Below the pieces are notes generated by a model. The model saw only the letters and a program-made list of their open reading frames with translations, made no database searches and was not told where the DNA came from. From contig NZ_CP028858.1 in assembly GCF_003058365.1 (NCBI RefSeq), forward strand, positions 1,426,001 to 1,490,000: 64,000 nt of DNA, written 5' to 3'. The position numbers were made by a program, and so were the translations under genes. Of this stretch, positions 1-64,000 are shown piece by piece (within the stretch, counting starts at the first letter, position 1; the number at the start of each line of letters is the position of its first letter). Source of the DNA: Halococcoides cellulosivorans. Lineage in GTDB: Archaea; Halobacteriota; Halobacteria; Halobacteriales; Haloarculaceae.

Positions 1-1079
1 ATCGCGTCATAAAACTCGTCGACGTACTCGCGTTCGGCGCTCGGCAGCGCTTTCCCGACCGCGCCGGCCTTGGAGTGTTGATCCAGCCGGCCCGCGAGCG
101 CCATGCAGGTGTCCTGTTCGAAACAGTACTCACAGGTCGCGTCGGCCTCTTCGCCGGTCGGGATCGCGCGCTGGGCCTCCATCGCGGCGATCTCGTTGCG
201 CGCGCGGATGACGAATCGCATGAGGCCATCACCGATCGAGAAGTCCTTGGCGGGCGAGAGGTCACCGCCGATCTCGGTGCGCTCGACGGCGGCGTTTTTC
301 GTATACAGGAGCGTTCCGGTGTCGGGCGCGGCCTCGCGGTCGCCCCCGGAGAGCAAGAGTGCGTACGCCGTCGCCTGGATCTTGTCCTCGAAGCGTGGCT
401 CGCGACGGGTGTTCTTGCCCGTCTTCAACTCGACGGGCGCGCCACGCCGGACGGCGTCGGCCCGCCCCTTGATCGACAATCGCTCGTCGATGAGCGTGAT
501 CTCCGAGCGCCACTCGCTTTCCGCCGGTGCGAACTGCTGGCCGCCGTCGGGCAGCGATCCCTGAGCAAGCCAGCCCTCGATCGCGCGAGCGTGATCACTC
601 ACGTCGTCACGCACCGTCGCGGCGTCTTTATCGAGCAACCCGAGTTCGAGACCGGCCTCGTGGACCCGGCGCTCGACGGCCGCCTCGCTGTCGATCCCGC
701 GGAGGAGGTCACCGAAGACCTCGTGGACGATCGTCCCCTTGACGACGGGGTACGCCAGCGGCGTCCCGGTGAGTTTGTCGAGATAGTACTGCCGGGGGCA
801 CTGGACCCACTCGCGGATGTCGGTCACGTCGACGACGACGTCGGGTTCGACGACGACGGTCGCGGATCGGTCCGCGAGCCACGGGTCGCCGTCTTCCAGA
901 TCGTAGAAAGCGACCTCCATGCCGGGGTCGAGAACCGCGGCCGTCTCGGTCCACTTCCCGAGGAGGTCGACCGCGACGGGGTCGGATCGACCCTTGTCCG
1001 GACGGATCGTGACGGTGCGGCGATCGCCCGGCGTGTCCTCGACGTCCGAAATCGACGCGACGGGGCCCCGAAGGTGCAC
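1..1079 (-). CDS. Dna2/Cas4-like PD-(D/E)XK nuclease with OB-like N-domain (3' end outside window)
   Basis: The reverse-strand frame stays open to the left edge, so the C-terminal part is missing. Read from the nucleotides, it has an OB-like beta region, then CPRQYYLDKL, KGTIVHEVF, GRADAVRRG, VELKTGK and QATAYALLL. These are the Cas4/Dna2-type PD-(D/E)XK nuclease motifs. CEYCFEQDTC completes, with the earlier Cys, a probable Fe-S cluster. In Dna2 a superfamily 1 helicase follows this module, so a helicase-nuclease for replication or repair is likely, but the helicase part is not visible. The start is uncertain. GTG at 1079 is the first usable in-frame start, yet residues upstream (HVFTRTDPADP) still look coding. 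An ATG at 1120 is in another frame. Confidence 0.75.
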   Translation of the reverse strand, partial: MHLRGPVASISDVEDTPGDRRTVTIRPDKGRSDPVAVDLLGKWTETAAVLDPGMEVAFYDLEDGDPWLADRSATVVVEPDVVVDVTDIREWVQCPRQYYLDKLTGTPLAYPVVKGTIVHEVFGDLLRGIDSEAAVERRVHEAGLELGLLDKDAATVRDDVSDHARAIEGWLAQGSLPDGGQQFAPAESEWRSEITLIDERLSIKGRADAVRRGAPVELKTGKNTRREPRFEDKIQATAYALLLSGGDREAAPDTGTLLYTKNAAVERTEIGGDLSPAKDFSIGDGLMRFVIRARNEIAAMEAQRAIPTGEEADATCEYCFEQDTCMALAGRLDQHSKAGAVGKALPSAEREYVDEFYDA

Positions 1080-1167
1080 AGGGTCGGCAGGGTCGGTCCG
1101 AGTAAAGACGTGTCGGTCATCGAACGGCGGTGGCGGGTCGGTCGATCGGCAGCGCGTGGCTGACCGC

Positions 1168-3648
1168 TCAGACCATCTCGAACAGCGCGAGCACGTCCTG
1201 TTGGTCGACGATGCCGTCGTCGGTGAAGTCGTAATACGCGCTGTTGTCCTGGATCGCGGCGCTGTCGGTGTTCTGGAACAGGCGATTCACGTCGGGGAAG
1301 TTCAGCGTCCCGTCACCCGAGAGGTCCTCGTACAACCCGTCGTCGTCGGGATCGGTGGGGCGGACCCCGTCGACCGCGGGCGGCCCGTCGGCACCGCTCC
1401 CGTCGGGTTCCTCGCCGTAGACCAACTCGCCGTCGAGATACACCGGAATCTCCGGGACGACGCTCGCGCCGTCGGGGTCGATCCCGCGATAGCTGTGGTC
1501 GTTGGTGGGGTCCCAGTGCGGTTCGAAGTCGTCGGCCTGGGCGGCGATGAGCGCGATCTGCAACTCCCGCTTGCCGTAGATATCGGGGCCGGACCAGTCC
1601 ATATCGACGTAGTAGATGCCGGCCTCTTCGTCCCAGGCGTGCGGACCAGTCACATCGCACTCGCCCTCGTAGCGGGCCTCCTGTTCGTCGTACATGACCG
1701 CAACCTCCACGGCGTCGATGGTCTGGCCCGCCTCGCGGAGTTCGCTGATGTCGAAGAAATATCGGGCGCTGAGGCCGTCTTCGTAGTGGGGCGGGTTGAA
1801 GGATCGATTGTACAGCGTGATCTTCGCCTGGGTGCGCGCATCGGTCTCCTGGGCGAGTTCGGCAGTCACGAAATAGGGGTCGATCGGCGGTTCCATCGGC
1901 GGGAACCGCTCGATGGTGTCGTCGAGCGGCGGGTCCTGTGGTGGGAACTCCTCTATCGGTTCGCCCTCGTGGTAGTACTCGACGAAGCCCGCGAGCGCGC
2001 CCACCAGTCCGACGTTGAAGTCGATCGCGACCTCGTTGACATCGTACTCACTGGTCACGTCCTCGTGGACGCCCTCTCCGTCCGGGCCGCCGACGAGCGC
2101 ACCCCACAGCGTGTGGCGATGCTGGCTTGGATCGTCCATGCTGTTGGTGAGCGACCCGTGAGCGGCGCGGTGGTGGGGATGTTCGGCGTGGGCTTTCCCG
2201 TCCTCCCCGCCATCGGCCCCGAACCCCACGATCAACGAATACCCGAACGGGTTCTCGCCCATGATGTAGTCCATCTGGGTTTTGGCCCAGTCGGTCAACG
2301 CACGGGCCTTCTCGGTGTCGCGATACTTGCGATACACCATCGCACAGAACTGCGCAGCGGCGTTGTATCGGGCCGATCCCCACGTCGTGAGCACGCTGAA
2401 GCCGTCCGGAGTGGTCGCGATGTAATCGGTGTCACCGTCTTCGTGATCGACCGCGCCACCGGTCCAGTATTCCAGATTCCAGCGCGCGATCGACCACCAC
2501 CGCTCGTTGTCGGTCGCGGCGGCGAGTTTCAAGAAGACGCCCGACCAGACGGTGTCCCAGGAGTGAATCCAGATGTTTTCCCAGTTGTCGCCCGCGCTGT
2601 CGATGATGCGCCGGAGATAGCCGGTGAAGTTGCCCTCGCTGTCGGTCTCGGTAATGTGTTCGATGTAGTGGTCCTCGCCGGTCGCGATGTGCAACCAGAC
2701 GGCGGCCCAGGCGAGTTCGTCGTCGTCGTACGTCGATCCGTAAAAGCCGCCGTTGTACCCCAGACCACGATTCGACCGCGCGAACGGGTAGAGTGCTGTC
2801 GCGGCGTCGAGACACTCGGCGGCGTAGTCGGGGTCGTCGTCTTCGAAGACGAGACTCGCCACGGCGAGTGCGGCGGCCGCGCCCGCCGTCTGATCGCTCC
2901 CTGGCTTGTCTTCGGTCGCGAAATAGGCCGGGCGGGGTTGCTCGCTGGTCCGCTGGAGTTCGGGCGGTCCCCAGTAGTCGTGGTCGGCAACCCCCTCACC
3001 GACCTGATAACAAAAGGCGACGACGTCGCCGTCGTCGTTGCGGAACGTGCTCTTGAGGAAGTAATCCGTAAAGCCCCGGAGCAGGCGCGTGGCCTCCTCG
3101 TACTGTCCGGCCGCTTTGAACGCCTCGGGGAACTCGTACAGTTCCCAGGCGAGCGTCGACGCCGAATAGGCCTGTGGCAGGCCGAACTTGACGTGGTCGC
3201 CCGCGTCGTGATACCCACCGGAGAGATCGACCGTCCCGGTGCCCTCCGGGTCGAGAATCTCGCGGTGGTCGTCGATGAACGACTCGGAGAGGAAGACACC
3301 GTTCTCGCTGGCCCCTTTCTCCGAGATGGGTTCGAGCGGGATCTCCTGGTCGGTCAGGTGACAATCACCACGCCACGGAAGCCGATCGTCCTCGGCTTTC
3401 GGCCCACACCGGTTCGCGTCGTAGAAATACAGCGACTGCTGGAGAGCGTGCGCGTAGTTGTACTCGCCCGATTCGGTTTTCGCTGGTGTTCCCGCCAGGC
3501 CAGTGCCCGTGAGGAGCGGACTGCCGGCCATCGCGAGTCCAACGCCGGCAGCCAACGCCGAACGCCGGGTGATCCACCCGGGTCGACGACCCGTCGCGGT
3601 CGATCCTGGCGTGTCCGTCGAGTTCGTCTCTGTGTCTGAACGTTTCAT
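1168..3648 (-). CDS. Secreted GH9 cellulase with CBM3-like module and dockerin
   Basis: A beta-1,4-glucanase predicted to hydrolyse cellulose outside the cell. It has a twin-arginine signal (TRRSAL, near residue 30) and then a GH9 domain. DAGDHVKFG (about residues 148-156) carries the catalytic Asp pair, HPHHRAAHGS the conserved His, and NEVAID the likely acid Glu. A CBM3-like beta module follows, then an acidic linker and a C-terminal dockerin with duplicated Ca-binding loops. GH9 plus CBM3c is the arrangement of processive endoglucanases (theme B). Compared with bacterial relatives, roughly 35 extra residues sit between RLPWRGD and the DAGD motif. GGAGG lies just upstream of ATG 3648, so this start is preferred to the ATG 18 nt earlier. 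The GH5 cellulase gene lies directly upstream on the same strand. Confidence 0.92.
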   Translation of the reverse strand: MKRSDTETNSTDTPGSTATGRRPGWITRRSALAAGVGLAMAGSPLLTGTGLAGTPAKTESGEYNYAHALQQSLYFYDANRCGPKAEDDRLPWRGDCHLTDQEIPLEPISEKGASENGVFLSESFIDDHREILDPEGTGTVDLSGGYHDAGDHVKFGLPQAYSASTLAWELYEFPEAFKAAGQYEEATRLLRGFTDYFLKSTFRNDDGDVVAFCYQVGEGVADHDYWGPPELQRTSEQPRPAYFATEDKPGSDQTAGAAAALAVASLVFEDDDPDYAAECLDAATALYPFARSNRGLGYNGGFYGSTYDDDELAWAAVWLHIATGEDHYIEHITETDSEGNFTGYLRRIIDSAGDNWENIWIHSWDTVWSGVFLKLAAATDNERWWSIARWNLEYWTGGAVDHEDGDTDYIATTPDGFSVLTTWGSARYNAAAQFCAMVYRKYRDTEKARALTDWAKTQMDYIMGENPFGYSLIVGFGADGGEDGKAHAEHPHHRAAHGSLTNSMDDPSQHRHTLWGALVGGPDGEGVHEDVTSEYDVNEVAIDFNVGLVGALAGFVEYYHEGEPIEEFPPQDPPLDDTIERFPPMEPPIDPYFVTAELAQETDARTQAKITLYNRSFNPPHYEDGLSARYFFDISELREAGQTIDAVEVAVMYDEQEARYEGECDVTGPHAWDEEAGIYYVDMDWSGPDIYGKRELQIALIAAQADDFEPHWDPTNDHSYRGIDPDGASVVPEIPVYLDGELVYGEEPDGSGADGPPAVDGVRPTDPDDDGLYEDLSGDGTLNFPDVNRLFQNTDSAAIQDNSAYYDFTDDGIVDQQDVLALFEMV

Positions 3649-3772
3649 ATGTGAACCTCCACCCACCCATTTTGATTCGAACCCGATACCGGAAAATTTT
3701 GCGGTTCACCCCACCTAAACCGCCGATTTACAGAAAATTACTGAAGAAGGACAACGTGTTTCGGCCCGGCCG

Positions 3773-5359
3773 TCAGACCATCTCGAACAGTGCGAGCACG
3801 TCCTGCATGTCGACGTCACCGTCGCCGTCGAAGTCGTAGAAACTATCGTTGGCCTGGACCTCGGGCGAATCCGCGTTCTGGAACAGGGTGTTCACGTCCG
3901 GGAAGTTGGCGGTGCCGTCGCCGTTGATGTCCTCGTAGCGGCCGTCGCCGTCGGGGTCGGTCGCGCCGGCCGGCCACGTGGGTTCGTCGGGCGTGGGCGT
4001 CGTCGTGGTCGGCGTCGGGTCCGTGGGCGTCGGGGTCGTCTCCGAGGACCCCTCACCAGGAACCATATCGTTGGCTTTCTCTTCGAGCACCTGACGGACG
4101 TACTCGCCCATGTCCGCGCCGTCGAGGGCGACCCAGTCACACGGCAAATCCTCACAGTGCGTGGGGATCGTTCCCGAGTAGGGGTCACCGATGGCGTCCT
4201 CGGAGTCGTCGGTCGGGAAGTCGCGTTCGACCATCGCGGAGAGCCAGACGGGGTCGAAACACCACGCCGTCCAGGAGAGTTCGTTCTCCTCCAGCCACGC
4301 GAGGAACGGTTCACCGAACTCCTCGGTCGTCCCGATGGTCGGGTAGGCCCCGATGTCGGTCTGCCAGCCGAACTCCGTGACGAACAGCGGGACCTCCTCG
4401 TGGCACTCGTAGACGCCCTCGCCGTTGTTCTGGTCGGTCGCGTCGTCGTCCTCGCCCTCGATGGTGCCGTCCCAGTCGCCGGTGTCGCTGATCGAGTGGC
4501 CAGGATAGATGTGGTAGGTGTAACCGAGGTTCCCACCGTCGGGTTCCTCGACGAGCGAACCCTCGGGGTACTGGGACCACATCGGTGACCCGACGATGGT
4601 GAACGTATCGCTGTGCTCGCGGATCGTGTCGATCCAGGGCTGGCAGGTTTCGACCCAGTCGCTCCAGATGTCCGCCGACCAGCCGTTGACGACGGGCGTC
4701 CCACCCATGTTCGGCGCGGTCGGTTCGTTGTACATCTCGTAGATGACGTGATCCTCTGCGGCGTAGCGTGGCGCGACGACGTCCCAGAACAGCTGGACCT
4801 CCTCGGAGAGCGTCGGGTCGTCCCACGGGAGTTCGCCCTCGCCCCAGTGGCGATGATAGTCGACGATGGCGTACGCCCCGTTTTGCTTGCAGCGCTCGAC
4901 GGCGGGGTCGAGGTGGTTCTCACAGTAGCTGAGGAGTTCCTCCTCGGTGAACGTGATCGGCTCGTGAACGCGGACGTCGGCGTGAGGAATCGGTGGCAGG
5001 CCCGCGACGTCGCCGGGATGGATGGGGAGTCGGATCACCCGCGAGTTCCAGCCCGCGGACTCGTCGGTCGCGAAGTCGATGACCTGTTCGGTCGTCTTCC
5101 CACGGGCCTGAGCGGTGGCGTTGATCCGCCGGGGATCCGCGATGTTGACGCCGCGAAGCACGACCTTCTGGCCGGTCGGATCGACGATGTCGGCCCCCGA
5201 CCGTTCGAGCCGAGGGGTCGGAATTCCACCCGCGGTCGGCGTCCCGATCGCGGAGAGTGCGAGGCCGCCGGCGGTCCCCGCCGCGACGGTCTTGAGGAAC
5301 GTTCGCCGGGACTGTCGGGCGGTCGATGCTGGTGTCGAGTCGGTGTGGTCCTGGGTCAT
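3773..5359 (-). CDS. Secreted GH5 cellulase with dockerin
   Basis: An endoglucanase-type glycoside hydrolase family 5 enzyme of 528 residues. It has a Tat signal SRRTFLK at 18-24. The (beta/alpha)8 barrel runs from about 50 to 430, with YEMYNEP giving acid/base Glu212 and FVTEFGW giving nucleophile Glu329; DYHRHW and the YHIYPG His contribute to the active site. A Thr/Pro linker follows (about 435-465), then a dockerin whose repeats end in FPDVNTLFQN and MQDVLALFEMV. It lies 124 bp upstream of the GH9 gene on the same strand, so the two may be co-expressed, although AT-rich sequence in the gap could be a separate promoter. AT-rich TATA candidates lie about 40 and 68 nt upstream of the ATG. 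Confidence 0.92.
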   Translation of the reverse strand: MTQDHTDSTPASTARQSRRTFLKTVAAGTAGGLALSAIGTPTAGGIPTPRLERSGADIVDPTGQKVVLRGVNIADPRRINATAQARGKTTEQVIDFATDESAGWNSRVIRLPIHPGDVAGLPPIPHADVRVHEPITFTEEELLSYCENHLDPAVERCKQNGAYAIVDYHRHWGEGELPWDDPTLSEEVQLFWDVVAPRYAAEDHVIYEMYNEPTAPNMGGTPVVNGWSADIWSDWVETCQPWIDTIREHSDTFTIVGSPMWSQYPEGSLVEEPDGGNLGYTYHIYPGHSISDTGDWDGTIEGEDDDATDQNNGEGVYECHEEVPLFVTEFGWQTDIGAYPTIGTTEEFGEPFLAWLEENELSWTAWCFDPVWLSAMVERDFPTDDSEDAIGDPYSGTIPTHCEDLPCDWVALDGADMGEYVRQVLEEKANDMVPGEGSSETTPTPTDPTPTTTTPTPDEPTWPAGATDPDGDGRYEDINGDGTANFPDVNTLFQNADSPEVQANDSFYDFDGDGDVDMQDVLALFEMV

Positions 5360-5764
5360 GGGTGAACTACCGGATCGCGCCGTCGCAATCGAACGGTCTT
5401 AAATTTGTGGCCAATGAGTATAAAAATTATCGTCGCTCGGCCGGCAGGATCGCCTCTCGTTCGACACACCGACGGCGGCCACCCCCCGAGACCGACGACG
5501 GTCCACTCTATCTCCGCCCAGAGGACCAAGATCACGCCCGCCAGTGACGACAATGTTTCGCGTCGACAGCCTATGAAACGATCGTGATACGTGACGGAGA
5601 CTGTTTCGATACGTATCATCTATACGAACAAATGTCCCGGTCGGAATCGATCGATAGCTCGATAGTGTTTCTCTTGATTCGATGGTTCAGTTTCAAAAAC
5701 ATCGGTCGCCAACCAAGTCGTTGGCCCCTGATATTTTTACCCCATCCCGCCGTCGGCCTCGGAC
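5360..5764. other. Intergenic regulatory region between divergent genes
   Basis: This 405 bp gene-free stretch separates the GH5 cellulase (-) from the gene at 5765 (+). It is much more AT-rich than its surroundings. It contains ATAAAAATT at 5420-5428, a TATA candidate for the cellulase, and ATATTTTTAC at 5731-5740 about 30 nt before the plus-strand ATG. The palindrome GATACGTATC lies at 5608-5617 with a partial copy (GATACGTGAC) at 5587-5596. No convincing ORF, RNA gene or mobile-element end was found. Confidence 0.6.
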
Positions 5765-6268
5765 ATGGCATTGCGTGGCGGTGTGGTCGTCGTCGCCGGC
5801 CGGACACCCGACACCGTCGATCGGGTGGCGACCCGACTGCGTGAAGATCACACCGTCCGGGTCGCGTACCCGTCGACGGACCTCGACGCGCGGATCGACG
5901 ACTACTGCGACGTGCTGGTCCTCCTCGATACGGACGGCGTCGGGCCACTTCCGGAGCGGACCGAACGGCTCCCGCAGGTCGGCCTCGTCGGGGATCCCGC
6001 GGCGCTCGGGACGACTGTCGACACGACAGTCCCTCCACCGATCGACGACGTGGACGTCCGATCGATGGTCCGGCGTCTTGCGGCCCGAGCACGGTTCTGT
6101 CGCGCACTGCGTGCTGCCTACGACGAGGCCTGCCACCGGGTCGAGAGTCAGTCTCCCGGTGGTGCCCCCACCGTCGAGCAGTACCGCGCCGAGGTCAACG
6201 ACGTGTTGGCCGCGATCACGACCGCCGAGGCGTTCGAACTGCTCGGTGGCCCGGTCGACTGGGACTGA
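5765..6268 (+). CDS. Hypothetical protein with receiver-like N-terminal region
   Basis: A 167-residue protein of unknown function. The first 75 residues resemble a degenerate response-regulator receiver: a hydrophobic strand (GGVVVVAGR), then DVLVLLDTDG where the phospho-acceptor Asp would lie. The C-terminal half is helical and Arg/Ala-rich (VRRLAARARFCRALRAAYDE) and recalls the helical regions that follow receivers in haloarchaeal regulators, but I cannot assign it to HalX or another family. A TATA candidate about 30 nt upstream supports the start and a leaderless transcript. An Lrp-type regulator gene follows 47 bp later on the same strand. Confidence 0.6.
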   Translation: MALRGGVVVVAGRTPDTVDRVATRLREDHTVRVAYPSTDLDARIDDYCDVLVLLDTDGVGPLPERTERLPQVGLVGDPAALGTTVDTTVPPPIDDVDVRSMVRRLAARARFCRALRAAYDEACHRVESQSPGGAPTVEQYRAEVNDVLAAITTAEAFELLGGPVDWD

Positions 6269-6315
6269 TCGGACCGAGCGGAAACGTTTTTACTCGCGCT
6301 GGTCGGCACGCCTGT

Positions 6316-6804
6316 ATGGACGAACGAGCCGAAATTCTCGCTGTACTCCGGGAGAACGCCCGGTATTCGGTCACCGAGATCGCGGAGATGACCGACTGCG
6401 AGGAGTCGACCGTCGAATCCGTCGTCGACGATCTGGAAGACGACGGCGTCGTTCGCGGCTATCGCGCGGTCGTGGACTGGTCGAACGCCGAGCGATCGCG
6501 CGTCACGGCGATGGTTGAGTTGAACGTCACACTCGATCGGGAGACCAACTATCGGGACATCGCTGATCGCATCGTGAAGTACCCGCCGGTCGATTCGTTG
6601 CGCCTGGTGAGCGGCGACTTCGATTTCGCCGCAGAGGTCTCGGCCGAATCGATGGAGGAGGTCTCCCGGTTCGTCAGCGACGAGATCGCTCCGATCCCCG
6701 AAGTGACCCAGACGGTGACCCACTACGTCATGGAGACCTACAAAGAGCAGGGCATCGCGTTCGGTGACGGTGACGACGACGATCGACTCTCGATCTCGCC
6801 ATGA
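6316..6804 (+). CDS. Lrp/AsnC family transcriptional regulator
   Basis: A 162-residue DNA-binding regulator. The N-terminal winged helix-turn-helix covers about residues 1-50 (VTEIAEMTDCEESTVESVVD), followed by the RAM/AsnC ligand-binding dimerisation domain (about 60-145). A 17-residue acidic tail (GDGDDDDR) is typical of halophiles. TTTTTACT lies about 27 nt before the ATG, which suggests a leaderless transcript. The stop overlaps the aminotransferase start as ATGA, so the two are translationally coupled. The regulator may therefore respond to the aminotransferase's amino-acid substrate, an inference from context. Confidence 0.9.
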   Translation: MDERAEILAVLRENARYSVTEIAEMTDCEESTVESVVDDLEDDGVVRGYRAVVDWSNAERSRVTAMVELNVTLDRETNYRDIADRIVKYPPVDSLRLVSGDFDFAAEVSAESMEEVSRFVSDEIAPIPEVTQTVTHYVMETYKEQGIAFGDGDDDDRLSISP

Positions 6805-7976
6805 CGATCGAACCGTCCGAACGGGTCGACCGCGTCGGACCGTCGGGGATCCGCCGGTTTTTCGAACTCGCGGAGGAAGTCGACGATCTGATCTCGCTGG
6901 GCGTGGGCGAACCCGACTTCTCGGCCCCGTGGACCGCCCGCCAGGCCGCGATCGACTCGCTGGAGCGGGGCAAGACCTCGTATACCGCCAATCGAGGGAA
7001 ACGCGAGTTGCGCGCGGCGATCGCCGCCGATCTCGCGCGGTACGACCTGACCTACGACCCCGACGACGAAATCGTCGTCACGACGGGCGTGAGCGAGGCG
7101 CTGGATCTCGCGCATCGCGCGCTCGTCGATCCGGGCGACACCGTCGCCGTGGTCGACCCGAGTTACGTCTCGTACGTCGCGAACGCCACGTTCGTCGGGG
7201 CCGACGTGCTCCGCGTGCCGACACGCGACGACGAGTTCGTCCTCACTCGATCGTCGCTGGAGGCCGCGGGCGCAGCGGACGCCGACGTCCTCCTGATGGG
7301 CTATCCGAACAACCCGACGGGCGCGACGATGACCCGCGACCAACTCGAACCGGTCGCTGCGTTCGCCCGCGAACACGACCTCACGGTGTTCAGCGACGAG
7401 ATCTACGCGGAGTTGACCTACGGACACGATCACGTCTCGATCGCCGCGCTCCCGGGGATGCGCGAGCGAACCATCGTCCTCAACGGGTTCTCGAAGGCCT
7501 TCGCGATGACCGGTCTGCGCCTGGGGTACGCCGTCGGCCCGCCCGCAGCGATCGACGCGATGAACCGGATCCACCAGTACACGATGCTCTCGGCCCCGAC
7601 GACCGCCCAGTACGCCGCGATCGAGGCGCTGGATTCGTGCGCGGACGCCGTCACCGAGATGCGCGACCAGTACGACCGCCGGCGGCGGGTCGTCCTCTCG
7701 CGGTTCGACGAGATGAACATCGACTGTTTCCGGTCGAGTGGAGCCTTCTATGCGTTCCCCGAATCGCCATGGGACGATTGTGAGGCGTTCGCGGAGGCGC
7801 TGATCGAGGCCGAACAGGTCGCGATGGTCCCTGGGACGGCGTTCGGGCCCGGCGGGACGGACAATCTGCGCGTCTCGTACGCGACCGATATGGAGAGTCT
7901 CCGCGAGGCCCTGGACCGCGTGGAGCGGTTCGTGGAGGCGTTCCCCACCGAAGAAGCGTTCGAAGCGGATCGGTGA
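6801..7976 (+). CDS. Class I PLP-dependent aminotransferase
   Basis: A 391-residue fold-type I aminotransferase of the aspartate/aromatic amino-acid group. It has the substrate-loop motif YPNNPTGATM, FSDEIYAELTY (Asp contacting the PLP pyridine N) and NGFSKAFAMTGLRLGY with the Schiff-base Lys at residue 232. It overlaps the upstream Lrp-type regulator by 4 nt (ATGA). The substrate cannot be read from the sequence. Aspartate, aromatic or branched-chain acceptors are all possible, and MalY-type lyases are less likely. Confidence 0.9.
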   Translation: MTIEPSERVDRVGPSGIRRFFELAEEVDDLISLGVGEPDFSAPWTARQAAIDSLERGKTSYTANRGKRELRAAIAADLARYDLTYDPDDEIVVTTGVSEALDLAHRALVDPGDTVAVVDPSYVSYVANATFVGADVLRVPTRDDEFVLTRSSLEAAGAADADVLLMGYPNNPTGATMTRDQLEPVAAFAREHDLTVFSDEIYAELTYGHDHVSIAALPGMRERTIVLNGFSKAFAMTGLRLGYAVGPPAAIDAMNRIHQYTMLSAPTTAQYAAIEALDSCADAVTEMRDQYDRRRRVVLSRFDEMNIDCFRSSGAFYAFPESPWDDCEAFAEALIEAEQVAMVPGTAFGPGGTDNLRVSYATDMESLREALDRVERFVEAFPTEEAFEADR

Positions 7977-8052
7977 ACCGGCCGATATTCGGGAGAAAAC
8001 GGGCCGAAACCTGACGTAAACCTTTTTTCCCCACATCCCATGTTGTCGACTA

Positions 8053-10512
8053 ATGGCAATCGATGACACAGAGGGGGACGAGGAGTCCGGGTCCTCGTTA
8101 CTCGGTCGGACCCGGGGCCGCGACGAGGATCAGTACTCGTGGGAGGACTTCAGGCGCGAGTACCACGATTCCGGGCGCTTCGATCGAAGCGAGTACCTGG
8201 GATTCGACCCGCAGCGGACCGACGACCGTGTCCGGCGCGCGGCGGCACAGGCCCGTCCGCTCCTCGAACCGGTCGAGGATTACGCCGATCCGTCCCGGCA
8301 CACGGTCGTCAAAGGCGAGTACGACTGGGAACATTTCAAACAGGAGTACTACTTCGAGGCTGACGGATCGCGCCCGCGCGACAGCGAGGGCGAGGTCGTC
8401 CCGTTCGACGCCAGCGAGTATCTGGGGTTCGACCCCGCCGAGACCGAGGGGCAGTTGAGCAACGCCGAGAACATCGCGAGCGAACTCGACGAGGTGGTCG
8501 ATCGGCGGACCGTCGACGTAAACGAGGACCTCGACGAAGACGCCTTCTTCTCCACCGTCGAGGGGCACACGACCGTCGCGAACCGGTACGATCTCGAAAA
8601 AGCCGTCCCGATGGCAAAGAAACTCCACTTCGACGAAGTCGAGCGCTACTGGGTGAACAAGCCCTACGCGTTCGTCGTCATCTTCCACTCCCGGAAGGAA
8701 AACGAGACCAAATACTACGTCATCCAGCCGTATCGCAACGAGATCGAACTCGATGTCGCGGACTTCATCGCCGGCAAACTCAAGACCGCGATCCGGTACT
8801 CCGACGACGAAATCGCCGTCGAGGGCGGCGAATCCGAGCGCGCGGCCGTGATCGACCGGGAGACGCTCCGCCTGCTCGACCGATACGACGTCTACGACGC
8901 CCCCGGCAGTGGGGGGATCGGCGGATCGCTGTTCGGCGGCGACCGCGAGAGTCCGGACCTCGAAGGCGGCCTGGACGGCATCTCCGTGCGGCCCGAACCC
9001 GCGGTACTCGCTGAGGATCGAGACGTGCTCAACGAGTACGAGGTCGAGAAACTGCTCTACACGCTCAAACGGGACTTCATCGGCTACTCGAAGATCGATC
9101 CGATAAAACACGACATCAACGTCGAGGACATCTCGTGTGACGGCTACGAGGCCCGCGTGTTCGCGTACCACACCGACTACGAGCAGATCATCACGAACGT
9201 CGAGCACGGTACCAAAGACCTCGACGACTTCGTCGTCAAACTCGCCCAGCGATCGGGCAAAGGTATCTCGAAACGCCAACCGCAAGTCGACGCGACACTC
9301 CCCGACGGGTCGCGTGCCCAGTTGACCCTCGGTCGCGAGGTGTCCGACCACGGGACCAACTACACCATCCGTCAGTTCAAAGACGTCCCCTTTACCCCGA
9401 TCGACCTGATCAACTGGAACACGTTCAACCTCGACGAGATGGCCTTCCTGTGGCTCTGCATCGAGAACCACAAGTCGATGATCTTCGCTGGCGGGACGGC
9501 GTCCGGAAAGACCACGTCGCTGAACGCGGTCTCACTCTTTATTCCCTCGAACGCAAAGATCGTCTCGATCGAGGACACCCGCGAGGTCGAGTTGCCCCAG
9601 CGCAACTGGATCGCGAGCGTCACCCGCCCATCGTTCTCGGAGGACGCCGTCGGGGACATCGACGAGTTCGACCTGCTGGAGGCCGCACTCCGTCAACGCC
9701 CCGACTACATCGTCATGGGTGAGATCCGTGGTGAGGAGGGGCGAACGCTGTTCCAGGTCATGTCGACCGGTCACACCACCTACACCACCTTCCACGCCGA
9801 CTCCGTCGGTGAGGTCATCAAGCGGTTCACGACCGAACCGATCAACGTCTCGAAGACGCTGTTTACCGCGCTGGACCTGGTCTCGATCCAGACCCAGACT
9901 CGGGTGGACGGGCGGAAGGTCCGCCGGAACAAGACGCTCACCGAGATCAACGAGTACACCCCCGAAAACGACGAGATCAACGTTCGTGACGTCTATCAGT
10001 GGCAGGCCGACACGGACGCCTACATCCAGATGGGGTCCTCGAACACCCTCGAAGAGATCAAGTTCGATCGCGGGTGGGACCAGGAGCGTCTGGACGAGGA
10101 GCTGTTCAAGCGCCGGATCGTGCTCGCGTACCTCATCAAAAACGGTCTCAACACCTACACCGAGGTCGCAGCGACGATCCAGGCGTACATCAACGATCCG
10201 GACACGATCCTCACCCTGATCGCCAACGAACAGCTCGAACGATCGCTGGAAGACCTCCGTGAGATGGAGTCCGTCCAGATCGAGGTCGATCCCGACAAAG
10301 AGGAGATGGTGCCCAGGCCGGACCCGCCGGCGGACCTCCTCGAAGAGACCACCGACATCCTCGACGACGCCGAGGAGACCTTCGAGCACTATCGAAGTAT
10401 GGAGTCGCCTGACATCGTCGCCGCGCTGACCGAGACCATCGCCACCGAGGACGACGAGGACGACTTCGGTCAGTTCGTGCCGAAAGCCGAGGCGGGGGCC
10501 GGCGAGGACTGA
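8053..10512 (+). CDS. Type II/IV secretion system ATPase (PilB/ArlI class)
   Basis: An 819-residue cytoplasmic motor ATPase that powers assembly of archaeal type IV pili or archaella. Walker A is GGTASGKTT (about 480-488). The Walker B region contains DYIVMGEIRGEEG, and the His box TGHTTYTTFHAD follows. The N-terminal 130 residues hold an internal duplication of a W-E-x-F-x-x-E-Y ... SEYLGFDP unit at 30-53 and 92-128. The C-terminus is acidic. The stop overlaps the ATG of the membrane platform gene. With no pilin, archaellin or arlCDEFGH genes adjacent, an adhesion-pilus role and an archaellum role cannot be told apart here. Confidence 0.88.
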   Translation: MAIDDTEGDEESGSSLLGRTRGRDEDQYSWEDFRREYHDSGRFDRSEYLGFDPQRTDDRVRRAAAQARPLLEPVEDYADPSRHTVVKGEYDWEHFKQEYYFEADGSRPRDSEGEVVPFDASEYLGFDPAETEGQLSNAENIASELDEVVDRRTVDVNEDLDEDAFFSTVEGHTTVANRYDLEKAVPMAKKLHFDEVERYWVNKPYAFVVIFHSRKENETKYYVIQPYRNEIELDVADFIAGKLKTAIRYSDDEIAVEGGESERAAVIDRETLRLLDRYDVYDAPGSGGIGGSLFGGDRESPDLEGGLDGISVRPEPAVLAEDRDVLNEYEVEKLLYTLKRDFIGYSKIDPIKHDINVEDISCDGYEARVFAYHTDYEQIITNVEHGTKDLDDFVVKLAQRSGKGISKRQPQVDATLPDGSRAQLTLGREVSDHGTNYTIRQFKDVPFTPIDLINWNTFNLDEMAFLWLCIENHKSMIFAGGTASGKTTSLNAVSLFIPSNAKIVSIEDTREVELPQRNWIASVTRPSFSEDAVGDIDEFDLLEAALRQRPDYIVMGEIRGEEGRTLFQVMSTGHTTYTTFHADSVGEVIKRFTTEPINVSKTLFTALDLVSIQTQTRVDGRKVRRNKTLTEINEYTPENDEINVRDVYQWQADTDAYIQMGSSNTLEEIKFDRGWDQERLDEELFKRRIVLAYLIKNGLNTYTEVAATIQAYINDPDTILTLIANEQLERSLEDLREMESVQIEVDPDKEEMVPRPDPPADLLEETTDILDDAEETFEHYRSMESPDIVAALTETIATEDDEDDFGQFVPKAEAGAGED

Positions 10513-12575
10513 TGAGCTTCGCGACCGATTCCCCGAGCGGTCAGATCGGCAGCGGAAACACCTTCGGTGACGCGTTCTACCCGGTGTACAAGCGACTGTT
10601 CGACGAAGACGGCGACTTCGTCGCCAGCGTCGACACCAAGCTTGCCGAGGCGCGGATGGGCGACAACGTCGAGATGTTTCTCTCGAAGGCTCTGGCCGTC
10701 GGCCTCATCGCCGGTGGCGCGCTCACGGCCGTCGGTCTGCTCATCGGCGTGTTGCTCGTCACCGTCGTCTTCGGCGGTGCCCCGTCGTTTTTCGGACTCA
10801 CCTTTCCGGAACCCATCCTCACCATCGTCCAGATTCTGAAGATTCCGTTCGTCGTTCTCGTCTCGGGGCTCGTCTTCGGGTCGACAGGATTTCTGACGGG
10901 CTTTGGGTCGCTCGTGTCGGTCCCGTACTTCCGATCGAGCGCCCGTGAGCGAGAGATCAATACGCTGCTCTCGGACTCGGTGTCCTTTATGTACGCCCTG
11001 TCGATCGGGGGGCTGAACCAACTGGAGATTCTCAACGCGATGGCCACCTCCGAGGACACCTACGGTGAAGTCTCTCGGGAGTTCCAGACCATCGTTCGCG
11101 AGACCCAGTACTTCGACATCGACTACCGGACCGCGATCCGGAATCAGGCGCTCCGAACGCCCAGCGACGAGTTGAGTCAGTTCCTCACCGACATGCTGTC
11201 GATCGTCAACTCGGGCGGGGACATGACGCGATTCCTCGAAGACCAGAAGAACAAGCAGATGCGGACCGCCCAGCAACAACAGGAGCGCATCCTCGACACG
11301 CTCGAACTGTTCGGGGAGATGTACATGACGCTCTCCTTGTTCCCCCTACTCCTCATCATCATCCTGGTCGTCATGGAGTTGATGACCTCCGCCTCTCAGC
11401 AGATGCTCCTGCTCGGGGTGACCTACGTCCTGATTCCGATGATCAGCATCGGATTTTTGGTCGTCATCTCGACGGTGACCCAGGACGAACCTGGCGATGG
11501 ATTCCTCGAACCGGACAGCGACAGCGGGACGGAAGTCACGGGCAAGAACATCGACGTGCTCGATTTCTCCTTCGTCAATCAGTTCGTCGGAGAACACAGT
11601 ATCTTCGATAAGATCAAGAGCAAAGAAGGGACCCACAACGTGATGACGGTCATCAAGCGACCGCACATCTTCTTCCGGGACTACCCGATGACGGTCCTGA
11701 TCGTCACGGTCCCCGTGTCGCTGGTCGCACTCGTCGCCGCCCTCCTGCTCGGGTGGGCGAACCTATCGATCGATGCGATGACCACGTCGCCGTTGCGCGA
11801 GACGTTCATGTGGTTTTACCTGCCGATGTACATCAATCTCGTTCCGCTGACGGTGTTTTACGAGTGGAACGTCCGGTCCCGGCGAGGGGTCATCGGATCG
11901 CTCTCCGACAACCTCCGGAAACTCGCGAGTGCGAACGAGACGGGGATGACGCTGCTTGAATCAGTCAAGGTCGTCTCCGATACCTCCTCGGGGACGCTCG
12001 CCGACGAGTTCGACGCCATGCACGCCAAGGTGCGATACGGCACCGATCTGAAGACCGCCCTCCGAGAGTTCAACAACGACTACCACATCCCCCGATTGGC
12101 CAGGACGGTCAAACTGATCAGCGAGGCTCAGGAGGCGTCGAATCAGATCCAACACGTCCTCTCGACGGCCGCCCAGGCCAGCGAGAATCAAGACGACATC
12201 GACCGCGAGCGCATCTCTCGAACGCGGATGCAGGTCGCGATCATCCTGATGACCTACATCACGCTGCTCGGCGTGATGGCGCTGCTCAAGGTGCAGTTCC
12301 TCGAAAAGATGGGCACGCTCGTCACCGAGGTCGGGGCCAACAGTGGGAGCGCGCCCGGCGGCGGCATGGGCGGGCAGTTCCAGTCCGAACTGCTCCAGGG
12401 CGGGTTCATGTCCATGCTGTTTTTCCACGCGGTCACGATCCAGGCGCTGGCCTCGTCGTTTATCGCGGGCTACGTCCGGGACATCAAGATCCTCGCCGGC
12501 ACGAAGTACGCCGTCGGCCTCACGACGCTCGCGCTCATCGTCTGGATCGCCGTCACCAACATGGGCGGAGCGTGA
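10512..12575 (+). CDS. Type II secretion system F family membrane platform protein (PilC/ArlJ class)
   Basis: A 687-residue polytopic membrane protein, partner of the upstream ATPase. It carries two T2SS-F-type cytoplasmic regions, each followed by hydrophobic segments (around residues 55-130, 270-325, 395-450 and 575-680). It anchors the ATPase and organises pilin assembly in the membrane. Its ATG overlaps the ATPase stop. The stop codon TGA lies in the loop of the first of two identical hairpins, so the terminator begins within the coding sequence. Length and the double F module fit archaeal PilC proteins; ArlJ remains possible. Confidence 0.87.
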   Translation: MSFATDSPSGQIGSGNTFGDAFYPVYKRLFDEDGDFVASVDTKLAEARMGDNVEMFLSKALAVGLIAGGALTAVGLLIGVLLVTVVFGGAPSFFGLTFPEPILTIVQILKIPFVVLVSGLVFGSTGFLTGFGSLVSVPYFRSSAREREINTLLSDSVSFMYALSIGGLNQLEILNAMATSEDTYGEVSREFQTIVRETQYFDIDYRTAIRNQALRTPSDELSQFLTDMLSIVNSGGDMTRFLEDQKNKQMRTAQQQQERILDTLELFGEMYMTLSLFPLLLIIILVVMELMTSASQQMLLLGVTYVLIPMISIGFLVVISTVTQDEPGDGFLEPDSDSGTEVTGKNIDVLDFSFVNQFVGEHSIFDKIKSKEGTHNVMTVIKRPHIFFRDYPMTVLIVTVPVSLVALVAALLLGWANLSIDAMTTSPLRETFMWFYLPMYINLVPLTVFYEWNVRSRRGVIGSLSDNLRKLASANETGMTLLESVKVVSDTSSGTLADEFDAMHAKVRYGTDLKTALREFNNDYHIPRLARTVKLISEAQEASNQIQHVLSTAAQASENQDDIDRERISRTRMQVAIILMTYITLLGVMALLKVQFLEKMGTLVTEVGANSGSAPGGGMGGQFQSELLQGGFMSMLFFHAVTIQALASSFIAGYVRDIKILAGTKYAVGLTTLALIVWIAVTNMGGA

Positions 12576-12614
12576 GTCTCCGCCGGAAAATAGGGCGGAG
12601 CGTGAGTCTCCGCC
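12564..12614. repeat. Two identical 21-bp hairpin repeats between convergent genes
   Basis: The unit is a 7-bp stem GGCGGAG/CTCCGCC around loop CGTGAGT. It occurs at 12564-12584 and again, identically, at 12594-12614. A lone left arm (GGCGGAG) follows at 12625-12631, just before the menE stop. The first copy contains the TGA of the secretion gene. It lies between convergent genes and probably stops transcription in either direction; a small repeat family is also possible. Confidence 0.7.
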
Positions 12615-12636
12615 AATACAATCGGGCGGAGCCGAA

Positions 12637-14112
12637 TCACTCGTCGTCGCGAATCAGATCACGGATCGCAGCGCGGTCGACCGTCCCCGACGCCGTTCGG
12701 GGAATCGTCTGCACGACGGTCCACGTTTTCGGCCGTGCGGGTGCGCGAAGGTGCTCGCGAGCGTACGCATCGAGAGTCGCCGTCGCACTGTCCGGGAGGG
12801 CAGCGTCGTCCGTGACGACCGCCGCGCCGACGCGCTCGCCCCACCGATCGTCCGGAATACCGACGACGGCGACCGCCTCGACGGCCGGGTGTTCGCCGAC
12901 GACACGCTCGACGGCGTGCGGATCGATCGTCTCACCGCCGGAGACGATGCGGTCGTCGAGTCGACCCGCGACGAACAGAAATCCGTCCTCGATCGATCCC
13001 AGATCACCCGTTCGCAGCCCCGCCGCCGACCACTCGCCCGACTCGTCACAGTAGCCCGGCGTGACGCTCGGCCCGTCGACGACGATCTCACCCGTCACGC
13101 CAGAATCGACCGCCGCACCCGTCTCGGGATCGCGAATCGTGACATTCACCCCGTCGAGCGGGCGGCCCACGGTGTCGATCCGATCGTGGAGGTCGTCGGG
13201 CGTCGCGATCGCGACCCCCGAGGCCGTCTCGGTCGTGCCGTAGGTCGGCCAGAGCGGGACGCCCCGATCGAGCGCGTGCCGGCGGAGGGCGGTCGGCACG
13301 GGCGCGCCCCCGACGAGCACGGCCGACAACGCATCGGGGGGCGACCACCCCGCGTCCAGCAGCGCCGACAGCTGTGTGGGGACGAGAGAGACGCCCGTGA
13401 GCGAGTGGTCAGCGAGCAGCGCTCCGATCCGCTCGGGATCGGGCGGGCGCTCGACGACGGCGGTCGTCCCCAGCCCGATCGCTCGAACGATCGGCATGAA
13501 CCCGCCCATGTGGTGGACGGGAAGCGGGTCGAGCCAGCACTCGGCGGCCGATCCCAACCGGTCGGCCCAGCCACCCACGCTCGCGGCGAGCGTTCGAACC
13601 GCGAGTCGCACGCCACGGGGCCGCCCGGTCGTCCCGGACGTAAAGGCGACGACGGCCTCGCGCTCGGCCGCCCAGTCGGTGGGCGGGACGGAAGCAGACG
13701 GGGTGCCGTCCCCGAGCGCCGCAACGTCGATCAGGCGCGTATCGAGATCGCGATCGGCCGGTGATTCGACGACGACTGCGGCGGGGTCGGACACGTCCAG
13801 ACACTGCTGGACCGTCCGATCGGGCGCTCCGGGGTCGAGCAAGACGGCGCTCGCGCCAACCCGCCAGATCGCCCCGAGGACGGCGACGAAATCAGCGCGA
13901 TCCTCGACACAGACCCCGATCCGAGGGCCCTGAGCGTCTGGATCGGCCCCACGGTGGTCCCGGAGTCCCACCGCCCACGTTTCGACGCGCCGATCGAGCG
14001 CCTCGAAGGTGACGCTGTCGTCGCTCGCGGGCCAGCGGATCGCAGTCCGATCGGGGGAAACGGCCGCCTGGCGTGCGATCGGATCGCACTCGCCCGGGTC
14101 GACGGCCGTCAC
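12637..14112 (-). CDS. menE: o-Succinylbenzoate-CoA ligase (MenE-like, AMP-binding)
   Basis: A 491-residue ANL-superfamily adenylating enzyme, expected to activate o-succinylbenzoate to its CoA thioester in menaquinone biosynthesis. The P-loop-like motif VVAFTSGTTGRPRGV is at about 154-168; YGTTE and the hinge-region motif TGDLGSIEDGF follow. In the C-terminal lobe the usual SGK motif, whose Lys serves adenylation, reads SGTVDR, with Thr at about 477. The start overlaps the menC stop by 4 nt. The menE assignment rests on linkage to menC and menA. Confidence 0.85.
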   Translation of the reverse strand: MTAVDPGECDPIARQAAVSPDRTAIRWPASDDSVTFEALDRRVETWAVGLRDHRGADPDAQGPRIGVCVEDRADFVAVLGAIWRVGASAVLLDPGAPDRTVQQCLDVSDPAAVVVESPADRDLDTRLIDVAALGDGTPSASVPPTDWAAEREAVVAFTSGTTGRPRGVRLAVRTLAASVGGWADRLGSAAECWLDPLPVHHMGGFMPIVRAIGLGTTAVVERPPDPERIGALLADHSLTGVSLVPTQLSALLDAGWSPPDALSAVLVGGAPVPTALRRHALDRGVPLWPTYGTTETASGVAIATPDDLHDRIDTVGRPLDGVNVTIRDPETGAAVDSGVTGEIVVDGPSVTPGYCDESGEWSAAGLRTGDLGSIEDGFLFVAGRLDDRIVSGGETIDPHAVERVVGEHPAVEAVAVVGIPDDRWGERVGAAVVTDDAALPDSATATLDAYAREHLRAPARPKTWTVVQTIPRTASGTVDRAAIRDLIRDDE

Positions 14113-15137
14113 GCAGAGACCGCCTCGATTCCGAGCCCGGGCCGATCCGGCAGCGTCAACTGGCCGTCCGCGATCGTCGCGGGATCCGGTGCCAGATCGC
14201 GCTCCAGTCGATCACCGGTCGCGAGCCCCGACGGCGCGACGGCGGGCAGACTCGCCGCGAGATGGGCCGCGGCGGTGCGGGCGAGAACGGCGTCGACGGT
14301 CGTCGAGACGACGACATCGAGGCCGGCGTCGATCGCGCCGCGTGCGACCGTTCGCGTGCGTTCGAGGCCGCCGAGCGCCATGGGCTTGCAGACGAACGCG
14401 TCGGCCAGATCGACGAGCGCGAGCGGATCGCTCGCCTGGACGACCGACTCGTCGAGGGCGATCGACACGCCGGTCTCGGTACGCAACTGCCGGAGCGCAG
14501 CGTGGGCCCCCGCGCCGACCGGCTGTTCGATCAGATCCAGCGCGTCGGCCTCGGGCGTGGAGAGCACTGCGCTCGCGAATGCGGGTGACCAGGCCCCGTT
14601 GGCGTCAATCCGGACGGCGACCGCGTCGGGGACGGCCGCTGCCACCCGGGCGATCCGCTCGCGCTCGACGGCTGGATCGTCGGCTCCCGCCTTGCACTTG
14701 ACCGCGGGAAAGCCCTGTTCGGCGGCCGCTCGCGCGCGCTCGGCAGTCTCTTCTGGAGAGAATCGACCGATCGTCGCGTTCAGCGGCACCGCTCCGCCCG
14801 ACCCCCCGAGCGTCGCCCACAGCGGTTCCTCGTGCAAGCGCGCCTTGGCGTCCAGGGCCGCACACTCGACGCCGTGGCGGGCCGCGGGACGCGCGATCGG
14901 GTCGAGACGATCGACCGCGCGTTCGAGGCCGTGCCGCGCGGCGTTCTCGCGGGCCTCACCGAGGGCGTGCTCGGTCGCTGCGAGCGGTTCGGTCCAGCCA
15001 GCGAGTGGGGTCGCCTCGCCGATACCGGTCGTTCCCTCGTGGGTGACGGTGACGACCCACCCGTCGCGGTCCGCGATCGTCCCGTCGGCGGTCGCCAGCG
15101 GTGCGTCGAGTGGCAGGGAGAATCGCTCGATCTCCAC
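14109..15137 (-). CDS. menC: o-Succinylbenzoate synthase (MenC-like)
   Basis: A 342-residue enolase-superfamily enzyme that dehydrates SHCHC to o-succinylbenzoate. A capping domain is followed by a barrel with the acid/base Lys motif AVKCKAG, metal ligands in VRIDANG, LIEQPVG and ALDESV, and the second Lys in VCKPMALGG. The start is GTG at 15137, directly after the menA TGA with no gap, so the genes are probably co-translated. N-acylamino-acid racemases share this fold, but linkage to menE and menA favours MenC. Confidence 0.88.
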   Translation of the reverse strand: MEIERFSLPLDAPLATADGTIADRDGWVVTVTHEGTTGIGEATPLAGWTEPLAATEHALGEARENAARHGLERAVDRLDPIARPAARHGVECAALDAKARLHEEPLWATLGGSGGAVPLNATIGRFSPEETAERARAAAEQGFPAVKCKAGADDPAVERERIARVAAAVPDAVAVRIDANGAWSPAFASAVLSTPEADALDLIEQPVGAGAHAALRQLRTETGVSIALDESVVQASDPLALVDLADAFVCKPMALGGLERTRTVARGAIDAGLDVVVSTTVDAVLARTAAAHLAASLPAVAPSGLATGDRLERDLAPDPATIADGQLTLPDRPGLGIEAVSA

Positions 15138-16097
15138 TCAGACCACCACCGGGAGTGCGAGGCCGACCGCGAACGTGATCGCGTGGACGACGGTCAACTG
15201 GCCGGTGCGTTCGAGAGCATCGTTGAGCCGTTCGCCCGATTCTCGGCGGACCGTCCGGACGAGAAGGGCCGCGCCCGGCAGCGTCACCAGTGGCAGCGCC
15301 ACCGCGAGTGTCACCCCGTCGACGGCGTCGAGGGCGCCGGCGATCGCGAGACCGAGCGGGACGAGATAGGCGACGGCGACGAGCGCGACGTACTCAACCC
15401 GGGCCCAGTCGTCGCCCAGCCGAACCGCGAGCGTGATCTTACCCGCCGCGCGGTCGTCTGCGCGATCGCGAACGTTGTTGACCACGAGAATCGCCGTCGC
15501 GAGCGCCGCCATCGGGAGACTCGCGACGATCGCGAGCGTGCTGATCGACCCGGGCGGTGGCGCGATCGGGAATTGGGCGCCGGCGATGGCCGCCGCCTGA
15601 ACGTAGTACGTTCCCACGACGGCGAAGACACCGAAATAGAGAAAGACGAAGACGTCTCCGAGCCCGTAGTAGCCGTATGGGTAGGGTCCGCCGGTGTAGA
15701 GGATTCCCGCGGCGATCCCCGAGAGGCCGACGAGTACGATCGGGACGCCGCCGACGAAAACGAGATACAGGCCGACGACGACCGCGAGCGCGTAGGTGAT
15801 GGCCATCGCCGTGGCGACCTGCCGGGGTTCGATGAGGCCGCCTGCTGTAACACGAGTAAAGCCCTCGCGATCGGGGTCGTCGACGCCGTGGCGCGCGTCG
15901 AAGTAGTCGTTCGCGAAGTTCGTCCCGATCTGGATGAGCAGCGCGCCGACGAGCGCCGCGATCGCGGGGCCGATGGCGACGACACCCTCGACGACGGCGA
16001 CCGCCCACCCGACGACGACGGGCGCGGCCCCCGCCGGAAGCGTCTGTGGCCGGGCGGCCATGAGCCAGGCGCGCCCGACCGACGGAGTCTCGGACAT
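15138..16097 (-). CDS. menA: 1,4-Dihydroxy-2-naphthoate polyprenyltransferase (MenA)
   Basis: An integral-membrane UbiA-family prenyltransferase of 319 residues that attaches the isoprenoid tail to dihydroxynaphthoate in menaquinone synthesis. The first Asp-rich motif is [12 protein letters not shown] and the second NNVRDRADD; both bind the Mg-diphosphate. About eight or nine hydrophobic segments are present. The start is set at ATG 16097 (MSETPSV), immediately before the conserved ARPQTLPA entry; a longer in-frame extension lacks family resemblance. It leads the menA-menC-menE operon, 88 bp from divergent aroA. Confidence 0.92.
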
Positions 16098-16185
16098 ACC
16101 CGCGCTCGGAGGGCCACCCCCACAAGCGTACCGCTCGGGGACGCCACCGACACCCCTAATTGTCGGCCACACCGACTCGGCGAGC

Positions 16186-17478
16186 ATGGACGTTACACTC
16201 ACGCCCGCGACCGTCACGGGCCAGGCACGCGCACCCCCCTCGAAGAGCTACACGCATCGTGCGATCCTCGCGGCGGGCTACGGAGGCGGAACGGCGACCG
16301 TGCACAATCCGCTCGTCAGCGCGGACACCCGGGCCACGATGGCCGCCGTCGAGGCCTTCGGGGGACGGGTCGAGCGCGGCGACGACGCCGTGACGATCAC
16401 CGGGTTCGACGGCCGGCCCGACGTACCCGACCGGATCGTGAACTGCGAGAACAGCGGAACGACGATGCGCCTGACGACCGCGACGGCCGCACTCGCAGAC
16501 GGCCTCGTCGTCCTCACGGGTGACGAATCGCTGCGCTCGCGCCCGCAGGGCCCGCTGCTCGACGCGATCGAACAACTCGGCGGGCGGGCCGAGAGCACGC
16601 GCGCGAACGGGCAGGCCCCGCTCGTGGTCGGCGGGCCGATCGACGGCGGGCGCGCGGCGATCCCCGGCGACGTCTCCTCGCAGTTCATCTCCGCGCTGTT
16701 GATGGCCGGCGCGGTCACGCCCGACGGCCTCACGGTCGATCTGGAGACCGCACTCAAGTCCGCCCCGTACGTCGAGATCACACTGGACGTGCTCGACGCG
16801 TTCGGCGTCGCAGCCAGCGGCGAGGGCCGGGAGTGGTCGGCCCCTGGCGGGCAAACCTACGCCGCCAGCGACGGCGAGTATCGCGTGCCGGGCGACTTCT
16901 CGTCGATGTCGTATCTGTTGAGCGCGGGCGCACTCGCCGCGCCCGAGGGCCTCCGCGTCGTCGGGGCGGAACCGAGCGCCCAGGGCGACGTGGCGATCGT
17001 CGAGCACCTCCAGGCGATGGGCGCACCCTTGCGCTGGGATCGCGAGGCGGGGACGATCGACGTGGAGCGTGGCGCGCTGGAGGGGATCGAGGCGAGCGTC
17101 GCGGACACGCCCGACCTGCTCCCGACGCTCGCGGCCGTCGGGGCCGCCGCCGACGGCACGACGCGGATCGTCGACTGCGAGCACGTCCGGTACAAGGAGA
17201 CCGACCGCGTGTCGGCGATGGCCGACGAACTGGGCCGGATGGGCGCGTCGGTCACCGAACACGACGACGAACTGCTGGTCCACGGGTCGGAGACCGATCT
17301 GGAAGGGGCGCGCGTCGACGGGCGTGGCGACCACCGCATCGTGATGGCGCTCGCACTCGCGGGCCTGGTCGCCGACGGCGAGACGACGATCGAAGGCGCC
17401 GAACACGTCGACGTCTCCTTCCCCGGATTCTTCGAGACGATGGCCGAGTTGGGCGTGGACGTCGTGCGCTCCGATTGA
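16186..17478 (+). CDS. aroA: 3-Phosphoshikimate 1-carboxyvinyltransferase (EPSP synthase)
   Basis: A 430-residue cytosolic enzyme that joins PEP to shikimate-3-phosphate in aromatic amino-acid synthesis. Recognised by [19 protein letters not shown] at the N-terminus, [11 protein letters not shown] (substrate-binding loop), [28 protein letters not shown] and [13 protein letters not shown]. The start at ATG 16186 gives the usual family length; upstream in-frame sequence overlaps menA and is unrelated. The pathway partner aroE is in the same window (53.7 kb). Chorismate is also the precursor for the adjacent menaquinone genes. Confidence 0.95.
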
Positions 17479-17480
17479 CC

Positions 17481-18266
17481 TCAGAGGAGCACACGACCGG
17501 CGATCAGCACGAAAAAGACGGCGTTCGAGGCGGCGTGAACGACGATCGGGACGGTCAACGTTCCGGTGCGCTCGTAGGCCACGCCGAACACGACCGAGGT
17601 CAGCCCGATCATACTCGCCCCGAGGAGGGCGACGAGTGGTGATCCCGGCGCCACCGTGAGGTGCAACGGGACGAAGAGGAGGCTCGCACCACCGATCGCA
17701 CCGACCGGGCCGGTGACGGTCCGCAATCGCCCCTGGATCGCGCCACGAAAGAGCAGTTCTTCGACGATGGGCGCGAGCACCGCCCCCACGATCGCGAGCA
17801 CCGCGTACACCACGGGAGCGGCCCGGACGAGATCCGCCCCGTAGGCCGTCGTTTCGGGGTCGAGTTCCCCGAGGACCGCGCGCTGGGCGGCGCCAAGCGC
17901 CGTCGCGAGGACCACCGCCCCGACGATCACGCCGGCCTCACGACGGCTGGGCCAGTCGATCGAGACGGACGGCCCTGCGGAGCGAAGATATCCTCCAGCG
18001 ACGAGCGCGAATGCGACCACTTCACCGGCGGCCATCGCGAGGGCCGTGAGAACCATCGCCTCGGACTCGGCGCCACCCCAGATCAGCGCGGCACGGATCG
18101 TCGCGCCGACGACCACCATCGCGATCATCGCGACCACGAACAGCGCGAGAACCGTCAGCACTGCTCGCAGGCGATCGTTCGAGGACGCCAACCGCTCGAC
18201 ACCGAGGGGAATCGACATGTCTCGCGAGTCGGCCACGAGACCGGTAATCGTGTCGATTCGACCCAC
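17481..18266 (-). CDS. CPBP family intramembrane metalloprotease
   Basis: A 261-residue, about eight-helix membrane protein of the CAAX-protease/bacteriocin-processing (Abi) family. The motif EELLFRGAIQGRLR carries the paired Glu and Arg of the active site, with a downstream His in FVPLHLT. The real substrate is unknown. It converges on aroA with a 2-bp gap. An alternative start at ATG 18218 (MSIPLG) is plausible because the first 16 residues look atypical. A second member of the family lies at 20661, beyond three plus-strand membrane genes. Confidence 0.85.
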   Translation of the reverse strand: MGRIDTITGLVADSRDMSIPLGVERLASSNDRLRAVLTVLALFVVAMIAMVVVGATIRAALIWGGAESEAMVLTALAMAAGEVVAFALVAGGYLRSAGPSVSIDWPSRREAGVIVGAVVLATALGAAQRAVLGELDPETTAYGADLVRAAPVVYAVLAIVGAVLAPIVEELLFRGAIQGRLRTVTGPVGAIGGASLLFVPLHLTVAPGSPLVALLGASMIGLTSVVFGVAYERTGTLTVPIVVHAASNAVFFVLIAGRVLL

Positions 18267-18340
18267 AGTCGTCGAACGGTCCGCCGTCGATCGACCCGCA
18301 CCCCGACGACCGAGTACGGGACCGTCGGGAGAGCCCGACC

Positions 18341-19000
18341 GTGGCAGGGCGAATCGAGGACGTTTATTTGACTGCCCGACCAGGATCCGTCGTGCAGCGT
18401 TCAGCGACCGACAGAGGTGGGATCGTCCGATCGACCCGACGGAACGCGCTGGTCGCGTGGCTCCTGGTGGGAATCATCGCCGTGATCGCTGCGGGCAGTC
18501 TCGTTGCGGGCGACCCGCTCTGGGCCGGGTTCGCGGCGACGGTCGCGGTCCTCGCGGCGGTCCCCGCGATCGTCACCCGTGAGCCCACGGCGATGATCCC
18601 CGCGGAGGTGATCGCCGTCGCCGCGCTCCCGGTCCTCGGGCGATCACTCGGCGTCGATGCGACGCTGACGGCCGTCGCGACCTACCTCTCGGTCGCGGCC
18701 GTCGCGCTGATCGTCGCGGTCGAACTCCACGCGTTCACTCGCGTCGAGATGAACGTCGCGTTCGCCATGCTGTTCGTCGTGGTGACGACGCTCGCGGTCG
18801 CCGGCTGGTGGGCCGTCGCCCGGTGGCTCTCGGATCTCTATCTGGGCACGGCGTTGCTCGGCGATCCCGCCCTGTCGGCGGACGCCCACGAAGCGGCGCT
18901 GATGTGGGAGTTCGTCGCGTCGGCCCTCGCCGGCCTCGTCGCTGGTCTCCTCTTCGTCCCGTATCTCGGATCGCGATGGTCCCGAGGTGATCGGCAATGA
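18341..19000 (+). CDS. Hypothetical multi-pass membrane protein
   Basis: A 219-residue protein with about six hydrophobic helices (AWLLVGIIAVIAAGSLVAG, ALIVAVELHAF, VAFAMLFVVVTTLAVAGWW, FVASALAGLVAGLLFVPYL). I do not recognise a named family; similar unnamed proteins are common in haloarchaea. The C-terminus (GSRWSRGDRQ) is basic. The stop overlaps the next gene's ATG by 4 nt, so the two are coupled and may form a complex. Divergent from the CPBP protease gene across 74 bp. Confidence 0.75.
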   Translation: MAGRIEDVYLTARPGSVVQRSATDRGGIVRSTRRNALVAWLLVGIIAVIAAGSLVAGDPLWAGFAATVAVLAAVPAIVTREPTAMIPAEVIAVAALPVLGRSLGVDATLTAVATYLSVAAVALIVAVELHAFTRVEMNVAFAMLFVVVTTLAVAGWWAVARWLSDLYLGTALLGDPALSADAHEAALMWEFVASALAGLVAGLLFVPYLGSRWSRGDRQ

Positions 19001-19656
19001 GACCCGACTGGCTCAGACTCTCGGCCGACCAGCAGCGCCGGTTGACCTGGCTCATGCAGGTCGTGATGGTCGGCCTCCTCTTTGTCGGCCTCGAACGCGG
19101 ATCGGTCGCGATCGTCGTCAACGTCGCGATCGGCCTCGCCGTCATCCAGATCCCCTCCGTACTCGAACGCGACCCGTCGGTCGCGATGGACCCCCGACTG
19201 ACGCTGTGGATCACGACCGCAGTGTTCTTGCACTCGGTGGGCGCGGTCGGTCTCCCCGGTGGGAGCGGGCTGTACAAATCGGTCCCGTACTGGGATTCGA
19301 TCACGCACACGCTCTCCTCGTCGATCGTCGCCGCGGTGGGGTACGCGACGACGCGAGCGATCGACGAACACACCGATCGCGTTCGACTTCCGGACCGGTT
19401 CGTCTTCGTGTTCGTCCTGTTGTTCGTCATGGCGTTCGGCGTCGCCTGGGAGGTCATGGAGTTCACGACCAGTCGGGCGGCGACCGCGCTCGGTGGGGCG
19501 CCCGTGTTGACCCAGTACGGCATCGACGACACGATGACCGACCTCCTGTTCAACACTGCCGGCGCGCTGATCGTCGCCGCGCTCGGGTCGGTGTACGCGA
19601 TCGACGAGTTGGGCCTTCAGTCGATCGTCGAGTCGCTGCTCGATCGGGTGAGTTGA
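18997..19656 (+). CDS. YjdF/DUF2238-like membrane protein
   Basis: A 219-residue protein with about six membrane helices. The motif YWDSITHTLSSSIVAAVGY, the segment FGVAWEVMEF and the later DDTMTDLLFNTAGALI resemble the conserved D-x-x-x-H, W-E-x-x-E and D-T-x-x-D-x-x-x-N features of the YjdF/DUF2238 family, whose function is not established. It overlaps the preceding membrane gene by ATGA and is followed 39 bp later by a metal-dependent hydrolase-type membrane gene. Confidence 0.75.
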   Translation: MRPDWLRLSADQQRRLTWLMQVVMVGLLFVGLERGSVAIVVNVAIGLAVIQIPSVLERDPSVAMDPRLTLWITTAVFLHSVGAVGLPGGSGLYKSVPYWDSITHTLSSSIVAAVGYATTRAIDEHTDRVRLPDRFVFVFVLLFVMAFGVAWEVMEFTTSRAATALGGAPVLTQYGIDDTMTDLLFNTAGALIVAALGSVYAIDELGLQSIVESLLDRVS

Positions 19657-19695
19657 GGACGGCGGTCTCAAGTGGATCCAGGGTGAAAATCGACC

Positions 19696-20649
19696 GTGTT
19701 CGTCGGCCACGCGTTCCTCGCGTTCGGGGTGATCGCTCTTCTGGCGGCCAGACTCGGGGACCGCGTCGGCGTCGACCCAGAGCGTCGGGTCAGCCTCGTG
19801 GGGCGATCGATCTGCGTCGCGATCGCGCTGGGCATCGTCGCCGCACTCGCGGCGTCGCTGCCCGACCTCGACGTGTTGCAGGCGGTCGCCGTGGTCGCGA
19901 TCGGTCACACCGAGGGTCCGCTGATCGATCAGTTGCGGGCGGCCTCGCGGGCGACGCACCGACTGACCACTCACTCGCTGGTACTGGCCACGCCGATCGC
20001 CGCGGGGATCGCCCTCTGGACGCGTCAGCGCTGGCTCGGGAGTGTCGCCTTGCTCGGTCTCGTCGTGGCTGTCGCGCTGGCGAGTGGGGCCGTCGCGGCC
20101 GCCGTCCTCGGCGCAGTGGTGATCGGAGCCGCCGGGATCGGAAGGCTCGCCGCCCGGTGGGCTCTCGACGCTCGCGCGACGGGAGCGGCCGCGTTCGTGG
20201 GCCTCGCGATCCACCCATTCACCGATCTGTTCACCGGGACGCCACCCGCGATCGCCGCGCCGCTCGGTCTGACCGTCCTCGACGCGCGGATCGCGCCGTT
20301 CGTCGACCCGTTCGCGAACCTCCTGCTCGCGACCGGCGCGGAACTCGTCGCGATCTGGGTCGGTGTCGGCGTCGCCGCGTGGCTCTCCGAGCGCTCGGTG
20401 CGCGATCTGATCCACCCGGTCGCGGTCGTCGGGATCGGATTCGCACCGGTCCGGGCCGTCCTCGACACGCCGAGTGTGGACGACGCCGTTCCCTTCGTCG
20501 CGACGCTTCTCGTGGTCGGACTGATCGGAACTGTGGCGGTCGAACTGGTCGACCGCCGCTCCACGGGTGTCGTCCGGCCGCTCTGTACCGGGCTGGCGAC
20601 GATCACGGTCGGCACGGTCGCCGCCGCGCTCGCGATGGCGATTCTCTGA
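19696..20649 (+). CDS. YdjM/DUF457-like membrane-bound metal-dependent hydrolase family protein
   Basis: A 317-residue polytopic protein starting at GTG 19696. His and Asp residues are arranged as in the YdjM/DUF457 family: VGHAFLAF at the N-terminus, SLPDLDVL, HRLTTHSLVL and HPFTDLFTGTPP. These are the expected metal ligands near or within the membrane. The family is annotated as putative hydrolases (some phospholipase-like), but the substrate is unknown. It is co-directional with the two membrane genes upstream and converges on the second CPBP protease gene with an 11-bp gap. Confidence 0.8.
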   Translation: MFVGHAFLAFGVIALLAARLGDRVGVDPERRVSLVGRSICVAIALGIVAALAASLPDLDVLQAVAVVAIGHTEGPLIDQLRAASRATHRLTTHSLVLATPIAAGIALWTRQRWLGSVALLGLVVAVALASGAVAAAVLGAVVIGAAGIGRLAARWALDARATGAAAFVGLAIHPFTDLFTGTPPAIAAPLGLTVLDARIAPFVDPFANLLLATGAELVAIWVGVGVAAWLSERSVRDLIHPVAVVGIGFAPVRAVLDTPSVDDAVPFVATLLVVGLIGTVAVELVDRRSTGVVRPLCTGLATITVGTVAAALAMAIL

Positions 20650-20660
20650 GGGTCTGTCGC

Positions 20661-21407
20661 TCAGACCACGACGAGCACGACCCCGAGCATCGAGACGATC
20701 GCGGGGGCCACGAAGCGAACGACGATCGAGGGGCCCAGCACACCAGTCCGCTCGTAGGCGACACCAGCGATCGCGGATTCGAGGAGCACACCCGCCACGG
20801 CCCAGAGGACGGCGGGACTGAATCTGCCAGTGACGACGACCACGAACACCGCGTGCAGGATCGCCGTCAGCCCGATCGCGACGGGTGCCCCGAGCACCCC
20901 GAGTCGGCGCTGTATCGCCGCCCGAAAGAGGGTCTCCTCCCCGACCCTCCGCCCACAGAACGCGAGAATGCCGATCAGGGTGAGCACGATCGACTGCCAG
21001 AGCGGAAGAGCGCCGAACGCCCCGACCACGGCCGACGACGGCCGATTCATCGCCGACACCACCGTACTGGCGACGGCCACGGCCGTGACGACGAGCAGTG
21101 CGATCGCCCCCACGACGACGAGTGCCCGGTCGTGATCGGGCCACCGAACCTGCGGTCGGTGACTGTCGACCGACAGCACCGCCGCCCCGACCGCTCCAGT
21201 GACCACGAGAACGATCCAATCGGTGATCTGGACGTACCTGAGTGCCAGACGACCGATCGACTCCACCCACGACGTGTACATCAGCCTGATCCCCGCGAAC
21301 ACGAGCACCGACGCCAGCGCCGCGATGGCGACGGCCTCGACGACGGCCCACCCGCGCTCGCCGAGCATCGATCCGACGGGATGGGTCGGTGCCTGCCGTT
21401 GGTCCAT
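20661..21407 (-). CDS. CPBP family intramembrane metalloprotease (second copy)
   Basis: A 248-residue, multi-helix CPBP-type protein. The active-site motif is GEETLFRAAIQRRLG, with the later conserved His in ILHAVFVV. The start is taken at ATG 21407 (MDQRQAPT), since the 43 residues encoded upstream look non-membrane and poorly organised. It differs clearly in sequence from the copy at 17481, so the two are not a recent duplication. Both face inward toward the three plus-strand membrane genes. Confidence 0.8.
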   Translation of the reverse strand: MDQRQAPTHPVGSMLGERGWAVVEAVAIAALASVLVFAGIRLMYTSWVESIGRLALRYVQITDWIVLVVTGAVGAAVLSVDSHRPQVRWPDHDRALVVVGAIALLVVTAVAVASTVVSAMNRPSSAVVGAFGALPLWQSIVLTLIGILAFCGRRVGEETLFRAAIQRRLGVLGAPVAIGLTAILHAVFVVVVTGRFSPAVLWAVAGVLLESAIAGVAYERTGVLGPSIVVRFVAPAIVSMLGVVLVVV

Positions 21408-21557
21408 AGCGGGCGCTCGACCCTCGTCGAAAAAGTCCCGTCGATCCACCGTCACGATCGCTGCACGGCACGGCGAACGGACTGGTCCGAAGACCGCTGG
21501 AGCTACGCCAGTCTCTCGATATTCTCGCGGTTCCACCGCGAGAGGACGAACAAGTCG

Positions 21558-22835
21558 CTACGCGAGTTCTTCGATGTTCGCGACGATTTCGTCGGCGTAC
21601 TCCTCGGTGCCCAGCTTCTCGGCGCCCTCCAACTGGCGTTCGAGGTCGTAGGTGACCTTGCCCGACGAAATCGTCGCCTCGACGGCGTCACGCACGAGAT
21701 CCGCGGCCTCCGTCCAGCCCATGTAATCGAACATCAGACGGCCCGAGAGGATCATCGCGGTCGGGTTGGCCATGTTCTGGCCGGCGCGTTTGGGCGCGGA
21801 GCCGTGGACCGGCTCGGCGAGCACGCGGGCGTCACCGAAGTTCGCCCCGGGCGCGATGCCGAGGCCACCGATCTGAGCCCCGGCGGCGTCCGAGAGATAG
21901 TCGCCGTTGAGGTTCGGCATCGCGAGCACGTCGAACTCGTCGGTCCGGAGTTGCATCCACTGGAGCATGGCGTCCGCGAGGCGCTCTTCGACCATGACGG
22001 CGTCCTCGGGGATGTCGACTTCGTCCTGGGTCTCCCACAGCGAGTCGGGCGCGGCGAAGACCTCCTCGTCGTCGTACTCCTCGTCGGCCACCTCCATGCC
22101 CCACTCACCGAACTGCCCCTCGGTGAACTTCATGATGTTGCCCTTGTGGACGAGCGTGACCTTGTCGCGGTCGTGCTCGATGGCGTAGTCGATGGCCTTC
22201 CGGACGAGTCGTTTCGAGCCGAACTCCGTGATCGGCTTGATGCCGATGCCGATCGGGCCGTCGTGCATCATGTCGTCGTAGCCCATCTCCTCCTCGACGA
22301 ACGCGCGGACCTGCTCGACGTCGTCGGTGCCGGCCTCCCACTCGATGCCGGCGTACACGTCCTCGGTGTTCTCCCTGAAGGTCACCATGTCCATCTCTTC
22401 GGGCGCTTTCATCGGTGACGGGACGCCGTCGAGATAGTAGGTCGGGCGGACGTTCGCGTAGAAATCCAGCGTCTGCCGGAGCGCGACGTTCAGCGACCGG
22501 AAGCCCGCGCCGACGGGCGTCGTCAGCGGGCCCTTGATCGCGACGCGGAACTCGTCGATCGCGTTGACGGTGTCCTCGGGCAGGTTCTCGTCGTACCGTT
22601 CGCGACCCGACTCGCCAGCGTAGACGCGCATCCAGGCGATCTCACGACCCGTCGCCTCGGCGGCGGCGTCCAAGACTTTCTGGGCGGCCGGACCGACGTC
22701 TGTCCCGATCCCGTCCCCGTGGATGATCGGGACGATCGGATTCTCGGGAATGTCGAGTTCGTCTGCATCTTCGTCGACGACAGTCACCGGTTCGCCCGAA
22801 TCGGGCACCGATACCTGATCGTAATCGTATCCCAT
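21558..22835 (-). CDS. icd: NADP-dependent isocitrate dehydrogenase
   Basis: A 425-residue TCA-cycle enzyme converting isocitrate to 2-oxoglutarate. Typical features are IPIIHGDGIGTD-like IVPIIHGDGIGTDVGP at the N-terminus, the substrate motif FRSLNVALRQTLD, TFRENTEDVYAG, the Lys/Asp residues around LVHKGNIMKFTEG, the metal-binding MPNLNGDYLSDAAGAQIGG, and the cofactor region EPVHGSAPKRAGQNMANPTA. The length matches prokaryotic NADP-type Icd. The gene stands alone, 77 bp downstream of cdc48 on the same strand. Confidence 0.96.
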   Translation of the reverse strand: MGYDYDQVSVPDSGEPVTVVDEDADELDIPENPIVPIIHGDGIGTDVGPAAQKVLDAAAEATGREIAWMRVYAGESGRERYDENLPEDTVNAIDEFRVAIKGPLTTPVGAGFRSLNVALRQTLDFYANVRPTYYLDGVPSPMKAPEEMDMVTFRENTEDVYAGIEWEAGTDDVEQVRAFVEEEMGYDDMMHDGPIGIGIKPITEFGSKRLVRKAIDYAIEHDRDKVTLVHKGNIMKFTEGQFGEWGMEVADEEYDDEEVFAAPDSLWETQDEVDIPEDAVMVEERLADAMLQWMQLRTDEFDVLAMPNLNGDYLSDAAGAQIGGLGIAPGANFGDARVLAEPVHGSAPKRAGQNMANPTAMILSGRLMFDYMGWTEAADLVRDAVEATISSGKVTYDLERQLEGAEKLGTEEYADEIVANIEELA

Positions 22836-22912
22836 GAAAATTAGTTCGGTGTCGGACCCATCAAACTGCCGCTTTCGGTGAAAGACGCACCGGCGACCGA
22901 CGGCAGGGCCGC

Positions 22913-25174
22913 TCAGTAGAACTGCCGGCCGGTCTCCTCGTCGACCTCGTCGGGGCGCTGGAAGCGCTGTTCGATCTCCTCGTAGCGGTCGCGGGTCTCA
23001 CTGGTGACCGACGGCTGGACCTCCTCTAAGGCGTGCTCGAAGTGCTCGGCGTTCACGAGCACGTTGCCCAGCGAGTCGTCGATGGCTTCGGGATCGACGG
23101 TGTTGACGAACTCCCGGGTCGCGGCCATCGCGGCCTCACGGCAGACCGCCTCGACGTCCGCGCCGACGTAGCCCTCGGTCCGCGCGGCCAGATCGTCCAG
23201 ATCGACGTCGTCGGCCAGCGGCTTGTCGCGGGTGTGGACTGCGAAGATCTTCCGGCGGCCCTCCTCGTCGGGCACGGGCACGTGGACGTGTCGGTCCAGT
23301 CGTCCCGGCCGGAGCAAGGCGTCGTCGATCAGATCGGGCCGGTTCGAGGTCGCGATCACGACGACGTCTTCGAGCGCTTCGATGCCGTCGAGTTCAGTGA
23401 GCAGTTGGCTGACGACGCGCTCGCCAACGTTCGAGTCACCGACCGACTGGCCGCGCTCGCCCGCGATCGAGTCGATCTCGTCGAAGAAGATCACCGTCGG
23501 GGCGTTCTCGCGCGCCTTCGAGAACACCTCGCGGACGCCTTTCTCCGACTCGCCGACGAACTTGTTGAGCAGTTCGGGGCCTTTCACGGAGATGAAATTC
23601 GACTGGGCCTCGTTCGCGACGGCTTTCGCGAGCAGCGTCTTGCCCGTGCCGGGCGGACCGTAGAGCAGGACGCCTTTCGCGGCGTCGACGTCGAGGTGAT
23701 CGAAGACGGTGCCGTACTCCAGGGGCCACTGGATGGTCTCGCGGAGCCGTTCTTTGGTGTCGTCGAGCCCACCGACCTGGTCCCAGGTGACGTCGGGCAC
23801 CTCGACGAACACCTCACGCAGCGCCGATGGCTCGATCCCGCGGAGGGCGTTTTTGAGGTCGTCGTCGGTGACCTCCAGGTCTTCGAGCACTTCGGCGTCG
23901 ATCTGTTCGCTCTCCAGATCGATGTCGGGGCGGATCCGCCGGAGAGCGTTCATCGCGCCTTCCTTCGCTAACTGCTCGATGTCCGCGCCGACGAACCCGT
24001 GGGTGTTCTCGGCGTACGCTTCGATGTCGATCTCCTCGGACAGCGGCATCCCGCGGGTGTGGACCTGCAGGACCTCCTTGCGGCCCTCTTTGTCGGGGAC
24101 GCCGATCTCGATCTCGCGGTCGAACCGGCCGCCACGGCGGAGCGCGGGATCGATCGCGTCCAGGCGGTTCGTCGCGCCGATGACGATGACCTGCCCGCGC
24201 TCTTCGAGGCCGTCCATCAGGCTCAGCAGTTGGGCGACCACGCGGCGTTCGACGTCGCCCTGGGTCTCGCCGCGTTTGGGCGCGATCGAGTCGATCTCGT
24301 CGATGAAGACGATCGCGGGCGCGTTCTCCTCGGCCTCGTCGAAGACATCACGGAGTTGTTCCTCCGACTCGCCGTAGAACTTCGACATGATCTCCGGGCC
24401 GGAGATCGTCGTGAAGTACGCGTCGATCTCGTTGGCGACGGCTTTCGCCATCAGCGTCTTGCCCGTCCCGGGCGGGCCGTGGAGCAAGACGCCTTTCGGC
24501 GGCTCGATGCCGAGCTGGTTGAACAGCTCGGGGTGGCGCATCGGCAACTCGATCATCTCGCGGACCTGTTCGAGTTCGTCGTCCAGCCCACCGATGTCCT
24601 CGTAGGTCACGTCAGGGGTCTCGCGGTCGTCCTCACCGGTGGGCTCGCGGATCTGCTCGGCGGGCTTCTCGCTGACCGTGATCTCGGTCTGGTCGGTGAC
24701 GACGACCGTCCCGCTGGGATCGGTCTCGGCGATCTTCAGGGGTATCTTCTGGCCGCCGACCCCAGAGACCGGGCCCAGGCCGAGCGAGAACGGGACCGTC
24801 TGCCCCTCCGTGACGGCCTGGCCGGAGAGCTTGTTGCGCACGTGCGGGCCGACGTTGCCCCGCACACGCAAATTCTGAGGCAAGGCGACGGTGATCGAGC
24901 GGGCGGGCTTGACGTCTGCGGCCTCGACGGTGACGGTGTCGTCGACGCCGACGCCGGCTTCCTGTCGCAACTGGCCGTCGATCCGGACGATCCCCTGACC
25001 GGTGTCTTCGGGGTAGCCCGGCCAGACGCGCGCGACCGCGCGACCGCCGTCAGTACCGCCGATGACGACGTAGTCGCCGTTCTCCAGATCCAATTCCTCC
25101 ATGGCCTGCCGATCGATCGCGGCGAGACCGCGGCCGGCGTCTTTCTGCTTGAGGGGTTTGACGCGCAGTTTCAT
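22913..25174 (-). CDS. cdc48: CDC48/VAT AAA+ ATPase
   Basis: A 753-residue hexameric protein unfoldase that feeds substrates to the archaeal proteasome. It has an N-terminal double-psi-barrel region (about 1-180) and two AAA+ modules. D1 has [14 protein letters not shown] and [16 protein letters not shown]2 has [14 protein letters not shown] and [15 protein letters not shown]. Arg-finger regions follow in both. The C-terminus is [12 protein letters not shown]. The ATG overlaps the stop of the small upstream gene by 4 nt, so the two are translationally coupled. Confidence 0.97.
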
Positions 25175-25395
25175 GCGTTCACCTCGACGGTGAGCACGCC
25201 GTTTTGCATAAGTGCTGTCGTGTCGCCAGTCGGAACCTCCAGTTCGTACTGATCCTCGTCCGTCACGACGATCACGGTGTCTCCGACCACGTCGACGGTG
25301 GCCTCGGTCACACCGAGGTCCGCCGCGATCACCGTCCGGTCGTCGTATTCGAACCGCCGTACCGGCGCGTCTGCGATTGCCTGTTGGGCTGTCAT
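25171..25395 (-). CDS. Small alpha-crystallin/Hsp20-like protein coupled to cdc48
   Basis: A 74-residue all-beta protein. Its pattern, a short strand set ([20 protein letters not shown]) followed by [13 protein letters not shown], matches the end of an alpha-crystallin domain, where NGVLxVxV is conserved. The rest of the Hsp20 domain is shortened and no I-x-I tail is present. A TATA candidate (25421-25430) sits about 30 nt before the ATG, which fits a leaderless transcript. The cdc48 ATG overlaps its stop, suggesting a substrate adaptor or co-chaperone of the unfoldase. That role is an inference; the fold similarity is weak. Confidence 0.75.
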
Positions 25396-25420
25396 CCTAA
25401 CCAGACGTAAGCAGGAAAAG

Positions 25421-25430
25421 TATATAAAAC
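25421..25430 (-). promoter_or_regulatory. TATA-box candidate for the small gene-cdc48 operon
   Basis: TATATAAAAC on the plus strand reads GTTTTATATA on the coding strand, centred about 30 nt upstream of ATG 25395. This spacing is usual for haloarchaeal leaderless transcripts. A second AT-rich element (TTTATAAATAAA, 25441-25452) may serve dnaJ in the opposite direction. Confidence 0.6.
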
Positions 25431-25595
25431 TTTCCCCTCATTTATAAATAAACGGCCGTTTTACCCGATTCGATAGTATTGCGGTTCACACGTCCCTGTC
25501 GCTCGGAGGGTCGCGGGGGACGAGTCCACACCGGGGTGAACCGGGCCCGGGAGCGGTCCGTTCAAGTGGGAGAAGTAGCTACGAACCATCAACGA

Positions 25596-26744
25596 ATGAG
25601 CGAGGATTTCTACGAGGTACTCGGGGTCTCCCGAGACGCCGATAGCGAGGAGATCAAGTCGGCGTATCGCGATCTGGCCAGCGAGTACCACCCCGACGTG
25701 AGCGACGACCCCGACGCCGAGGAGAAGTTCAAGAAAGTCAAGAAGGCCAAGGAGGTCCTCACCGACGACGAACAGCGGGAGATGTACGACCAGTTGGGCC
25801 ACGACCGGTACGTCGAGGCCGACAAGCGCGGCGCGACCGAGAACGGCGGCGCGGGCCGACGACGCCAGCAGGGCAACCCGTTCGGTGGCGGTGGCATGGG
25901 CGACATCTTCGATCAGTTCTTCGGCGGCGGTGGCCGCTCGCGCGGGCAAGACCGCAACCGCCCACAGCAGGGCCGCGACCTGCGGACCGACCTGACGATC
26001 GACCTCGAAGACGCGTTCCACGGCCGGGAAACTCAGGTGACGGTCAGACGCCCGACCGAGTGTGAGAGCTGTGACGGCGCGGGCCATCCGCCCGACGCGA
26101 GCTCTCGGACCTGCGACGAGTGTGACGGTCACGGACAGGTCACGACCGTCCAGCGCACGCCGATGGGCCGGATTCAACAGACCCAGACCTGCCCACGGTG
26201 TGACGGGCGGGGCGAGGTGTTCAGCGAGACGTGCAGTGAGTGTCGGGGCGACGGCGTCGTCCGCGAGAAAGCCACCCTCCAGGTCGAGATTCCCGCCGGC
26301 ATCCAGGACGGCCAGACCCTGCGGATGAACGGTGAGGGCGCACCCGGCGAGAACGGTGGCCCGCCGGGCGATCTGTTGATCGACGTCTCGATCGAGGATC
26401 ACGACGTCTTCGAGCGCGACGGGCGGGATCTCCACCGCCGGGTCGCCGTCTCCTTCCCGCAGGCCGTCTTCGGCGACGAGATCACCGTCGAGACCATCGA
26501 CGGCGAACTCAAAATGGACGTGCCCGCGGGCACGCAGTCGGGCGAGGTGTTCCGCCTGCGCGGCGAGGGCATGCCCCACCTCCACGGGCGACGCCAGGGC
26601 GATCTCTACGTGAAAGTCCAGGTCGTCACGCCCGACGATCTGACCGAGGAGCAACGCGAAGCCCTGAAAGCGTTCGCGGAGGCCGGCGGCGAAGAGATCG
26701 ACGTCGATCGCGGCTTTTTCGAGAAGCTGAAAGACACGTTCTAA
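25596..26744 (+). CDS. dnaJ: Chaperone DnaJ (Hsp40)
   Basis: A 382-residue co-chaperone that delivers unfolded proteins to DnaK and stimulates its ATPase. The J-domain (1-66) contains the HPD motif in SEYHPDVSDD. A Gly-rich region (about 85-120) follows, then four zinc motifs CESCDGAG, CDECDGHG, CPRCDGRG and CSECRGDG, and a C-terminal substrate domain. ATG 25596 (MSEDFYEVLGVS) is the natural J-domain start; the upstream in-frame stretch is probably a leader. dnaK and grpE are not in the window. It is divergent from the Hsp20-like/cdc48 pair. Confidence 0.95.
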   Translation: MSEDFYEVLGVSRDADSEEIKSAYRDLASEYHPDVSDDPDAEEKFKKVKKAKEVLTDDEQREMYDQLGHDRYVEADKRGATENGGAGRRRQQGNPFGGGGMGDIFDQFFGGGGRSRGQDRNRPQQGRDLRTDLTIDLEDAFHGRETQVTVRRPTECESCDGAGHPPDASSRTCDECDGHGQVTTVQRTPMGRIQQTQTCPRCDGRGEVFSETCSECRGDGVVREKATLQVEIPAGIQDGQTLRMNGEGAPGENGGPPGDLLIDVSIEDHDVFERDGRDLHRRVAVSFPQAVFGDEITVETIDGELKMDVPAGTQSGEVFRLRGEGMPHLHGRRQGDLYVKVQVVTPDDLTEEQREALKAFAEAGGEEIDVDRGFFEKLKDTF

Positions 26745-26776
26745 ACCAGTGGGTCCCCACGCCGGGCGAGACGCGG

Positions 26777-29700
26777 CTACGTGGGCGCGACGGTCGTGGG
26801 TTCTTCCTCGAACAGTTGTTCGAGCAACGCCCTGAGAGCGTGACGGAGGTGCCGGTTGACCGTCGGCTGTGAGACGTCGAGCAGGTCGGCCACCTCCTGG
26901 CCGGTCGACTCCCGGGGCCACTCGAAAAAGCCCGCGAAGAAGGCCGTCCGGAGCACGGCCAACTGGCGGTCGGTGAGCCCCTCGAACAGTCCCGCGACGA
27001 GTTCCTGACGGGTCTGCGCGTCACGCGTGACGTTTTTCCGCGCCAGCAGCTCGACGCTCGGGTGGCGCTCGCGGATCATGTCGACGAACTCCCGGACGTC
27101 GGTCCCGACGGGCACGTCGACGACGACCTCGATCTCGTCGCCGTCGGCGCCTATCGACCGCGGAACGCCGCCGTACTCGACGAGTCGGGCAGCACAAACC
27201 GTGCCCGCGACGGTCGCCTCGAACAGCGTCCGGCCCTCGTCGCCGCCGATCTGGCGGTACTCGCGCACGGCGTGGAGCTCGTCCAGCACGTCGGCCATAG
27301 CCGCCGGATCGGCGTCCTCGACCTCGAAGAACAGTGGCGAGGCGTCTTCGGGGCGACTCGCGAGGCCGACGTACTCGACGGTGGCGTCGGCGGCAGCCGC
27401 GACGCGGCCCAGAAACGTCTCTTCGCGGTCCAGTCTAAGTCGGAGTTCGACGAACTCGTCGGTGTACAGCGCCCGGAAGGCCTCCAGTGCCCTGATCGCG
27501 TTCGCGATGTTCTCTCCGAGCTCCTCGAAGATGCGCCGTTCGAGGTCACCGAACGCGCCGGCCTCTGTGGCGTAGACCGTGAGCACGCCGTAGCTGTGCT
27601 CGTCGATTTCGAGCGGGACGGCGACGAGCGACGCGAACTCTTCGACCAGCGCGTGCTTGCGCCACGCCTCGTTCGTGACGTTGTCGACGACCGATCGGAC
27701 GACCACGGGCTCGCCGTCGGTCGCGGCCTGGACCGACGGGTCCGGCGTCGGCGCGTCGGTCGACAGCGAGACCGCATCGAGATACGCGTGGCCCTCGCCG
27801 GCCCAGACTCGCGGGACGAGACTGCCATCGTCGAGAGAGCCGATCCAGGCGAACACAGTGTCGCCGCTCTCGACCAGGCGCTCACAGACCGCCGACTCGA
27901 TCTCCTCGCGCGTTCTGGACCCGACCAGCGACCGGTTGATGCGGCGGATGGTCTCGGTGATCTGGATCTGGCGACGGAGCCGGCGGTTCTGGGCCTCCAG
28001 CTGGCGTTGTTTGTCCTGGAGGGCGGCGTCGCTCTCCAGTCGGGAGAGTGCCGTCGCCATCGTCGCGGCGAGCGTCTCCGCGAGGCGGCGATCGTCCGGT
28101 CTGACGTCGGCGTCGTCGGTGGCGGCCAGGAGCACGCCGTGTTCTCCGATCGGCACGAGGAGGGCGCAGTTCACCGCCGACGTCAGGATCTGGGTCCCGT
28201 CGAGCGCCCTGTCGTCGGCCGTGACGACCTCGCCCGACGCGTAGGCCTCCCAGAGGAGGTCGCCGGCCCGGGGGTCGTAGCCAGCGGTCGGCTCGGAAGC
28301 GACGCGCTCGAACGGCTCGGAGACCGCCGCCGGTTCGAGCCGTCCAGTCTCCTCGTCGAACAGATAGACCGCGATGCAGGGCGGACCCAGAACGCTCACG
28401 CCAGCGTCCAGGACCAACTCCGCCATCGCCTGCACGGAGTCCGCCTCGATGACCCCTCGGGCGAGTTCGTGGAGTGTCTGGAAGCGGCGCTCGTTTTCCT
28501 TCCGGTCGGTGATGTCCTGGAGCGACCCCCGGACCGCGACGACCCGGCCGTCCTCGACGGCCGGCTCTGCGATCGATCGGATCCAGCGGTCGCCCTCGGG
28601 TAGCGCGTCGAGGCGGACCTCCATGTCGTAGCGTTCGCCCTCCTCGATGGCCGCCGTCAGCAACCGCTCCATGTACGCCTGGTCGTCGGGGTCGTACAGC
28701 TGGATGATCTCCTCGGGCGTGATCGGTTCGTCGGGCGAGAGGCCGTGGATATCGTAGAACTCCTCGGTGGCCTCGAAGGTGTAGGGCTCCTCGCGGACGT
28801 CGAGTTCCCACCCGCCGACGTGGGCGGTCCGTTCGGCCTGTTTGAGGAGGTCCTGAGTCCGCTCTAACTCGCGTTCGCGCTCCCGGAGTTCCGCCGTCTG
28901 CTCGTGGCGCTCGGTGACGTCGTGAGCGGAGACGACCAGCGAGACGATATCGCCGTCGTCGAAGACGGGCCGGATCGTCCCCAGGCTGGCGTACGTCTCG
29001 ATGTCGGGACCCTCGTGGTGGATCTCGTACTCGACGTACTCGCCGGCGGCGGCGCGATCGATCCCCTCGCGAATCTCGGTCTGAACCGCTGGATCGTCGG
29101 CCCACCAGGGCGTCTCCCAGAACGACGCGCCGATCACCGCCGATCGGTCGGCATCGATCCTGTCCATGGCGTTGTCGTTCACGTCGAGCAGCGTGCCGTC
29201 GGGAGCGAGGACCGCCGCGAGGAGGTTCGGATCGTCGAACACCGCTTCGAAGCGGCGCGCGTAGCGATCACGCTCTCGCTCCGTGGCCTGCCGAGCGGTG
29301 ACGTCTCGACCGATACCGGCGGCCACAGCCGTCCCGTCTGGCGCTTCGAGTCGGTTCACGACCCACTCGTACGGGATCGACTCGCCGTCGGCCGTCTGAA
29401 GCGGGGCCTCGATCCGCACGGAGCCGTCCTCGAACACCCGATCGAGCGCCGCCGCGACCGTTTCTCGGGTGTCGCCCTCGAAGTACCGCAGCGGGTGATG
29501 CCCCTCGATCTCGTCGTGATCGTACCCCGTCACGTCTTCGAACGACTGGTTCCATCGACAGTGTCCACCGTCCCGGTCGAGTACGTAAAACACGTCGTCG
29601 ATCGCGTCGAGCAGGTCCTCGGTGTAGCCGATCTCGGCGTCGGTCTCGGCCTCTCGGGCTGCGAGCCGGTCGGTCATCTCGTCGAGCGCGTCGGCGAGTT

Positions 29701-30001
29701 GGCCCACCTCGTCGTCGCGGTCGAGGTCGAACGTGACGTCGTAGTCGCCCTCGGTGATCTGCTCGACGCGCTCGATCAGCGCGTCGAGGTCACTCCAGTT
29801 GGCGGTCGCGCCCAACAGTACCGGGCCGACGATCGCGAGCGGTGCCACGCTGGTAATCTCGCCGCCCGCGTGGACGCCGAGTGAGAGCCAGCCGAGTCCG
29901 ACCACGAGACCGACGGCGATAGAGACCCACCGAGCGATCGAGCGCTGTGGGAGGCTGTCCCGCCCGGTCGTCTCGGTCGGCGTCGAACGCAGTCGTTCCA
30001 T
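26777..30001 (-). CDS. Membrane PAS/GAF sensor-regulator with Bat-type HTH
   Basis: A 1074-residue one-component regulator of the bacterio-opsin-activator type. Order of parts: two membrane helices (about 26-68), a HAMP-like region (70-120), three PAS domains (about 125-240, 245-370, 385-495), two GAF domains (about 505-640, 660-810), the Bat domain (about 850-990) and a C-terminal HTH (LTDRQLAVL ... VADLLDVSQPTVNRHLRHAL). PAS and GAF domains probably sense redox, oxygen or light; the ligand is unknown. Membrane anchoring plus a DNA-binding tail is unusual. It converges on dnaJ and diverges from a HalOD1 gene. Confidence 0.88.
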   Translation of the reverse strand: MERLRSTPTETTGRDSLPQRSIARWVSIAVGLVVGLGWLSLGVHAGGEITSVAPLAIVGPVLLGATANWSDLDALIERVEQITEGDYDVTFDLDRDDEVGQLADALDEMTDRLAAREAETDAEIGYTEDLLDAIDDVFYVLDRDGGHCRWNQSFEDVTGYDHDEIEGHHPLRYFEGDTRETVAAALDRVFEDGSVRIEAPLQTADGESIPYEWVVNRLEAPDGTAVAAGIGRDVTARQATERERDRYARRFEAVFDDPNLLAAVLAPDGTLLDVNDNAMDRIDADRSAVIGASFWETPWWADDPAVQTEIREGIDRAAAGEYVEYEIHHEGPDIETYASLGTIRPVFDDGDIVSLVVSAHDVTERHEQTAELRERERELERTQDLLKQAERTAHVGGWELDVREEPYTFEATEEFYDIHGLSPDEPITPEEIIQLYDPDDQAYMERLLTAAIEEGERYDMEVRLDALPEGDRWIRSIAEPAVEDGRVVAVRGSLQDITDRKENERRFQTLHELARGVIEADSVQAMAELVLDAGVSVLGPPCIAVYLFDEETGRLEPAAVSEPFERVASEPTAGYDPRAGDLLWEAYASGEVVTADDRALDGTQILTSAVNCALLVPIGEHGVLLAATDDADVRPDDRRLAETLAATMATALSRLESDAALQDKQRQLEAQNRRLRRQIQITETIRRINRSLVGSRTREEIESAVCERLVESGDTVFAWIGSLDDGSLVPRVWAGEGHAYLDAVSLSTDAPTPDPSVQAATDGEPVVVRSVVDNVTNEAWRKHALVEEFASLVAVPLEIDEHSYGVLTVYATEAGAFGDLERRIFEELGENIANAIRALEAFRALYTDEFVELRLRLDREETFLGRVAAAADATVEYVGLASRPEDASPLFFEVEDADPAAMADVLDELHAVREYRQIGGDEGRTLFEATVAGTVCAARLVEYGGVPRSIGADGDEIEVVVDVPVGTDVREFVDMIRERHPSVELLARKNVTRDAQTRQELVAGLFEGLTDRQLAVLRTAFFAGFFEWPRESTGQEVADLLDVSQPTVNRHLRHALRALLEQLFEEEPTTVAPT

Positions 30002-30106
30002 GTCACGCCCTCACGTAACGAGACCTCATTACAGTACGACACGCTTCACTCACAGTAGGCGATGCATTCTCTATCACACCACCGACCGGACGCGCGGTCC
30101 AGCCAC

Positions 30107-30124
30107 GGCGGCCGTCCGGCCGCC
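30107..30124. repeat. GC-rich hairpin in the divergent promoter region
   Basis: A perfect 7-bp inverted repeat, GGCGGCC/GGCCGCC around a GTCC loop, lies between the divergent Bat-type regulator and the HalOD1 gene (271 bp gap). It may be an operator or a 5'-leader hairpin. No TATA box is clear, although AATAGATATAG near 30189 is a candidate for the plus-strand gene. Confidence 0.35.
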
Positions 30125-30272
30125 AGACCGGGGCCGAAATCGGTCCGACCGGCCTGTGTGACCCTGAGACACGCCTGTGTGCTGTCTGAATAGATATAGC
30201 CCGACCACGACCGCCCCCCAATACACGTACGAGACACACCGATCCACCTGTATTGCGAACAGAGACATAGAG

Positions 30273-30575
30273 ATGGCAATGGTAGAACGCACTGAACACG
30301 ACGCCCAGACGTCGCATAGCGACGGACGTGCCGCCGACGAACGCGCAGGTTTCGAGTCCCCCAGCCTCGACCTGGTGTACGCGATTGCGGAGTTCACGGG
30401 TTCGGACCCGAAGACGATGCCGCCCCTGTACGATGCGGTCGACACGGACGCCCTGGACACGCTGCTGAACTCCGAGACGCCCATCGAGATCAGCTTCGAG
30501 TACGAGGGCCACACGGTCGCGGTCACCGGCGACAGCGATGTTCGGGTCGACGGACGGACCGCCCGTTCGGAGTGA
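30273..30575 (+). CDS. HalOD1 domain protein
   Basis: A 100-residue haloarchaeal output-domain-1 protein. The region LDLVYAIAEFTGSDPKTMPP...YDAVDTDALDTLL, followed by a beta hairpin ISFEYEGHTVAVTGD, is the characteristic HalOD1 pattern (about residues 28-90). The family is proposed to be an output or ligand-binding module in haloarchaeal signalling, but its biochemistry is not known. The start is ATG 30273; a second ATG lies two codons later. It is divergent from the Bat-type sensor, so a functional link is possible. Confidence 0.82.
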   Translation: MAMVERTEHDAQTSHSDGRAADERAGFESPSLDLVYAIAEFTGSDPKTMPPLYDAVDTDALDTLLNSETPIEISFEYEGHTVAVTGDSDVRVDGRTARSE

Positions 30576-30781
30576 GTCCCACCGAGTACGGCCCCCGTCG
30601 ACGAGGACGCGTGGATCCGAGACGATCCAACGCGATTCGCTAGCCCGACCCTTTGGGCCCGCCCCGTCGAGTCCGATCGCGAGACTCGCTGAAAGCGATC
30701 GCTACGGCTGACAGCGAAGAGATCGACGTCTATCGCGACGGGTTCGAGCAGCCGAAATCCGTGTGACCGTCTCCACGGCGG

Positions 30782-31231
30782 TCAGGGCGCGTACGTTCCC
30801 TCGATCGTGGCCGTCGCAAGCGTCCGCCCCTCCACGGCCGCGCGAAGCGCATCGGCGTCCGCGTCGCGCAGATCGAGATCGCCGTCGACGGCGTACGCCT
30901 CGAACCGATAGGTGTGTTCGCCGTCCGGTGGGTTCGGACCGCCGTAGCCGCGTTCGCCGTAGTCGTTGGGCCCCTCCGAGGCCTGTGCGAGCGAGGCGTC
31001 TTCTGGGACACCCCCGCGCTCGGCAGGCAGGTTCCAGACCACCCAGTGGTCCCAGATTTTGTCCGCCGGCTCGACCGCGTCGGGGTCGTCCATCACGAGC
31101 GCGACGGTGTCGGTTCCGTCCGGCACGCCGGTCCACTCCAGGGGCGGGTTGACGTTGCGCGCGGTGTAGCCGTACTCCCGCGGAATCGGGTCGCCGTCGT
31201 CGAACGCTGGACTGTGGAGTTCGAAAGGCAC
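30782..31231 (-). CDS. YbhB/YbcL-type (PEBP-like) protein
   Basis: A 149-residue protein of the phosphatidylethanolamine-binding/Raf-kinase-inhibitor-like family. It has LHSPAFDDGDPIPREYG at the start, the ligand-pocket motif VALVMDDPDA followed by WDHWVVWNLP, and GPNDYGERGYGGPNPP. The cellular ligand in archaea is not established. GTG 31231 gives the usual family start; a longer ATG form would overlap the upstream gene. It is 55 bp downstream of a conserved haloarchaeal gene on the same strand. Confidence 0.88.
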   Translation of the reverse strand: MPFELHSPAFDDGDPIPREYGYTARNVNPPLEWTGVPDGTDTVALVMDDPDAVEPADKIWDHWVVWNLPAERGGVPEDASLAQASEGPNDYGERGYGGPNPPDGEHTYRFEAYAVDGDLDLRDADADALRAAVEGRTLATATIEGTYAP

Positions 31232-31286
31232 GCTGATCGGCGTCGGGAGACGCCAGCGAACCAACGAGCGCCGTCCCCAAAGGCGT

Positions 31287-31712
31287 TCACCCGCCGACGA
31301 TGGCATCCAGAAAGTCGACCCACCGGCGACTGCTCTCGATGGAGTGCTCGCGGTCGGCCTCCGCGATGTCGGGTTCGCGGAGGTTCTTCAGCGCCGCGAT
31401 CGCGCGGTCGATGCCGACGATTTCGTCTGCAATGCGCTCGGCCTCCTCGACCGAGAGCTCCTCGCTCCGAAGGCGATTCACCATCGCGTCGCGCTTGCTC
31501 GTGAGACTCGCTCGTACCGACCGGACGCGGTCGCGCTGGTCGGGCGGAACGACACCCTGGCGTTTGGTCTCCCAGACGAACTCCTTGAGCGCCAACTCGG
31601 TGCCGTCGATGGTCACCGTCCGGGGGATCGACTGCCCGATCGTCGATCCGCGGCGCTGAACGCGGTCGATCAGTTCCGATCGTCGGTCGTCGTCCAGTGG
31701 CTCACCTGACAC
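31287..31712 (-). CDS. Conserved haloarchaeal helical protein (DUF5788-like)
   Basis: A 141-residue, highly charged, helical protein. The centre reads TVTIDGTELALKEFVWETKR and the C-terminal half is a long amphipathic helix region (RLRSEELSVEEAERIADEIV) ending in WVDFLDAIVGG. It resembles a family of unknown function found in haloarchaea, probably DUF5788, an assignment made from memory. GTG 31712 gives a sensible length; no nearby ATG is in frame. Divergent from thyX across 99 bp. Confidence 0.7.
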   Translation of the reverse strand: MSGEPLDDDRRSELIDRVQRRGSTIGQSIPRTVTIDGTELALKEFVWETKRQGVVPPDQRDRVRSVRASLTSKRDAMVNRLRSEELSVEEAERIADEIVGIDRAIAALKNLREPDIAEADREHSIESSRRWVDFLDAIVGG

Positions 31713-31811
31713 AGATCGCGATGAGGCCGGCACCGTCCCGAACCTTTCGGTTCGGGTGAGCGATCGACCGCGCTGAGCCAGCTTTAGGTAGGCGCTGGTG
31801 TTTGGGCGGGT

Positions 31812-32555
31812 ATGGACGTTCGACTGCTGGAGGCCACCGACGACCCCGACGACCTGATCTGTCGGGCCGCACGGAACGACTACGCTGCCGACTTCGTCGT
31901 CGACGAGGAGTTCGCGACCGTGATGGACGACATCGACGGCGCGACCGTCGCGGAAAAACGCCGGAATCTCATCACACACCTCCTCGATCACGGCCACTTC
32001 GGCCCGTTCGAGCACCCCCACGCGACGTTCGGCATCGAGGGGATCAGCCGCTCGTGTATGGCCCAACTCACCAGGCATCGTCACGTGAGCTTCGACGTCC
32101 AGTCGATGCGGTACGTCGCCTTCGACGACGTGGATCCGAGTTCGGTCGGCTCGGGCGAACTCGTCGTCGTGCCGCCCTCGACGACCGATCCCGACTGGGT
32201 CGGGCGCAATCAGGACGCCGGATCGGTCGACGAGGAGACAATCGAGCACCGTAGCGCAGTCTTCGCTGAGGCCGTCGAACAGTCGGTCACGGCGTATCAG
32301 GACCTCCTGGAGTCGGGCATGGCCCCCGAAGACGCGCGCTTCGTCCTCCCCATCGGGACGAAAGTCAACGTCGTCATGACGATGAACGCCCGCATGCTGA
32401 TGCACGTCGGAGACATGCGCGCGGCAGGCGACGCCCAGTGGGAGATCCGTGAGATGACCGAGCAGATCCTCGAACTCGCCCGCGAGTGGGCCCCAATCTC
32501 CTTCGAACACTACATGGAAGAGCTCCACGGACGGAAGAACCGCCTCGCGCCGTAG
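31812..32555 (+). CDS. thyX: FAD-dependent thymidylate synthase
   Basis: A 247-residue flavoenzyme making dTMP from dUMP with methylene-tetrahydrofolate and NADPH. The signature RHRHVSFDVQSMR matches the ThyX R-H-R-x-x-S-x4-S-x-R motif. DHGHFGPFEHPHATFGIEG and the C-terminal RMLMHVGDMRAAGDAQWEIR bind dUMP and FAD. It is a single-gene unit. The 229 bp after it holds only AT-rich promoter-like sequence (TATATATCC near 32650) ahead of a small membrane gene. Confidence 0.95.
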   Translation: MDVRLLEATDDPDDLICRAARNDYAADFVVDEEFATVMDDIDGATVAEKRRNLITHLLDHGHFGPFEHPHATFGIEGISRSCMAQLTRHRHVSFDVQSMRYVAFDDVDPSSVGSGELVVVPPSTTDPDWVGRNQDAGSVDEETIEHRSAVFAEAVEQSVTAYQDLLESGMAPEDARFVLPIGTKVNVVMTMNARMLMHVGDMRAAGDAQWEIREMTEQILELAREWAPISFEHYMEELHGRKNRLAP

Positions 32556-32784
32556 CGCGTCGCGCCGATCGGCCCACCGATCCGTTCTCCCGTCCGTCGA
32601 GGACCGCCCCCAGCCCAGTGTGAACTCACCGCCCGGACAGCCCACGCGGCATATATATCCACATAACTTATCGATCACCAATGGTGAACCACCACAGGAT
32701 GTCGACAGTGGCGACAGATGGTATCGTTAAAATCCCTGGAAAACACTTATGGGGATTACCCCGTTAGAAAAAAGTGTGAGACGT

Positions 32785-32991
32785 ATGGACTACTACGACC
32801 TCGTCCTCGTGGCGATTCCGGTGACGATGATCGGCCTCACGGGGGCGCTCGCCGTGGCTGGCCTCCCCTTCGAGGTCGCACTCGCGGTCGCCTCGGCGCT
32901 CGCTGCAGGCGTCGTCGGCCACGCGCTGTTCGTCAGAGCCCCCGTCGCGAGTCACGACGATCGGGCCGGGACAGAACAGTCCCTCTCCTGA
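32785..32991 (+). CDS. Small hypothetical membrane protein
   Basis: A 68-residue protein with two hydrophobic helices (LVLVAIPVTMIGLTGALAVA and the following Ala/Val-rich segment) and an acidic, Ser-rich tail. It starts MDYYDLVLV at ATG 32785; a longer form from 32749 adds 12 atypical residues. No family is recognised, although haloarchaea encode many such two-helix proteins. A GGGG-ATTA-CCCC inverted repeat at 32754-32765 precedes it. Convergent with the presenilin-like protease gene (46 bp gap). Confidence 0.6.
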   Translation: MDYYDLVLVAIPVTMIGLTGALAVAGLPFEVALAVASALAAGVVGHALFVRAPVASHDDRAGTEQSLS

Positions 32992-33037
32992 CCAGTCCAT
33001 CCCACCCGCGGCCCCGATTGTGGGTCCGATGGGCGAG

Positions 33038-34090
33038 TCACACGCTCGTCACACCGAGTGCGACGAGCAGATCCACACCGACCGCGAGCGACGCGAGCAG
33101 ATAGCCCGCGATCGCACCGCCGTTGAGCATCGGGAGGCCCGCGTGGGCCCGCCCGGCCAGGACCATCCGCACGAGGACGGCGAGGCCGACGAACGTCCCG
33201 AGCATCGCTCCCAGCGCGGGCACGGTGTACGGCAGGCCACCGATCGTCGAGACGGCGACCCCACCGGGCGTGAACGCCACTGCACTCGCGACCAGCACCG
33301 TCGGCATCACCGCGTCACCGAGGCCGATGAAGAGCGCCCCACGATCGAGGGGGTCGCTGTCCGTGGCCGCTTCGCCACTCGCGTCCGCGTCACTGGCCGT
33401 CGGGCTCTGCTCGACCGTCGTGTCGCGGTCGTGTGACTCCTCACCGCCGTCGGTGTCTGCGGTATCGTCCCCGATCGACGGGCCGTCCTCCAGAAACGAG
33501 TAGCCCCGTTCGATCGGGATGACGAGCACGACCGGGATCCGGAGATCCATAACACCCTCTGCGAGCGTGAGCATGTGCTCGGTCCGGTAGACGCTGATCG
33601 CGTCGTAGACGGCCAGCGCGACGAGCAACACGATTGCGGGCAAGACCCCGAAGCTGATGCCAAAGAGGCCCGCCGCGCCCGCGCCCATGAGAACTCCTGC
33701 AGCATCGATGACGTACCACTCCGGGTGGACCCACAGCCCCACGGCGATAGCGAGCGCGATCACGCCACCCGCGGCGCTCCCGATCGTCGGCGGGACGCCG
33801 AGCAGGCCCCCGAACGCATCGAGGACGAGCCACGCGAAGTAGGCTCCCGTCGCGACGACGACCACCCGAATGACCCAGGTCAACTCGAACTTGATCGCCG
33901 CGAGCATAAAGAGCGTCACGACGAGCAACAGGCCGACGTACAGCGCGCTGTTCGTCGGATCCTGAGGGTCCTCGACAGCCTGGAGACCCGCCTCACGGAA
34001 CGGCTCGACCAGCGCGAGCGCACCGAGTTGCACCAACAGGAAAATCGCAGCGATCCCGCCCGCGGCGACGAGGGCCCGACGATCGATCAT
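33038..34090 (-). CDS. Presenilin-family intramembrane aspartyl protease (PSH)
   Basis: A 350-residue, about nine-helix membrane protease of the presenilin/signal-peptide-peptidase clan. The paired catalytic Asp residues lie in LAVYDAISVY and FIGLGDAVMP. The PAL-like C-terminal motif reads GLPMLNGGA. A Ser/Asp/Glu-rich hydrophilic loop of about 50 residues separates the catalytic helices. Substrates are unknown; members cleave transmembrane segments. ATG 34090 (MIDRRALV) gives a clean first helix. It is 93 bp downstream of gar1-srp19 on the same strand. Confidence 0.9.
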   Translation of the reverse strand: MIDRRALVAAGGIAAIFLLVQLGALALVEPFREAGLQAVEDPQDPTNSALYVGLLLVVTLFMLAAIKFELTWVIRVVVVATGAYFAWLVLDAFGGLLGVPPTIGSAAGGVIALAIAVGLWVHPEWYVIDAAGVLMGAGAAGLFGISFGVLPAIVLLVALAVYDAISVYRTEHMLTLAEGVMDLRIPVVLVIPIERGYSFLEDGPSIGDDTADTDGGEESHDRDTTVEQSPTASDADASGEAATDSDPLDRGALFIGLGDAVMPTVLVASAVAFTPGGVAVSTIGGLPYTVPALGAMLGTFVGLAVLVRMVLAGRAHAGLPMLNGGAIAGYLLASLAVGVDLLVALGVTSV

Positions 34091-34183
34091 GTCCGGTCGT
34101 CGGGGTCGACCGAGAAAAGCCACGGGGTTCGATCCGACGCGCAGTCCCCCGCGCCGGGCAGGCGAATCGAACGAAGCCCACGC

Positions 34184-34411
34184 TCAGCGCCAGTAGAGTC
34201 GCTGACCCACCAGTTCGGGCGGGTGGACCCCGTCGGCCGGCGAAATCGCGAGGTAGGGTCGCTCGACCGGGCCGAACACGTCGACCACGCGGCCGATGTC
34301 GTCGAGACTGTCGGTGAGGGCAGTCGTCCCGATATCGGGGTGATCGGCGTCGGGGGCGCGACAGACCGCGACGCCGTTGGCGATGGATTCGACGGTGCCA
34401 ATTCGCTGCAT
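34184..34411 (-). CDS. gar1: H/ACA ribonucleoprotein subunit Gar1
   Basis: A 75-residue beta-barrel protein of the H/ACA RNP, which guides pseudouridylation of rRNA. The core runs from RIGTVESIANGVAVCRA to GRVVDVFGPVERPYLAISP, the Gar1 hallmark, and lacks the eukaryotic Gly/Arg tails. ATG 34411 (MQRIGTVES) is 2 bp after the srp19 stop, the usual gene order in haloarchaea. Co-transcription of an RNA-modification and a secretion RNP protein is likely. Confidence 0.92.
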   Translation of the reverse strand: MQRIGTVESIANGVAVCRAPDADHPDIGTTALTDSLDDIGRVVDVFGPVERPYLAISPADGVHPPELVGQRLYWR

Positions 34412-34413
34412 CG

Positions 34414-34692
34414 CTACGCTCGCAGCGCTCCGACGTAGGCCGCGACGGCCCCGAGCAGGTCGGACTTCCCGGCGTCGTCGGCCTGGGTCACGACCACACG
34501 GCCACGCGTCTCGATCTCTCGGGGGTAGGTTTTGTGGCGTTCGATCACCGCGTCGTAGCCCACCTGTCGGACCGCCTCCGCGATCTCGTCGACCGTCGGC
34601 TCGGGCACCGCCAGGTCCTGTGGGACGCGGCGGCCCTCCGAGCGGGTACACTGCGCGTCGAGGCCCGCGGGCCAGATGACCTTCTCGACCAT
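34414..34692 (-). CDS. srp19: Signal recognition particle 19 kDa protein
   Basis: A 92-residue RNA-binding protein that pre-organises 7S RNA for SRP54 binding in co-translational targeting. Typical features are [20 protein letters not shown] at the N-terminus, the [19 protein letters not shown] helix and [21 protein letters not shown] 34692 is the family start. It is the first gene of the srp19-gar1 pair, with the presenilin-like protease downstream. Confidence 0.94.
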
Positions 34693-34784
34693 GCCGATCC
34701 GTCGTCGTCGGGCTCCAAAGGCCTTCCGAGGGCGGGCGACGGAGAGGGCGTCTGGGGCGTCCAAAAGACGACCGTGACGACCGT

Positions 34785-35003
34785 TCACTCGTCACCGATG
34801 TTCTCTGCAAATGAGTCGTTCAACCGCTCGTGGGTGTCCTGCATACTCTCTTCGATCCCAGCGCTCGCGAACCCACCGAGCGACTCGACATCGCGGTCTC
34901 GGCGGGCGAATCGGGCGAGGAAAGCGTCCCAGGTCTCGCCATCGTCCTTCAGGTCGGCGAGCGTGGCCTTCGTGTCCTCGGAGACCGGGATCGTGGGGCT
35001 CAC
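34785..35003 (-). CDS. Small antitoxin-like haloarchaeal protein
   Basis: A 72-residue acidic protein. The N-terminal part, [19 protein letters not shown] followed by [12 protein letters not shown], resembles the short strand-helix-helix proteins of haloarchaea often annotated as VapB-like antitoxins. No adjacent toxin (PIN or RelE) gene is present. GTG 35003 starts just before the conserved part; ATG 35105 would add 34 poorly conserved residues and nearly reach the gene at 35112. Function unknown. Confidence 0.6.
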
Positions 35004-35111
35004 GCGCGTCAATTGGCCGCCGATCGGTGTAATCGTATCGGCGAGGGGTGACGATCGATCCGACACGCTCGAAGGCCGTGGATCGCCGTTCGAGAACTCG
35101 CCCACACCACG

Positions 35112-35538
35112 ATGGCGACCACACCCGAGTACAATCCCGACGCGCCCGACCCGGATCTCGACGCGATCGCGGACACCTACCTCGACGGCGCTGACTTCCT
35201 GGTCGGTCGTACGGCGGGCAACATCGTCGCGATGGGGGCCTACCGCCCTCCATCAGACCTCCTCGACGACGTGCTCGACCCATCGCCAGCGACGCAAGAA
35301 CTCGGATGCCTGCGCGTCCACCCCGACCACCCTCGCGAGGGCCACGTCGAGGCGATCACCGACGAACTCGTCACCCGCACCCGCGAGCGCGACATCAGGG
35401 CGTTCGTTCTCGAAACTGGCGCCGAGAACGCCGCCGCGCGCGTTCTACGAGGCCCAGGCGTTCGCGCTGGTCACCGAGCGATCGGTCACCTTCGAGGGGC
35501 AAGCGGTGGAGTTGGCGATCTATCGGCGGGACCTCTGA
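35112..35538 (+). pseudogene. Frameshifted GNAT family acetyltransferase
   Basis: The first frame encodes a GNAT-like N-terminal part (VAMGAYRP; LGCLRVHPDHPREGH; RAFVLETGAENAAA). The expected last strand and helix continue in another frame as FYEAQAFALVTERS and end at TGA 35538. The switch falls in the alternating GC run at about 35435-35442. Two extra bases there would restore N-A-A-A-R-A-F-Y-E, the usual GNAT C-terminal consensus. The acetyl-CoA loop (REGHVEA instead of RRxGxG/A) is also degenerate. It could be a decayed gene or a sequencing error. Its 3' end overlaps the cbiP 3' end. Confidence 0.7.
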
Positions 35539-37031
35539 GCGGCCGACGCCACGTCGAGCGCGTCGATCACGCCACGCCCCCGGAGGAGATCGGCGGCGCG
35601 GTCGATCGGGGCGCGCGCCGCCCGATCGCGGGCGGCGTCGTGGCCCGCGGCGTCGAGAAACGCCCGCCGAATCCCGTCGTGCTCGAAGACCCCGTGCAGG
35701 TAGGTGCCGAGCACGCGATCGGTCGCGACGCTCGCGGGATCGAGCGGCGCGGGGCGATCGCCGGTCGTCGTCTGCCCCGCGTGGATCTCGTAGCCCGCGA
35801 CGGTGCCGCTGGCGCCCGAAATCGGGCCCCGAGCGTCGATCGAATACCGAGCGCGGCGGATCGTCTTTGCCGCCGCGAACGTCGTCTCGACGGCGAGCAG
35901 TCCGAGGCCGGCGACCGATCGGGGCGATCCCCCGGTCTCGCGATCCGCGCGGTGGAGACGCTCACCGAGAATCTGATACCCGCCACAGAGCCCGACGATC
36001 GGGCCGGAAAACGTCGCGAGACGATCGCCGAGACCGGCCTCGCGGGCCGCACGCGCGGCCGCGACGGTATTTTTCGTGCCGGGCAGGACGACCGCGTCTG
36101 TCGACTCGGTGAGCGCACGGTCGAGTGGCCGGATCACCACCTCGACGCCGGGCATCGTCGCCAGCGGGTCGAGATCGGCAACGTTGGACAACCGCGGGAG
36201 TTGGGGCACGACGATCCGGGTCGCTCGGACGTCGGCAGCGGTCGAATCGCCGGCACCGCCACGGTAGACGCCGTCCGTGGGCACGGAGAGGCTGTCTTCG
36301 TCGGGCAACCCCGGATCGTCGTGTGGGAGGACCGCGAGGACGGGCACGTCCGTCCGGCGCTCGATGGCGTCGATCCCCGGATCGAGGAGGCTGCGATCGC
36401 CGCGAAATTTCGTGACGATCGCACCGACGACCTGATCGCGAACGTCCTCCGGCAGGAGTTCGAGCGTGCCGTAGAGCGCGGCGAACGCCCCGCCACGCTC
36501 GATATCGACGACGAGCAGGATCTGCGCGTCGGTCGCCCGTGCGAATTCGACGTTGGGGAGGTCTCGATCGTGGAGGTTGATCTCCGCGATCGACCCCGCG
36601 CCTTCCGCGACGACGACGTCCGCCCGGTCGTCGAGGCGGTCGTACGCCGCGAGAGCGGTCTCGCGGGCACGCTCCCAGTACTGCCCGTAGAACGCCGCCG
36701 TGTCGGCGTGGGCCACGGGCCGCCCGTCGAGCAGGAGTTGGCTCTCGCTATCCCCCCGGGGTTTGAGCAAGACCGGGTTGTGATCGGTCGAGGGCGGGAC
36801 GCCCGCCGCGCGCGCCTGGGTGTGCTGGGCGACGCCGATCTCGCCGTACAGCGGGTCGTCGGTCTCTCGAACGGCCTCGGGGCGCACGGCGACGCGCGCG
36901 TTGGTCGACATGTTCTGGGCCTTGAACGGCTCGACGTCGAGGCCCCGATCGGCCAGCAGGCGGGCGAGCCCCGTCGCGACGGTCGACTTGCCGACGTGGC
37001 TGGCCGTCCCGGCGACGAGGATCGCAGCCAT
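35520..37031 (-). CDS. cbiP: Cobyric acid synthase (CbiP/CobQ)
   Basis: A 503-residue ATP- and glutamine-dependent amidotransferase that amidates four side chains of adenosylcobyrinic acid diamide. The N-terminal dethiobiotin-synthetase-like domain has TASHVGKST. The C-terminal GATase domain has [11 protein letters not shown] (Cys nucleophile) and [11 protein letters not shown] (His). Last gene of the minus-strand cobalamin operon; its ATG overlaps the cobO stop by 1 nt. Confidence 0.95.
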
Positions 37032-37702
37032 CAGAACTCGGTCCCGAGACGGGCGGAAATCCCCGCGTCGAAGGGATGGGCTTCCTTTGCGATGTGGCTC
37101 ACGAGGTCGGCCCGGTCGGCGATCGCGTCGGGGCGATCGTGCCCACCGGTCGCGACGACTTCCAGATCGTCGGGCCGGTCGTCGAGAAACCCAGCGACCG
37201 CGTCGGCGTCGATCAGCGACCGGTTGAGGGCGTATCCGATCTCGTCGAGGACGAGCATGTGGACGCCGTCGTCGGCCGGCGCATCGAGCGGTCGAGGGCC
37301 GTCGGCGGCGTCGATCTCACGCGTTCGATCGAGGGCGGCGCGCGCTTGCGCGGCGTGTTCGTCGTCGCGGCCACCGCGATGCCAGCCCTGCGCCCCTGTC
37401 GGTTCGACCGACAGGCCGGAAATCGCAGCCATCGCAGCGTACTCGCCGCGCTCGATGCCGACGCTTCGCGCACCGCCTTTCATGAACTGGAGGACGTGCA
37501 CGCGATAGCCGCGTCCGGCGGCCCGCATCGCCATCCCGAGCGCGGCGGTGGTCTTGCCCTTTCCGGGGCCGTACCAGCACTGCAGGAGGCCGAACTCCTC
37601 GGGCGCGCTCGGCGTGATCGCACTCGTGTCGGCGGCCGGCGGAACGGGGTCGGGGCGGTCGTCGGTCGATGCGTCGGACGTGGAAGCTGTGTCGTCGGTC
37701 AT
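37031..37702 (-). CDS. cobO: Cob(I)yrinic acid a,c-diamide adenosyltransferase (CobO/BtuR type)
   Basis: A 223-residue adenosyltransferase that attaches the 5'-deoxyadenosyl ligand to reduced corrinoids. The P-loop is [14 protein letters not shown], followed by [10 protein letters not shown] and the segment [17 protein letters not shown]. The acidic N-terminal 35 residues are extra. Its ATG overlaps the cbiA stop by 4 nt. In archaea this enzyme serves both newly made and salvaged corrinoids. Confidence 0.94.
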
Positions 37703-39027
37703 GAGTGTGACTCAGATCGTGCGGCGTCGAGAAGTGAATCGAACACGCCGCTCGCCGCGTGGAGGTGGGCGTACGTGCCGACGGTGCTGTACTCGGTGAG
37801 GCCGTCGCAGCCGTCGAGACCAGTCCCGTCGGTGTCGAAGGTGTACCGGGCGTCCCGGGCCGTCGCCGTCGAGTAGTGAAACTCGTGGCCCTGGATCGTC
37901 GTGTCGGGGGATGCGATCGGTGAGTCGCGTCGTGCGGACAGTTCGACGTGCCCGATCGCCTGTGGCCGGTCGGTCATCCGCACGTCGGCGGGGAGCACGC
38001 CCGCCATCGCGTGGCGCTGGCCGTCGACGGTGAGCGATTCCGCGAGGGCAATCAACCCGCCGCACTCTCCGAAGACCGGCAGGCCCTCACTGGCCCGTCG
38101 GGCGAGGTCCGCGAGTGCCGGGCTGTCGGCCAGTTCGGGCGCGAACCGCTCGGGATAGCCGCCAGGGAGATACACCGCGTCGGCTGGTGGCAGCGGATCA
38201 CCACGGGTCGGAGCGAACGGACGGACGTTGGCGCGACGGCCGAGACGTTCCCGGACGCCGGGATAGCAAAAGGTGAACGCGCGATCGCGCGCGACGGCGA
38301 TCGTCGGGCGGTCGTCTTTCGAGAGGAGCGTCCGCGCAGAGCGGTCGTCGACGCCGCCGCTGGCTCGCGGGCGACGCGCGAGCGCTCGAATCCGATCGAG
38401 GCGGAGGTCTTCGGCAGCGCGAGCGAGCGCGTCGCGATCGATCGTCGTCTCCGTGCCCTGGTACAGACCGAGGTGGCGATCCGGAATCGCGAGCGCGTCG
38501 TCCGGAGAGATTCGCCCGCAGTCGACGATCCCGTCGGGCAACGCCGCCCTGACCCGATCGAGGTGTGGGCCGTCGCGCGCCCGCTGGAAGATCACGCCGG
38601 CGACCTCTGGCGACGCGGGCGCGCGGTCCGCGAAGCGTCGAAACCCCTCGACGGTCGCAGCGATCGACCGGCCGGCGCCGCTCGCGTCGACGACGAGTAC
38701 GACCGGGAGGCCGAGCGTCGCGGCGACGCTCGCAGTGCTCGCCCGCGTGCCGTCGTACAGCCCCATCACGCCCTCGACGACACACAGGTCGCCCGATCCG
38801 CGCGCGTAGTTCGCGAGACAGCCCCGGGGGCCAGAGAGCCAGGGGTCGAGCGTGCGCGAGGGGCGATCGGCGATCGCGGTGTGTTGACTCGGGTCGACGT
38901 AGTCCGGCCCGGCTTTCGCGGGCTGGACGGTCACGCCCTGCTCGCGAAAGCCCGCGAGGGCGGCGAGCGTCGTGACGGTCTTGCCGACGCTCGATCCCGT
39001 CCCGGCGAGGACGACCCCCGGGATCAC
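37699..39027 (-). CDS. cbiA: Cobyrinic acid a,c-diamide synthase (CbiA/CobB)
   Basis: A 442-residue glutamine-dependent amidotransferase acting on cobyrinate at positions a and c. The N-terminal P-loop is GTGSSVGKTVT, with the substrate motif GPDYVDPSQHTA. The C-terminal GATase part has VFGECGGLIAL (Cys nucleophile) and GHEFHYST (His). The ATG/TGA overlap with cbiZ is 4 nt. Its presence shows that the organism processes incomplete corrin rings, not only complete cobinamides. Confidence 0.95.
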   Translation of the reverse strand: MIPGVVLAGTGSSVGKTVTTLAALAGFREQGVTVQPAKAGPDYVDPSQHTAIADRPSRTLDPWLSGPRGCLANYARGSGDLCVVEGVMGLYDGTRASTASVAATLGLPVVLVVDASGAGRSIAATVEGFRRFADRAPASPEVAGVIFQRARDGPHLDRVRAALPDGIVDCGRISPDDALAIPDRHLGLYQGTETTIDRDALARAAEDLRLDRIRALARRPRASGGVDDRSARTLLSKDDRPTIAVARDRAFTFCYPGVRERLGRRANVRPFAPTRGDPLPPADAVYLPGGYPERFAPELADSPALADLARRASEGLPVFGECGGLIALAESLTVDGQRHAMAGVLPADVRMTDRPQAIGHVELSARRDSPIASPDTTIQGHEFHYSTATARDARYTFDTDGTGLDGCDGLTEYSTVGTYAHLHAASGVFDSLLDAARSESHS

Positions 39028-39740
39028 GGGTCGAACACCTCCGCGCGGCGATCGGTCCGCGCGCCGGCGTCGGCGGTCGCGACCGAGGCGGGCGGGTCGC
39101 GATCGCCCGCCGCGAGCGCCGCGCGAACGGCCTCCCGGACGCAGGCCCGCGCGGCGTCACCGACCGGCGTCGCCGCGCCCGCGAACGCCGCGTCGGGGCC
39201 CGAACGATCCGAACCGATGGCGACCGCGTCACTGGTCGTCCCAGTGAAGCCCGTCAGTGCGTGCAGCGTTGCCGTCTTGGCCTCGACCACCGTCGCGAGC
39301 AGTGTGGCCTGCGTGCCCCCCGCGAGCGCGCGGTCGGTCGTGACGACCAGGTTGACTGTCCCGGGGTGGAACGGCGTCTTCTCGTCGGTCGCGCCGACGT
39401 CGTCGACCTGGCCGGGTGGATCGTCCGCCTCGCTCGGATCGAGCGGGAGCGCCGCGGGGTTGGTCAGCCCCGCGGTCGCGATCACACAGACGCCGTCGAG
39501 GCGCGCGCCACGCGCGGTCGCTACGTCGACCGCAGTGAACAGTGTCGGCACGTGATCGAACCCCGCCCGAGCGAGGCGGGCGCGAGCGGCGCGGTCCAGG
39601 TCACGCGCCGACCAGTCCGCTGGCACCGACACGATCGCCGCGCCGTCGGCCGCCTGCTGCCCGCCGAGCGGCCCGGTGACAAGCCACGACCCCTCGTGAG
39701 CGACCCGGCAGACGCCGTCCCGGATCGCGATCTCAGGCAT
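39024..39740 (-). CDS. cbiZ: Adenosylcobinamide amidohydrolase (CbiZ)
   Basis: A 238-residue salvage enzyme that removes the aminopropanol group from adenosylcobinamide, yielding adenosylcobyric acid that can be rebuilt with the organism's own lower ligand. Family features include ATARGARLDGVCVIATAGL, KTPFHPGTVNLVVTTD and a Thr/Ala-rich core (EAKTATLHAL). ATG 39740 overlaps the end of cobD by 8 nt. Pairing with BtuFCD transport in the same locus fits corrinoid scavenging. Confidence 0.92.
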   Translation of the reverse strand: MPEIAIRDGVCRVAHEGSWLVTGPLGGQQAADGAAIVSVPADWSARDLDRAARARLARAGFDHVPTLFTAVDVATARGARLDGVCVIATAGLTNPAALPLDPSEADDPPGQVDDVGATDEKTPFHPGTVNLVVTTDRALAGGTQATLLATVVEAKTATLHALTGFTGTTSDAVAIGSDRSGPDAAFAGAATPVGDAARACVREAVRAALAAGDRDPPASVATADAGARTDRRAEVFDP

Positions 39741-40734
39741 GGATCGCCTCCAGGAAGCGGTCGTTCTCGGCGGGCGTCCGAATCGCGATCCGGACGTGCG
39801 AGTCGAGGCCGTCGAACGTGCGGGCGTCGCGGAGCACGACACCGCGCTCGCGACAGTTCGCGAGGAGGTCGTCGACGGACCCTGGAACCTCGACGAGCAC
39901 GAACGGAGCGTCCGAGGGTCGAACGTCGAAGCGGTCGTCGAGGGCGTCCGCCAGACGCGCGCGTTCGGCCCGAACGCGCTCGCGCGTCTGAGCGACGAAG
40001 GTGCGCTGGCCGAGACAGTGGGCCCCGACGGCGAGCGCGGGCACACCGACGTTCCAGGGCCGGCGCGCACTCGCGAGTGCGTCCCGCCAGTCGTCGGTCG
40101 CGACGGCATAGCCCGCTCGCAACCCGGGGAGCCCGTACAGCTTGGTCAGCGACCGGAGCACGACGGTCCCGGGCGTGCCAGCGAGCGTCGGCCGGTCGGT
40201 GTAGCCGAGAAACGCCTCGTCGACGACCAGAAGCGTCCCCGCCGCCCGACAGCGCTCGGCGAACGATCGCAGCCGATCGCGCTCTGGACACCAGCCCGTC
40301 GGGTTGTTCGGCCGACAGACCACGGCGACGGCGAACGGCCCCGGATCCGCATCGAGCACGGCGCGCGGGTCGCGGGTCCTCACCCGACCGCCCTGGAGTC
40401 GAACCTCGCGGGCGTACTCGCCGAAACTCGGCGCTGGGACGAGCGCGCGATCGCCCGCCTCGACGGCGAGTGCGAGCGTCAGGCGAAGCGCCGCGAGGCC
40501 ACCCGGCGTGGGAATCACCTGCGCGGGTTGAACGTCGACCGCCCGGGCGGCGGCCTGGCGAAAGCGCGCGGGTGGCTCCGGCGGGTACGATCGCGAGCGC
40601 TCCAGCGCACGTCGGAAAACCGCCTCGACGCCAGGTGGCGTCCGTGGGTTGACGTTCGCGCTGAAGTCGATCACGTCGGCGGTCGACCCACCGTGCGTGA
40701 CGCGGTCCAGATCGAGCGCCCGATCGCGGTTCAT
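39733..40734 (-). CDS. cobD: Threonine-phosphate decarboxylase (CobD, PLP-dependent)
   Basis: A 333-residue class I aminotransferase-fold enzyme related to histidinol-phosphate aminotransferase. It makes aminopropanol phosphate, the linker of the nucleotide loop. Motifs: IDFSANVNPRTPPGV, CRPNNPTGW, VVDEAFLGYTD, and SLTKLYGLPGLRAGY with the PLP Lys. ATG 40734 is 73 bp after the cobY stop, the largest internal gap in the operon. Linkage to cbiB supports CobD over HisC. Confidence 0.9.
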   Translation of the reverse strand: MNRDRALDLDRVTHGGSTADVIDFSANVNPRTPPGVEAVFRRALERSRSYPPEPPARFRQAAARAVDVQPAQVIPTPGGLAALRLTLALAVEAGDRALVPAPSFGEYAREVRLQGGRVRTRDPRAVLDADPGPFAVAVVCRPNNPTGWCPERDRLRSFAERCRAAGTLLVVDEAFLGYTDRPTLAGTPGTVVLRSLTKLYGLPGLRAGYAVATDDWRDALASARRPWNVGVPALAVGAHCLGQRTFVAQTRERVRAERARLADALDDRFDVRPSDAPFVLVEVPGSVDDLLANCRERGVVLRDARTFDGLDSHVRIAIRTPAENDRFLEAIHA

Positions 40735-40807
40735 CGCGCTCCCCCCGGATTCGTGAGATCGGTCGGCGGGGTGAGGACCAGACCGCACTGTGTCACGCCC
40801 GACGGCG

Positions 40808-41353
40808 TCACGCGTACCCCTCCGCGAGCGCGCGGTCACCGGGGCGGTCGACCTCGATCGCGAGCGCCGAATCGTCCCAGACCAGCCACTCGGTCTCGCT
40901 CCCATCGACCAGTCCCAGGCCGGTCGGCACGACCGTTCGCCCGTCGATCTCGCGGGTGCGATCGACACTCACGCCGATCGCGCGAACGAGCGCGAGCGGG
41001 ACCGCGACCGCGAGACCGCGATCGTCGTGGGCCAACCGGAGCCGGCGGACGTGAGCGGCGTCGAGGAAAGGGAGGTCCGCAGTCGCCGTCACGACCGGTC
41101 GGACGACCCGATCGAGCGCATAGGAGAGGTCCTCGACGTAGCCCGCGCCGGGCGCGTCGATGATCGGCGGATCGAGCGCCGCACGGGTCTCGGGCGTGGC
41201 AGGCGAGGTGACCGCGTAGACGGTCTCCAGGACCGCGTCGAGGGCGTCACGGACGCGCTCGACCATCGGGACGCCGTCGATCTCGACGAGTGGTTTCTCG
41301 CAATCAGCGTCGAGGCGCTCGCCCCGTCCGCCACACATCACGAGACCGTCCAC
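40808..41353 (-). CDS. cobY: Adenosylcobinamide-phosphate guanylyltransferase (CobY)
   Basis: A 181-residue archaeal GTP:AdoCbi-P guanylyltransferase, the non-orthologous replacement of bacterial CobU. The nucleotide-binding start is LVMCGGRGERL followed by CEKPLVEIDGVPMVERV. TATADLPFLDAAHV is a second conserved site. GTG 41353 puts the first strand before MCGG as in the family and overlaps cobS by 16 nt; ATG 41338 would overlap as TGATG. Its product is the cobS substrate. Confidence 0.92.
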   Translation of the reverse strand: MDGLVMCGGRGERLDADCEKPLVEIDGVPMVERVRDALDAVLETVYAVTSPATPETRAALDPPIIDAPGAGYVEDLSYALDRVVRPVVTATADLPFLDAAHVRRLRLAHDDRGLAVAVPLALVRAIGVSVDRTREIDGRTVVPTGLGLVDGSETEWLVWDDSALAIEVDRPGDRALAEGYA

Positions 41354-42087
41354 ACGATCACCCCCGCGTGGACCGCACAGATTCGGGCCGTAGCGTGACT
41401 CGCCCCGAGAACGTCGCCGGTCAGTCCACCGAGCGTCCGTCGCGCCCAGGTCCAGACCGCGAGCGCGGCGAGTGTGCCACCAGCGCCGACCGCGACCGGG
41501 ACGAGCGGGCCCGCGAGGGCCGCTGCGGCGACGAGTGGCGTGCCGATGAGGCCCGCGATCAGAGCGTCGATCCCGCCCGCAGGCTCGATCACCGTCGCGC
41601 CCAATCCGTCGGTCGCTGCGGACCCGCCGACCGCGAGCGCGACCATCGCGACACTCGCCGTCGCCTCGCTCGCGAGGACGATCCCCGCCGCCTGGACTGC
41701 AGGCCCGTTCGCGAGTGTGAGGCCGGCGGCGACCAGCGCCGCGACGCTGCCGGCGATCGCGAGCGTGCCGCCGACGCCGATCGCGGTGTCGGCCACGATC
41801 GCGCGGCGCTCGGCGGGCGAACCGTGGGCGGCCGCCCCGTCCGCACAGTCCGCGAGGCCGTCGAGATGGGTGATCCCGCCGACGGCGACGAGCGCGAGCA
41901 GGTACGCGATCGCGACGGTCGCAGACGGTCCAGGCAGTACGACCGCGAGCGCGCCGGCGAGTCCGGTCGGGACCGCCGCGAGGACGAGCACGCCCGGGCG
42001 ATCGGTGAGCGCAGTCCAGGCGTCGTCGTCGACGCCGACGGGCAAGCGCGTGCCGAACCCGATCGCACCGACGACCGCGGGAATCAT
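41338..42087 (-). CDS. cobS: Adenosylcobinamide-GDP ribazoletransferase (cobalamin synthase CobS)
   Basis: A 249-residue integral membrane enzyme joining AdoCbi-GDP to alpha-ribazole (phosphate), the final assembly step. The metal-binding motif is GGITHLDGLADCADG. About six membrane segments follow, and the GLTGDVLGASHATARI segment matches the family C-terminus. ATG 42087 overlaps the cbiB stop by 4 nt. Confidence 0.93.
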   Translation of the reverse strand: MIPAVVGAIGFGTRLPVGVDDDAWTALTDRPGVLVLAAVPTGLAGALAVVLPGPSATVAIAYLLALVAVGGITHLDGLADCADGAAAHGSPAERRAIVADTAIGVGGTLAIAGSVAALVAAGLTLANGPAVQAAGIVLASEATASVAMVALAVGGSAATDGLGATVIEPAGGIDALIAGLIGTPLVAAAALAGPLVPVAVGAGGTLAALAVWTWARRTLGGLTGDVLGASHATARICAVHAGVIVWTVS

Positions 42088-43001
42088 CCCACGCCTCCAA
42101 GGACGTGACTCCCACGCTGCAGAGCCAGCGGGGCGAGCGCCACCAGAAGCGCCGTCACGAGAATCGCGAGCCAGGCCGCCCGATCGACGACCGTGATCGC
42201 GCTCTCGACCTCTCTGGTCGTGGGGAGCGACCCGCTCCCGACGCGGTAGGCCCCGGGCTTCTCGACGGTGACGCCGAGCACCGCAGCGAGCGTCGCCATC
42301 GGCCATCCGGCGTTCGGTGAGGCGGGGCGGCGCGCCGTCGAACGCGCCCGCCAGACGGCACCCGGATCGACCGCGGCGAGAGCGATCGCGAGCGCTGCCA
42401 GGCGAGCGGGCACGAACGCGACGACGTCGTCGGTCCGCGCGCTCGCCCAGCCGAGCGGCCGGTCGGGATAGCCGATCGTCGCGTCGAGCGCGTCGATCGC
42501 GGTGACCGCCGCGGTGCCCGCGGCGGCCGCTGCGGGCGAGTGGACCGATCCGAGCAGAAAGCCCGCGAGCGGGGCGACCAGTCCGTCGGCCAGGTTCTCC
42601 GCGACGCTCTCTGCGATCGCGGAGCGGCGCCGAGCGGGGTCGAGATCGTCGGTCGAGCGCCCGACGAGCGCGGCGAGGTCTCCGGACCGATCCAGACACT
42701 CGCGTGCGACCGCGAGCAAACGGCGGCGACTCATCGACAGCCAGAGAACCACGCCCGCGACAGCGACGCCGAGCGGAGCGGCGATCGTCTCTGCGACCGC
42801 CGTCACACCGCCCGCAAGACCCGCGGCGAGCGCGACGATGACGGCGACGACGCCGACGCCCGCGAATCGAGGGGCCGGCCAGTCACGATCGAGCGTCTCG
42901 ATCGCCCGGCCGAGCCACGCGACGGGGTGCAATCGGTCGGGGGGCTCACCGAACAGGGTATCGAGCGCGACCGCGAGGACGACCGCCGTCGCGGCCATCA
43001 T
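42084..43001 (-). CDS. cbiB: Adenosylcobinamide-phosphate synthase (CbiB)
   Basis: A 305-residue membrane enzyme that attaches aminopropanol phosphate (from CobD) to adenosylcobyric acid. The family start is LDTLFGEPPDRLHPVAWLGR; AIAESVAENLADGLVAPL and AGWPMATLAAVLGV-like regions follow, with four or five helices. ATG 43001 overlaps the btuF stop by 4 nt; a second ATG directly follows. It uses the product made by CbiZ or CbiP. Confidence 0.94.
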   Translation of the reverse strand: MMAATAVVLAVALDTLFGEPPDRLHPVAWLGRAIETLDRDWPAPRFAGVGVVAVIVALAAGLAGGVTAVAETIAAPLGVAVAGVVLWLSMSRRRLLAVARECLDRSGDLAALVGRSTDDLDPARRRSAIAESVAENLADGLVAPLAGFLLGSVHSPAAAAAGTAAVTAIDALDATIGYPDRPLGWASARTDDVVAFVPARLAALAIALAAVDPGAVWRARSTARRPASPNAGWPMATLAAVLGVTVEKPGAYRVGSGSLPTTREVESAITVVDRAAWLAILVTALLVALAPLALQRGSHVLGGVG

Positions 43002-44101
43002 CGACGGCGCCGGACGAGTCCCGCGCCAGCGACGAGCGCGATCGCCCCCGCGGCGGGGCCGAACCCGGGGCCGCCAGCGTCGGTCGGTGCCGCGGGCGTC
43101 TGGGTCGTGGTCGTCGCCATCGCCGCGTCGCTATCGCCGGTCGTCGTCTCGGTGCCGTTCACCGTGATCGATGCGTTCGCAGTGCCGTTCGTCGTGAACG
43201 ATGCGGACGCGCCGTGGAGGTGTCGGGCGATCCGTTCCAGTGGGTTCGTGACGCGCGGGCCGGCCTGGTGGAGGTAATCGCGATTCACGCGGACGATCTG
43301 CTCGTCACGAACGGCCGTCGTGTTCGCGAGCGCGGTGCTGTCGATGTCGGTGCCCTCGGGCGCGACGATCCAGTCGGGATCCTCGCGGGCGAGCACTTCG
43401 GCGCTGATCTGGCCGTACTCGCTGATGTTCGCGCGGGCCGCGACGTTCTCGCCGCCCGCCGTGGCGATCACGTCACCGATGAACGTGTCGGGACCGGCGG
43501 TCCAGCCGCCACCCATCGCGTAGTACACCAGCGGGCGGTCACGGTCGGCGGTCCCCTCGCGCACGTCCGAGACGCGCGTCTCGGTGTCGGAACTCACCGT
43601 CGCGGCGGCCTCACAGGCTCCGATCAGGCGACCGGTCGTCCGGGTCTTCTCGGAGACGCCCGCCAACGATCCGACCTGCCGGAAGTGATAGACGGTCAGC
43701 CCCGAACTACGGAGGGTCTCGACGGTCTCGGGATCGGTGACGTTCGGGGCCAGGACGAGGTCTGGCTCCTGGGCGACGACGGTTTCGATCTTCGGTTGGC
43801 CGGTTTCAGTGACGACGTTGGTGACGCCGTCAGTGCCGTTCAGGTAGGTCGCGTGATACTCACGGGGCATCCCGACGACACGATCCTGAGCGCCGAGCGC
43901 CCAGACGGTCTGGGCCGCACTCGGCGCGAGAACGACGATCCGGTCGGGAGACTCCTCGACGGTCACGGTCGTTCCGGTCGCGTCGGTCCGTTCGTGTGGG
44001 AACTCACACTCCGCCGCCGTGTCGGCCACCCCGAGCGGCGGGACGGCGGCGACGGCGATCAGGAGAACCGCGACGATGACGATCGGTGTGCGTGTTCGCA
44101 T
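42998..44101 (-). CDS. btuF: Corrinoid ABC transporter substrate-binding protein with PGF-CTERM anchor
   Basis: A 367-residue surface protein that captures cobalamin or cobinamide outside the membrane. It has a Sec-type signal (IVIVAVLLIAVAAVPPLG), two periplasmic-binding lobes (RIVVLAPSAAQTVWALGA; PDLVLAPNVTDPE; WIVAPEG), a Thr/Asn-rich stalk and the sorting tail GPGFGPAAGAIALVAGAG followed by RRRR. The tail marks it for archaeosortase processing and lipid anchoring. It is first in the minus-strand operon and divergent from btuC. Confidence 0.92.
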   Translation of the reverse strand: MRTRTPIVIVAVLLIAVAAVPPLGVADTAAECEFPHERTDATGTTVTVEESPDRIVVLAPSAAQTVWALGAQDRVVGMPREYHATYLNGTDGVTNVVTETGQPKIETVVAQEPDLVLAPNVTDPETVETLRSSGLTVYHFRQVGSLAGVSEKTRTTGRLIGACEAAATVSSDTETRVSDVREGTADRDRPLVYYAMGGGWTAGPDTFIGDVIATAGGENVAARANISEYGQISAEVLAREDPDWIVAPEGTDIDSTALANTTAVRDEQIVRVNRDYLHQAGPRVTNPLERIARHLHGASASFTTNGTANASITVNGTETTTGDSDAAMATTTTQTPAAPTDAGGPGFGPAAGAIALVAGAGLVRRRR

Positions 44102-44122
44102 CGGCCACCGGTTCCGGCCAGT

Positions 44123-44140
44123 CCAATAAATACTTACCTA
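44123..44140. promoter_or_regulatory. Shared AT-rich promoter of the divergent cobalamin transcripts
   Basis: AATAAATACTTA (44125-44136) is the only AT-rich stretch between btuF and btuC. Its centre is about 29 nt from the btuF ATG (44101, minus) and about 32 nt from the ATG at 44162 (plus). One element could therefore drive leaderless transcripts in both directions, coordinating uptake and processing of corrinoids. Confidence 0.55.
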
Positions 44141-44161
44141 ATGCAAGTCGAGTTGCCTTCG

Positions 44162-45220
44162 ATGAACAGGGTCGTCCGGACCGTCCGCTGGAGCGGTGGG
44201 CTCGTCGCCGCGCTCGTCGTCGCGACCGTCCTCGCGGCGACGATCGGCCCGGTCGCGCTGGACGCTCAGACGGTCGTTCGAGCGGTGCTCTCGGGGATCG
44301 CAGTGCCCGTGCCGCAGTTCGTCGACGGGCGTCTCGCGATCGCATCGACGCCGCTGGCGAGCGCGCCCGAGGGGTCGACGGTCACGATCGTCCGGTCGAT
44401 CCGACTCCCACGGATCGCGCTCGCCGCGGTCGTCGGCGCGGCGCTCGCGGCGGCGGGGACGATCATGCAGGGCCTCTTTCGGAATCCGATGGCCGACCCC
44501 TCGATCGTCGGCGTCTCCGCAGGCGCCGCGGTCGGGGCCGTCGGGGTGATCGTCCTGCCCGCCGCGATCCCGTTCGGCCTGCAGACGGCCGCGTTCACCG
44601 GCGCGCTCGTGACGGCGTTCGGCGTCTACCTGCTCGCGACCAGGGGCGGGCGCACACCCGTCGCGACGCTGTTGCTCGCGGGCGTCGCCGTCCAGACGCT
44701 GCTCGGCGCGGCGCTGTCCGTCCTCCTCCTCCACGCGGGCCACGACCTCGAACGGGCGATGTACTGGCTGATGGGTGATCTGCGCAACGCCACCTGGGGC
44801 GAGGTCGGCGTCACCCTCGCGATCACCCTGTTCGCGGTCGCCGCTCTCCTTCCGTACGCGCGATCGCTGAACGTCCTGTTGCTGGGCGAAGGTGACGCCG
44901 CGACGCTGGGCATTCCCGTCGAGCGGACGAAGCGGATCCTCCTCGCGCTGTCGGCAGTCGTCACGGGCGGCGCGGTCGCGGTCGCGGGCGTCATCGGCTT
45001 CGTCGGGTTGATCGTCCCCCACGTCATGCGCCTGCTGGTCGGCCCGGATCACCGCATTCTGTTGCCCACGAGTACGCTACTCGGGGCGACCTTCCTCGTC
45101 GCCGCCGATACCCTCGCGCGGTCGGGGCCCGCCGAACTCCCGGTCGGCATCGTCACCGCCGCAGTCGGCGCCCCGTTCTTTCTGGCGCTGCTCCGCCGCC
45201 GGGAGGTGTCGGACCTGTGA
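44162..45220 (+). CDS. btuC: Corrinoid ABC transporter permease
   Basis: A 352-residue FecCD/BtuC-type permease with about ten helices. Signature segments: RLPRIALAAVVGAALAAAG, GLFRNPMADPSIVGVSAGA, GEGDAATLGIPVERTKRI and GFVGLIVPHVMRLLVGPDHR (the ATPase-coupling helix). ATG 44162 is chosen because the TATA candidate lies about 32 nt upstream; ATG 44141 would place it only about 10 nt away. It overlaps btuD by 4 nt. Confidence 0.93.
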   Translation: MNRVVRTVRWSGGLVAALVVATVLAATIGPVALDAQTVVRAVLSGIAVPVPQFVDGRLAIASTPLASAPEGSTVTIVRSIRLPRIALAAVVGAALAAAGTIMQGLFRNPMADPSIVGVSAGAAVGAVGVIVLPAAIPFGLQTAAFTGALVTAFGVYLLATRGGRTPVATLLLAGVAVQTLLGAALSVLLLHAGHDLERAMYWLMGDLRNATWGEVGVTLAITLFAVAALLPYARSLNVLLLGEGDAATLGIPVERTKRILLALSAVVTGGAVAVAGVIGFVGLIVPHVMRLLVGPDHRILLPTSTLLGATFLVAADTLARSGPAELPVGIVTAAVGAPFFLALLRRREVSDL

Positions 45221-46497
45221 GTCGGTGTCGCGTCGCGGACCTCGTCGTCGACCGTGGCGAGCGGCGCGTCCTCGACGGCCTCTCCCTGTCGCTCGATCCC
45301 GGCGAGATCGTCGCGCTCGTCGGCCCGAACGGCGCGGGCAAGACGACGCTGCTGGAGGCGATCACGGGCGTCGTCGACCGCGACGCGGGCCAGATCCACC
45401 TCGACGACGACTCGATCGACGAACTGGGCCGACGCGATATCGCCCGGCGGGTCGCGAGCGTCCCGCAGAATGGTGCGGTCGGCTTCGATCTGACGGTCGA
45501 AGACCTCGTCGGAATGGGCCGAACGCCATACCGATCGCGGTTCGAACTGTCGATGGGGGCGAGCGATCGCAATGCGGTCGGCGCGGCCATCGATCGGTTG
45601 GGCCTCGAATCGCTGGCCGATCGTCCGTTGACGACCCTGAGCGGTGGGCAGCGTCGGCGTGCGTACCTCGCGCGCGCACTCGCCCAGGACGCCCCGGTAC
45701 TCGCACTCGACGAACCGACCGCGAGTCTCGACATCGCGCACACCCGCGAGATCTTCGAAGCGGTCGTGGATCTGGCAGGCGCGGGGCGCACGGTGATCGC
45801 GGCGATCCACGACCTGAGCGTCGCCGCGCGGTACGCCGACCGGATCCTCGTGCTCGCGGACGGTGACATCCGCGCCCGTGGGCGGCCCGCGACGGTTCTC
45901 GACTCCGACGCCGTCGAGACTGCCTTTGGAACGTCGGTCGGCGTCGCGACCGACCCGATCACGGGAACGCCCACGATTCGGCCCGTCAGCGATGCGGGCA
46001 GCGAACGGATTCACGTCGTCGGCGGCGGCCCAGTCGCGGCCGGAGTGATCGGCCGACTCGCTGACGCCGGGCGAGTGGTCTCGGTCGGCCCGGTCCGAGA
46101 GGGCGATGTCGCCGCAGAGGCCGCCGCTGCGCGGGATATGACCAGTATTCGAGTCTCACGAGCGGGCCCGATCGACGAGCGAGCGATCGAACGCACCCGA
46201 AGAGTCGTCACCGAGGCCGGGACACTCGTCGTGGCCGGTGTCGCCGCGGGCCACCGCACGATCGCCCAGCGCCTCGCGGCGGCTGCCGATCGATGTGTCG
46301 TGGTTGACGACCGGTCCGAGACGGAATCGATCGCTGCCCTGCTCGACGCCTCGGTAGAGACGGCCACGCCGGACGAGATCATCGACCGTCTGTGCGGTGC
46401 CCCGACGGATCGAGCCGACCCAGAGCGAGAGCACGGGAGTCCACCGACCGCCGACGATCCGGCACGATCGGGTCAGTTCGTCTCGGAGTCGCGGTGA
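45217..46497 (+). CDS. btuD: Corrinoid ABC transporter ATPase with C-terminal extension
   Basis: A 426-residue ATP-binding subunit. It has Walker A GPNGAGKTT, signature LSGGQRRRAYLARAL, Walker B APVLALDEPTASLD and the switch His in AAIHDLS (all within residues 1-215). The remaining 170 or so residues start with a Rossmann-like segment HVVGGGPVAAGVIGRLADAG and continue as alternating strands and helices, absent from bacterial BtuD. The GTG start overlaps the btuC stop (GTGA). The extension may bind a nucleotide or corrinoid, but this is not known. Confidence 0.9.
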   Translation: MSRCRVADLVVDRGERRVLDGLSLSLDPGEIVALVGPNGAGKTTLLEAITGVVDRDAGQIHLDDDSIDELGRRDIARRVASVPQNGAVGFDLTVEDLVGMGRTPYRSRFELSMGASDRNAVGAAIDRLGLESLADRPLTTLSGGQRRRAYLARALAQDAPVLALDEPTASLDIAHTREIFEAVVDLAGAGRTVIAAIHDLSVAARYADRILVLADGDIRARGRPATVLDSDAVETAFGTSVGVATDPITGTPTIRPVSDAGSERIHVVGGGPVAAGVIGRLADAGRVVSVGPVREGDVAAEAAAARDMTSIRVSRAGPIDERAIERTRRVVTEAGTLVVAGVAAGHRTIAQRLAAAADRCVVVDDRSETESIAALLDASVETATPDEIIDRLCGAPTDRADPEREHGSPPTADDPARSGQFVSESR

Positions 46498-46889
46498 ACC
46501 AGGACGAGCCCCGTCATCGAAAGCACAGTTCGGCCCTCGACGGTCGTCTCAACGTCCAGCGCGACCCGTCCCCGCCGGTCGTCGTAGTCTTCACGCGCGG
46601 CGACCTCGACGGTCGTGACCAGTCGATCGCCCGGTCGGACCGGCGTCGGCCACCGCAACTGGTCGACGCCGAGACCCACATCGACGGCGACCTCGGAGAG
46701 CCAGCACTCGACCATCGCGTCCATCGTGACGGCTGCGGTATGCCACCCACTCGCGATCGGATCGTCGGCATCGCAGTGCATCGGCTGCGGGTCGAACTGT
46801 GCCCCGAAGGAGACGATGTCGTCTTCGGTGACTGTCCGGGGCTCGGCCCGGCGACGTTCACCGACCGACAGCGCCGAAAACGTTCGCAT
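46473..46889 (-). CDS. MaoC family (hotdog-fold) dehydratase-like protein
   Basis: A 138-residue single hotdog-domain protein. The hydratase motif is FDPQPMHCDADDPIASGWH (Asp and His of the active site), followed by TPVRPGDRLVTTVEV, typical of MaoC enoyl-CoA hydratases. The substrate cannot be deduced. It converges on btuD (25 bp overlap of the 3' ends) and is a single-gene unit. Confidence 0.88.
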   Translation of the reverse strand: MRTFSALSVGERRRAEPRTVTEDDIVSFGAQFDPQPMHCDADDPIASGWHTAAVTMDAMVECWLSEVAVDVGLGVDQLRWPTPVRPGDRLVTTVEVAAREDYDDRRGRVALDVETTVEGRTVLSMTGLVLVHRDSETN

Positions 46890-46938
46890 ACCAGTCCAAC
46901 GAGGGCCGTCGCGGAGAACCTGTCGGTCGCGAGGTCAC

Positions 46939-47502
46939 TCAGAAACGCAGTCCACCGGCGCGCTCGGCAGCCTCGAGCAGATCAGCGATCGAATCGTCCG
47001 GCCCGAGGTCCATCCGGGAGAGCGTCGTCCGGAGCCCCTCGGTCGGATAGGTGATCGGAACTGTCATTTCGAGCAGCAAAATCCCCAGAATCTCGTCGAT
47101 CGGGGTGTCCCGGTCGAGATGGCGAGCGTACCAGAGCACGAGGTTCTCGAAGACCGCCGTCACGTCGTCGGAGGTCATCTCCCGGCGCTCGACACGTTCG
47201 TCGAAGGTGCCAGTGACGTGAAAGCCGTACCGGGCGCTCGTCTCGCCCATGTGCTGTTCGAGAAACTCCTCGACGGCCCCACGGTCGATCACGGGGTCGG
47301 GGGCCGACTCCTCACGGGGTTCCGGGGCTCGTTGGGCCGTCGTCGACGGTTTGGACACGTCGAGGTCACCGATCGGATCGTGCGGGGAGACGACGTATCG
47401 GCCCTCCTCGATCTCTGCGACGTGTTCGTCGTCGGTGATGTCGAGCTCCTCGGGGGCGAGCACACCGCCCTCGTCGTCCTCGTCGTCTGGGCCCCCTGGC
47501 AT
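46939..47502 (-). CDS. Conserved acidic haloarchaeal protein (DUF7500-like)
   Basis: A 187-residue, very acidic cytoplasmic protein. The N-terminal motif LAPEELDITDDEHVAEIEEG, followed by RYVVSP, is a recurring haloarchaeal pattern (DUF7500-like, from memory). A disordered linker leads to a helical C-terminal domain with a hydrophobic stretch (IDEILGILLLEMTV). ATG 47502 (MPGGPDDED) is preferred over a start 30 nt upstream. It lies just downstream of two archaellin genes on the same strand, so a motility link is possible but unproven. Confidence 0.65.
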   Translation of the reverse strand: MPGGPDDEDDEGGVLAPEELDITDDEHVAEIEEGRYVVSPHDPIGDLDVSKPSTTAQRAPEPREESAPDPVIDRGAVEEFLEQHMGETSARYGFHVTGTFDERVERREMTSDDVTAVFENLVLWYARHLDRDTPIDEILGILLLEMTVPITYPTEGLRTTLSRMDLGPDDSIADLLEAAERAGGLRF

Positions 47503-47570
47503 TGTATACCGTAGGCTACGGGAGAATGCCACATAACTCCGTCGCCGCCGCTCGACGGTCGGGGAACGCG

Positions 47571-47580
47571 AAAAAGAAAG
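47571..47580 (-). terminator. T-run terminator after the first archaellin gene
   Basis: The coding strand reads CTTTCTTTTT beginning 9 nt after the archaellin stop (47589). T-rich tracts of this kind are the usual archaeal intrinsic terminators, so the archaellin transcript probably ends before the downstream acidic-protein gene. Confidence 0.5.
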
Positions 47581-47588
47581 GACGGCGC

Positions 47589-48188
47589 TTACAGTTCGAC
47601 GGACTCTTTGCCAGACAGCGAGTCCGGGACGTTCAGCGTGACGGTCGTCTGCCCACCGGAGCGGGTGTTGACCTGCATGGTGACGGTGTCACCGCTGTCG
47701 AGGTTAGAGAGACCCGACTGATTCAGGTCGACCGTGACGATCGCCCGGTCGACCGGGTCGTTCAGCGTCTGATCGTCGAGGATCGATCCGTCGTTGTCAC
47801 GGAGGGTCGTCCAGCTAAACGTCGCGAACGACGGCGAACTGATCTGATCGGAGACCAGTTGCGTACTCCCGCTGGCCGTAATCCACTGGATCGTCGTGTC
47901 GTTGAGGTTCACGTCGGCCGACCCCGGTGCGAGGCGAACGGTCATGTTGGCCTCGTTGATCTGGCCACTATTCACGTTCCCGACCGTACTCACTTCGACG
48001 AGTCGGTTGGTGACCTGCTCGGCGGCCTGCTGGCCACTCTGTTCGGCACTACTCTGGAGGAATCCAGCCGTGTTGATCAATACGCCCGCTGCGATCGCCG
48101 CGACCAGCACCATCGCGATGAACACGATGAGTGTGCCGATCCCGACCTGACCGCGGTCGTCGGTATCCGTTGTGATTCGTTCGAACAT
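47589..48188 (-). CDS. arlB: Archaellin (copy 1)
   Basis: A 199-residue structural subunit of the archaellum filament. A class III signal peptide precedes the prepilin-peptidase site ([10 protein letters not shown]), followed by a hydrophobic N-terminal helix ([19 protein letters not shown]) that packs in the filament core. The rest is a Ser/Thr/Asn/Asp-rich beta domain. About 90% identical to the upstream copy by eye, with an identical C-terminus and differences confined to the middle. It has its own upstream element at 48248. arlCDE-J genes are not adjacent. Confidence 0.93.
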
Positions 48189-48247
48189 GGTTGATTGCCT
48201 GCTTCAGGCGGTACAGATCAGTTACCGCCTAACCCCATTAATACTGA

Positions 48248-48260
48248 CCCCCCTATTATC
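48248..48260 (-). promoter_or_regulatory. Archaellin upstream element (copy 1)
   Basis: GATAATAGGGGGG on the coding strand, 60 nt upstream of the archaellin ATG at 48188. An identical 13-mer lies 64 nt upstream of the second archaellin. It is a likely promoter or regulator-binding element; its AT-rich half could act as a TATA box with a 30-40 nt leader. Confidence 0.6.
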
Positions 48261-48336
48261 AGAGTTGAGTATTACGTTCCATCGGAGAGAACAGCGGTAT
48301 CAGAAGAGAATATCGACCGACGCAGACGGGTTCAGC

Positions 48337-48936
48337 CTACAGTTCGACGGACTCCTTGCCGGACAGCGAGTCCGGGACGTTCAGCGTGACGGTCGTCTGC
48401 CCACCGGAGCGGGTGTTGACCTGTAGCGTCACGGTGTTGCCGCTGTCGAGGTAGTTGAGTTCCGCCTGGCTCAGGTCGATCGTGATGATCGCCCGGTCGA
48501 CGGGGTCGTTGAGGGTGTTGTCGTCGGTGATAGACCCGTCGTTGTCACGGAGCGTCGTCCAGTTGAACGTCGCGAACGACGTCCCGCTGACCTGGTCAGA
48601 GACCAGTTGCGTACTCCCGCTGGCCGTGATCCACTGCATCGTCGTGTCGTTGAGGTTCACGTCGGCCGACCCCGGCGCGAGCCGGACGGTCATGTTGGCT
48701 TCGACGATCTGTGAACCATTCACCTCGCCGACCGTGCTCACTTCGACGAGTCGGTTGGTGACCTGCTCGGCGGCCTGCTGGCCACTCTGTTCGGCACTAC
48801 TCTGGAGGAATCCAGCCGTGTTGATCAGTACGCCCGCTGCGATCGCCGCGACCAGCACCATCGCGATGAACACGATCAGCGTGCCAATCCCGACCTGTCC
48901 GCGGTCGTCCGTATCCGTTGTGATTCGTTCGAACAT
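48337..48936 (-). CDS. arlB: Archaellin (copy 2)
   Basis: A 199-residue archaellin, same length as copy 1 and sharing the processing site and first 69 residues. Differences cluster between residues 70 and 170 (for example GNVNSGQIN against GEVNGSQIV). The final 30 or so residues are identical again. ATG 48936 (MFERITT) is used; the upstream in-frame codons are leader. It lies 148 bp upstream of copy 1 and 200 bp after the next gene. Either both form the filament or one is a variant, as in multi-archaellin haloarchaea. Confidence 0.93.
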
Positions 48937-48999
48937 GGGTACTCGTCCGGACGAACCGGACGTTACCTCAGAGTAGTCGAACATTCTACTTAACCGATT

Positions 49000-49012
49000 C
49001 CCCCCTATTATC
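49000..49012 (-). promoter_or_regulatory. Archaellin upstream element (copy 2)
   Basis: The same GATAATAGGGGGG as at 48248, 64 nt upstream of ATG 48936. The sequences flanking the two elements differ, so the conserved 13-mer stands out from a simple gene duplication. A weaker relative (TTTATGGGGGGG) occurs about 23-34 nt upstream of the small membrane protein gene at 49414. Confidence 0.6.
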
Positions 49013-49135
49013 GATCACGATAACTTATTACCCGAGGTCAGATTGGTTGATCTCAGCAGTGATAGAATGGAACCGAGCCGACACAGACGAGGACAGAACC
49101 GCGAACGACACACGACACGAGCGGCGACACCCTCG

Positions 49136-49414
49136 TCAGGAGCGATACGTGATGAGACTGTAGATGACGAACAGATACCCGAAGGTCGTGAGTCCGCTGT
49201 TGACGAGCAACAGCGATCGCGCCCCTTCGAAGTTCGTGATGAACGCGCTAATCATCGTAGCCGATGCACCGGCGACGGCGAGGGCGAAGCCCAGCGAGAG
49301 GTGGAGCATCGCCTTCCGTGATGTCTCCGCGTACGCGCGCATCGCCATGCCCACCATGGTGAGCCCAGCGACGACGAAAATCAGCGTGAGGACGGCGTAC
49401 AGAAGTTCAATCAT
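49136..49414 (-). CDS. Small three-helix membrane protein (DUF7521-like)
   Basis: A 92-residue protein with three hydrophobic helices (LYAVLTLIFVVAGLTMVGMA; GFALAVAGASATMISAF; LTTFGYLFVIYSLITY). It resembles a small haloarchaeal membrane family, DUF7521-like, an assignment made from memory. Its function is unknown, but it often lies beside a winged-helix regulator, as here: the regulator gene ends 85 bp upstream. A poly-G/AT element close to the start resembles the archaellin element. Confidence 0.7.
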   Translation of the reverse strand: MIELLYAVLTLIFVVAGLTMVGMAMRAYAETSRKAMLHLSLGFALAVAGASATMISAFITNFEGARSLLLVNSGLTTFGYLFVIYSLITYRS

Positions 49415-49499
49415 CGATACATATTCATAGCACTCACCCCCCCATAAATCTCCTCACAAAAATACAGCCAGTGATAATCGGCTCTCAGACGCTGAACGG

Positions 49500-49835
49500 T
49501 CAGCTCTCGGAGAGGGTGCGCCAGGCCTCGTCGAGTTTGTTCGCGACCTCCGAGCGTTCTTCGACGACGATCGACAGCGAGTCGTCGAAGTCGACACGGA
49601 CCTCGTCGACGTTCCGCCGGTACACCTTGATCCGGCGACGGTCCTCGGAGAGCACGCTGTCGTGGAGTTCGAGGAGATTGTGGTCCGTGAGTTCGTCGAT
49701 CCGGCGGTACGTGGTCGCGATCGGAATGTCGAGTTCGTCGCTCAGGTCCTGGGCCGATCGCGGTTCGTCGGTGGCATCAAGGATCTCCGCACTGTACTTG
49801 TTCCCCAGAGTCCGAAGAAGATCGACCGAGGCCAT
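49500..49835 (-). CDS. Winged helix-turn-helix transcriptional regulator (ArsR-like)
   Basis: A 111-residue DNA-binding protein. The winged HTH covers about residues 5-75: LGNKYSAEILDATDEPRSAQ, LSDELDIPIATTYRRIDEL (recognition helix) and a wing (DRRRIKVYRRN). The last 30 residues are an amphipathic helix, probably for dimerisation. Placement between archaellins and a KaiC-like ATPase suggests a motility or adhesion regulator; the target is not visible. The single-domain form fits haloarchaeal ArsR-like proteins. Confidence 0.82.
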   Translation of the reverse strand: MASVDLLRTLGNKYSAEILDATDEPRSAQDLSDELDIPIATTYRRIDELTDHNLLELHDSVLSEDRRRIKVYRRNVDEVRVDFDDSLSIVVEERSEVANKLDEAWRTLSES

Positions 49836-50001
49836 TTGTTATCAATAGTTGAATTTGTGGGGGCTTAAATCTACTGGGAATCAACCGTGATAGCACCCGG
49901 ACAGACGATGTGGCAATATCGGCATCGAGAGGACTCAAATAACCCGAAATCGGCCGTTATCAGGGTTGAATCGGGGCGGAGTTTCGGTGAGCCTGGATCG
50001 T

Positions 50002-50727
50002 TCAGAGCGGGTATTCGTCCTCGTTCATCATCGAGAACGCACTGGCGTTCTTGTGGACCTTGATGCCGCCCTGTTCGATCTCGATCGGGAAGATGTCGGT
50101 ATCGATTTTCTGCTTGCGCATCTTCGCGACCCAGACGTACCGATTGACCCCAGACTCGGTCGGCGTCTGGAGCAAGTAGATGTTGCCGTCGGTCAGGTAG
50201 TTCTCCAGGCCGATATCCGATTTGGGGAACACCGCGCCCTGCTCGTTGGTCATCAACGTGGTCAGCCCGTTCTCTTTGAGGATATCGGTGAATTTGAGGA
50301 GGTAGGTCCGGCGTTCTTTCTCGTCGTCGAAAAAGAGCTCGAACATCGCGAGCGAGTCCAGCACGACACGCTCGAATTCACTGTCCTTGCAGTCGTCGAG
50401 GATCAGATCGAGAGAGGTCGAGAACTCGTTGTCGCTGAGCAGTTCACGCTTGTCGTAGATCCTGATCTGGTCGGAATCGACGTATTCGGCCCAGCGGTCC
50501 AGCCCGATCGACTCGGCGGCCTCGCGCAAGTCCTCCTGGTTTTCCTCGAACGAGAGGAAGATGCCCTTCTCGTCGAACTGGTCGACACCGTTGTAGATGA
50601 ACTGGAGCCCGAAAATCGTCTTCCCGGCCCCGGGGTTTCCGCTGACGAGCGTCGTCGAGTTCTTCACGATGCCCCCGTTGAGAATCGAATCGAGACCGTC
50701 GATACCGGTTTTGGTGAGTTCGATCAT
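50002..50727 (-). CDS. KaiC/RAD55-like RecA-fold ATPase
   Basis: A 241-residue single-domain KaiC-like protein. Walker A is VSGNPGAGKTIFGLQF (about residues 27-42). FLSFEENQEDLREAA follows, and VVLDSLAMFELFF is Walker B. It begins TKTGIDGLDSILNGGI, the normal start for this family (ATG 50727). Single-domain KaiC-like ATPases include ArlH, which gates archaellum assembly, and signal-transduction proteins. The closeness to archaellin genes makes a motility role plausible, but other arl genes are absent. Confidence 0.82.
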   Translation of the reverse strand: MIELTKTGIDGLDSILNGGIVKNSTTLVSGNPGAGKTIFGLQFIYNGVDQFDEKGIFLSFEENQEDLREAAESIGLDRWAEYVDSDQIRIYDKRELLSDNEFSTSLDLILDDCKDSEFERVVLDSLAMFELFFDDEKERRTYLLKFTDILKENGLTTLMTNEQGAVFPKSDIGLENYLTDGNIYLLQTPTESGVNRYVWVAKMRKQKIDTDIFPIEIEQGGIKVHKNASAFSMMNEDEYPL

Positions 50728-50850
50728 CTGTGTGTGGGTTCCTTGTCTCGAAAATCTTATCCGAGTGGTCAAAAAACCTTGTTCCTCGATCGGGGGCGAT
50801 CCACCGCCATCGCCGGGACGTTTATCTTCATCTCTCCGCTACGTGGTCAC

Positions 50851-51378
50851 ATGGACGTTGACATTGTACCGATCGGCAACATATCCGGGCCCGTCAAGCG
50901 GGAAGCGTCGCGGGCACTCCGATCGGTGTTCGATTTCGACGTTTTCGTTCGCGATACGGAGCCCATCCCGGACTCGGCGTACGACGCCTCACGCGATCAG
51001 TACCGGGCCGAATCGCTGATCGATCTGGTCAGCACGGCTGGCCGGGCAGAGAAGAATCTGGGGCTGACCGAGGCCGATCTGTTCTACTCACAACGGAACT
51101 TCGTGTTCGGACTCGCCTACCTCCGTGGAGCGGCCGGCATCGTCTCGACGAACCGACTCCGCATGCAATCGGACGGCGGCTTTTCGAACCGATCGGACGA
51201 CGACGTGTTTGCCGACCGGGTTCGCACCGAAGTCACCCACGAAATCGGCCACACGCTCGGACTCGAACACTGCGACGACGAACGCTGTGTGATGCACTTC
51301 TCACCGACGGTCAGAGACGTCGACCAGAAAGACGAACACCTCTGTGGGACCTGCGCGAAGTCACTCGACCCGCTCTGA
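50851..51378 (+). CDS. amzA: Archaemetzincin zinc metalloprotease
   Basis: A 175-residue metzincin. The active site is HEIGHTLGLEHC followed by DDERCVMHFS; with CGTC further on this makes the archaemetzincin motif (HExxHxxGxxHCx4CxM ... CxxC), here with 16 residues between Met and the CxxC. The Cys residues bind a second zinc. GTTTATCTT about 28 nt upstream of ATG 50851 fits a leaderless transcript. Substrates are unknown. Divergent from the KaiC-like gene. Confidence 0.93.
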   Translation: MDVDIVPIGNISGPVKREASRALRSVFDFDVFVRDTEPIPDSAYDASRDQYRAESLIDLVSTAGRAEKNLGLTEADLFYSQRNFVFGLAYLRGAAGIVSTNRLRMQSDGGFSNRSDDDVFADRVRTEVTHEIGHTLGLEHCDDERCVMHFSPTVRDVDQKDEHLCGTCAKSLDPL

Positions 51379-51433
51379 TCGGTGATGGCCGCGGATCCGA
51401 TGGACCGATACCGCGCGTCCGATCGAACGCGAC

Positions 51434-52618
51434 TCAGCGATCGGTTCTGACGACAGCGCCGGGGTCGGTACGCGCCCCGGATTCGAGAACGCTCCCCGCG
51501 TCGATCGACGTGTCGATCCCCGTTTTTACGTCGTCACCCGTGACGACGCCGAACTTCCGGCGGTCCGTCGAGACGCGTTCGCCGTCGATCGCGACCTCGA
51601 CGGAGGTCTCGTCGTGACGGAGGTTCGCGACGGTCGTCCCCGCGCCGAAATTGCAGTTCCGGCCGATGACGCTGTCACCGACGTAGGAGAGATGCGCGAC
51701 GCTCGTCCCGGCCCGCACGATCGAGTTTTTGATCTCCACGCTTTGGCCGCCGAGCGAGGCGTCCGGCCCGATCACTGTCTTCCCGCGGATGTAGGCGTTC
51801 GGCCCGACCTCCGCCCCCGAGCGGACGATGACCGGGCCTTCGATCACGGTGCGTGCGTCGACGGTCGCGCCCGATTCGACGACGACTGGCCCGCGGAGAG
51901 TCGCGTCCTCGTGGACCGAGCCCTCGATCCGGCGGTCGAGGTCGTCGAGCGCGCGCTCGGTCGCGGCCAACAGGTCCCAGGGGCGACCGACGTCGAGCCA
52001 GCGATCGAACTCGACGGCCTGCACGTCGTGACTGTCGATCACGCGCTCGAGCACGTCGGTGAGTTCGTACTCACCACGCTGACTCTGGGGAACGTCGAGA
52101 CAGTCGAGGGCCGCCCCGGGGAACACGTACGCGCCCGCGTTGACGGTGTAGGACTCGGGCGCTGACGGTTTCTCTCGAATGCGGGTCGCGACGCCGTCCG
52201 TGACGGTGATCACCCCGTACTCCCGGGGGTCCTCGACGCGCGTGACGCCGACGGCAGGGCCACCGTCGAACAGCGCGGCGAGGTCGTCGGGATCGTACCA
52301 GTTGTCGCCGTTGAGGACGGCGAAGGGCCCGTCGAGGCGGTCGCGCGCGGTCCGGACAGCGTCGGCCGTCCCCAGGCGCTCGGGTTGGTGGGCGAACGTC
52401 ACCGGCACGCCGCGATAGGCCGACCCGAAATACGACCGGATCGCCTCGGCCTCGTAGCCCACGACGACGATCAGTTCGGTCGCTCCAGCGGCGACCGCCG
52501 CGTCGGCCACGTGCGCGACGAGCGGGCGGTCACCGACGGGGAGCATGGGTTTGGGCGTCGCGTCGGTCAACGGGCCCATCCGCGTCCCCTCACCCGCCGC
52601 GAGCACGACGGTCTGCAT
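51434..52618 (-). CDS. Sugar-1-phosphate nucleotidyltransferase with left-handed beta-helix domain
   Basis: A 394-residue, two-domain GlmU-like enzyme. The nucleotidyltransferase half has VVLAAGEGTRMGPLTDATPK and the metal-site motif VLNGDNWYDPDD. The C-terminal half holds hexapeptide repeats (for example SIVRAGTSVAHLSYVGDSVI and NCNFGAGTTVANLRHDE), as in acetyltransferases. It probably makes UDP-GlcNAc or a dTDP/UDP-sugar for surface glycosylation; the exact sugar is unclear. ATG 52618 (MQTVVLAAG) is used; an ATG 6 nt upstream is also possible. Confidence 0.88.
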   Translation of the reverse strand: MQTVVLAAGEGTRMGPLTDATPKPMLPVGDRPLVAHVADAAVAAGATELIVVVGYEAEAIRSYFGSAYRGVPVTFAHQPERLGTADAVRTARDRLDGPFAVLNGDNWYDPDDLAALFDGGPAVGVTRVEDPREYGVITVTDGVATRIREKPSAPESYTVNAGAYVFPGAALDCLDVPQSQRGEYELTDVLERVIDSHDVQAVEFDRWLDVGRPWDLLAATERALDDLDRRIEGSVHEDATLRGPVVVESGATVDARTVIEGPVIVRSGAEVGPNAYIRGKTVIGPDASLGGQSVEIKNSIVRAGTSVAHLSYVGDSVIGRNCNFGAGTTVANLRHDETSVEVAIDGERVSTDRRKFGVVTGDDVKTGIDTSIDAGSVLESGARTDPGAVVRTDR

Positions 52619-52722
52619 ACACATCAGTCGGGGATCACGCCCAATAGGGGTGACGAAACGGGCCAGGTCGACGGACGCGGTCCTCCGGGCCGAGAGAACT
52701 GATCGCCAGAACCACCGAAGAG

Positions 52723-52797
52723 TGCTCGGTCCGGGATTCGAACCCAGGTCATCGGCTCGAAAGGCCGATATGATTGGCCGGACTACACCAACCGAGC
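52723..52797 (-). tRNA. tRNA-Glu (anticodon TTC)
   Basis: A complete 75-nt cloverleaf. The acceptor stem pairs GCTCGGT with ACCGAGC and A is the discriminator base. The anticodon stem TCGGC/GCCGA encloses loop CTTTCGA, with anticodon TTC (Glu). The T-arm contains GGTTCGAATCC. CCA is not encoded and there is no intron. Flanked by the sugar nucleotidyltransferase and a helix-hairpin-helix gene. Confidence 0.96.
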
Positions 52798-52866
52798 GCC
52801 ATCAGACGATTGCGTGCAGGGGCACTTAAACTCGTCTTTCCAGTCCCGCCGTCGGTCCGCCGGCCG

Positions 52867-53610
52867 TCACTCCAGGATGGCCGCGGCCCGGTCCTGCCAG
52901 CGACCGACTCGCGTCTCCGAGAGGTCGGTCGAATCGGCCAGCGACGCCGTATCGGCCTCGACGAGCGCATCGACCGACGACACCCCCGCGTCGATCAGCC
53001 GTTGTTCGTAGGCCGGGCCGATCCCCTTGATGTCGGTCAGATCGGGGCCAGTCGAACTGGTGTCGGCGTCGGCCTCGTCCGACTCTGCCTCTTCGATCGG
53101 CGTGCTCGAAGACGTGACAGCGTCGCCTCCTCGCTGATCGTCGCCCCGACTCGCCGTCGTGGTGTCCGTCGAGACCGGGTCACTCTCGGCGGTGGCCTCG
53201 GCCTCCTCGATGCCGACCGCCGTGGAACTGCCCGCCCCGCCCGAAGCGCCGTCCGATCGGGTGGCACTGCCAGCCCCGCTTCCGGCGGTATCGTCCAGAT
53301 CAGTTCCAGCGGTGTCGTCGCTGTCGTCTCGACCGACCGCGGAGTCGGCCTCGGTCTCGTGGTCTCCCGGCCCCTGGGCGTCTGCGAAGGCCTCGGGGCC
53401 GGCCTGAACGTCGGACTCGTCACCGTCGTATCCCGGGGGGACACCCCATTCTTCTGGGTCCTCTGTCTCCATCGTGGTCCCGCCCTCGCCGCCGTCGGTC
53501 GTGTGATCGGGTGGCGAGTCGTCGACAGCCACGTCCACGTCGCTGTTCGTCGATTCCGACCGCGTCGATCCGAGTCCGAGAAGCGATTTGATCCGATCCA
53601 GCAGCGTCAT
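52867..53610 (-). CDS. Acidic protein with C-terminal helix-hairpin-helix domain
   Basis: A 247-residue protein. The N-terminal 15 residues (MTLLDRIKSLLGLG) form an amphipathic helix; residues 20-185 are a disordered Ser/Thr/Asp/Gly-rich stretch. The C-terminal domain (about 188-247) is a helix-hairpin-helix pair, DLTDIKGIGPAYEQRLIDAG followed by VDALVEADTASLADSTDLS, a fold that usually binds DNA non-specifically. Function unknown. It ends 69 bp from tRNA-Glu, and the upstream aroE is on the same strand. Confidence 0.8.
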   Translation of the reverse strand: MTLLDRIKSLLGLGSTRSESTNSDVDVAVDDSPPDHTTDGGEGGTTMETEDPEEWGVPPGYDGDESDVQAGPEAFADAQGPGDHETEADSAVGRDDSDDTAGTDLDDTAGSGAGSATRSDGASGGAGSSTAVGIEEAEATAESDPVSTDTTTASRGDDQRGGDAVTSSSTPIEEAESDEADADTSSTGPDLTDIKGIGPAYEQRLIDAGVSSVDALVEADTASLADSTDLSETRVGRWQDRAAAILE

Positions 53611-53710
53611 GGTCCCAAATACCGGCCGCCCCTACATAAAATCGATCGCCGTGAGACACGAATTCACCGGGCGGCAGTGCCGATCGTCACGATTGCACAC
53701 CTCCTTCGAG

Positions 53711-54517
53711 TCAATTCTCCGTGAGGTCCGCCCGGAGGGCCTGCCTCATCGCGTCGACGGGTGGGTCGGCGCCCGTCCAGTGTTCGAACGCGGCCACGCC
53801 CTGATACAACAGCATCCACCCGCCGTCGACGGTCGTCGCGCCCGCCGCGGCCGCGTCGGAGAGCAATTGGGTCTCCAGTGGCTGATAGACGGCGTCGAGG
53901 ACGGTCAGATCGGCGTGAAGGTGCTTGGCCGGCACCGGCGTCTCCGAACTCTCCATCCCGACGCTGGTCGCGTTGACCAACACGCTGGCCTCCGGGACGA
54001 GCGAACCGAGAGCGTCGAGGCCGTGCCCGCGCGCATCATCGACGAGGGCAGCGACCTCGTGGGCGCGCTCGACGGTGCGATTGACCACGTCGACCGACAG
54101 GCCCGCGTCCGCGAGGCCGACCGTGATCGCCCGGCCCGCACCGCCCGCGCCGACGACGACGGCGTTCCCCGAGAGCGCCCCAGCGTGATCGCGAAGCGCC
54201 CGGACCGCCCCGGTGGCGTCGGTGTTGTACCCGACGGGGCGGCCGTCCTCGAAGGCGACGGTGTTGACCGCGCCGATGCGTTCGGCCAGCGGGTCCGGAT
54301 CGACGACGTCGAGGACGCTCTCTTTGAACGGAATCGTGACGTTCAGTCCGTCCAGGCCGAGTGTCGCCGCTGCCTCGACGGCGCGGGCCCCATCCGATGG
54401 GTCGGGTTCGAAGGTGACGTAGCGTGCGTCCATGTCGAGGGCCTCGTAGGCCGCTTCGTGCATCGGTGGGGACAGCGAGTGCTCGATCGGCGTGCCGATC
54501 AGCCCGTAGACGTCCAT
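53711..54517 (-). CDS. aroE: Shikimate dehydrogenase
   Basis: A 268-residue NADPH-dependent enzyme reducing 3-dehydroshikimate. The shikimate site is TPIEHSLSPPMHEAAY, followed by NVTIPFK (catalytic Lys). The Rossmann domain has VVGAGGAGRAITVGLA and the NADP-type NRTVERA. The C-terminus has MLLYQGVAAFEHWTG. ATG 54517 (MDVYGLIGTP) is the natural start; the 23 in-frame codons upstream are atypical. A single gene between the helix-hairpin-helix and cellulase genes; aroA is 37 kb away. Confidence 0.95.
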   Translation of the reverse strand: MDVYGLIGTPIEHSLSPPMHEAAYEALDMDARYVTFEPDPSDGARAVEAAATLGLDGLNVTIPFKESVLDVVDPDPLAERIGAVNTVAFEDGRPVGYNTDATGAVRALRDHAGALSGNAVVVGAGGAGRAITVGLADAGLSVDVVNRTVERAHEVAALVDDARGHGLDALGSLVPEASVLVNATSVGMESSETPVPAKHLHADLTVLDAVYQPLETQLLSDAAAAGATTVDGGWMLLYQGVAAFEHWTGADPPVDAMRQALRADLTEN

Positions 54518-54617
54518 GAACGGGCAACGAACGAGCGACAAAAAACGGCGGCGATCGGACCCACGGCCCCAGGGGATCGAGGCCACCGGCGGGTCGACGG
54601 TGTGAATCGAGCGCCGC

Positions 54618-56777
54618 TCAGATCAGTTCGAACAGCGCGAGGACGTCATCGAGGTCGACCCCGCCGTCACCGTTGAAGTCGTAGAACTCCAGGTTGCCCT
54701 GTTGGCTCGCCGTGTCCGTGTTCTGGAACAGCGTGTTCACGTCGGGGAAGTCGACCTTCCCGTTCCCGTTGACGTCTTCGTACTTGCCGTCGCCGTCGGG
54801 GTCGGTCGCCGCCGGGTTGGTCGGCCAGTCCGGTTCGTCGGGCGTCGGCTCCGGATCCGCCTCGGGCGGCACGGCCGTGATGCCGTCGACCTCCGCGAGC
54901 GCACCGAACAGTGGTGCGCTGTAGTTGATCGCCCACTCGTTGGTCGCGAACGAACAGTGCTGATCGACGTAGGACAAGGCGTTCGGCGTGTCGAGGCCGG
55001 CTTCTTCCTCGGTACAGTCACCCTCGATACCTGCGACGTTGTTGTGCGGACCGCCCACGAGCATGCCAGGGATGAGCGTCTCGGTGCTCTGGATCATGCG
55101 GTCGTGCGGGGCCTGGGTCGAGGTGCTCCCCCAGTCGGTGACGTACGAATAGCCCGTCGCAGACCGACCGAGCGCGTGGTGGAGCGGCGACATGATCCAC
55201 TCCGCGCCGTCGGCGTCCGGACCGACGTAGTTGACCGTCGAGGTGTCGAAGCCCCAGCGCCCCTGAACCGCACGGGAGACGCCCGACTTGACACAGCCCC
55301 AGTAGTAGTCGTACAGGCCCGTCGTGTAGGCGTCGTTGTAGTCAACCTGCGTGTTGTTGGGATTGTATCGCTGCTGGATCCAGAACTGTTTCTGGAGCGC
55401 GGTTCGCGCCGCGGTCACGGCGGAATCGCTGACGTTGTTCTCGATGCCGTACATCCCGTAGGCGTACTGGCCGAGCGAGACGGCGTCGGGCCAGTCGACC
55501 GGCTGGGTCGCCGTCTCCGCGGGCAGCGAGACCGACCCGTTGTAGGTCTCGTAGTCCGGGAGGTTGCCGATGGCGTCCGCGTACGTGCTGTCTCCGGTCG
55601 TCCGGAGGAGTTCGGCATACGCCCAGTAGCGGTCGCCGGTGTCCGTCTCGTTGCGGGTGTAGCCACCGGACCCGCCGTCCTGGTTGACCGACTTCTCCCA
55701 GACGACGTCGGGGTTGTTCTGGAGCCACTCGGCACCAGCCTTCGCCGCGTCGAGCATGTCGCTGGCGAGTTGATCGTCGACACCCTCGAACACGCGAGCG
55801 GCGACCGCGAAGGCACCGACACCCTGGGCCGTCCCGGCCGACGAGAGGCCGTACACTTTCCGTGTGAGGTCGGTGTCCTCTTCCGGCGGCACCTCGGGCG
55901 ACCAGTCGTCAGCGGCGACCTTGAAGTACAGCGCGCCGTCCGAGCGCTGCATTTTCGCGAGGAAGCGCAGCCCCCAGGCGGCCTCCGCGAGCACGTCGGG
56001 CATGTCGCCGGCGTGCGGGTCGTCGATACTGTCCGGGATCGCGAAGTCACCGACACCGAACGCGTCGGGGTTGCGCTCGTAGGCGAGCATCAACTGCGCG
56101 GCGGTGATACCCGTCGTGATGACGTACTTGCCGTAGTCACCTGCGTCGTACCAGCCGCCGGTGACGTCGATCGTGTCACCGGGGCTGTCGTCGACGAGGA
56201 AATCCGACGTTGCGGGCTCGGGGATCACGGCTTCTTGGTCTTGCATGTGGCCCGGCCCGATGTCGAGGCCCGTGACGGGGTCGGTGATGTCGGCGTTCGC
56301 GCGTTTGAGCGTATACACGCGCCCGACGTCCGAGAGCACCCGGCCGTAGACCTCTTTGGCCGATCCGACTTCGAACTCGTGGGACTCGTAGCTGCCGGCG
56401 ACGACCTTGTAGGTACCGCTGGTCGTCAGGCCGGTGAAGTCGGCGTATTTGACGCTGTGGCCCGAACTCTCGACGCCCTCGTAGAACGTGTCCTCGACGG
56501 CATCACTGAGCGTCCCACTCTCGACGGCGTCGCCGGTCTCGACGTCGACGACCTCGAACGAGGAGACGCTCGCGAGGTCGGCCTGACCGGAGGAGACGAT
56601 CGCGACTTTCTGCATGTCGGTGGCATAGCCCACCTGATTCACGCGAATCGCCTTGCTCTCGTCCCACGATGGCGCTGCGAGGGCCGTCCCCGCGCTCGTC
56701 CCCAAAACGCCTGCCGCCGTCAGTCCCCCGACTGACTTGAGTACTGTCCGTCTGTTCTGTGGCTGCATATCAACCAT
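54618..56777 (-). CDS. Secreted GH9 cellulase with N-terminal Ig-like domain and dockerin
   Basis: A 719-residue secreted endoglucanase. The Tat signal is NRRTVLKSVGG (about 8-18). A CelD-type Ig-like domain (IRVNQVGYATDMQKVAIVSS, about 44-140) precedes the GH9 domain: VTGGWYDAGDYGKYV has catalytic Asp211 and Asp214, LHHALGRSATGYSYVTDWG and STQAPHDRM form the substrate cleft, and TNEWAINYSAP holds the acid Glu. It ends in a dockerin (FPDVNTLFQN; LDDVLALFELI) very like those of the two cellulases at 1.2-5.4 kb, but no CBM is present. An AT-rich ATAAAAATT (56803-56811) is a promoter candidate. ATG 56768 is an alternative start. Confidence 0.92.
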   Translation of the reverse strand: MVDMQPQNRRTVLKSVGGLTAAGVLGTSAGTALAAPSWDESKAIRVNQVGYATDMQKVAIVSSGQADLASVSSFEVVDVETGDAVESGTLSDAVEDTFYEGVESSGHSVKYADFTGLTTSGTYKVVAGSYESHEFEVGSAKEVYGRVLSDVGRVYTLKRANADITDPVTGLDIGPGHMQDQEAVIPEPATSDFLVDDSPGDTIDVTGGWYDAGDYGKYVITTGITAAQLMLAYERNPDAFGVGDFAIPDSIDDPHAGDMPDVLAEAAWGLRFLAKMQRSDGALYFKVAADDWSPEVPPEEDTDLTRKVYGLSSAGTAQGVGAFAVAARVFEGVDDQLASDMLDAAKAGAEWLQNNPDVVWEKSVNQDGGSGGYTRNETDTGDRYWAYAELLRTTGDSTYADAIGNLPDYETYNGSVSLPAETATQPVDWPDAVSLGQYAYGMYGIENNVSDSAVTAARTALQKQFWIQQRYNPNNTQVDYNDAYTTGLYDYYWGCVKSGVSRAVQGRWGFDTSTVNYVGPDADGAEWIMSPLHHALGRSATGYSYVTDWGSTSTQAPHDRMIQSTETLIPGMLVGGPHNNVAGIEGDCTEEEAGLDTPNALSYVDQHCSFATNEWAINYSAPLFGALAEVDGITAVPPEADPEPTPDEPDWPTNPAATDPDGDGKYEDVNGNGKVDFPDVNTLFQNTDTASQQGNLEFYDFNGDGGVDLDDVLALFELI

Positions 56778-56944
56778 ACGAATGAATTAACACGGTCCGC
56801 GCATAAAAATTTATCTCATTAATCGTTCAAAGTTCTCCCGGAGGGTCGGCGTCGATCGATCACAGCGTCCGGATCGGCGTGGCCAATCGTCGCGTTCCGA
56901 TCGGCGTCAGCCGACGAGTTCGGCGTGGAGGCCCGAGCGAGGCG

Positions 56945-57871
56945 TCAGTCCGAGAGTTCGGTCCGCAGCGTCCCGACCGTCGCTTCGCGTTCGGCGTGGG
57001 CGTCGTGCTGGTGAATAGATTCTTCGTTGGTTTGAATCATTCGAACGACGGCGTCGTCGGCGAGGTCCGGAAACGTCTCGACGACGCCCTCGGCCATCGC
57101 GCGAACGCAGTCCTCGACGAACTTCGCGTCGGCGTGGGCCTCGCGGGTCATGTGGTCCTCGTCGGGTCGTTTCGCCATGTTGTAGATCCGGGCGCTCATC
57201 GCGTCGCGAGCCACGTCGATGAGGTCGTTGAGATCGACCGGTGGCGCACCGTCGGCCTCGACCGACAGACGGGCGCGGCCACGCTGGGAGTGACCCGCCT
57301 GCGGGACGGCCTCCAGGAACTCGTCGACGACGCTGTCCTCGACACCCAGATCGGACAGGGTCTCGCGGGCGTGCGCGGCGGACATCCCCTGCGAACACGG
57401 ACAGACGGTCATCCCGGTGACCTCGGCGCCGATCGACTCGCGCGTCCCCGCGTCGTCGGCGGTCGCTGACGCGTGGATGCGTGCGGTCGCCTGTGTCGGT
57501 CGATCGGTCGCGGGCGTCTGCTCGCGCATCATGTAGTCGGCTTCCATCTGCACCTCGGCACGTTCCGTGTAGTCGTGTTTGTCGAGGAGGCGCTCCGCGG
57601 CGTCGCCACAGACGTCTTCGACGCGATAGGCCGTCCCGGCGACGGCGTCTTCGAGGATCTCGTCGATCACCTCCATGTTGCGGCTCATGTCCGCACCCTT
57701 CCTGGAGCTCGGCAGGTCGACGTACACCGAAAACTCCGCCATCAGGACGATCGGCCGGCGATCGGCCCGGCCGAGTTTGACGAGTTTTTCGACGCCGGTG
57801 ACGCCGACCCGCGTCAGGCCGACCCGTACGTCCGGATCGGTCGCCTGCACGTCCGGCAAGTTCGTACCCAT
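56945..57871 (-). CDS. mptA: GTP cyclohydrolase MptA (FolE2 type)
   Basis: A 308-residue archaeal GTP cyclohydrolase I-B family enzyme making 7,8-dihydroneopterin 2',3'-cyclic phosphate for the pterin/folate pathway. Typical segments are [31 protein letters not shown] (metal Cys), [15 protein letters not shown], and [13 protein letters not shown]. It is divergent from gfcR across 120 bp. The feed into tetrahydrofolate links functionally with ThyX, which needs methylene-tetrahydrofolate. Confidence 0.93.
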
Positions 57872-57958
57872 GTGATCGGAGTTCGGTCGAACCCCGGGTA
57901 GGGCTTACGGTGGGGGCGACGCTGGCCGCTCGGTGGTCGGCGGGCCACGAATCACGGG

Positions 57959-57968
57959 TCGTTTTAAG
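57959..57968 (+). promoter_or_regulatory. TATA-box candidate of gfcR
   Basis: CGTTTTAAGC is centred about 28 nt upstream of the ATG at 57992, the spacing of a haloarchaeal leaderless promoter. Confidence 0.5.
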
Positions 57969-57991
57969 CCCCGCACACGAACCCCCTCTCG

Positions 57992-58618
57992 ATGAAGTCC
58001 ATCGACGAACTCATCGAGGGTGCGGGCGACCTCGCCGGACGGGGCCTCTCCCGGGGCGAGGTCGCGGACGAACTCAACGTCTCGCGCGAGACCGCCGAGT
58101 GGCTGATCGCGCGCAGCGACGCCGGTGAGACGACCGCCGCCCAGCGGTCCGGTCCGAGTCCGACCGACGTCCACGTCGACTGGAGCACGCTCGGCAGTGA
58201 CAGCGAACGCCTCCACTACATCGGCGCGGCGATGGCCGACGTGATCAGGGATTCGGTCGACGCCGAATCGGTCGACATCACCGTCGGCATCGGGAAATCG
58301 GGCGGCCCGCTGGCGACGACCATCTCCGAGACGCTGGAGACCGATCTCGGCGTCTACATGCCGAGTAAGTACTACCACGACGAGGAGGGTCGCACGGGCA
58401 CGTTCTCGCGGAACTTCGGCGGCGTCGACGACGCGACCTGCGTGATCGTCGACGACAACATCGACACTGGTCAGACGATGACCGAAACCGTCGACGAGAT
58501 CCGCGCCCGCGGGGGCGACCCCGTCGCGGCCATCGTGCTGACCGACAAGCGGGGCGACGACGCCATTTCGGGCGTCCCGGTCTACTCGATGATCGACATC
58601 CTGAACGTCAGCGAGTAA
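57992..58618 (+). CDS. gfcR: GfcR-type transcriptional regulator (HTH plus phosphoribosyltransferase-like domain)
   Basis: A 208-residue regulator. An N-terminal HTH (LSRGEVADELNVSRETAEWL, about 19-38) is followed by an orotate-phosphoribosyltransferase-like domain with the PRPP motif VIVDDNIDTGQTMT. In haloarchaea GfcR activates glycolytic and related carbon-metabolism genes; the PRT domain probably senses a metabolite rather than catalysing. The sequence length and architecture fit. In a cellulolytic organism it may couple sugar catabolism to cellulose use; that link is only inferred. Confidence 0.9.
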   Translation: MKSIDELIEGAGDLAGRGLSRGEVADELNVSRETAEWLIARSDAGETTAAQRSGPSPTDVHVDWSTLGSDSERLHYIGAAMADVIRDSVDAESVDITVGIGKSGGPLATTISETLETDLGVYMPSKYYHDEEGRTGTFSRNFGGVDDATCVIVDDNIDTGQTMTETVDEIRARGGDPVAAIVLTDKRGDDAISGVPVYSMIDILNVSE

Positions 58619-58634
58619 CGCGGCTGAGGCCGCG
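58619..58634 (+). terminator. Hairpin immediately after gfcR
   Basis: CGCGGC-TGAG-GCCGCG, a perfect 6-bp stem with 4-nt loop, begins at the first base after the TAA of gfcR. It probably acts as a terminator or mRNA 3'-end protector; no T-run follows. Confidence 0.5.
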
Positions 58635-58862
58635 ACCGCTCGACCGCCCCAGGCGTGACCGACACGTTTCTCGACGAACCCACCGCAGGACCGAGCGTCG
58701 GCTGTGGGCCGAATCGGCGTCGACACCGCCAGTGCGGGCGAGTCCGGACCAGTATATAGCGGTATAGTCGGGTCAGAGCGATCAGAGTCGTCTATAGGGC
58801 TCCGCCCCACAATATATCAATCATAGTAGGTGTTTAATGCGTACCTGGCCTCGTCTCGGTCG

Positions 58863-59957
58863 ATGGCGCCCGACTCAGAGCGTCTGTCCGACGTCGTATC
58901 GCGCCGCAAGTTCCTCGTCTCGTCAGCGTCCGCCGGGGCGGTCGGTCTCGCCGGGTGTCTTTCGAACAACGAGCAGAGCAGCGACGGAAACAGCAACGAC
59001 GGCAACGGCGACGATGGCAGCAACGACGACAGCACCGCCGAGAGCGGTGGGGCCGGCGACCTTGCAGGCGACATTCGAATCTCCGGCAGCAGTACCGTGT
59101 ATCCGGTCGCCCAGGAGGTCAGTCGTCGGTTCCAGGATCCGGAGTTCGAAGGACACGAACAGGTCAGCTTCAACCTCACCCGAGACGGCAGCGGTGGCGG
59201 GTTCGAGAACGTCTTCATCCCCGGCGACAGCGACATGAACAACGCGAGCCGGCCGATCAAAGACGAAGAGCTCCAGCGCTGCCGGGACAACGGCATCGAA
59301 CCGGTCCAGTTCTTCCTCGCCCAGGACGCGCTCACCGTCGTCGTCAACAACGACGCCGACTGGCTCGACTCGATCTCGCTCGAAGACCTCGGGACAATCT
59401 GGTCGCCCGACACCGAACCCGAGACGTGGGCCGACGTCAATTCGGACTGGCCCGACGAGCCGTTCGATCTGTACGGCCCGGCGAGCACCTCGGGAACGTA
59501 CGACTACTTCACCGAGACCGTCATCGGAGAGACCGAGGCCGACCAGCCGATCCGCAGCGACTTCGAGGGCACTGAAGAGGACAACCTGATCGCCCAGGGT
59601 GTCCAGGGCAACGAGTACGCGCTCGGGTACCTGCCCTTTGCGTACTACGTGAACAACACAGACCAGGTCAAAGCCCTCAGCCTCGTCGAGGACGGGAGCG
59701 ACCCGGTCGAACCGAGCCTCGAAGGCGCGAAAAGCGGGAACTACCCGCTCGCCCGGCCGCTGTTCACCTACGGCCACATGGGCAAGATCCAGGAGAAGAC
59801 CCACCTCCAGGAGTTCATCCGCTACTACATCAACCAATCCGACGAGGACTACATCGCAGAGGACATCGGCTACGTCCCGGCCAACGACCAGATGGTCGAG
59901 GACAACCTCGCGAACCTCGACGCCGCCATCGCTGGCGATTACGAGTTCAGCCGGTAA
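58863..59957 (+). CDS. pstS: Phosphate ABC transporter substrate-binding protein
   Basis: A 364-residue phosphate receptor. A Tat/lipoprotein signal has RRKFLVSSASAGAVGLAGC, ending in a lipobox Cys, then an Asn/Asp/Gly-rich acidic linker and a two-lobe periplasmic-type domain. The phosphate-site motif is RISGSSTVYPV-like (IRISGSSTVYPVAQEV), with DGSGGG and GPASTSGTYDYF further on. ATG 58863 gives a proper signal peptide. AATATATCAATC about 45 nt upstream is a TATA candidate. It leads the pstS-C-A-B-phoU operon. Confidence 0.93.
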   Translation: MAPDSERLSDVVSRRKFLVSSASAGAVGLAGCLSNNEQSSDGNSNDGNGDDGSNDDSTAESGGAGDLAGDIRISGSSTVYPVAQEVSRRFQDPEFEGHEQVSFNLTRDGSGGGFENVFIPGDSDMNNASRPIKDEELQRCRDNGIEPVQFFLAQDALTVVVNNDADWLDSISLEDLGTIWSPDTEPETWADVNSDWPDEPFDLYGPASTSGTYDYFTETVIGETEADQPIRSDFEGTEEDNLIAQGVQGNEYALGYLPFAYYVNNTDQVKALSLVEDGSDPVEPSLEGAKSGNYPLARPLFTYGHMGKIQEKTHLQEFIRYYINQSDEDYIAEDIGYVPANDQMVEDNLANLDAAIAGDYEFSR

Positions 59958-60005
59958 TCTCTCGGATCACCGTTTCGCCAGACCCATCGCTGAACCAGTA
60001 AATTC

Positions 60006-61004
60006 ATGAGTTCTCGCACATCGTCGGCCCCCGAGTCGCTCCAGCGCGACGCGTTCGTCGCTCGGAAAGAACAGCTCTACGGTTGGTTGATCACGATGAG
60101 CGCGGCGTTCACCGTGTTCGTGACGCTCGGAATCGTCCTCACACTCGCCTGGCACGCTGCCTCCTTCTTCACGGAGGTCCCGCTGCTCGACTTTTTGACC
60201 GGCACGACCTGGAGTCCGAAGATCAGTGGGGACTTCGGCGTGTTGCCGCTCGTGAGTGGCACGCTGATCGTCACCGTCGGCTCGGCCGCCATCGCGTTGC
60301 CCGTCGGCCTGGCCGCTGCGATCTATCTCAGCGAATACGCGAGCGAGCGCGCTCGGTCCGTGTTGAAACCGGCGCTGGAGATTCTCGCCGGCGTCCCCAC
60401 GGTCATCTACGGGTTTATGGCGCTCGTCTATCTGACGCCGCTGATCGATAGCGTCCTCCCGATCGCCGTGCCAGTGATCCCCGCCGGCCTCCCGGTCCCG
60501 GAGTTCACGTTCGTCGTCCCGTCACTGCGGACGTTCAACGCCCTGTCTGCGAGCATCGTCGTCGGCATCATGATCATCCCGATGGTCTCCTCGATCAGCG
60601 AGGACGCGCTGCGTGCCGTCCCCGATAGCCTGCGCGAGGCGGCGTACGGACTCGGATCGACGAAGTTCGACGTCTCGACGAAAGTCGTCGTCCCCTCGGC
60701 AACCTCGGGGATCGTCGCCTCGTACGTGCTCGCGCTCTCCCGAGCGATCGGAGAGACGATGGCCGTGACGATGGCGATGGGGATGAGCCCACAGATGCCG
60801 TACTTCCCGAACGTCCTCCGCAATCTGGCCGAGTCGAGTCAGACGATGACGGCCGCGATGATCCAGATCTCCAGTGCCGACTCGCTCGGCGGCGTCTCGT
60901 ACGACGCGCTGTTCGCGATCGGGATCGCGTTGTTCGCGATCACGCTCGCGATGAACCTCCTGGCCGAACTCGTCCGGCGACACTTCCGGGAGGCCTACGA
61001 GTGA
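60006..61004 (+). CDS. pstC: Phosphate ABC transporter permease PstC
   Basis: A 332-residue inner-membrane permease with about six helices. The EAA-type cytoplasmic loop is VPDSLREAAYGLGSTKFDVS; LEILAGVPTVIYGFMALVYL is a family segment. It overlaps pstA by 4 nt (ATGA). 48 bp separate it from pstS. Confidence 0.93.
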   Translation: MSSRTSSAPESLQRDAFVARKEQLYGWLITMSAAFTVFVTLGIVLTLAWHAASFFTEVPLLDFLTGTTWSPKISGDFGVLPLVSGTLIVTVGSAAIALPVGLAAAIYLSEYASERARSVLKPALEILAGVPTVIYGFMALVYLTPLIDSVLPIAVPVIPAGLPVPEFTFVVPSLRTFNALSASIVVGIMIIPMVSSISEDALRAVPDSLREAAYGLGSTKFDVSTKVVVPSATSGIVASYVLALSRAIGETMAVTMAMGMSPQMPYFPNVLRNLAESSQTMTAAMIQISSADSLGGVSYDALFAIGIALFAITLAMNLLAELVRRHFREAYE

Positions 61005-62629
61005 TGGCCACCGACAGTGACCACCGCGGGACGCTGTTCGAGGCGTCCGGGACGTGGCGTCGCCGGTTCACAGACCTGGCCTTCGAGGCGTCACTGCTCG
61101 GCGCGACGCTGATCGGGATCGTTTCGTTGCTCGTGCTGTTCGGCTACATCGTCTTCGACGCGTTCCAGCCCCTGAGTGCGTCGCTCCAGTGGTATCTGCT
61201 CTACGTCGTCACGCTCGTGGCGCCCACCGCCGCGTTCACGCTGTTCGCGAGACGCCATCCGGCCGTCCGGGCCGCGAACGCGACCGCGTTCGCCGTCGTC
61301 TTCGGCGCGCTGATCGTGAGTCTGCTCACCTACGTCGTCGTGGACGCGGTCAGCCCCTACGACGTCCTCATCTACCTGGTCTGTGGCACGGTCCCGCCGC
61401 TCGTGATCGCTCTCGGGGCCCGCACGACCGCGGATCGAACGTACGCCGGCCCGGCGATACCGGTCGCGGCGGTCGTCGGCATCGCCCTCGGCGCACTCCT
61501 CTACGGGGCCGTCCGCCCGATCGTCGGGCTCCTGGCGGAGTGGGTCGCCTTCGTCGGTGTCGTGACGGTCCCCGTCGCCACACTCGTCGGCGTCCTCGTG
61601 GCACACCGAGAGACGCCTCGCCGCGGCGCGATCACCGCGACGGCCGTCGTCGTGGGCACACTCGTCCTCGGGGGCGGCCTGCTCTCGGTCGGCGTCGATC
61701 CGTCCGTCTGGATCGTCCTCGTCTCGGCGTTCGTGATTCCGGTGGGATACGTCGTCGGCAGGGAGTGCCTGGAGAACCCCGAGGGCCGGATCGGCGTTCT
61801 CGGCCCGTTCGTCCTCATCGGAGGCGTCCTCGCCGGATCCACACTCGAACGCACGTTCTCGATCCAGGGCCCGGAGAGCTATCTGACGCCGACGCTGTTG
61901 ACCAACTCCTGGGACGGCCTGACCGCGAGCAACGCGGGCGTCTACCCCCAGATCGTCGGATCGGTCGTGATCGTCGCGTTCATGGCAGTGCTCGCCTTCC
62001 CGCTGGGTGTCAGTGCGGCCGTCTACCTCGAAGAGTACGCGCCGACGACGGGGTGGGGCGGGCGGATCGCCTCCCTGATCGAGGTGAACATCGCGAACCT
62101 CGCGGGCGTCCCCTCGGTCGTCTACGGCCTTCTGGGACTCGCGCTGTTCCGGAACACGCTGGGCTTTGGCACCGGGATCGTCGTCTCGGCGTCGGGGACG
62201 CTCGGACTCCTCATCCTCCCGATCGTCATCGTCTCGGCCCAGGAAGCGATCCGGTCGGTCCCCGACTCGATCACCGACGCCTCCTACGGCATGGGCGCCA
62301 GTCGCTGGCAGACGCTGCGGACCGTCGTCCTCCCCGAGGCCGTCCCCGGGGTGCTCACGGGAACGATCCTCGCGATGGCGCGCGCGATCGGTGAGACCGC
62401 CCCGCTGGTGATCATCGCCGTCGCGACGACGACCTACACCGCCCCCGAGGGCCTGTTCTCGGCGGCGACGGCGCTCCCGCTCCAGATCTTCGCCGCACGG
62501 AGCAACGTCGATCCCGCGTTCCGCCACGGAATCGTTCCGGCGACCGCCGTCGTCCTGTTGGTGCTCATGCTGGCGATGAACGCGACGGCCGTCCTCATCC
62601 GGAATCGCTACGAACGAGACCCCCGATAG
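61001..62629 (+). CDS. pstA: Phosphate ABC transporter permease PstA with long N-terminal membrane region
   Basis: A 542-residue permease. The C-terminal 290 residues form the usual PstA domain: [37 protein letters not shown] and the EAA loop [20 protein letters not shown]. The first 250 residues add about six or seven hydrophobic helices absent from bacterial PstA, a feature I believe recurs in haloarchaea. A second ATG follows the first directly. Its 3' end is 4 bp before pstB. Confidence 0.9.
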
Positions 62630-62633
62630 AGCA

Positions 62634-63464
62634 ATGTCACACCACGACTCACCGACGATCGAAACGGCTGTCGAGACCAGTGAACCACCGACCACTCGGC
62701 CCGAGACGGCCGACCGTACGGCCATCGAAGCGCGTGGCCTGAGTGTCAGCTACGGCGACGAACAGGCACTGCAGGCCGTCGACCTCGAAATCCCCGACCA
62801 GCGTGTCACGGCGATCATCGGCCCATCGGGCTGTGGGAAATCCACGTTCCTCCGGTGTCTCAACCGAATGAACGACCTCGTCGAGACGGCGACCGTCGGG
62901 GGCGAACTCCTGTTCGACGGGACGGACGTCTACGGGGAAGCGATCGATCCGGTCGCGCTCCGGCGGCAGATCGGGATGGTGTTTCAACATCCCAACCCGT
63001 TCCCGAAGTCGATCTACGACAACGTCGCCTACGGCCTGCGGATTCAGGGCCAGACCGACGACCTCGACGGTCGCGTTCGAGAGGCGCTCGAACGGGCGGC
63101 GCTCTGGGACGAAGTCGAGGGCCAGTTGGACAAGAGCGCGCTCGATCTCTCGGGCGGGCAACAACAACGCCTCTGTATCGCGCGGGCGATCGCGGTCGAT
63201 CCGGACGTCCTCTTGATGGACGAACCGGCCTCGGCGCTCGATCCGATCGCGACCGGGAAAATCGAGGACCTCATCGAGGAACTCGCCGCAGACTATACGG
63301 TCATCATCGTCACCCACAACATGCAACAGGCCGCACGCATCTCCGATCGGACCGCCGTCTTTCTCACCGGCGGCGAACTCGTCGAGTACGGCGACACCGA
63401 ACAGATCTTCGAGGACCCCGCGAGTCAGCGCGTCGAGGACTACATCACCGGGAAGTTCGGGTGA
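62634..63464 (+). CDS. pstB: Phosphate ABC transporter ATPase
   Basis: A 276-residue ATP-binding protein. Walker A is GPSGCGKST, signature [15 protein letters not shown], Walker [13 protein letters not shown], switch His in IVTHNMQQ. The PstB-specific [20 protein letters not shown] is present. The N-terminal 30 residues are an acidic, Thr-rich extension. It lies 4 bp after pstA and 4 bp before phoU. Confidence 0.95.
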
Positions 63465-63468
63465 TACC

Positions 63469-64000
63469 ATGCCACGTCGTGAGTACCAGAAGTCCCTCGA
63501 CGACCTCCGTGCCGACGTGCGAGCGCTCGCTGACCTGGTCGTGTCCAGACTCGATCAAAGTCTCGATGCCCTCGAAGGCGGCAATCGCGAGGCGGCGCGG
63601 GCCGTCATCGACGGCGACGACGAGATCAACGACCGATATCTCGACCTCGAAGCGGACTGTATCGATCTGTTCGCGCTCCAGCAACCCGTGGCAAGCGACC
63701 TGCGATTCGTCGCGGCGTCGTTCAAGATCTGCACTGACCTCGAACGCATCGGTGATCTCGTCGCGAACCTGGGCCAGTACGCCCTCGCCGCGGACGGCAC
63801 GATAGCGGCGGTCGATCTGGGGACGATCGGGCGCGAGGCCCACGCGATGGTCACCGACGCGATCACCGCCTACGACACCGAGGACGTCGCCGCCTGTCGG
63901 CAGATCGCAGCGCGCGACGACGAGATCGACGCGCTCTGTCAGCGCGCGAGCGAGCGGGTCGTTCGTGACCTGATCGAGCGGCAGGCGACCGCCGACGGGA
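63469..64000 (+). CDS. phoU: Phosphate transport regulator PhoU (3' end outside window)
   Basis: ATG 63469 opens a frame that runs off the right edge; 177 codons are visible, without a stop. MPRREYQKSLDDLRADV and the segment ASDLRFVAASFKICTDLERI with GDLVANLGQYA are PhoU three-helix-bundle motifs (two tandem bundles; metal-binding E/D pattern). PhoU normally represses Pst uptake when phosphate is high. Last gene of the operon seen here. Confidence 0.93.
   Translation, partial: MPRREYQKSLDDLRADVRALADLVVSRLDQSLDALEGGNREAARAVIDGDDEINDRYLDLEADCIDLFALQQPVASDLRFVAASFKICTDLERIGDLVANLGQYALAADGTIAAVDLGTIGREAHAMVTDAITAYDTEDVAACRQIAARDDEIDALCQRASERVVRDLIERQATADG

Follow-up and report, generated by a model that had tools for sequence, protein, structure and literature searches.

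Between aroA and icd, the window (the whole 64,000-nucleotide stretch of the Halococcoides cellulosivorans genome that was analysed) carries five consecutive genes of membrane-protein families, here called A to E. Gene A (17481-18266, minus strand) encodes a CPBP/Rce1-like protease. It is followed on the plus strand by gene B (18392-19000), encoding a six-helix protein that is a diverged homologue of C, by gene C (18997-19656), encoding a predicted lipocone enzyme of the DUF2238/Wok family, and by gene D (19696-20649), encoding a YdjM-family (PF04307) membrane protein and predicted metal hydrolase. The row ends with gene E (20661-21407, minus strand), which encodes a near-orphan CPBP homologue related to A. 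An earlier reading of the sequence alone had described this row of genes; its family calls for A and E (CPBP) and for D (YdjM) are confirmed by Pfam scores above the cut-offs, and the 4-nt overlap of the two left plus-strand genes, B and C, is present (ATGA, 18997-19000). The intergenic gaps within B-C-D-E amount to -4, 39 and 11 nt and therefore leave no space there for a small peptide gene, for which a search nearby had been suggested.

A hydropathy scan of B, C and D gave six, five and ten membrane segments, respectively; the sixth segment of C, missing from the scan, is visible in the structure model. The most likely start of B is the GTG at 18392, where 53 of the 58 aligned B proteins have a Met in the corresponding column. 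A TATA-like TTTATTT was read in the sequence at 18363-18369 on the plus strand, its centre 26 nt upstream of this start, and may act as a promoter of the leaderless type. The open reading frame of B can be extended to a GTG at 18341.

Genes B and C

Of 83 distinct C loci, 69 have a B gene adjacent to C or a fusion of the two in one order or the other. Among 41 neighbourhoods, the window included, B is immediately upstream of C in 39. Nine natural fusions were found, six in the order B-C and three in the order C-B. At the remaining 14 of the 83 loci C occurs without B, and a second YdjM-like gene, arranged differently, is found at 12 of these 14.

In the protein scan C reached 25.7 bits against Pfam DUF2238, which is borderline with respect to the cut-off of 26.4 and counts against the explanation of B and C as a lipocone pair; together with neighbouring stretches, 27.1 bits were obtained in the genome search. 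The C profile matches the DUF2238 members L124-L128 above the cut-off. In a search of 196 genomes of the phylum, the Pfam profile gave matches in 38 and missed the C-bearing genomes G036, G044, G052 and G055, so own profiles were used for C.

DUF2238 corresponds to the Wok family of the lipocone superfamily, predicted lipid head-group enzymes that would act on phosphate-linked head groups (Burroughs, Nicastro and Aravind 2025, PMC12419801). The lipocone site is described as a His in H2, a Glu in H3 and an Asp in H4, with an extra acid near the end of H3; Wok proteins have a two-helix N-terminal extension followed by a four-helix core, a linker between H3 and H4 termed the "handle" and a conical fold, and their genes adjoin phosphoesterase genes (PMC12419801). 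In C, residues H79, D100, H104, W151, E152, E155, D178 and D182 are identical in all 72 aligned proteins and invariant throughout paralogues that are 33-67% identical to C of the window. Sixteen C matches come from DUF2238 loci that lack B; in these, H79 is present in 15/16 and the other seven residues in 16/16, and H104, E152/E155 and D178/D182 are kept in the 30 C matches of the same comparison. To place these residues we draw on a structure model (m3c4bffc44e53; pLDDT 84, pTM 0.82) of L087, a naturally occurring B-C fusion; this is a prediction on a relative. Its C half has six main helices, the second of which is broken, with D326/H330 on the fourth, E378/E381 on the fifth and D404/D408 on the sixth main helix, a placement that matches the His(H2)-Glu(H3)-Asp(H4) lipocone site. 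C thus combines borderline DUF2238 coverage and the H2, H3 and H4 residues with, in the model, a two-helix extension and a four-helix core, and is predicted to be an enzyme of the Wok family, with assignment and chemistry taken from the literature (PMC12419801). Like the family described there, it has six main helices, His, Glu and Asp in H2, H3 and H4, DUF2238 coverage and linkage to a gene of a predicted hydrolase, the linked genes of that family being phosphoesterases, whereas no description of an inactive Wok partner, a haloarchaeal pair or a YdjM protein was found in that paper, in whose main text the terms "ydjm", "haloarchaea" and "duf457" have no occurrence.

No PDB fold match above noise was obtained for the models of the L087 fusion or of D, which likewise counts against a lipocone pair. 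The best Foldseek E-values were 0.12 for the fusion and 1.3 for D, with TM-scores near 0.1-0.2, and the best VIA-align Z-scores were 8.8 (rmsd 3.5, 105 aligned, a designed repeat protein) and 6.1 (rmsd 4.5, 129 aligned), a range common for helical bundles. Lipocone or phospholipase entries were absent among the matches listed in the fold search, and a sequence-profile search of PDB sequences gave nothing below E 0.9. A replacement of a PLD-type cardiolipin synthase by C is unsupported: PLDc_2 matches occur in 18 of 20 genomes, that of the window included, hence C need not be invoked as the sole candidate for this enzyme.

No Pfam or NCBIfam family matches B. An hhalign comparison of the B and C profiles (57 B and 71 C proteins) gave a Prob of 95-96 and E-values of 9e-9 to 2e-8 over 193 columns, while seven controls, in which B or C was set against other families, gave a Prob of 0.1-0.3; with the orthologues of the window alone the match is weak (Prob 35-55), which counts against the relationship. 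The HMMER profile of B also matches C proteins (L081, 6e-5; L072, 8e-4). The homology of B to the C family extends over its length, and the active-site His, Glu and Asp are not found in B. H79 of C is changed to R101, E152 to A158, E155 to R161 and D178 to A186, and D100 and H104 are without counterpart; W151 is retained as W157, and D182 corresponds to E190, which is still acidic. Judged by its sequence, B is a diverged copy of C in which most active-site residues are lost, a degenerate homologue rather than an active member. Inactive lipocone duplicates have been described as cpCone duplications and VanZ-i, in which, as in B-C, an active copy is joined to an inactive one (PMC12419801). In the published cases other lipocone families are involved and the duplication lies inside a single protein, whereas the inactive copy of B-C is of the Wok type, is usually encoded by a separate gene and occurs in fusions of both orders.

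The loss of the site in B can also be read differently, namely that B and C form a heteromeric lipid scramblase, transporter or sensor. The pair would then bind lipids and move or sense them, which would explain why B has lost its site, and the conserved residues of C would serve to hold a metal or a head group, not to catalyse. Such a role would fit the six-helix bundle seen in each half of the modelled fusion, the near-strict pairing of C with a homologue that is non-catalytic, and the treatment of lipocones in signalling systems (PMC12419801). Eight residues that stay invariant across paralogues as divergent as those of C are, however, typical of catalysis, and the 14 C loci without B also speak against it, which makes a non-enzymatic pair unlikely.

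Gene D and its linkage to the pair

D matches PF04307 (YdjM) with 40.9 bits (Pfam cut-off 29). Residues H5, D57, D59, H88, R89, H93, H173, D177 and E216 are invariant in 28 aligned proteins, and the structure model (m09910034eae5) has a pLDDT of 90. D is predicted to be a metal hydrolase of the YdjM family, with which it shares the conserved H/D/H/H/D series; D is the neighbour of a DUF2238 gene, whereas E. coli YdjM is not known to work with a DUF2238 protein. YdjM proteins have, as far as we are aware, no known function. The PF00882 profile (zinc-dependent phospholipase C-like) does not match D. The sole PF00882 match of the genome, which is sub-threshold (11.3 bits, E 0.4), lies on another YdjM gene, C1:2112026, and is no more than a hint that D might be a zinc phospholipase C.

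In 27 of the 28 neighbourhoods in which D was labelled, it lies directly beside B-C; in four, including the window, it is downstream of C. In 20 genomes with 40 C loci, 17 of these loci have a PF04307 match at a distance of up to 3 kb, with 0.59 expected, although a binomial value for this linkage overstates independence, because the loci are related by descent. A YdjM-type gene, D or Ds, is in reach of C at 49 of the 83 loci and absent from reach at 34, and Pfam detected no PF04307 near C at 23 of the 40 loci; D is hence linked to B-C, but not obligatory. Around the 16 C matches that lack B, flanks of ~1.5 kb contain neither a D/Ds profile match nor a YdjM motif (home-made pattern), so the YdjM linkage is seen only in loci of the haloarchaeal order.

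Such a linkage could reflect a frozen ancestral neighbourhood, kept by descent, with D unrelated to B-C. The wider gene order around D-B-C is indeed common to many loci (seven neighbour families, 17-22 loci each), and loci with D group together in the tree. This explanation nevertheless appears rather improbable, since D also occurs on the other side of the pair, downstream of C, adjoins B-C even where those seven families are missing (the window, L031 and L032), and since C genes without B have another kind of YdjM-like gene beside them, in divergent or tandem orientation.

The flanking CPBP genes

A and E are members of PF02517 by score (66.6 and 30.6 bits, Pfam cut-off 22.4). The motif set of CPBP/Rce1-like proteases comprises EExxxR, H and HxxxN. 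It is complete in A, with EELLFR and HAASN intact in the sequence, and incomplete in E, which keeps EETLFR but reads RFVAP at the last motif, HxxxN. The two had been taken for unrelated proteases; in a pairwise comparison they are 33% identical over 157 aa (E 8e-11). Among 58 genomes, matches to E were found in two, including that of the window.

A-like genes occur in 3 of 40 B/C neighbourhoods, at distances of 2.3 to 6.2 kb and without common order, and E-like genes in none of the 40. In six relatives, aroA, icd and B-C-D are at least 79 kb apart or on separate contigs, no homologue of A or E lies within 1.5 kb of aroA or icd, and the block aroA-A-BCD-E-icd is missing in all six. The genome sets searched hold no second genome of the window's genus; the C search of a contig collection gave three loci from named species, none recognised as this genus, with very near records possibly omitted. 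The sequence-only reading had made its five-gene island depend on a neighbourhood conserved across related genomes. As A and E show no synteny with B-C-D, which alone recurs, we reject the island as a unit: the conserved unit is B-C-D, not five genes, and A and E are bystanders beside it. Although B-C-D is flanked by two of the genome's six PF02517 matches, an envelope or peptide-processing set with both proteases as integral parts is very improbable given the absent synteny, the rarity of E, its missing HxxxN motif and the lack of the block in the relatives. No support was found for a role in peptide processing or self-immunity; of the proposed handling of a membrane peptide, lipid or prenylated substrate by one protease-bounded set, the lipid is retained, for B-C-D only. 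A plausible but wrong grouping is thereby corrected.

A candidate route of lipid head-group remodelling

Synteny, B-C homology, the loss of the active site in B, fusions in both orders and the two kinds of YdjM gene linked to C are results of this analysis. We consider it fairly probable, at roughly 60%, that C and B form an active/inactive lipocone heteropair that, with the YdjM hydrolase D, remodels lipid head groups by the chemistry predicted for the family. C would be a six-helix membrane enzyme with two extra helices and a four-helix core, whose His (H2), Glu pair (H3) and Asp pair (H4) may face the outer side, at the outer leaflet, and it could act on archaeal membrane lipids by exchanging or removing their phosphate-linked head groups. 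B, the diverged duplicate, would be the partner of C, probably in a B-C heterodimer, where it may bind a second lipid, or stabilise or regulate C. D, as a YdjM membrane hydrolase, may have this same lipid or the reaction product as its substrate.

More tentatively, and with the odds somewhat against so broad a claim, haloarchaea, together with some further archaea of their phylum, might possess a two-gene active/inactive lipocone lipid enzyme that has expanded in many genomes to several pairs of paralogues and is coupled to YdjM hydrolases, which would represent an uncharted route of head-group remodelling and a function for YdjM. If this is true, the lipocone superfamily would gain an active/inactive pair, encoded by separate or fused genes, across haloarchaea, the B family, the YdjM proteins and the archaeal Wok proteins would each gain a testable function, and candidate genes would be at hand for the head-group chemistry of archaeal lipids.

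A five-gene block that does not recur

In agreement with the sequence-only reading, five consecutive membrane-protein genes, A to E, are present in the window between aroA (end 17478) and icd (minus strand, beginning at 21558). A (17481-18266) and E (20661-21407), both on the minus strand and matching the CPBP family PF02517, flank the plus-strand genes B (end 19000, without family match), C (18997-19656, a borderline DUF2238 match) and D (19696-20649, YdjM family, PF04307). B and C do overlap by 4 nt. GTG 18392 is the most likely start codon of B: a methionine occupies this column in 53 of 58 aligned B proteins, and a TATA-like TTTATTT is centred 26 nt upstream.

The proposal that the five genes form an island was not borne out by their neighbourhoods. 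In 40 fetched stretches around C relatives (L-numbers; 37 of them 16 kb or nearly), A-like matches were found in three, at distances of 2.3 to 6.2 kb and in no common order, and an E-like match in none. Six relatives have aroA, icd and B-C-D on different contigs or at least 79 kb apart, and no homologue of A or E within 1.5 kb of aroA or icd. In the genome sets searched, which held no other genome of the window's genus, two of 58 genomes gave a match to E: the window's own genome, in which A comes up as the second match, and a single further genome. The two CPBP proteins, previously regarded as unrelated, share 33% identity across 157 aa. In E, RFVAP stands in place of HxxxN, the last CPBP motif. 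The window's genome holds six PF02517 matches.

Left of the block (12637-17478), minus-strand genes of menE-, menC- and menA-type (AMP-binding, MenC and UbiA families) are arranged head to head with aroA. Elsewhere in the window, two very similar archaellin-type proteins (by eye) are encoded in tandem on the minus strand (47589-48188 and 48337-48984), adjoining a region in which GC is lower (0.57-0.60, 48-51 kb). The ATPase motif GNPGAGKT is present in a minus-strand ORF at 50002-50772, which looks RecA/KaiC-like by eye and adjoins a short, possibly regulatory ORF (49500-49835).

The B-C pair and its YdjM neighbours

The genes B and C go together. In 39 of 41 neighbourhoods, the window included, the gene immediately upstream of C and on its strand is B; the exceptions are a fusion (L066) and a C without B (L069). 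Among 79 distinct fetched loci, nine uninterrupted frames join the two, in the order B-C (L076, L083, L087, L096, L103, L105) or C-B (L066, L081, L094). With the window and three named genomes, 83 distinct C loci comprise 32 B-C, 30 B-C with D, 7 B-C with Ds (a second YdjM-like gene), 12 C with Ds and 2 C alone; the D and Ds counts are lower bounds, as many stretches span only ~2 kb per side. The pair is not confined to the window's order, since it is also found in L128, L140, L147 and L150 (GC 0.39-0.41), from genomes outside it. A tree built from 82 C domains, whose bootstrap is not fully settled, places the window with L031 and L032 (100/99); one branch (starred) holds 66 rows, every one with B, and the solo-C and C-B fusion rows fall outside this branch.

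L141 (GC 0.40), likewise outside the window's order, has two C-type matches on one strand, separated by ~830 bases and accompanied by no B match, possibly a pair of active copies. A 66-aa gene, dodecin-like by eye, is present in 22 of the 41 neighbourhoods (3' of C in L038, L046, L056 and others), and in 16 of them it is the next gene after C, in the same orientation; it is absent from the window's own neighbourhood.

D was labelled in 28 of the 41 neighbourhoods. In 23 it is the second gene upstream of C, in four (including the window) it follows C immediately, and in one it lies further off. Ds, a protein of ~200-216 aa at 19 distinct loci, is encoded divergently to or in tandem with C and carries the motifs TH, PDxD, HRxTLH and HxxxD. 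It is distant from D, as the Ds profile aligned with D over just 40 columns (probability 24%) and three examples scored 22.8, 24.7 and 27.6 bits against PF04307 (E 7e-5 to 2e-6), below the cut-off of 29. Across 20 genomes with 144 PF04307 matches and 40 C loci, a match within 3 kb of C was observed at 17 loci, with 0.59 expected from gene density; the binomial value of 5e-21 is not a true probability, the loci being related by descent. As this kinship weakens the count statistics, the linkage is supported more by the varied arrangements (D upstream or downstream, Ds divergent or in tandem). Against it, 23 of the 40 C loci have no PF04307 match within 3 kb, and just 17 of the 144 YdjM matches are near a C gene.

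D is predicted to be a hydrolase from its conserved H/D residues and the customary annotation of its family. The one match to PF00882 (zinc phospholipase C) in the genome is sub-threshold (E 0.4), lies on another YdjM gene and is at most a hint to the role of D.

Homology of B and C

Profiles were built from 57 B and 71 C proteins (180-260 aa) of the fetched loci. They aligned over 193 columns with a probability of 95-96% (E 9e-9 to 2e-8), compared with 0.1-0.3% in seven controls, in which B or C was aligned to the YdjM set and to three families of neighbouring genes (MscS-, LysE- and UspA-like, judged by eye from sequence). With the window's orthologues alone the match was weaker (35%, E 4e-4; in global mode 55%, 1.7e-5). 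In HMMER, the B profile matched two C proteins (6e-5 and 8e-4).

Eight residues of C, H79, D100, H104, W151, E152, E155, D178 and D182, are invariant in 72 of 72 proteins. In B, the positions of H79, W151, E152, E155, D178 and D182 are taken by R101, W157, A158, R161, A186 and E190, while D100 and H104 have no aligned residue, leaving a Trp and one acid as the remnant of the conserved site. A set of 30 C matches at DUF2238 loci, which shares with the earlier count the window's C and three others, has seven of these residues in all 30 and H79 in 27; in the 16 without B, the seven are present in all and H79 in 15.

Predicted lipocone function

Proteins partly covered by DUF2238 have been assigned to the Wok family of the lipocone superfamily defined by Burroughs, Nicastro and Aravind (PMC12419801). 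In that work, Wok proteins are described as having a four-helix core preceded by two extra N-terminal helices, and the lipocone active site as consisting of a His (H2), a Glu (H3) and an Asp (H4). Lipocones are described there as acting at the outer leaflet and are predicted to exchange or remove lipid head groups linked through phosphate; cardiolipin synthesis is proposed for some Wok members, and phosphoesterase genes are reported as Wok neighbours (PMC12419801). Neither the B partner nor the YdjM linkage was described in the passages of that work examined or among the papers listed by literature searches, which took the two names separately.

The natural fusion L087, modelled with AlphaFold2 (pLDDT 84, pTM 0.82), shows six main helices per half, the second helix of the C half being broken. 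In the C half, the conserved His/Asp are located in the fourth helix, the Glu in the fifth and the Asp in the sixth. The loop Lys/Arg residues are weakly compatible with a site on the outside. As a fold search with the models of L087 and D gave no convincing PDB match for either and no PDB relative was found by sequence profile, the lipocone fold predicted for C is based on the published assignment and the residue conservation. Cardiolipin synthesis by C is possible; it is not required, since the window's genome keeps PLD-type genes. Together, the published lipocone traits and the residue placement in the L087 model suggest that C would be the enzyme of the unit and B its non-catalytic partner, while D may act as a hydrolase in the same lipid pathway.
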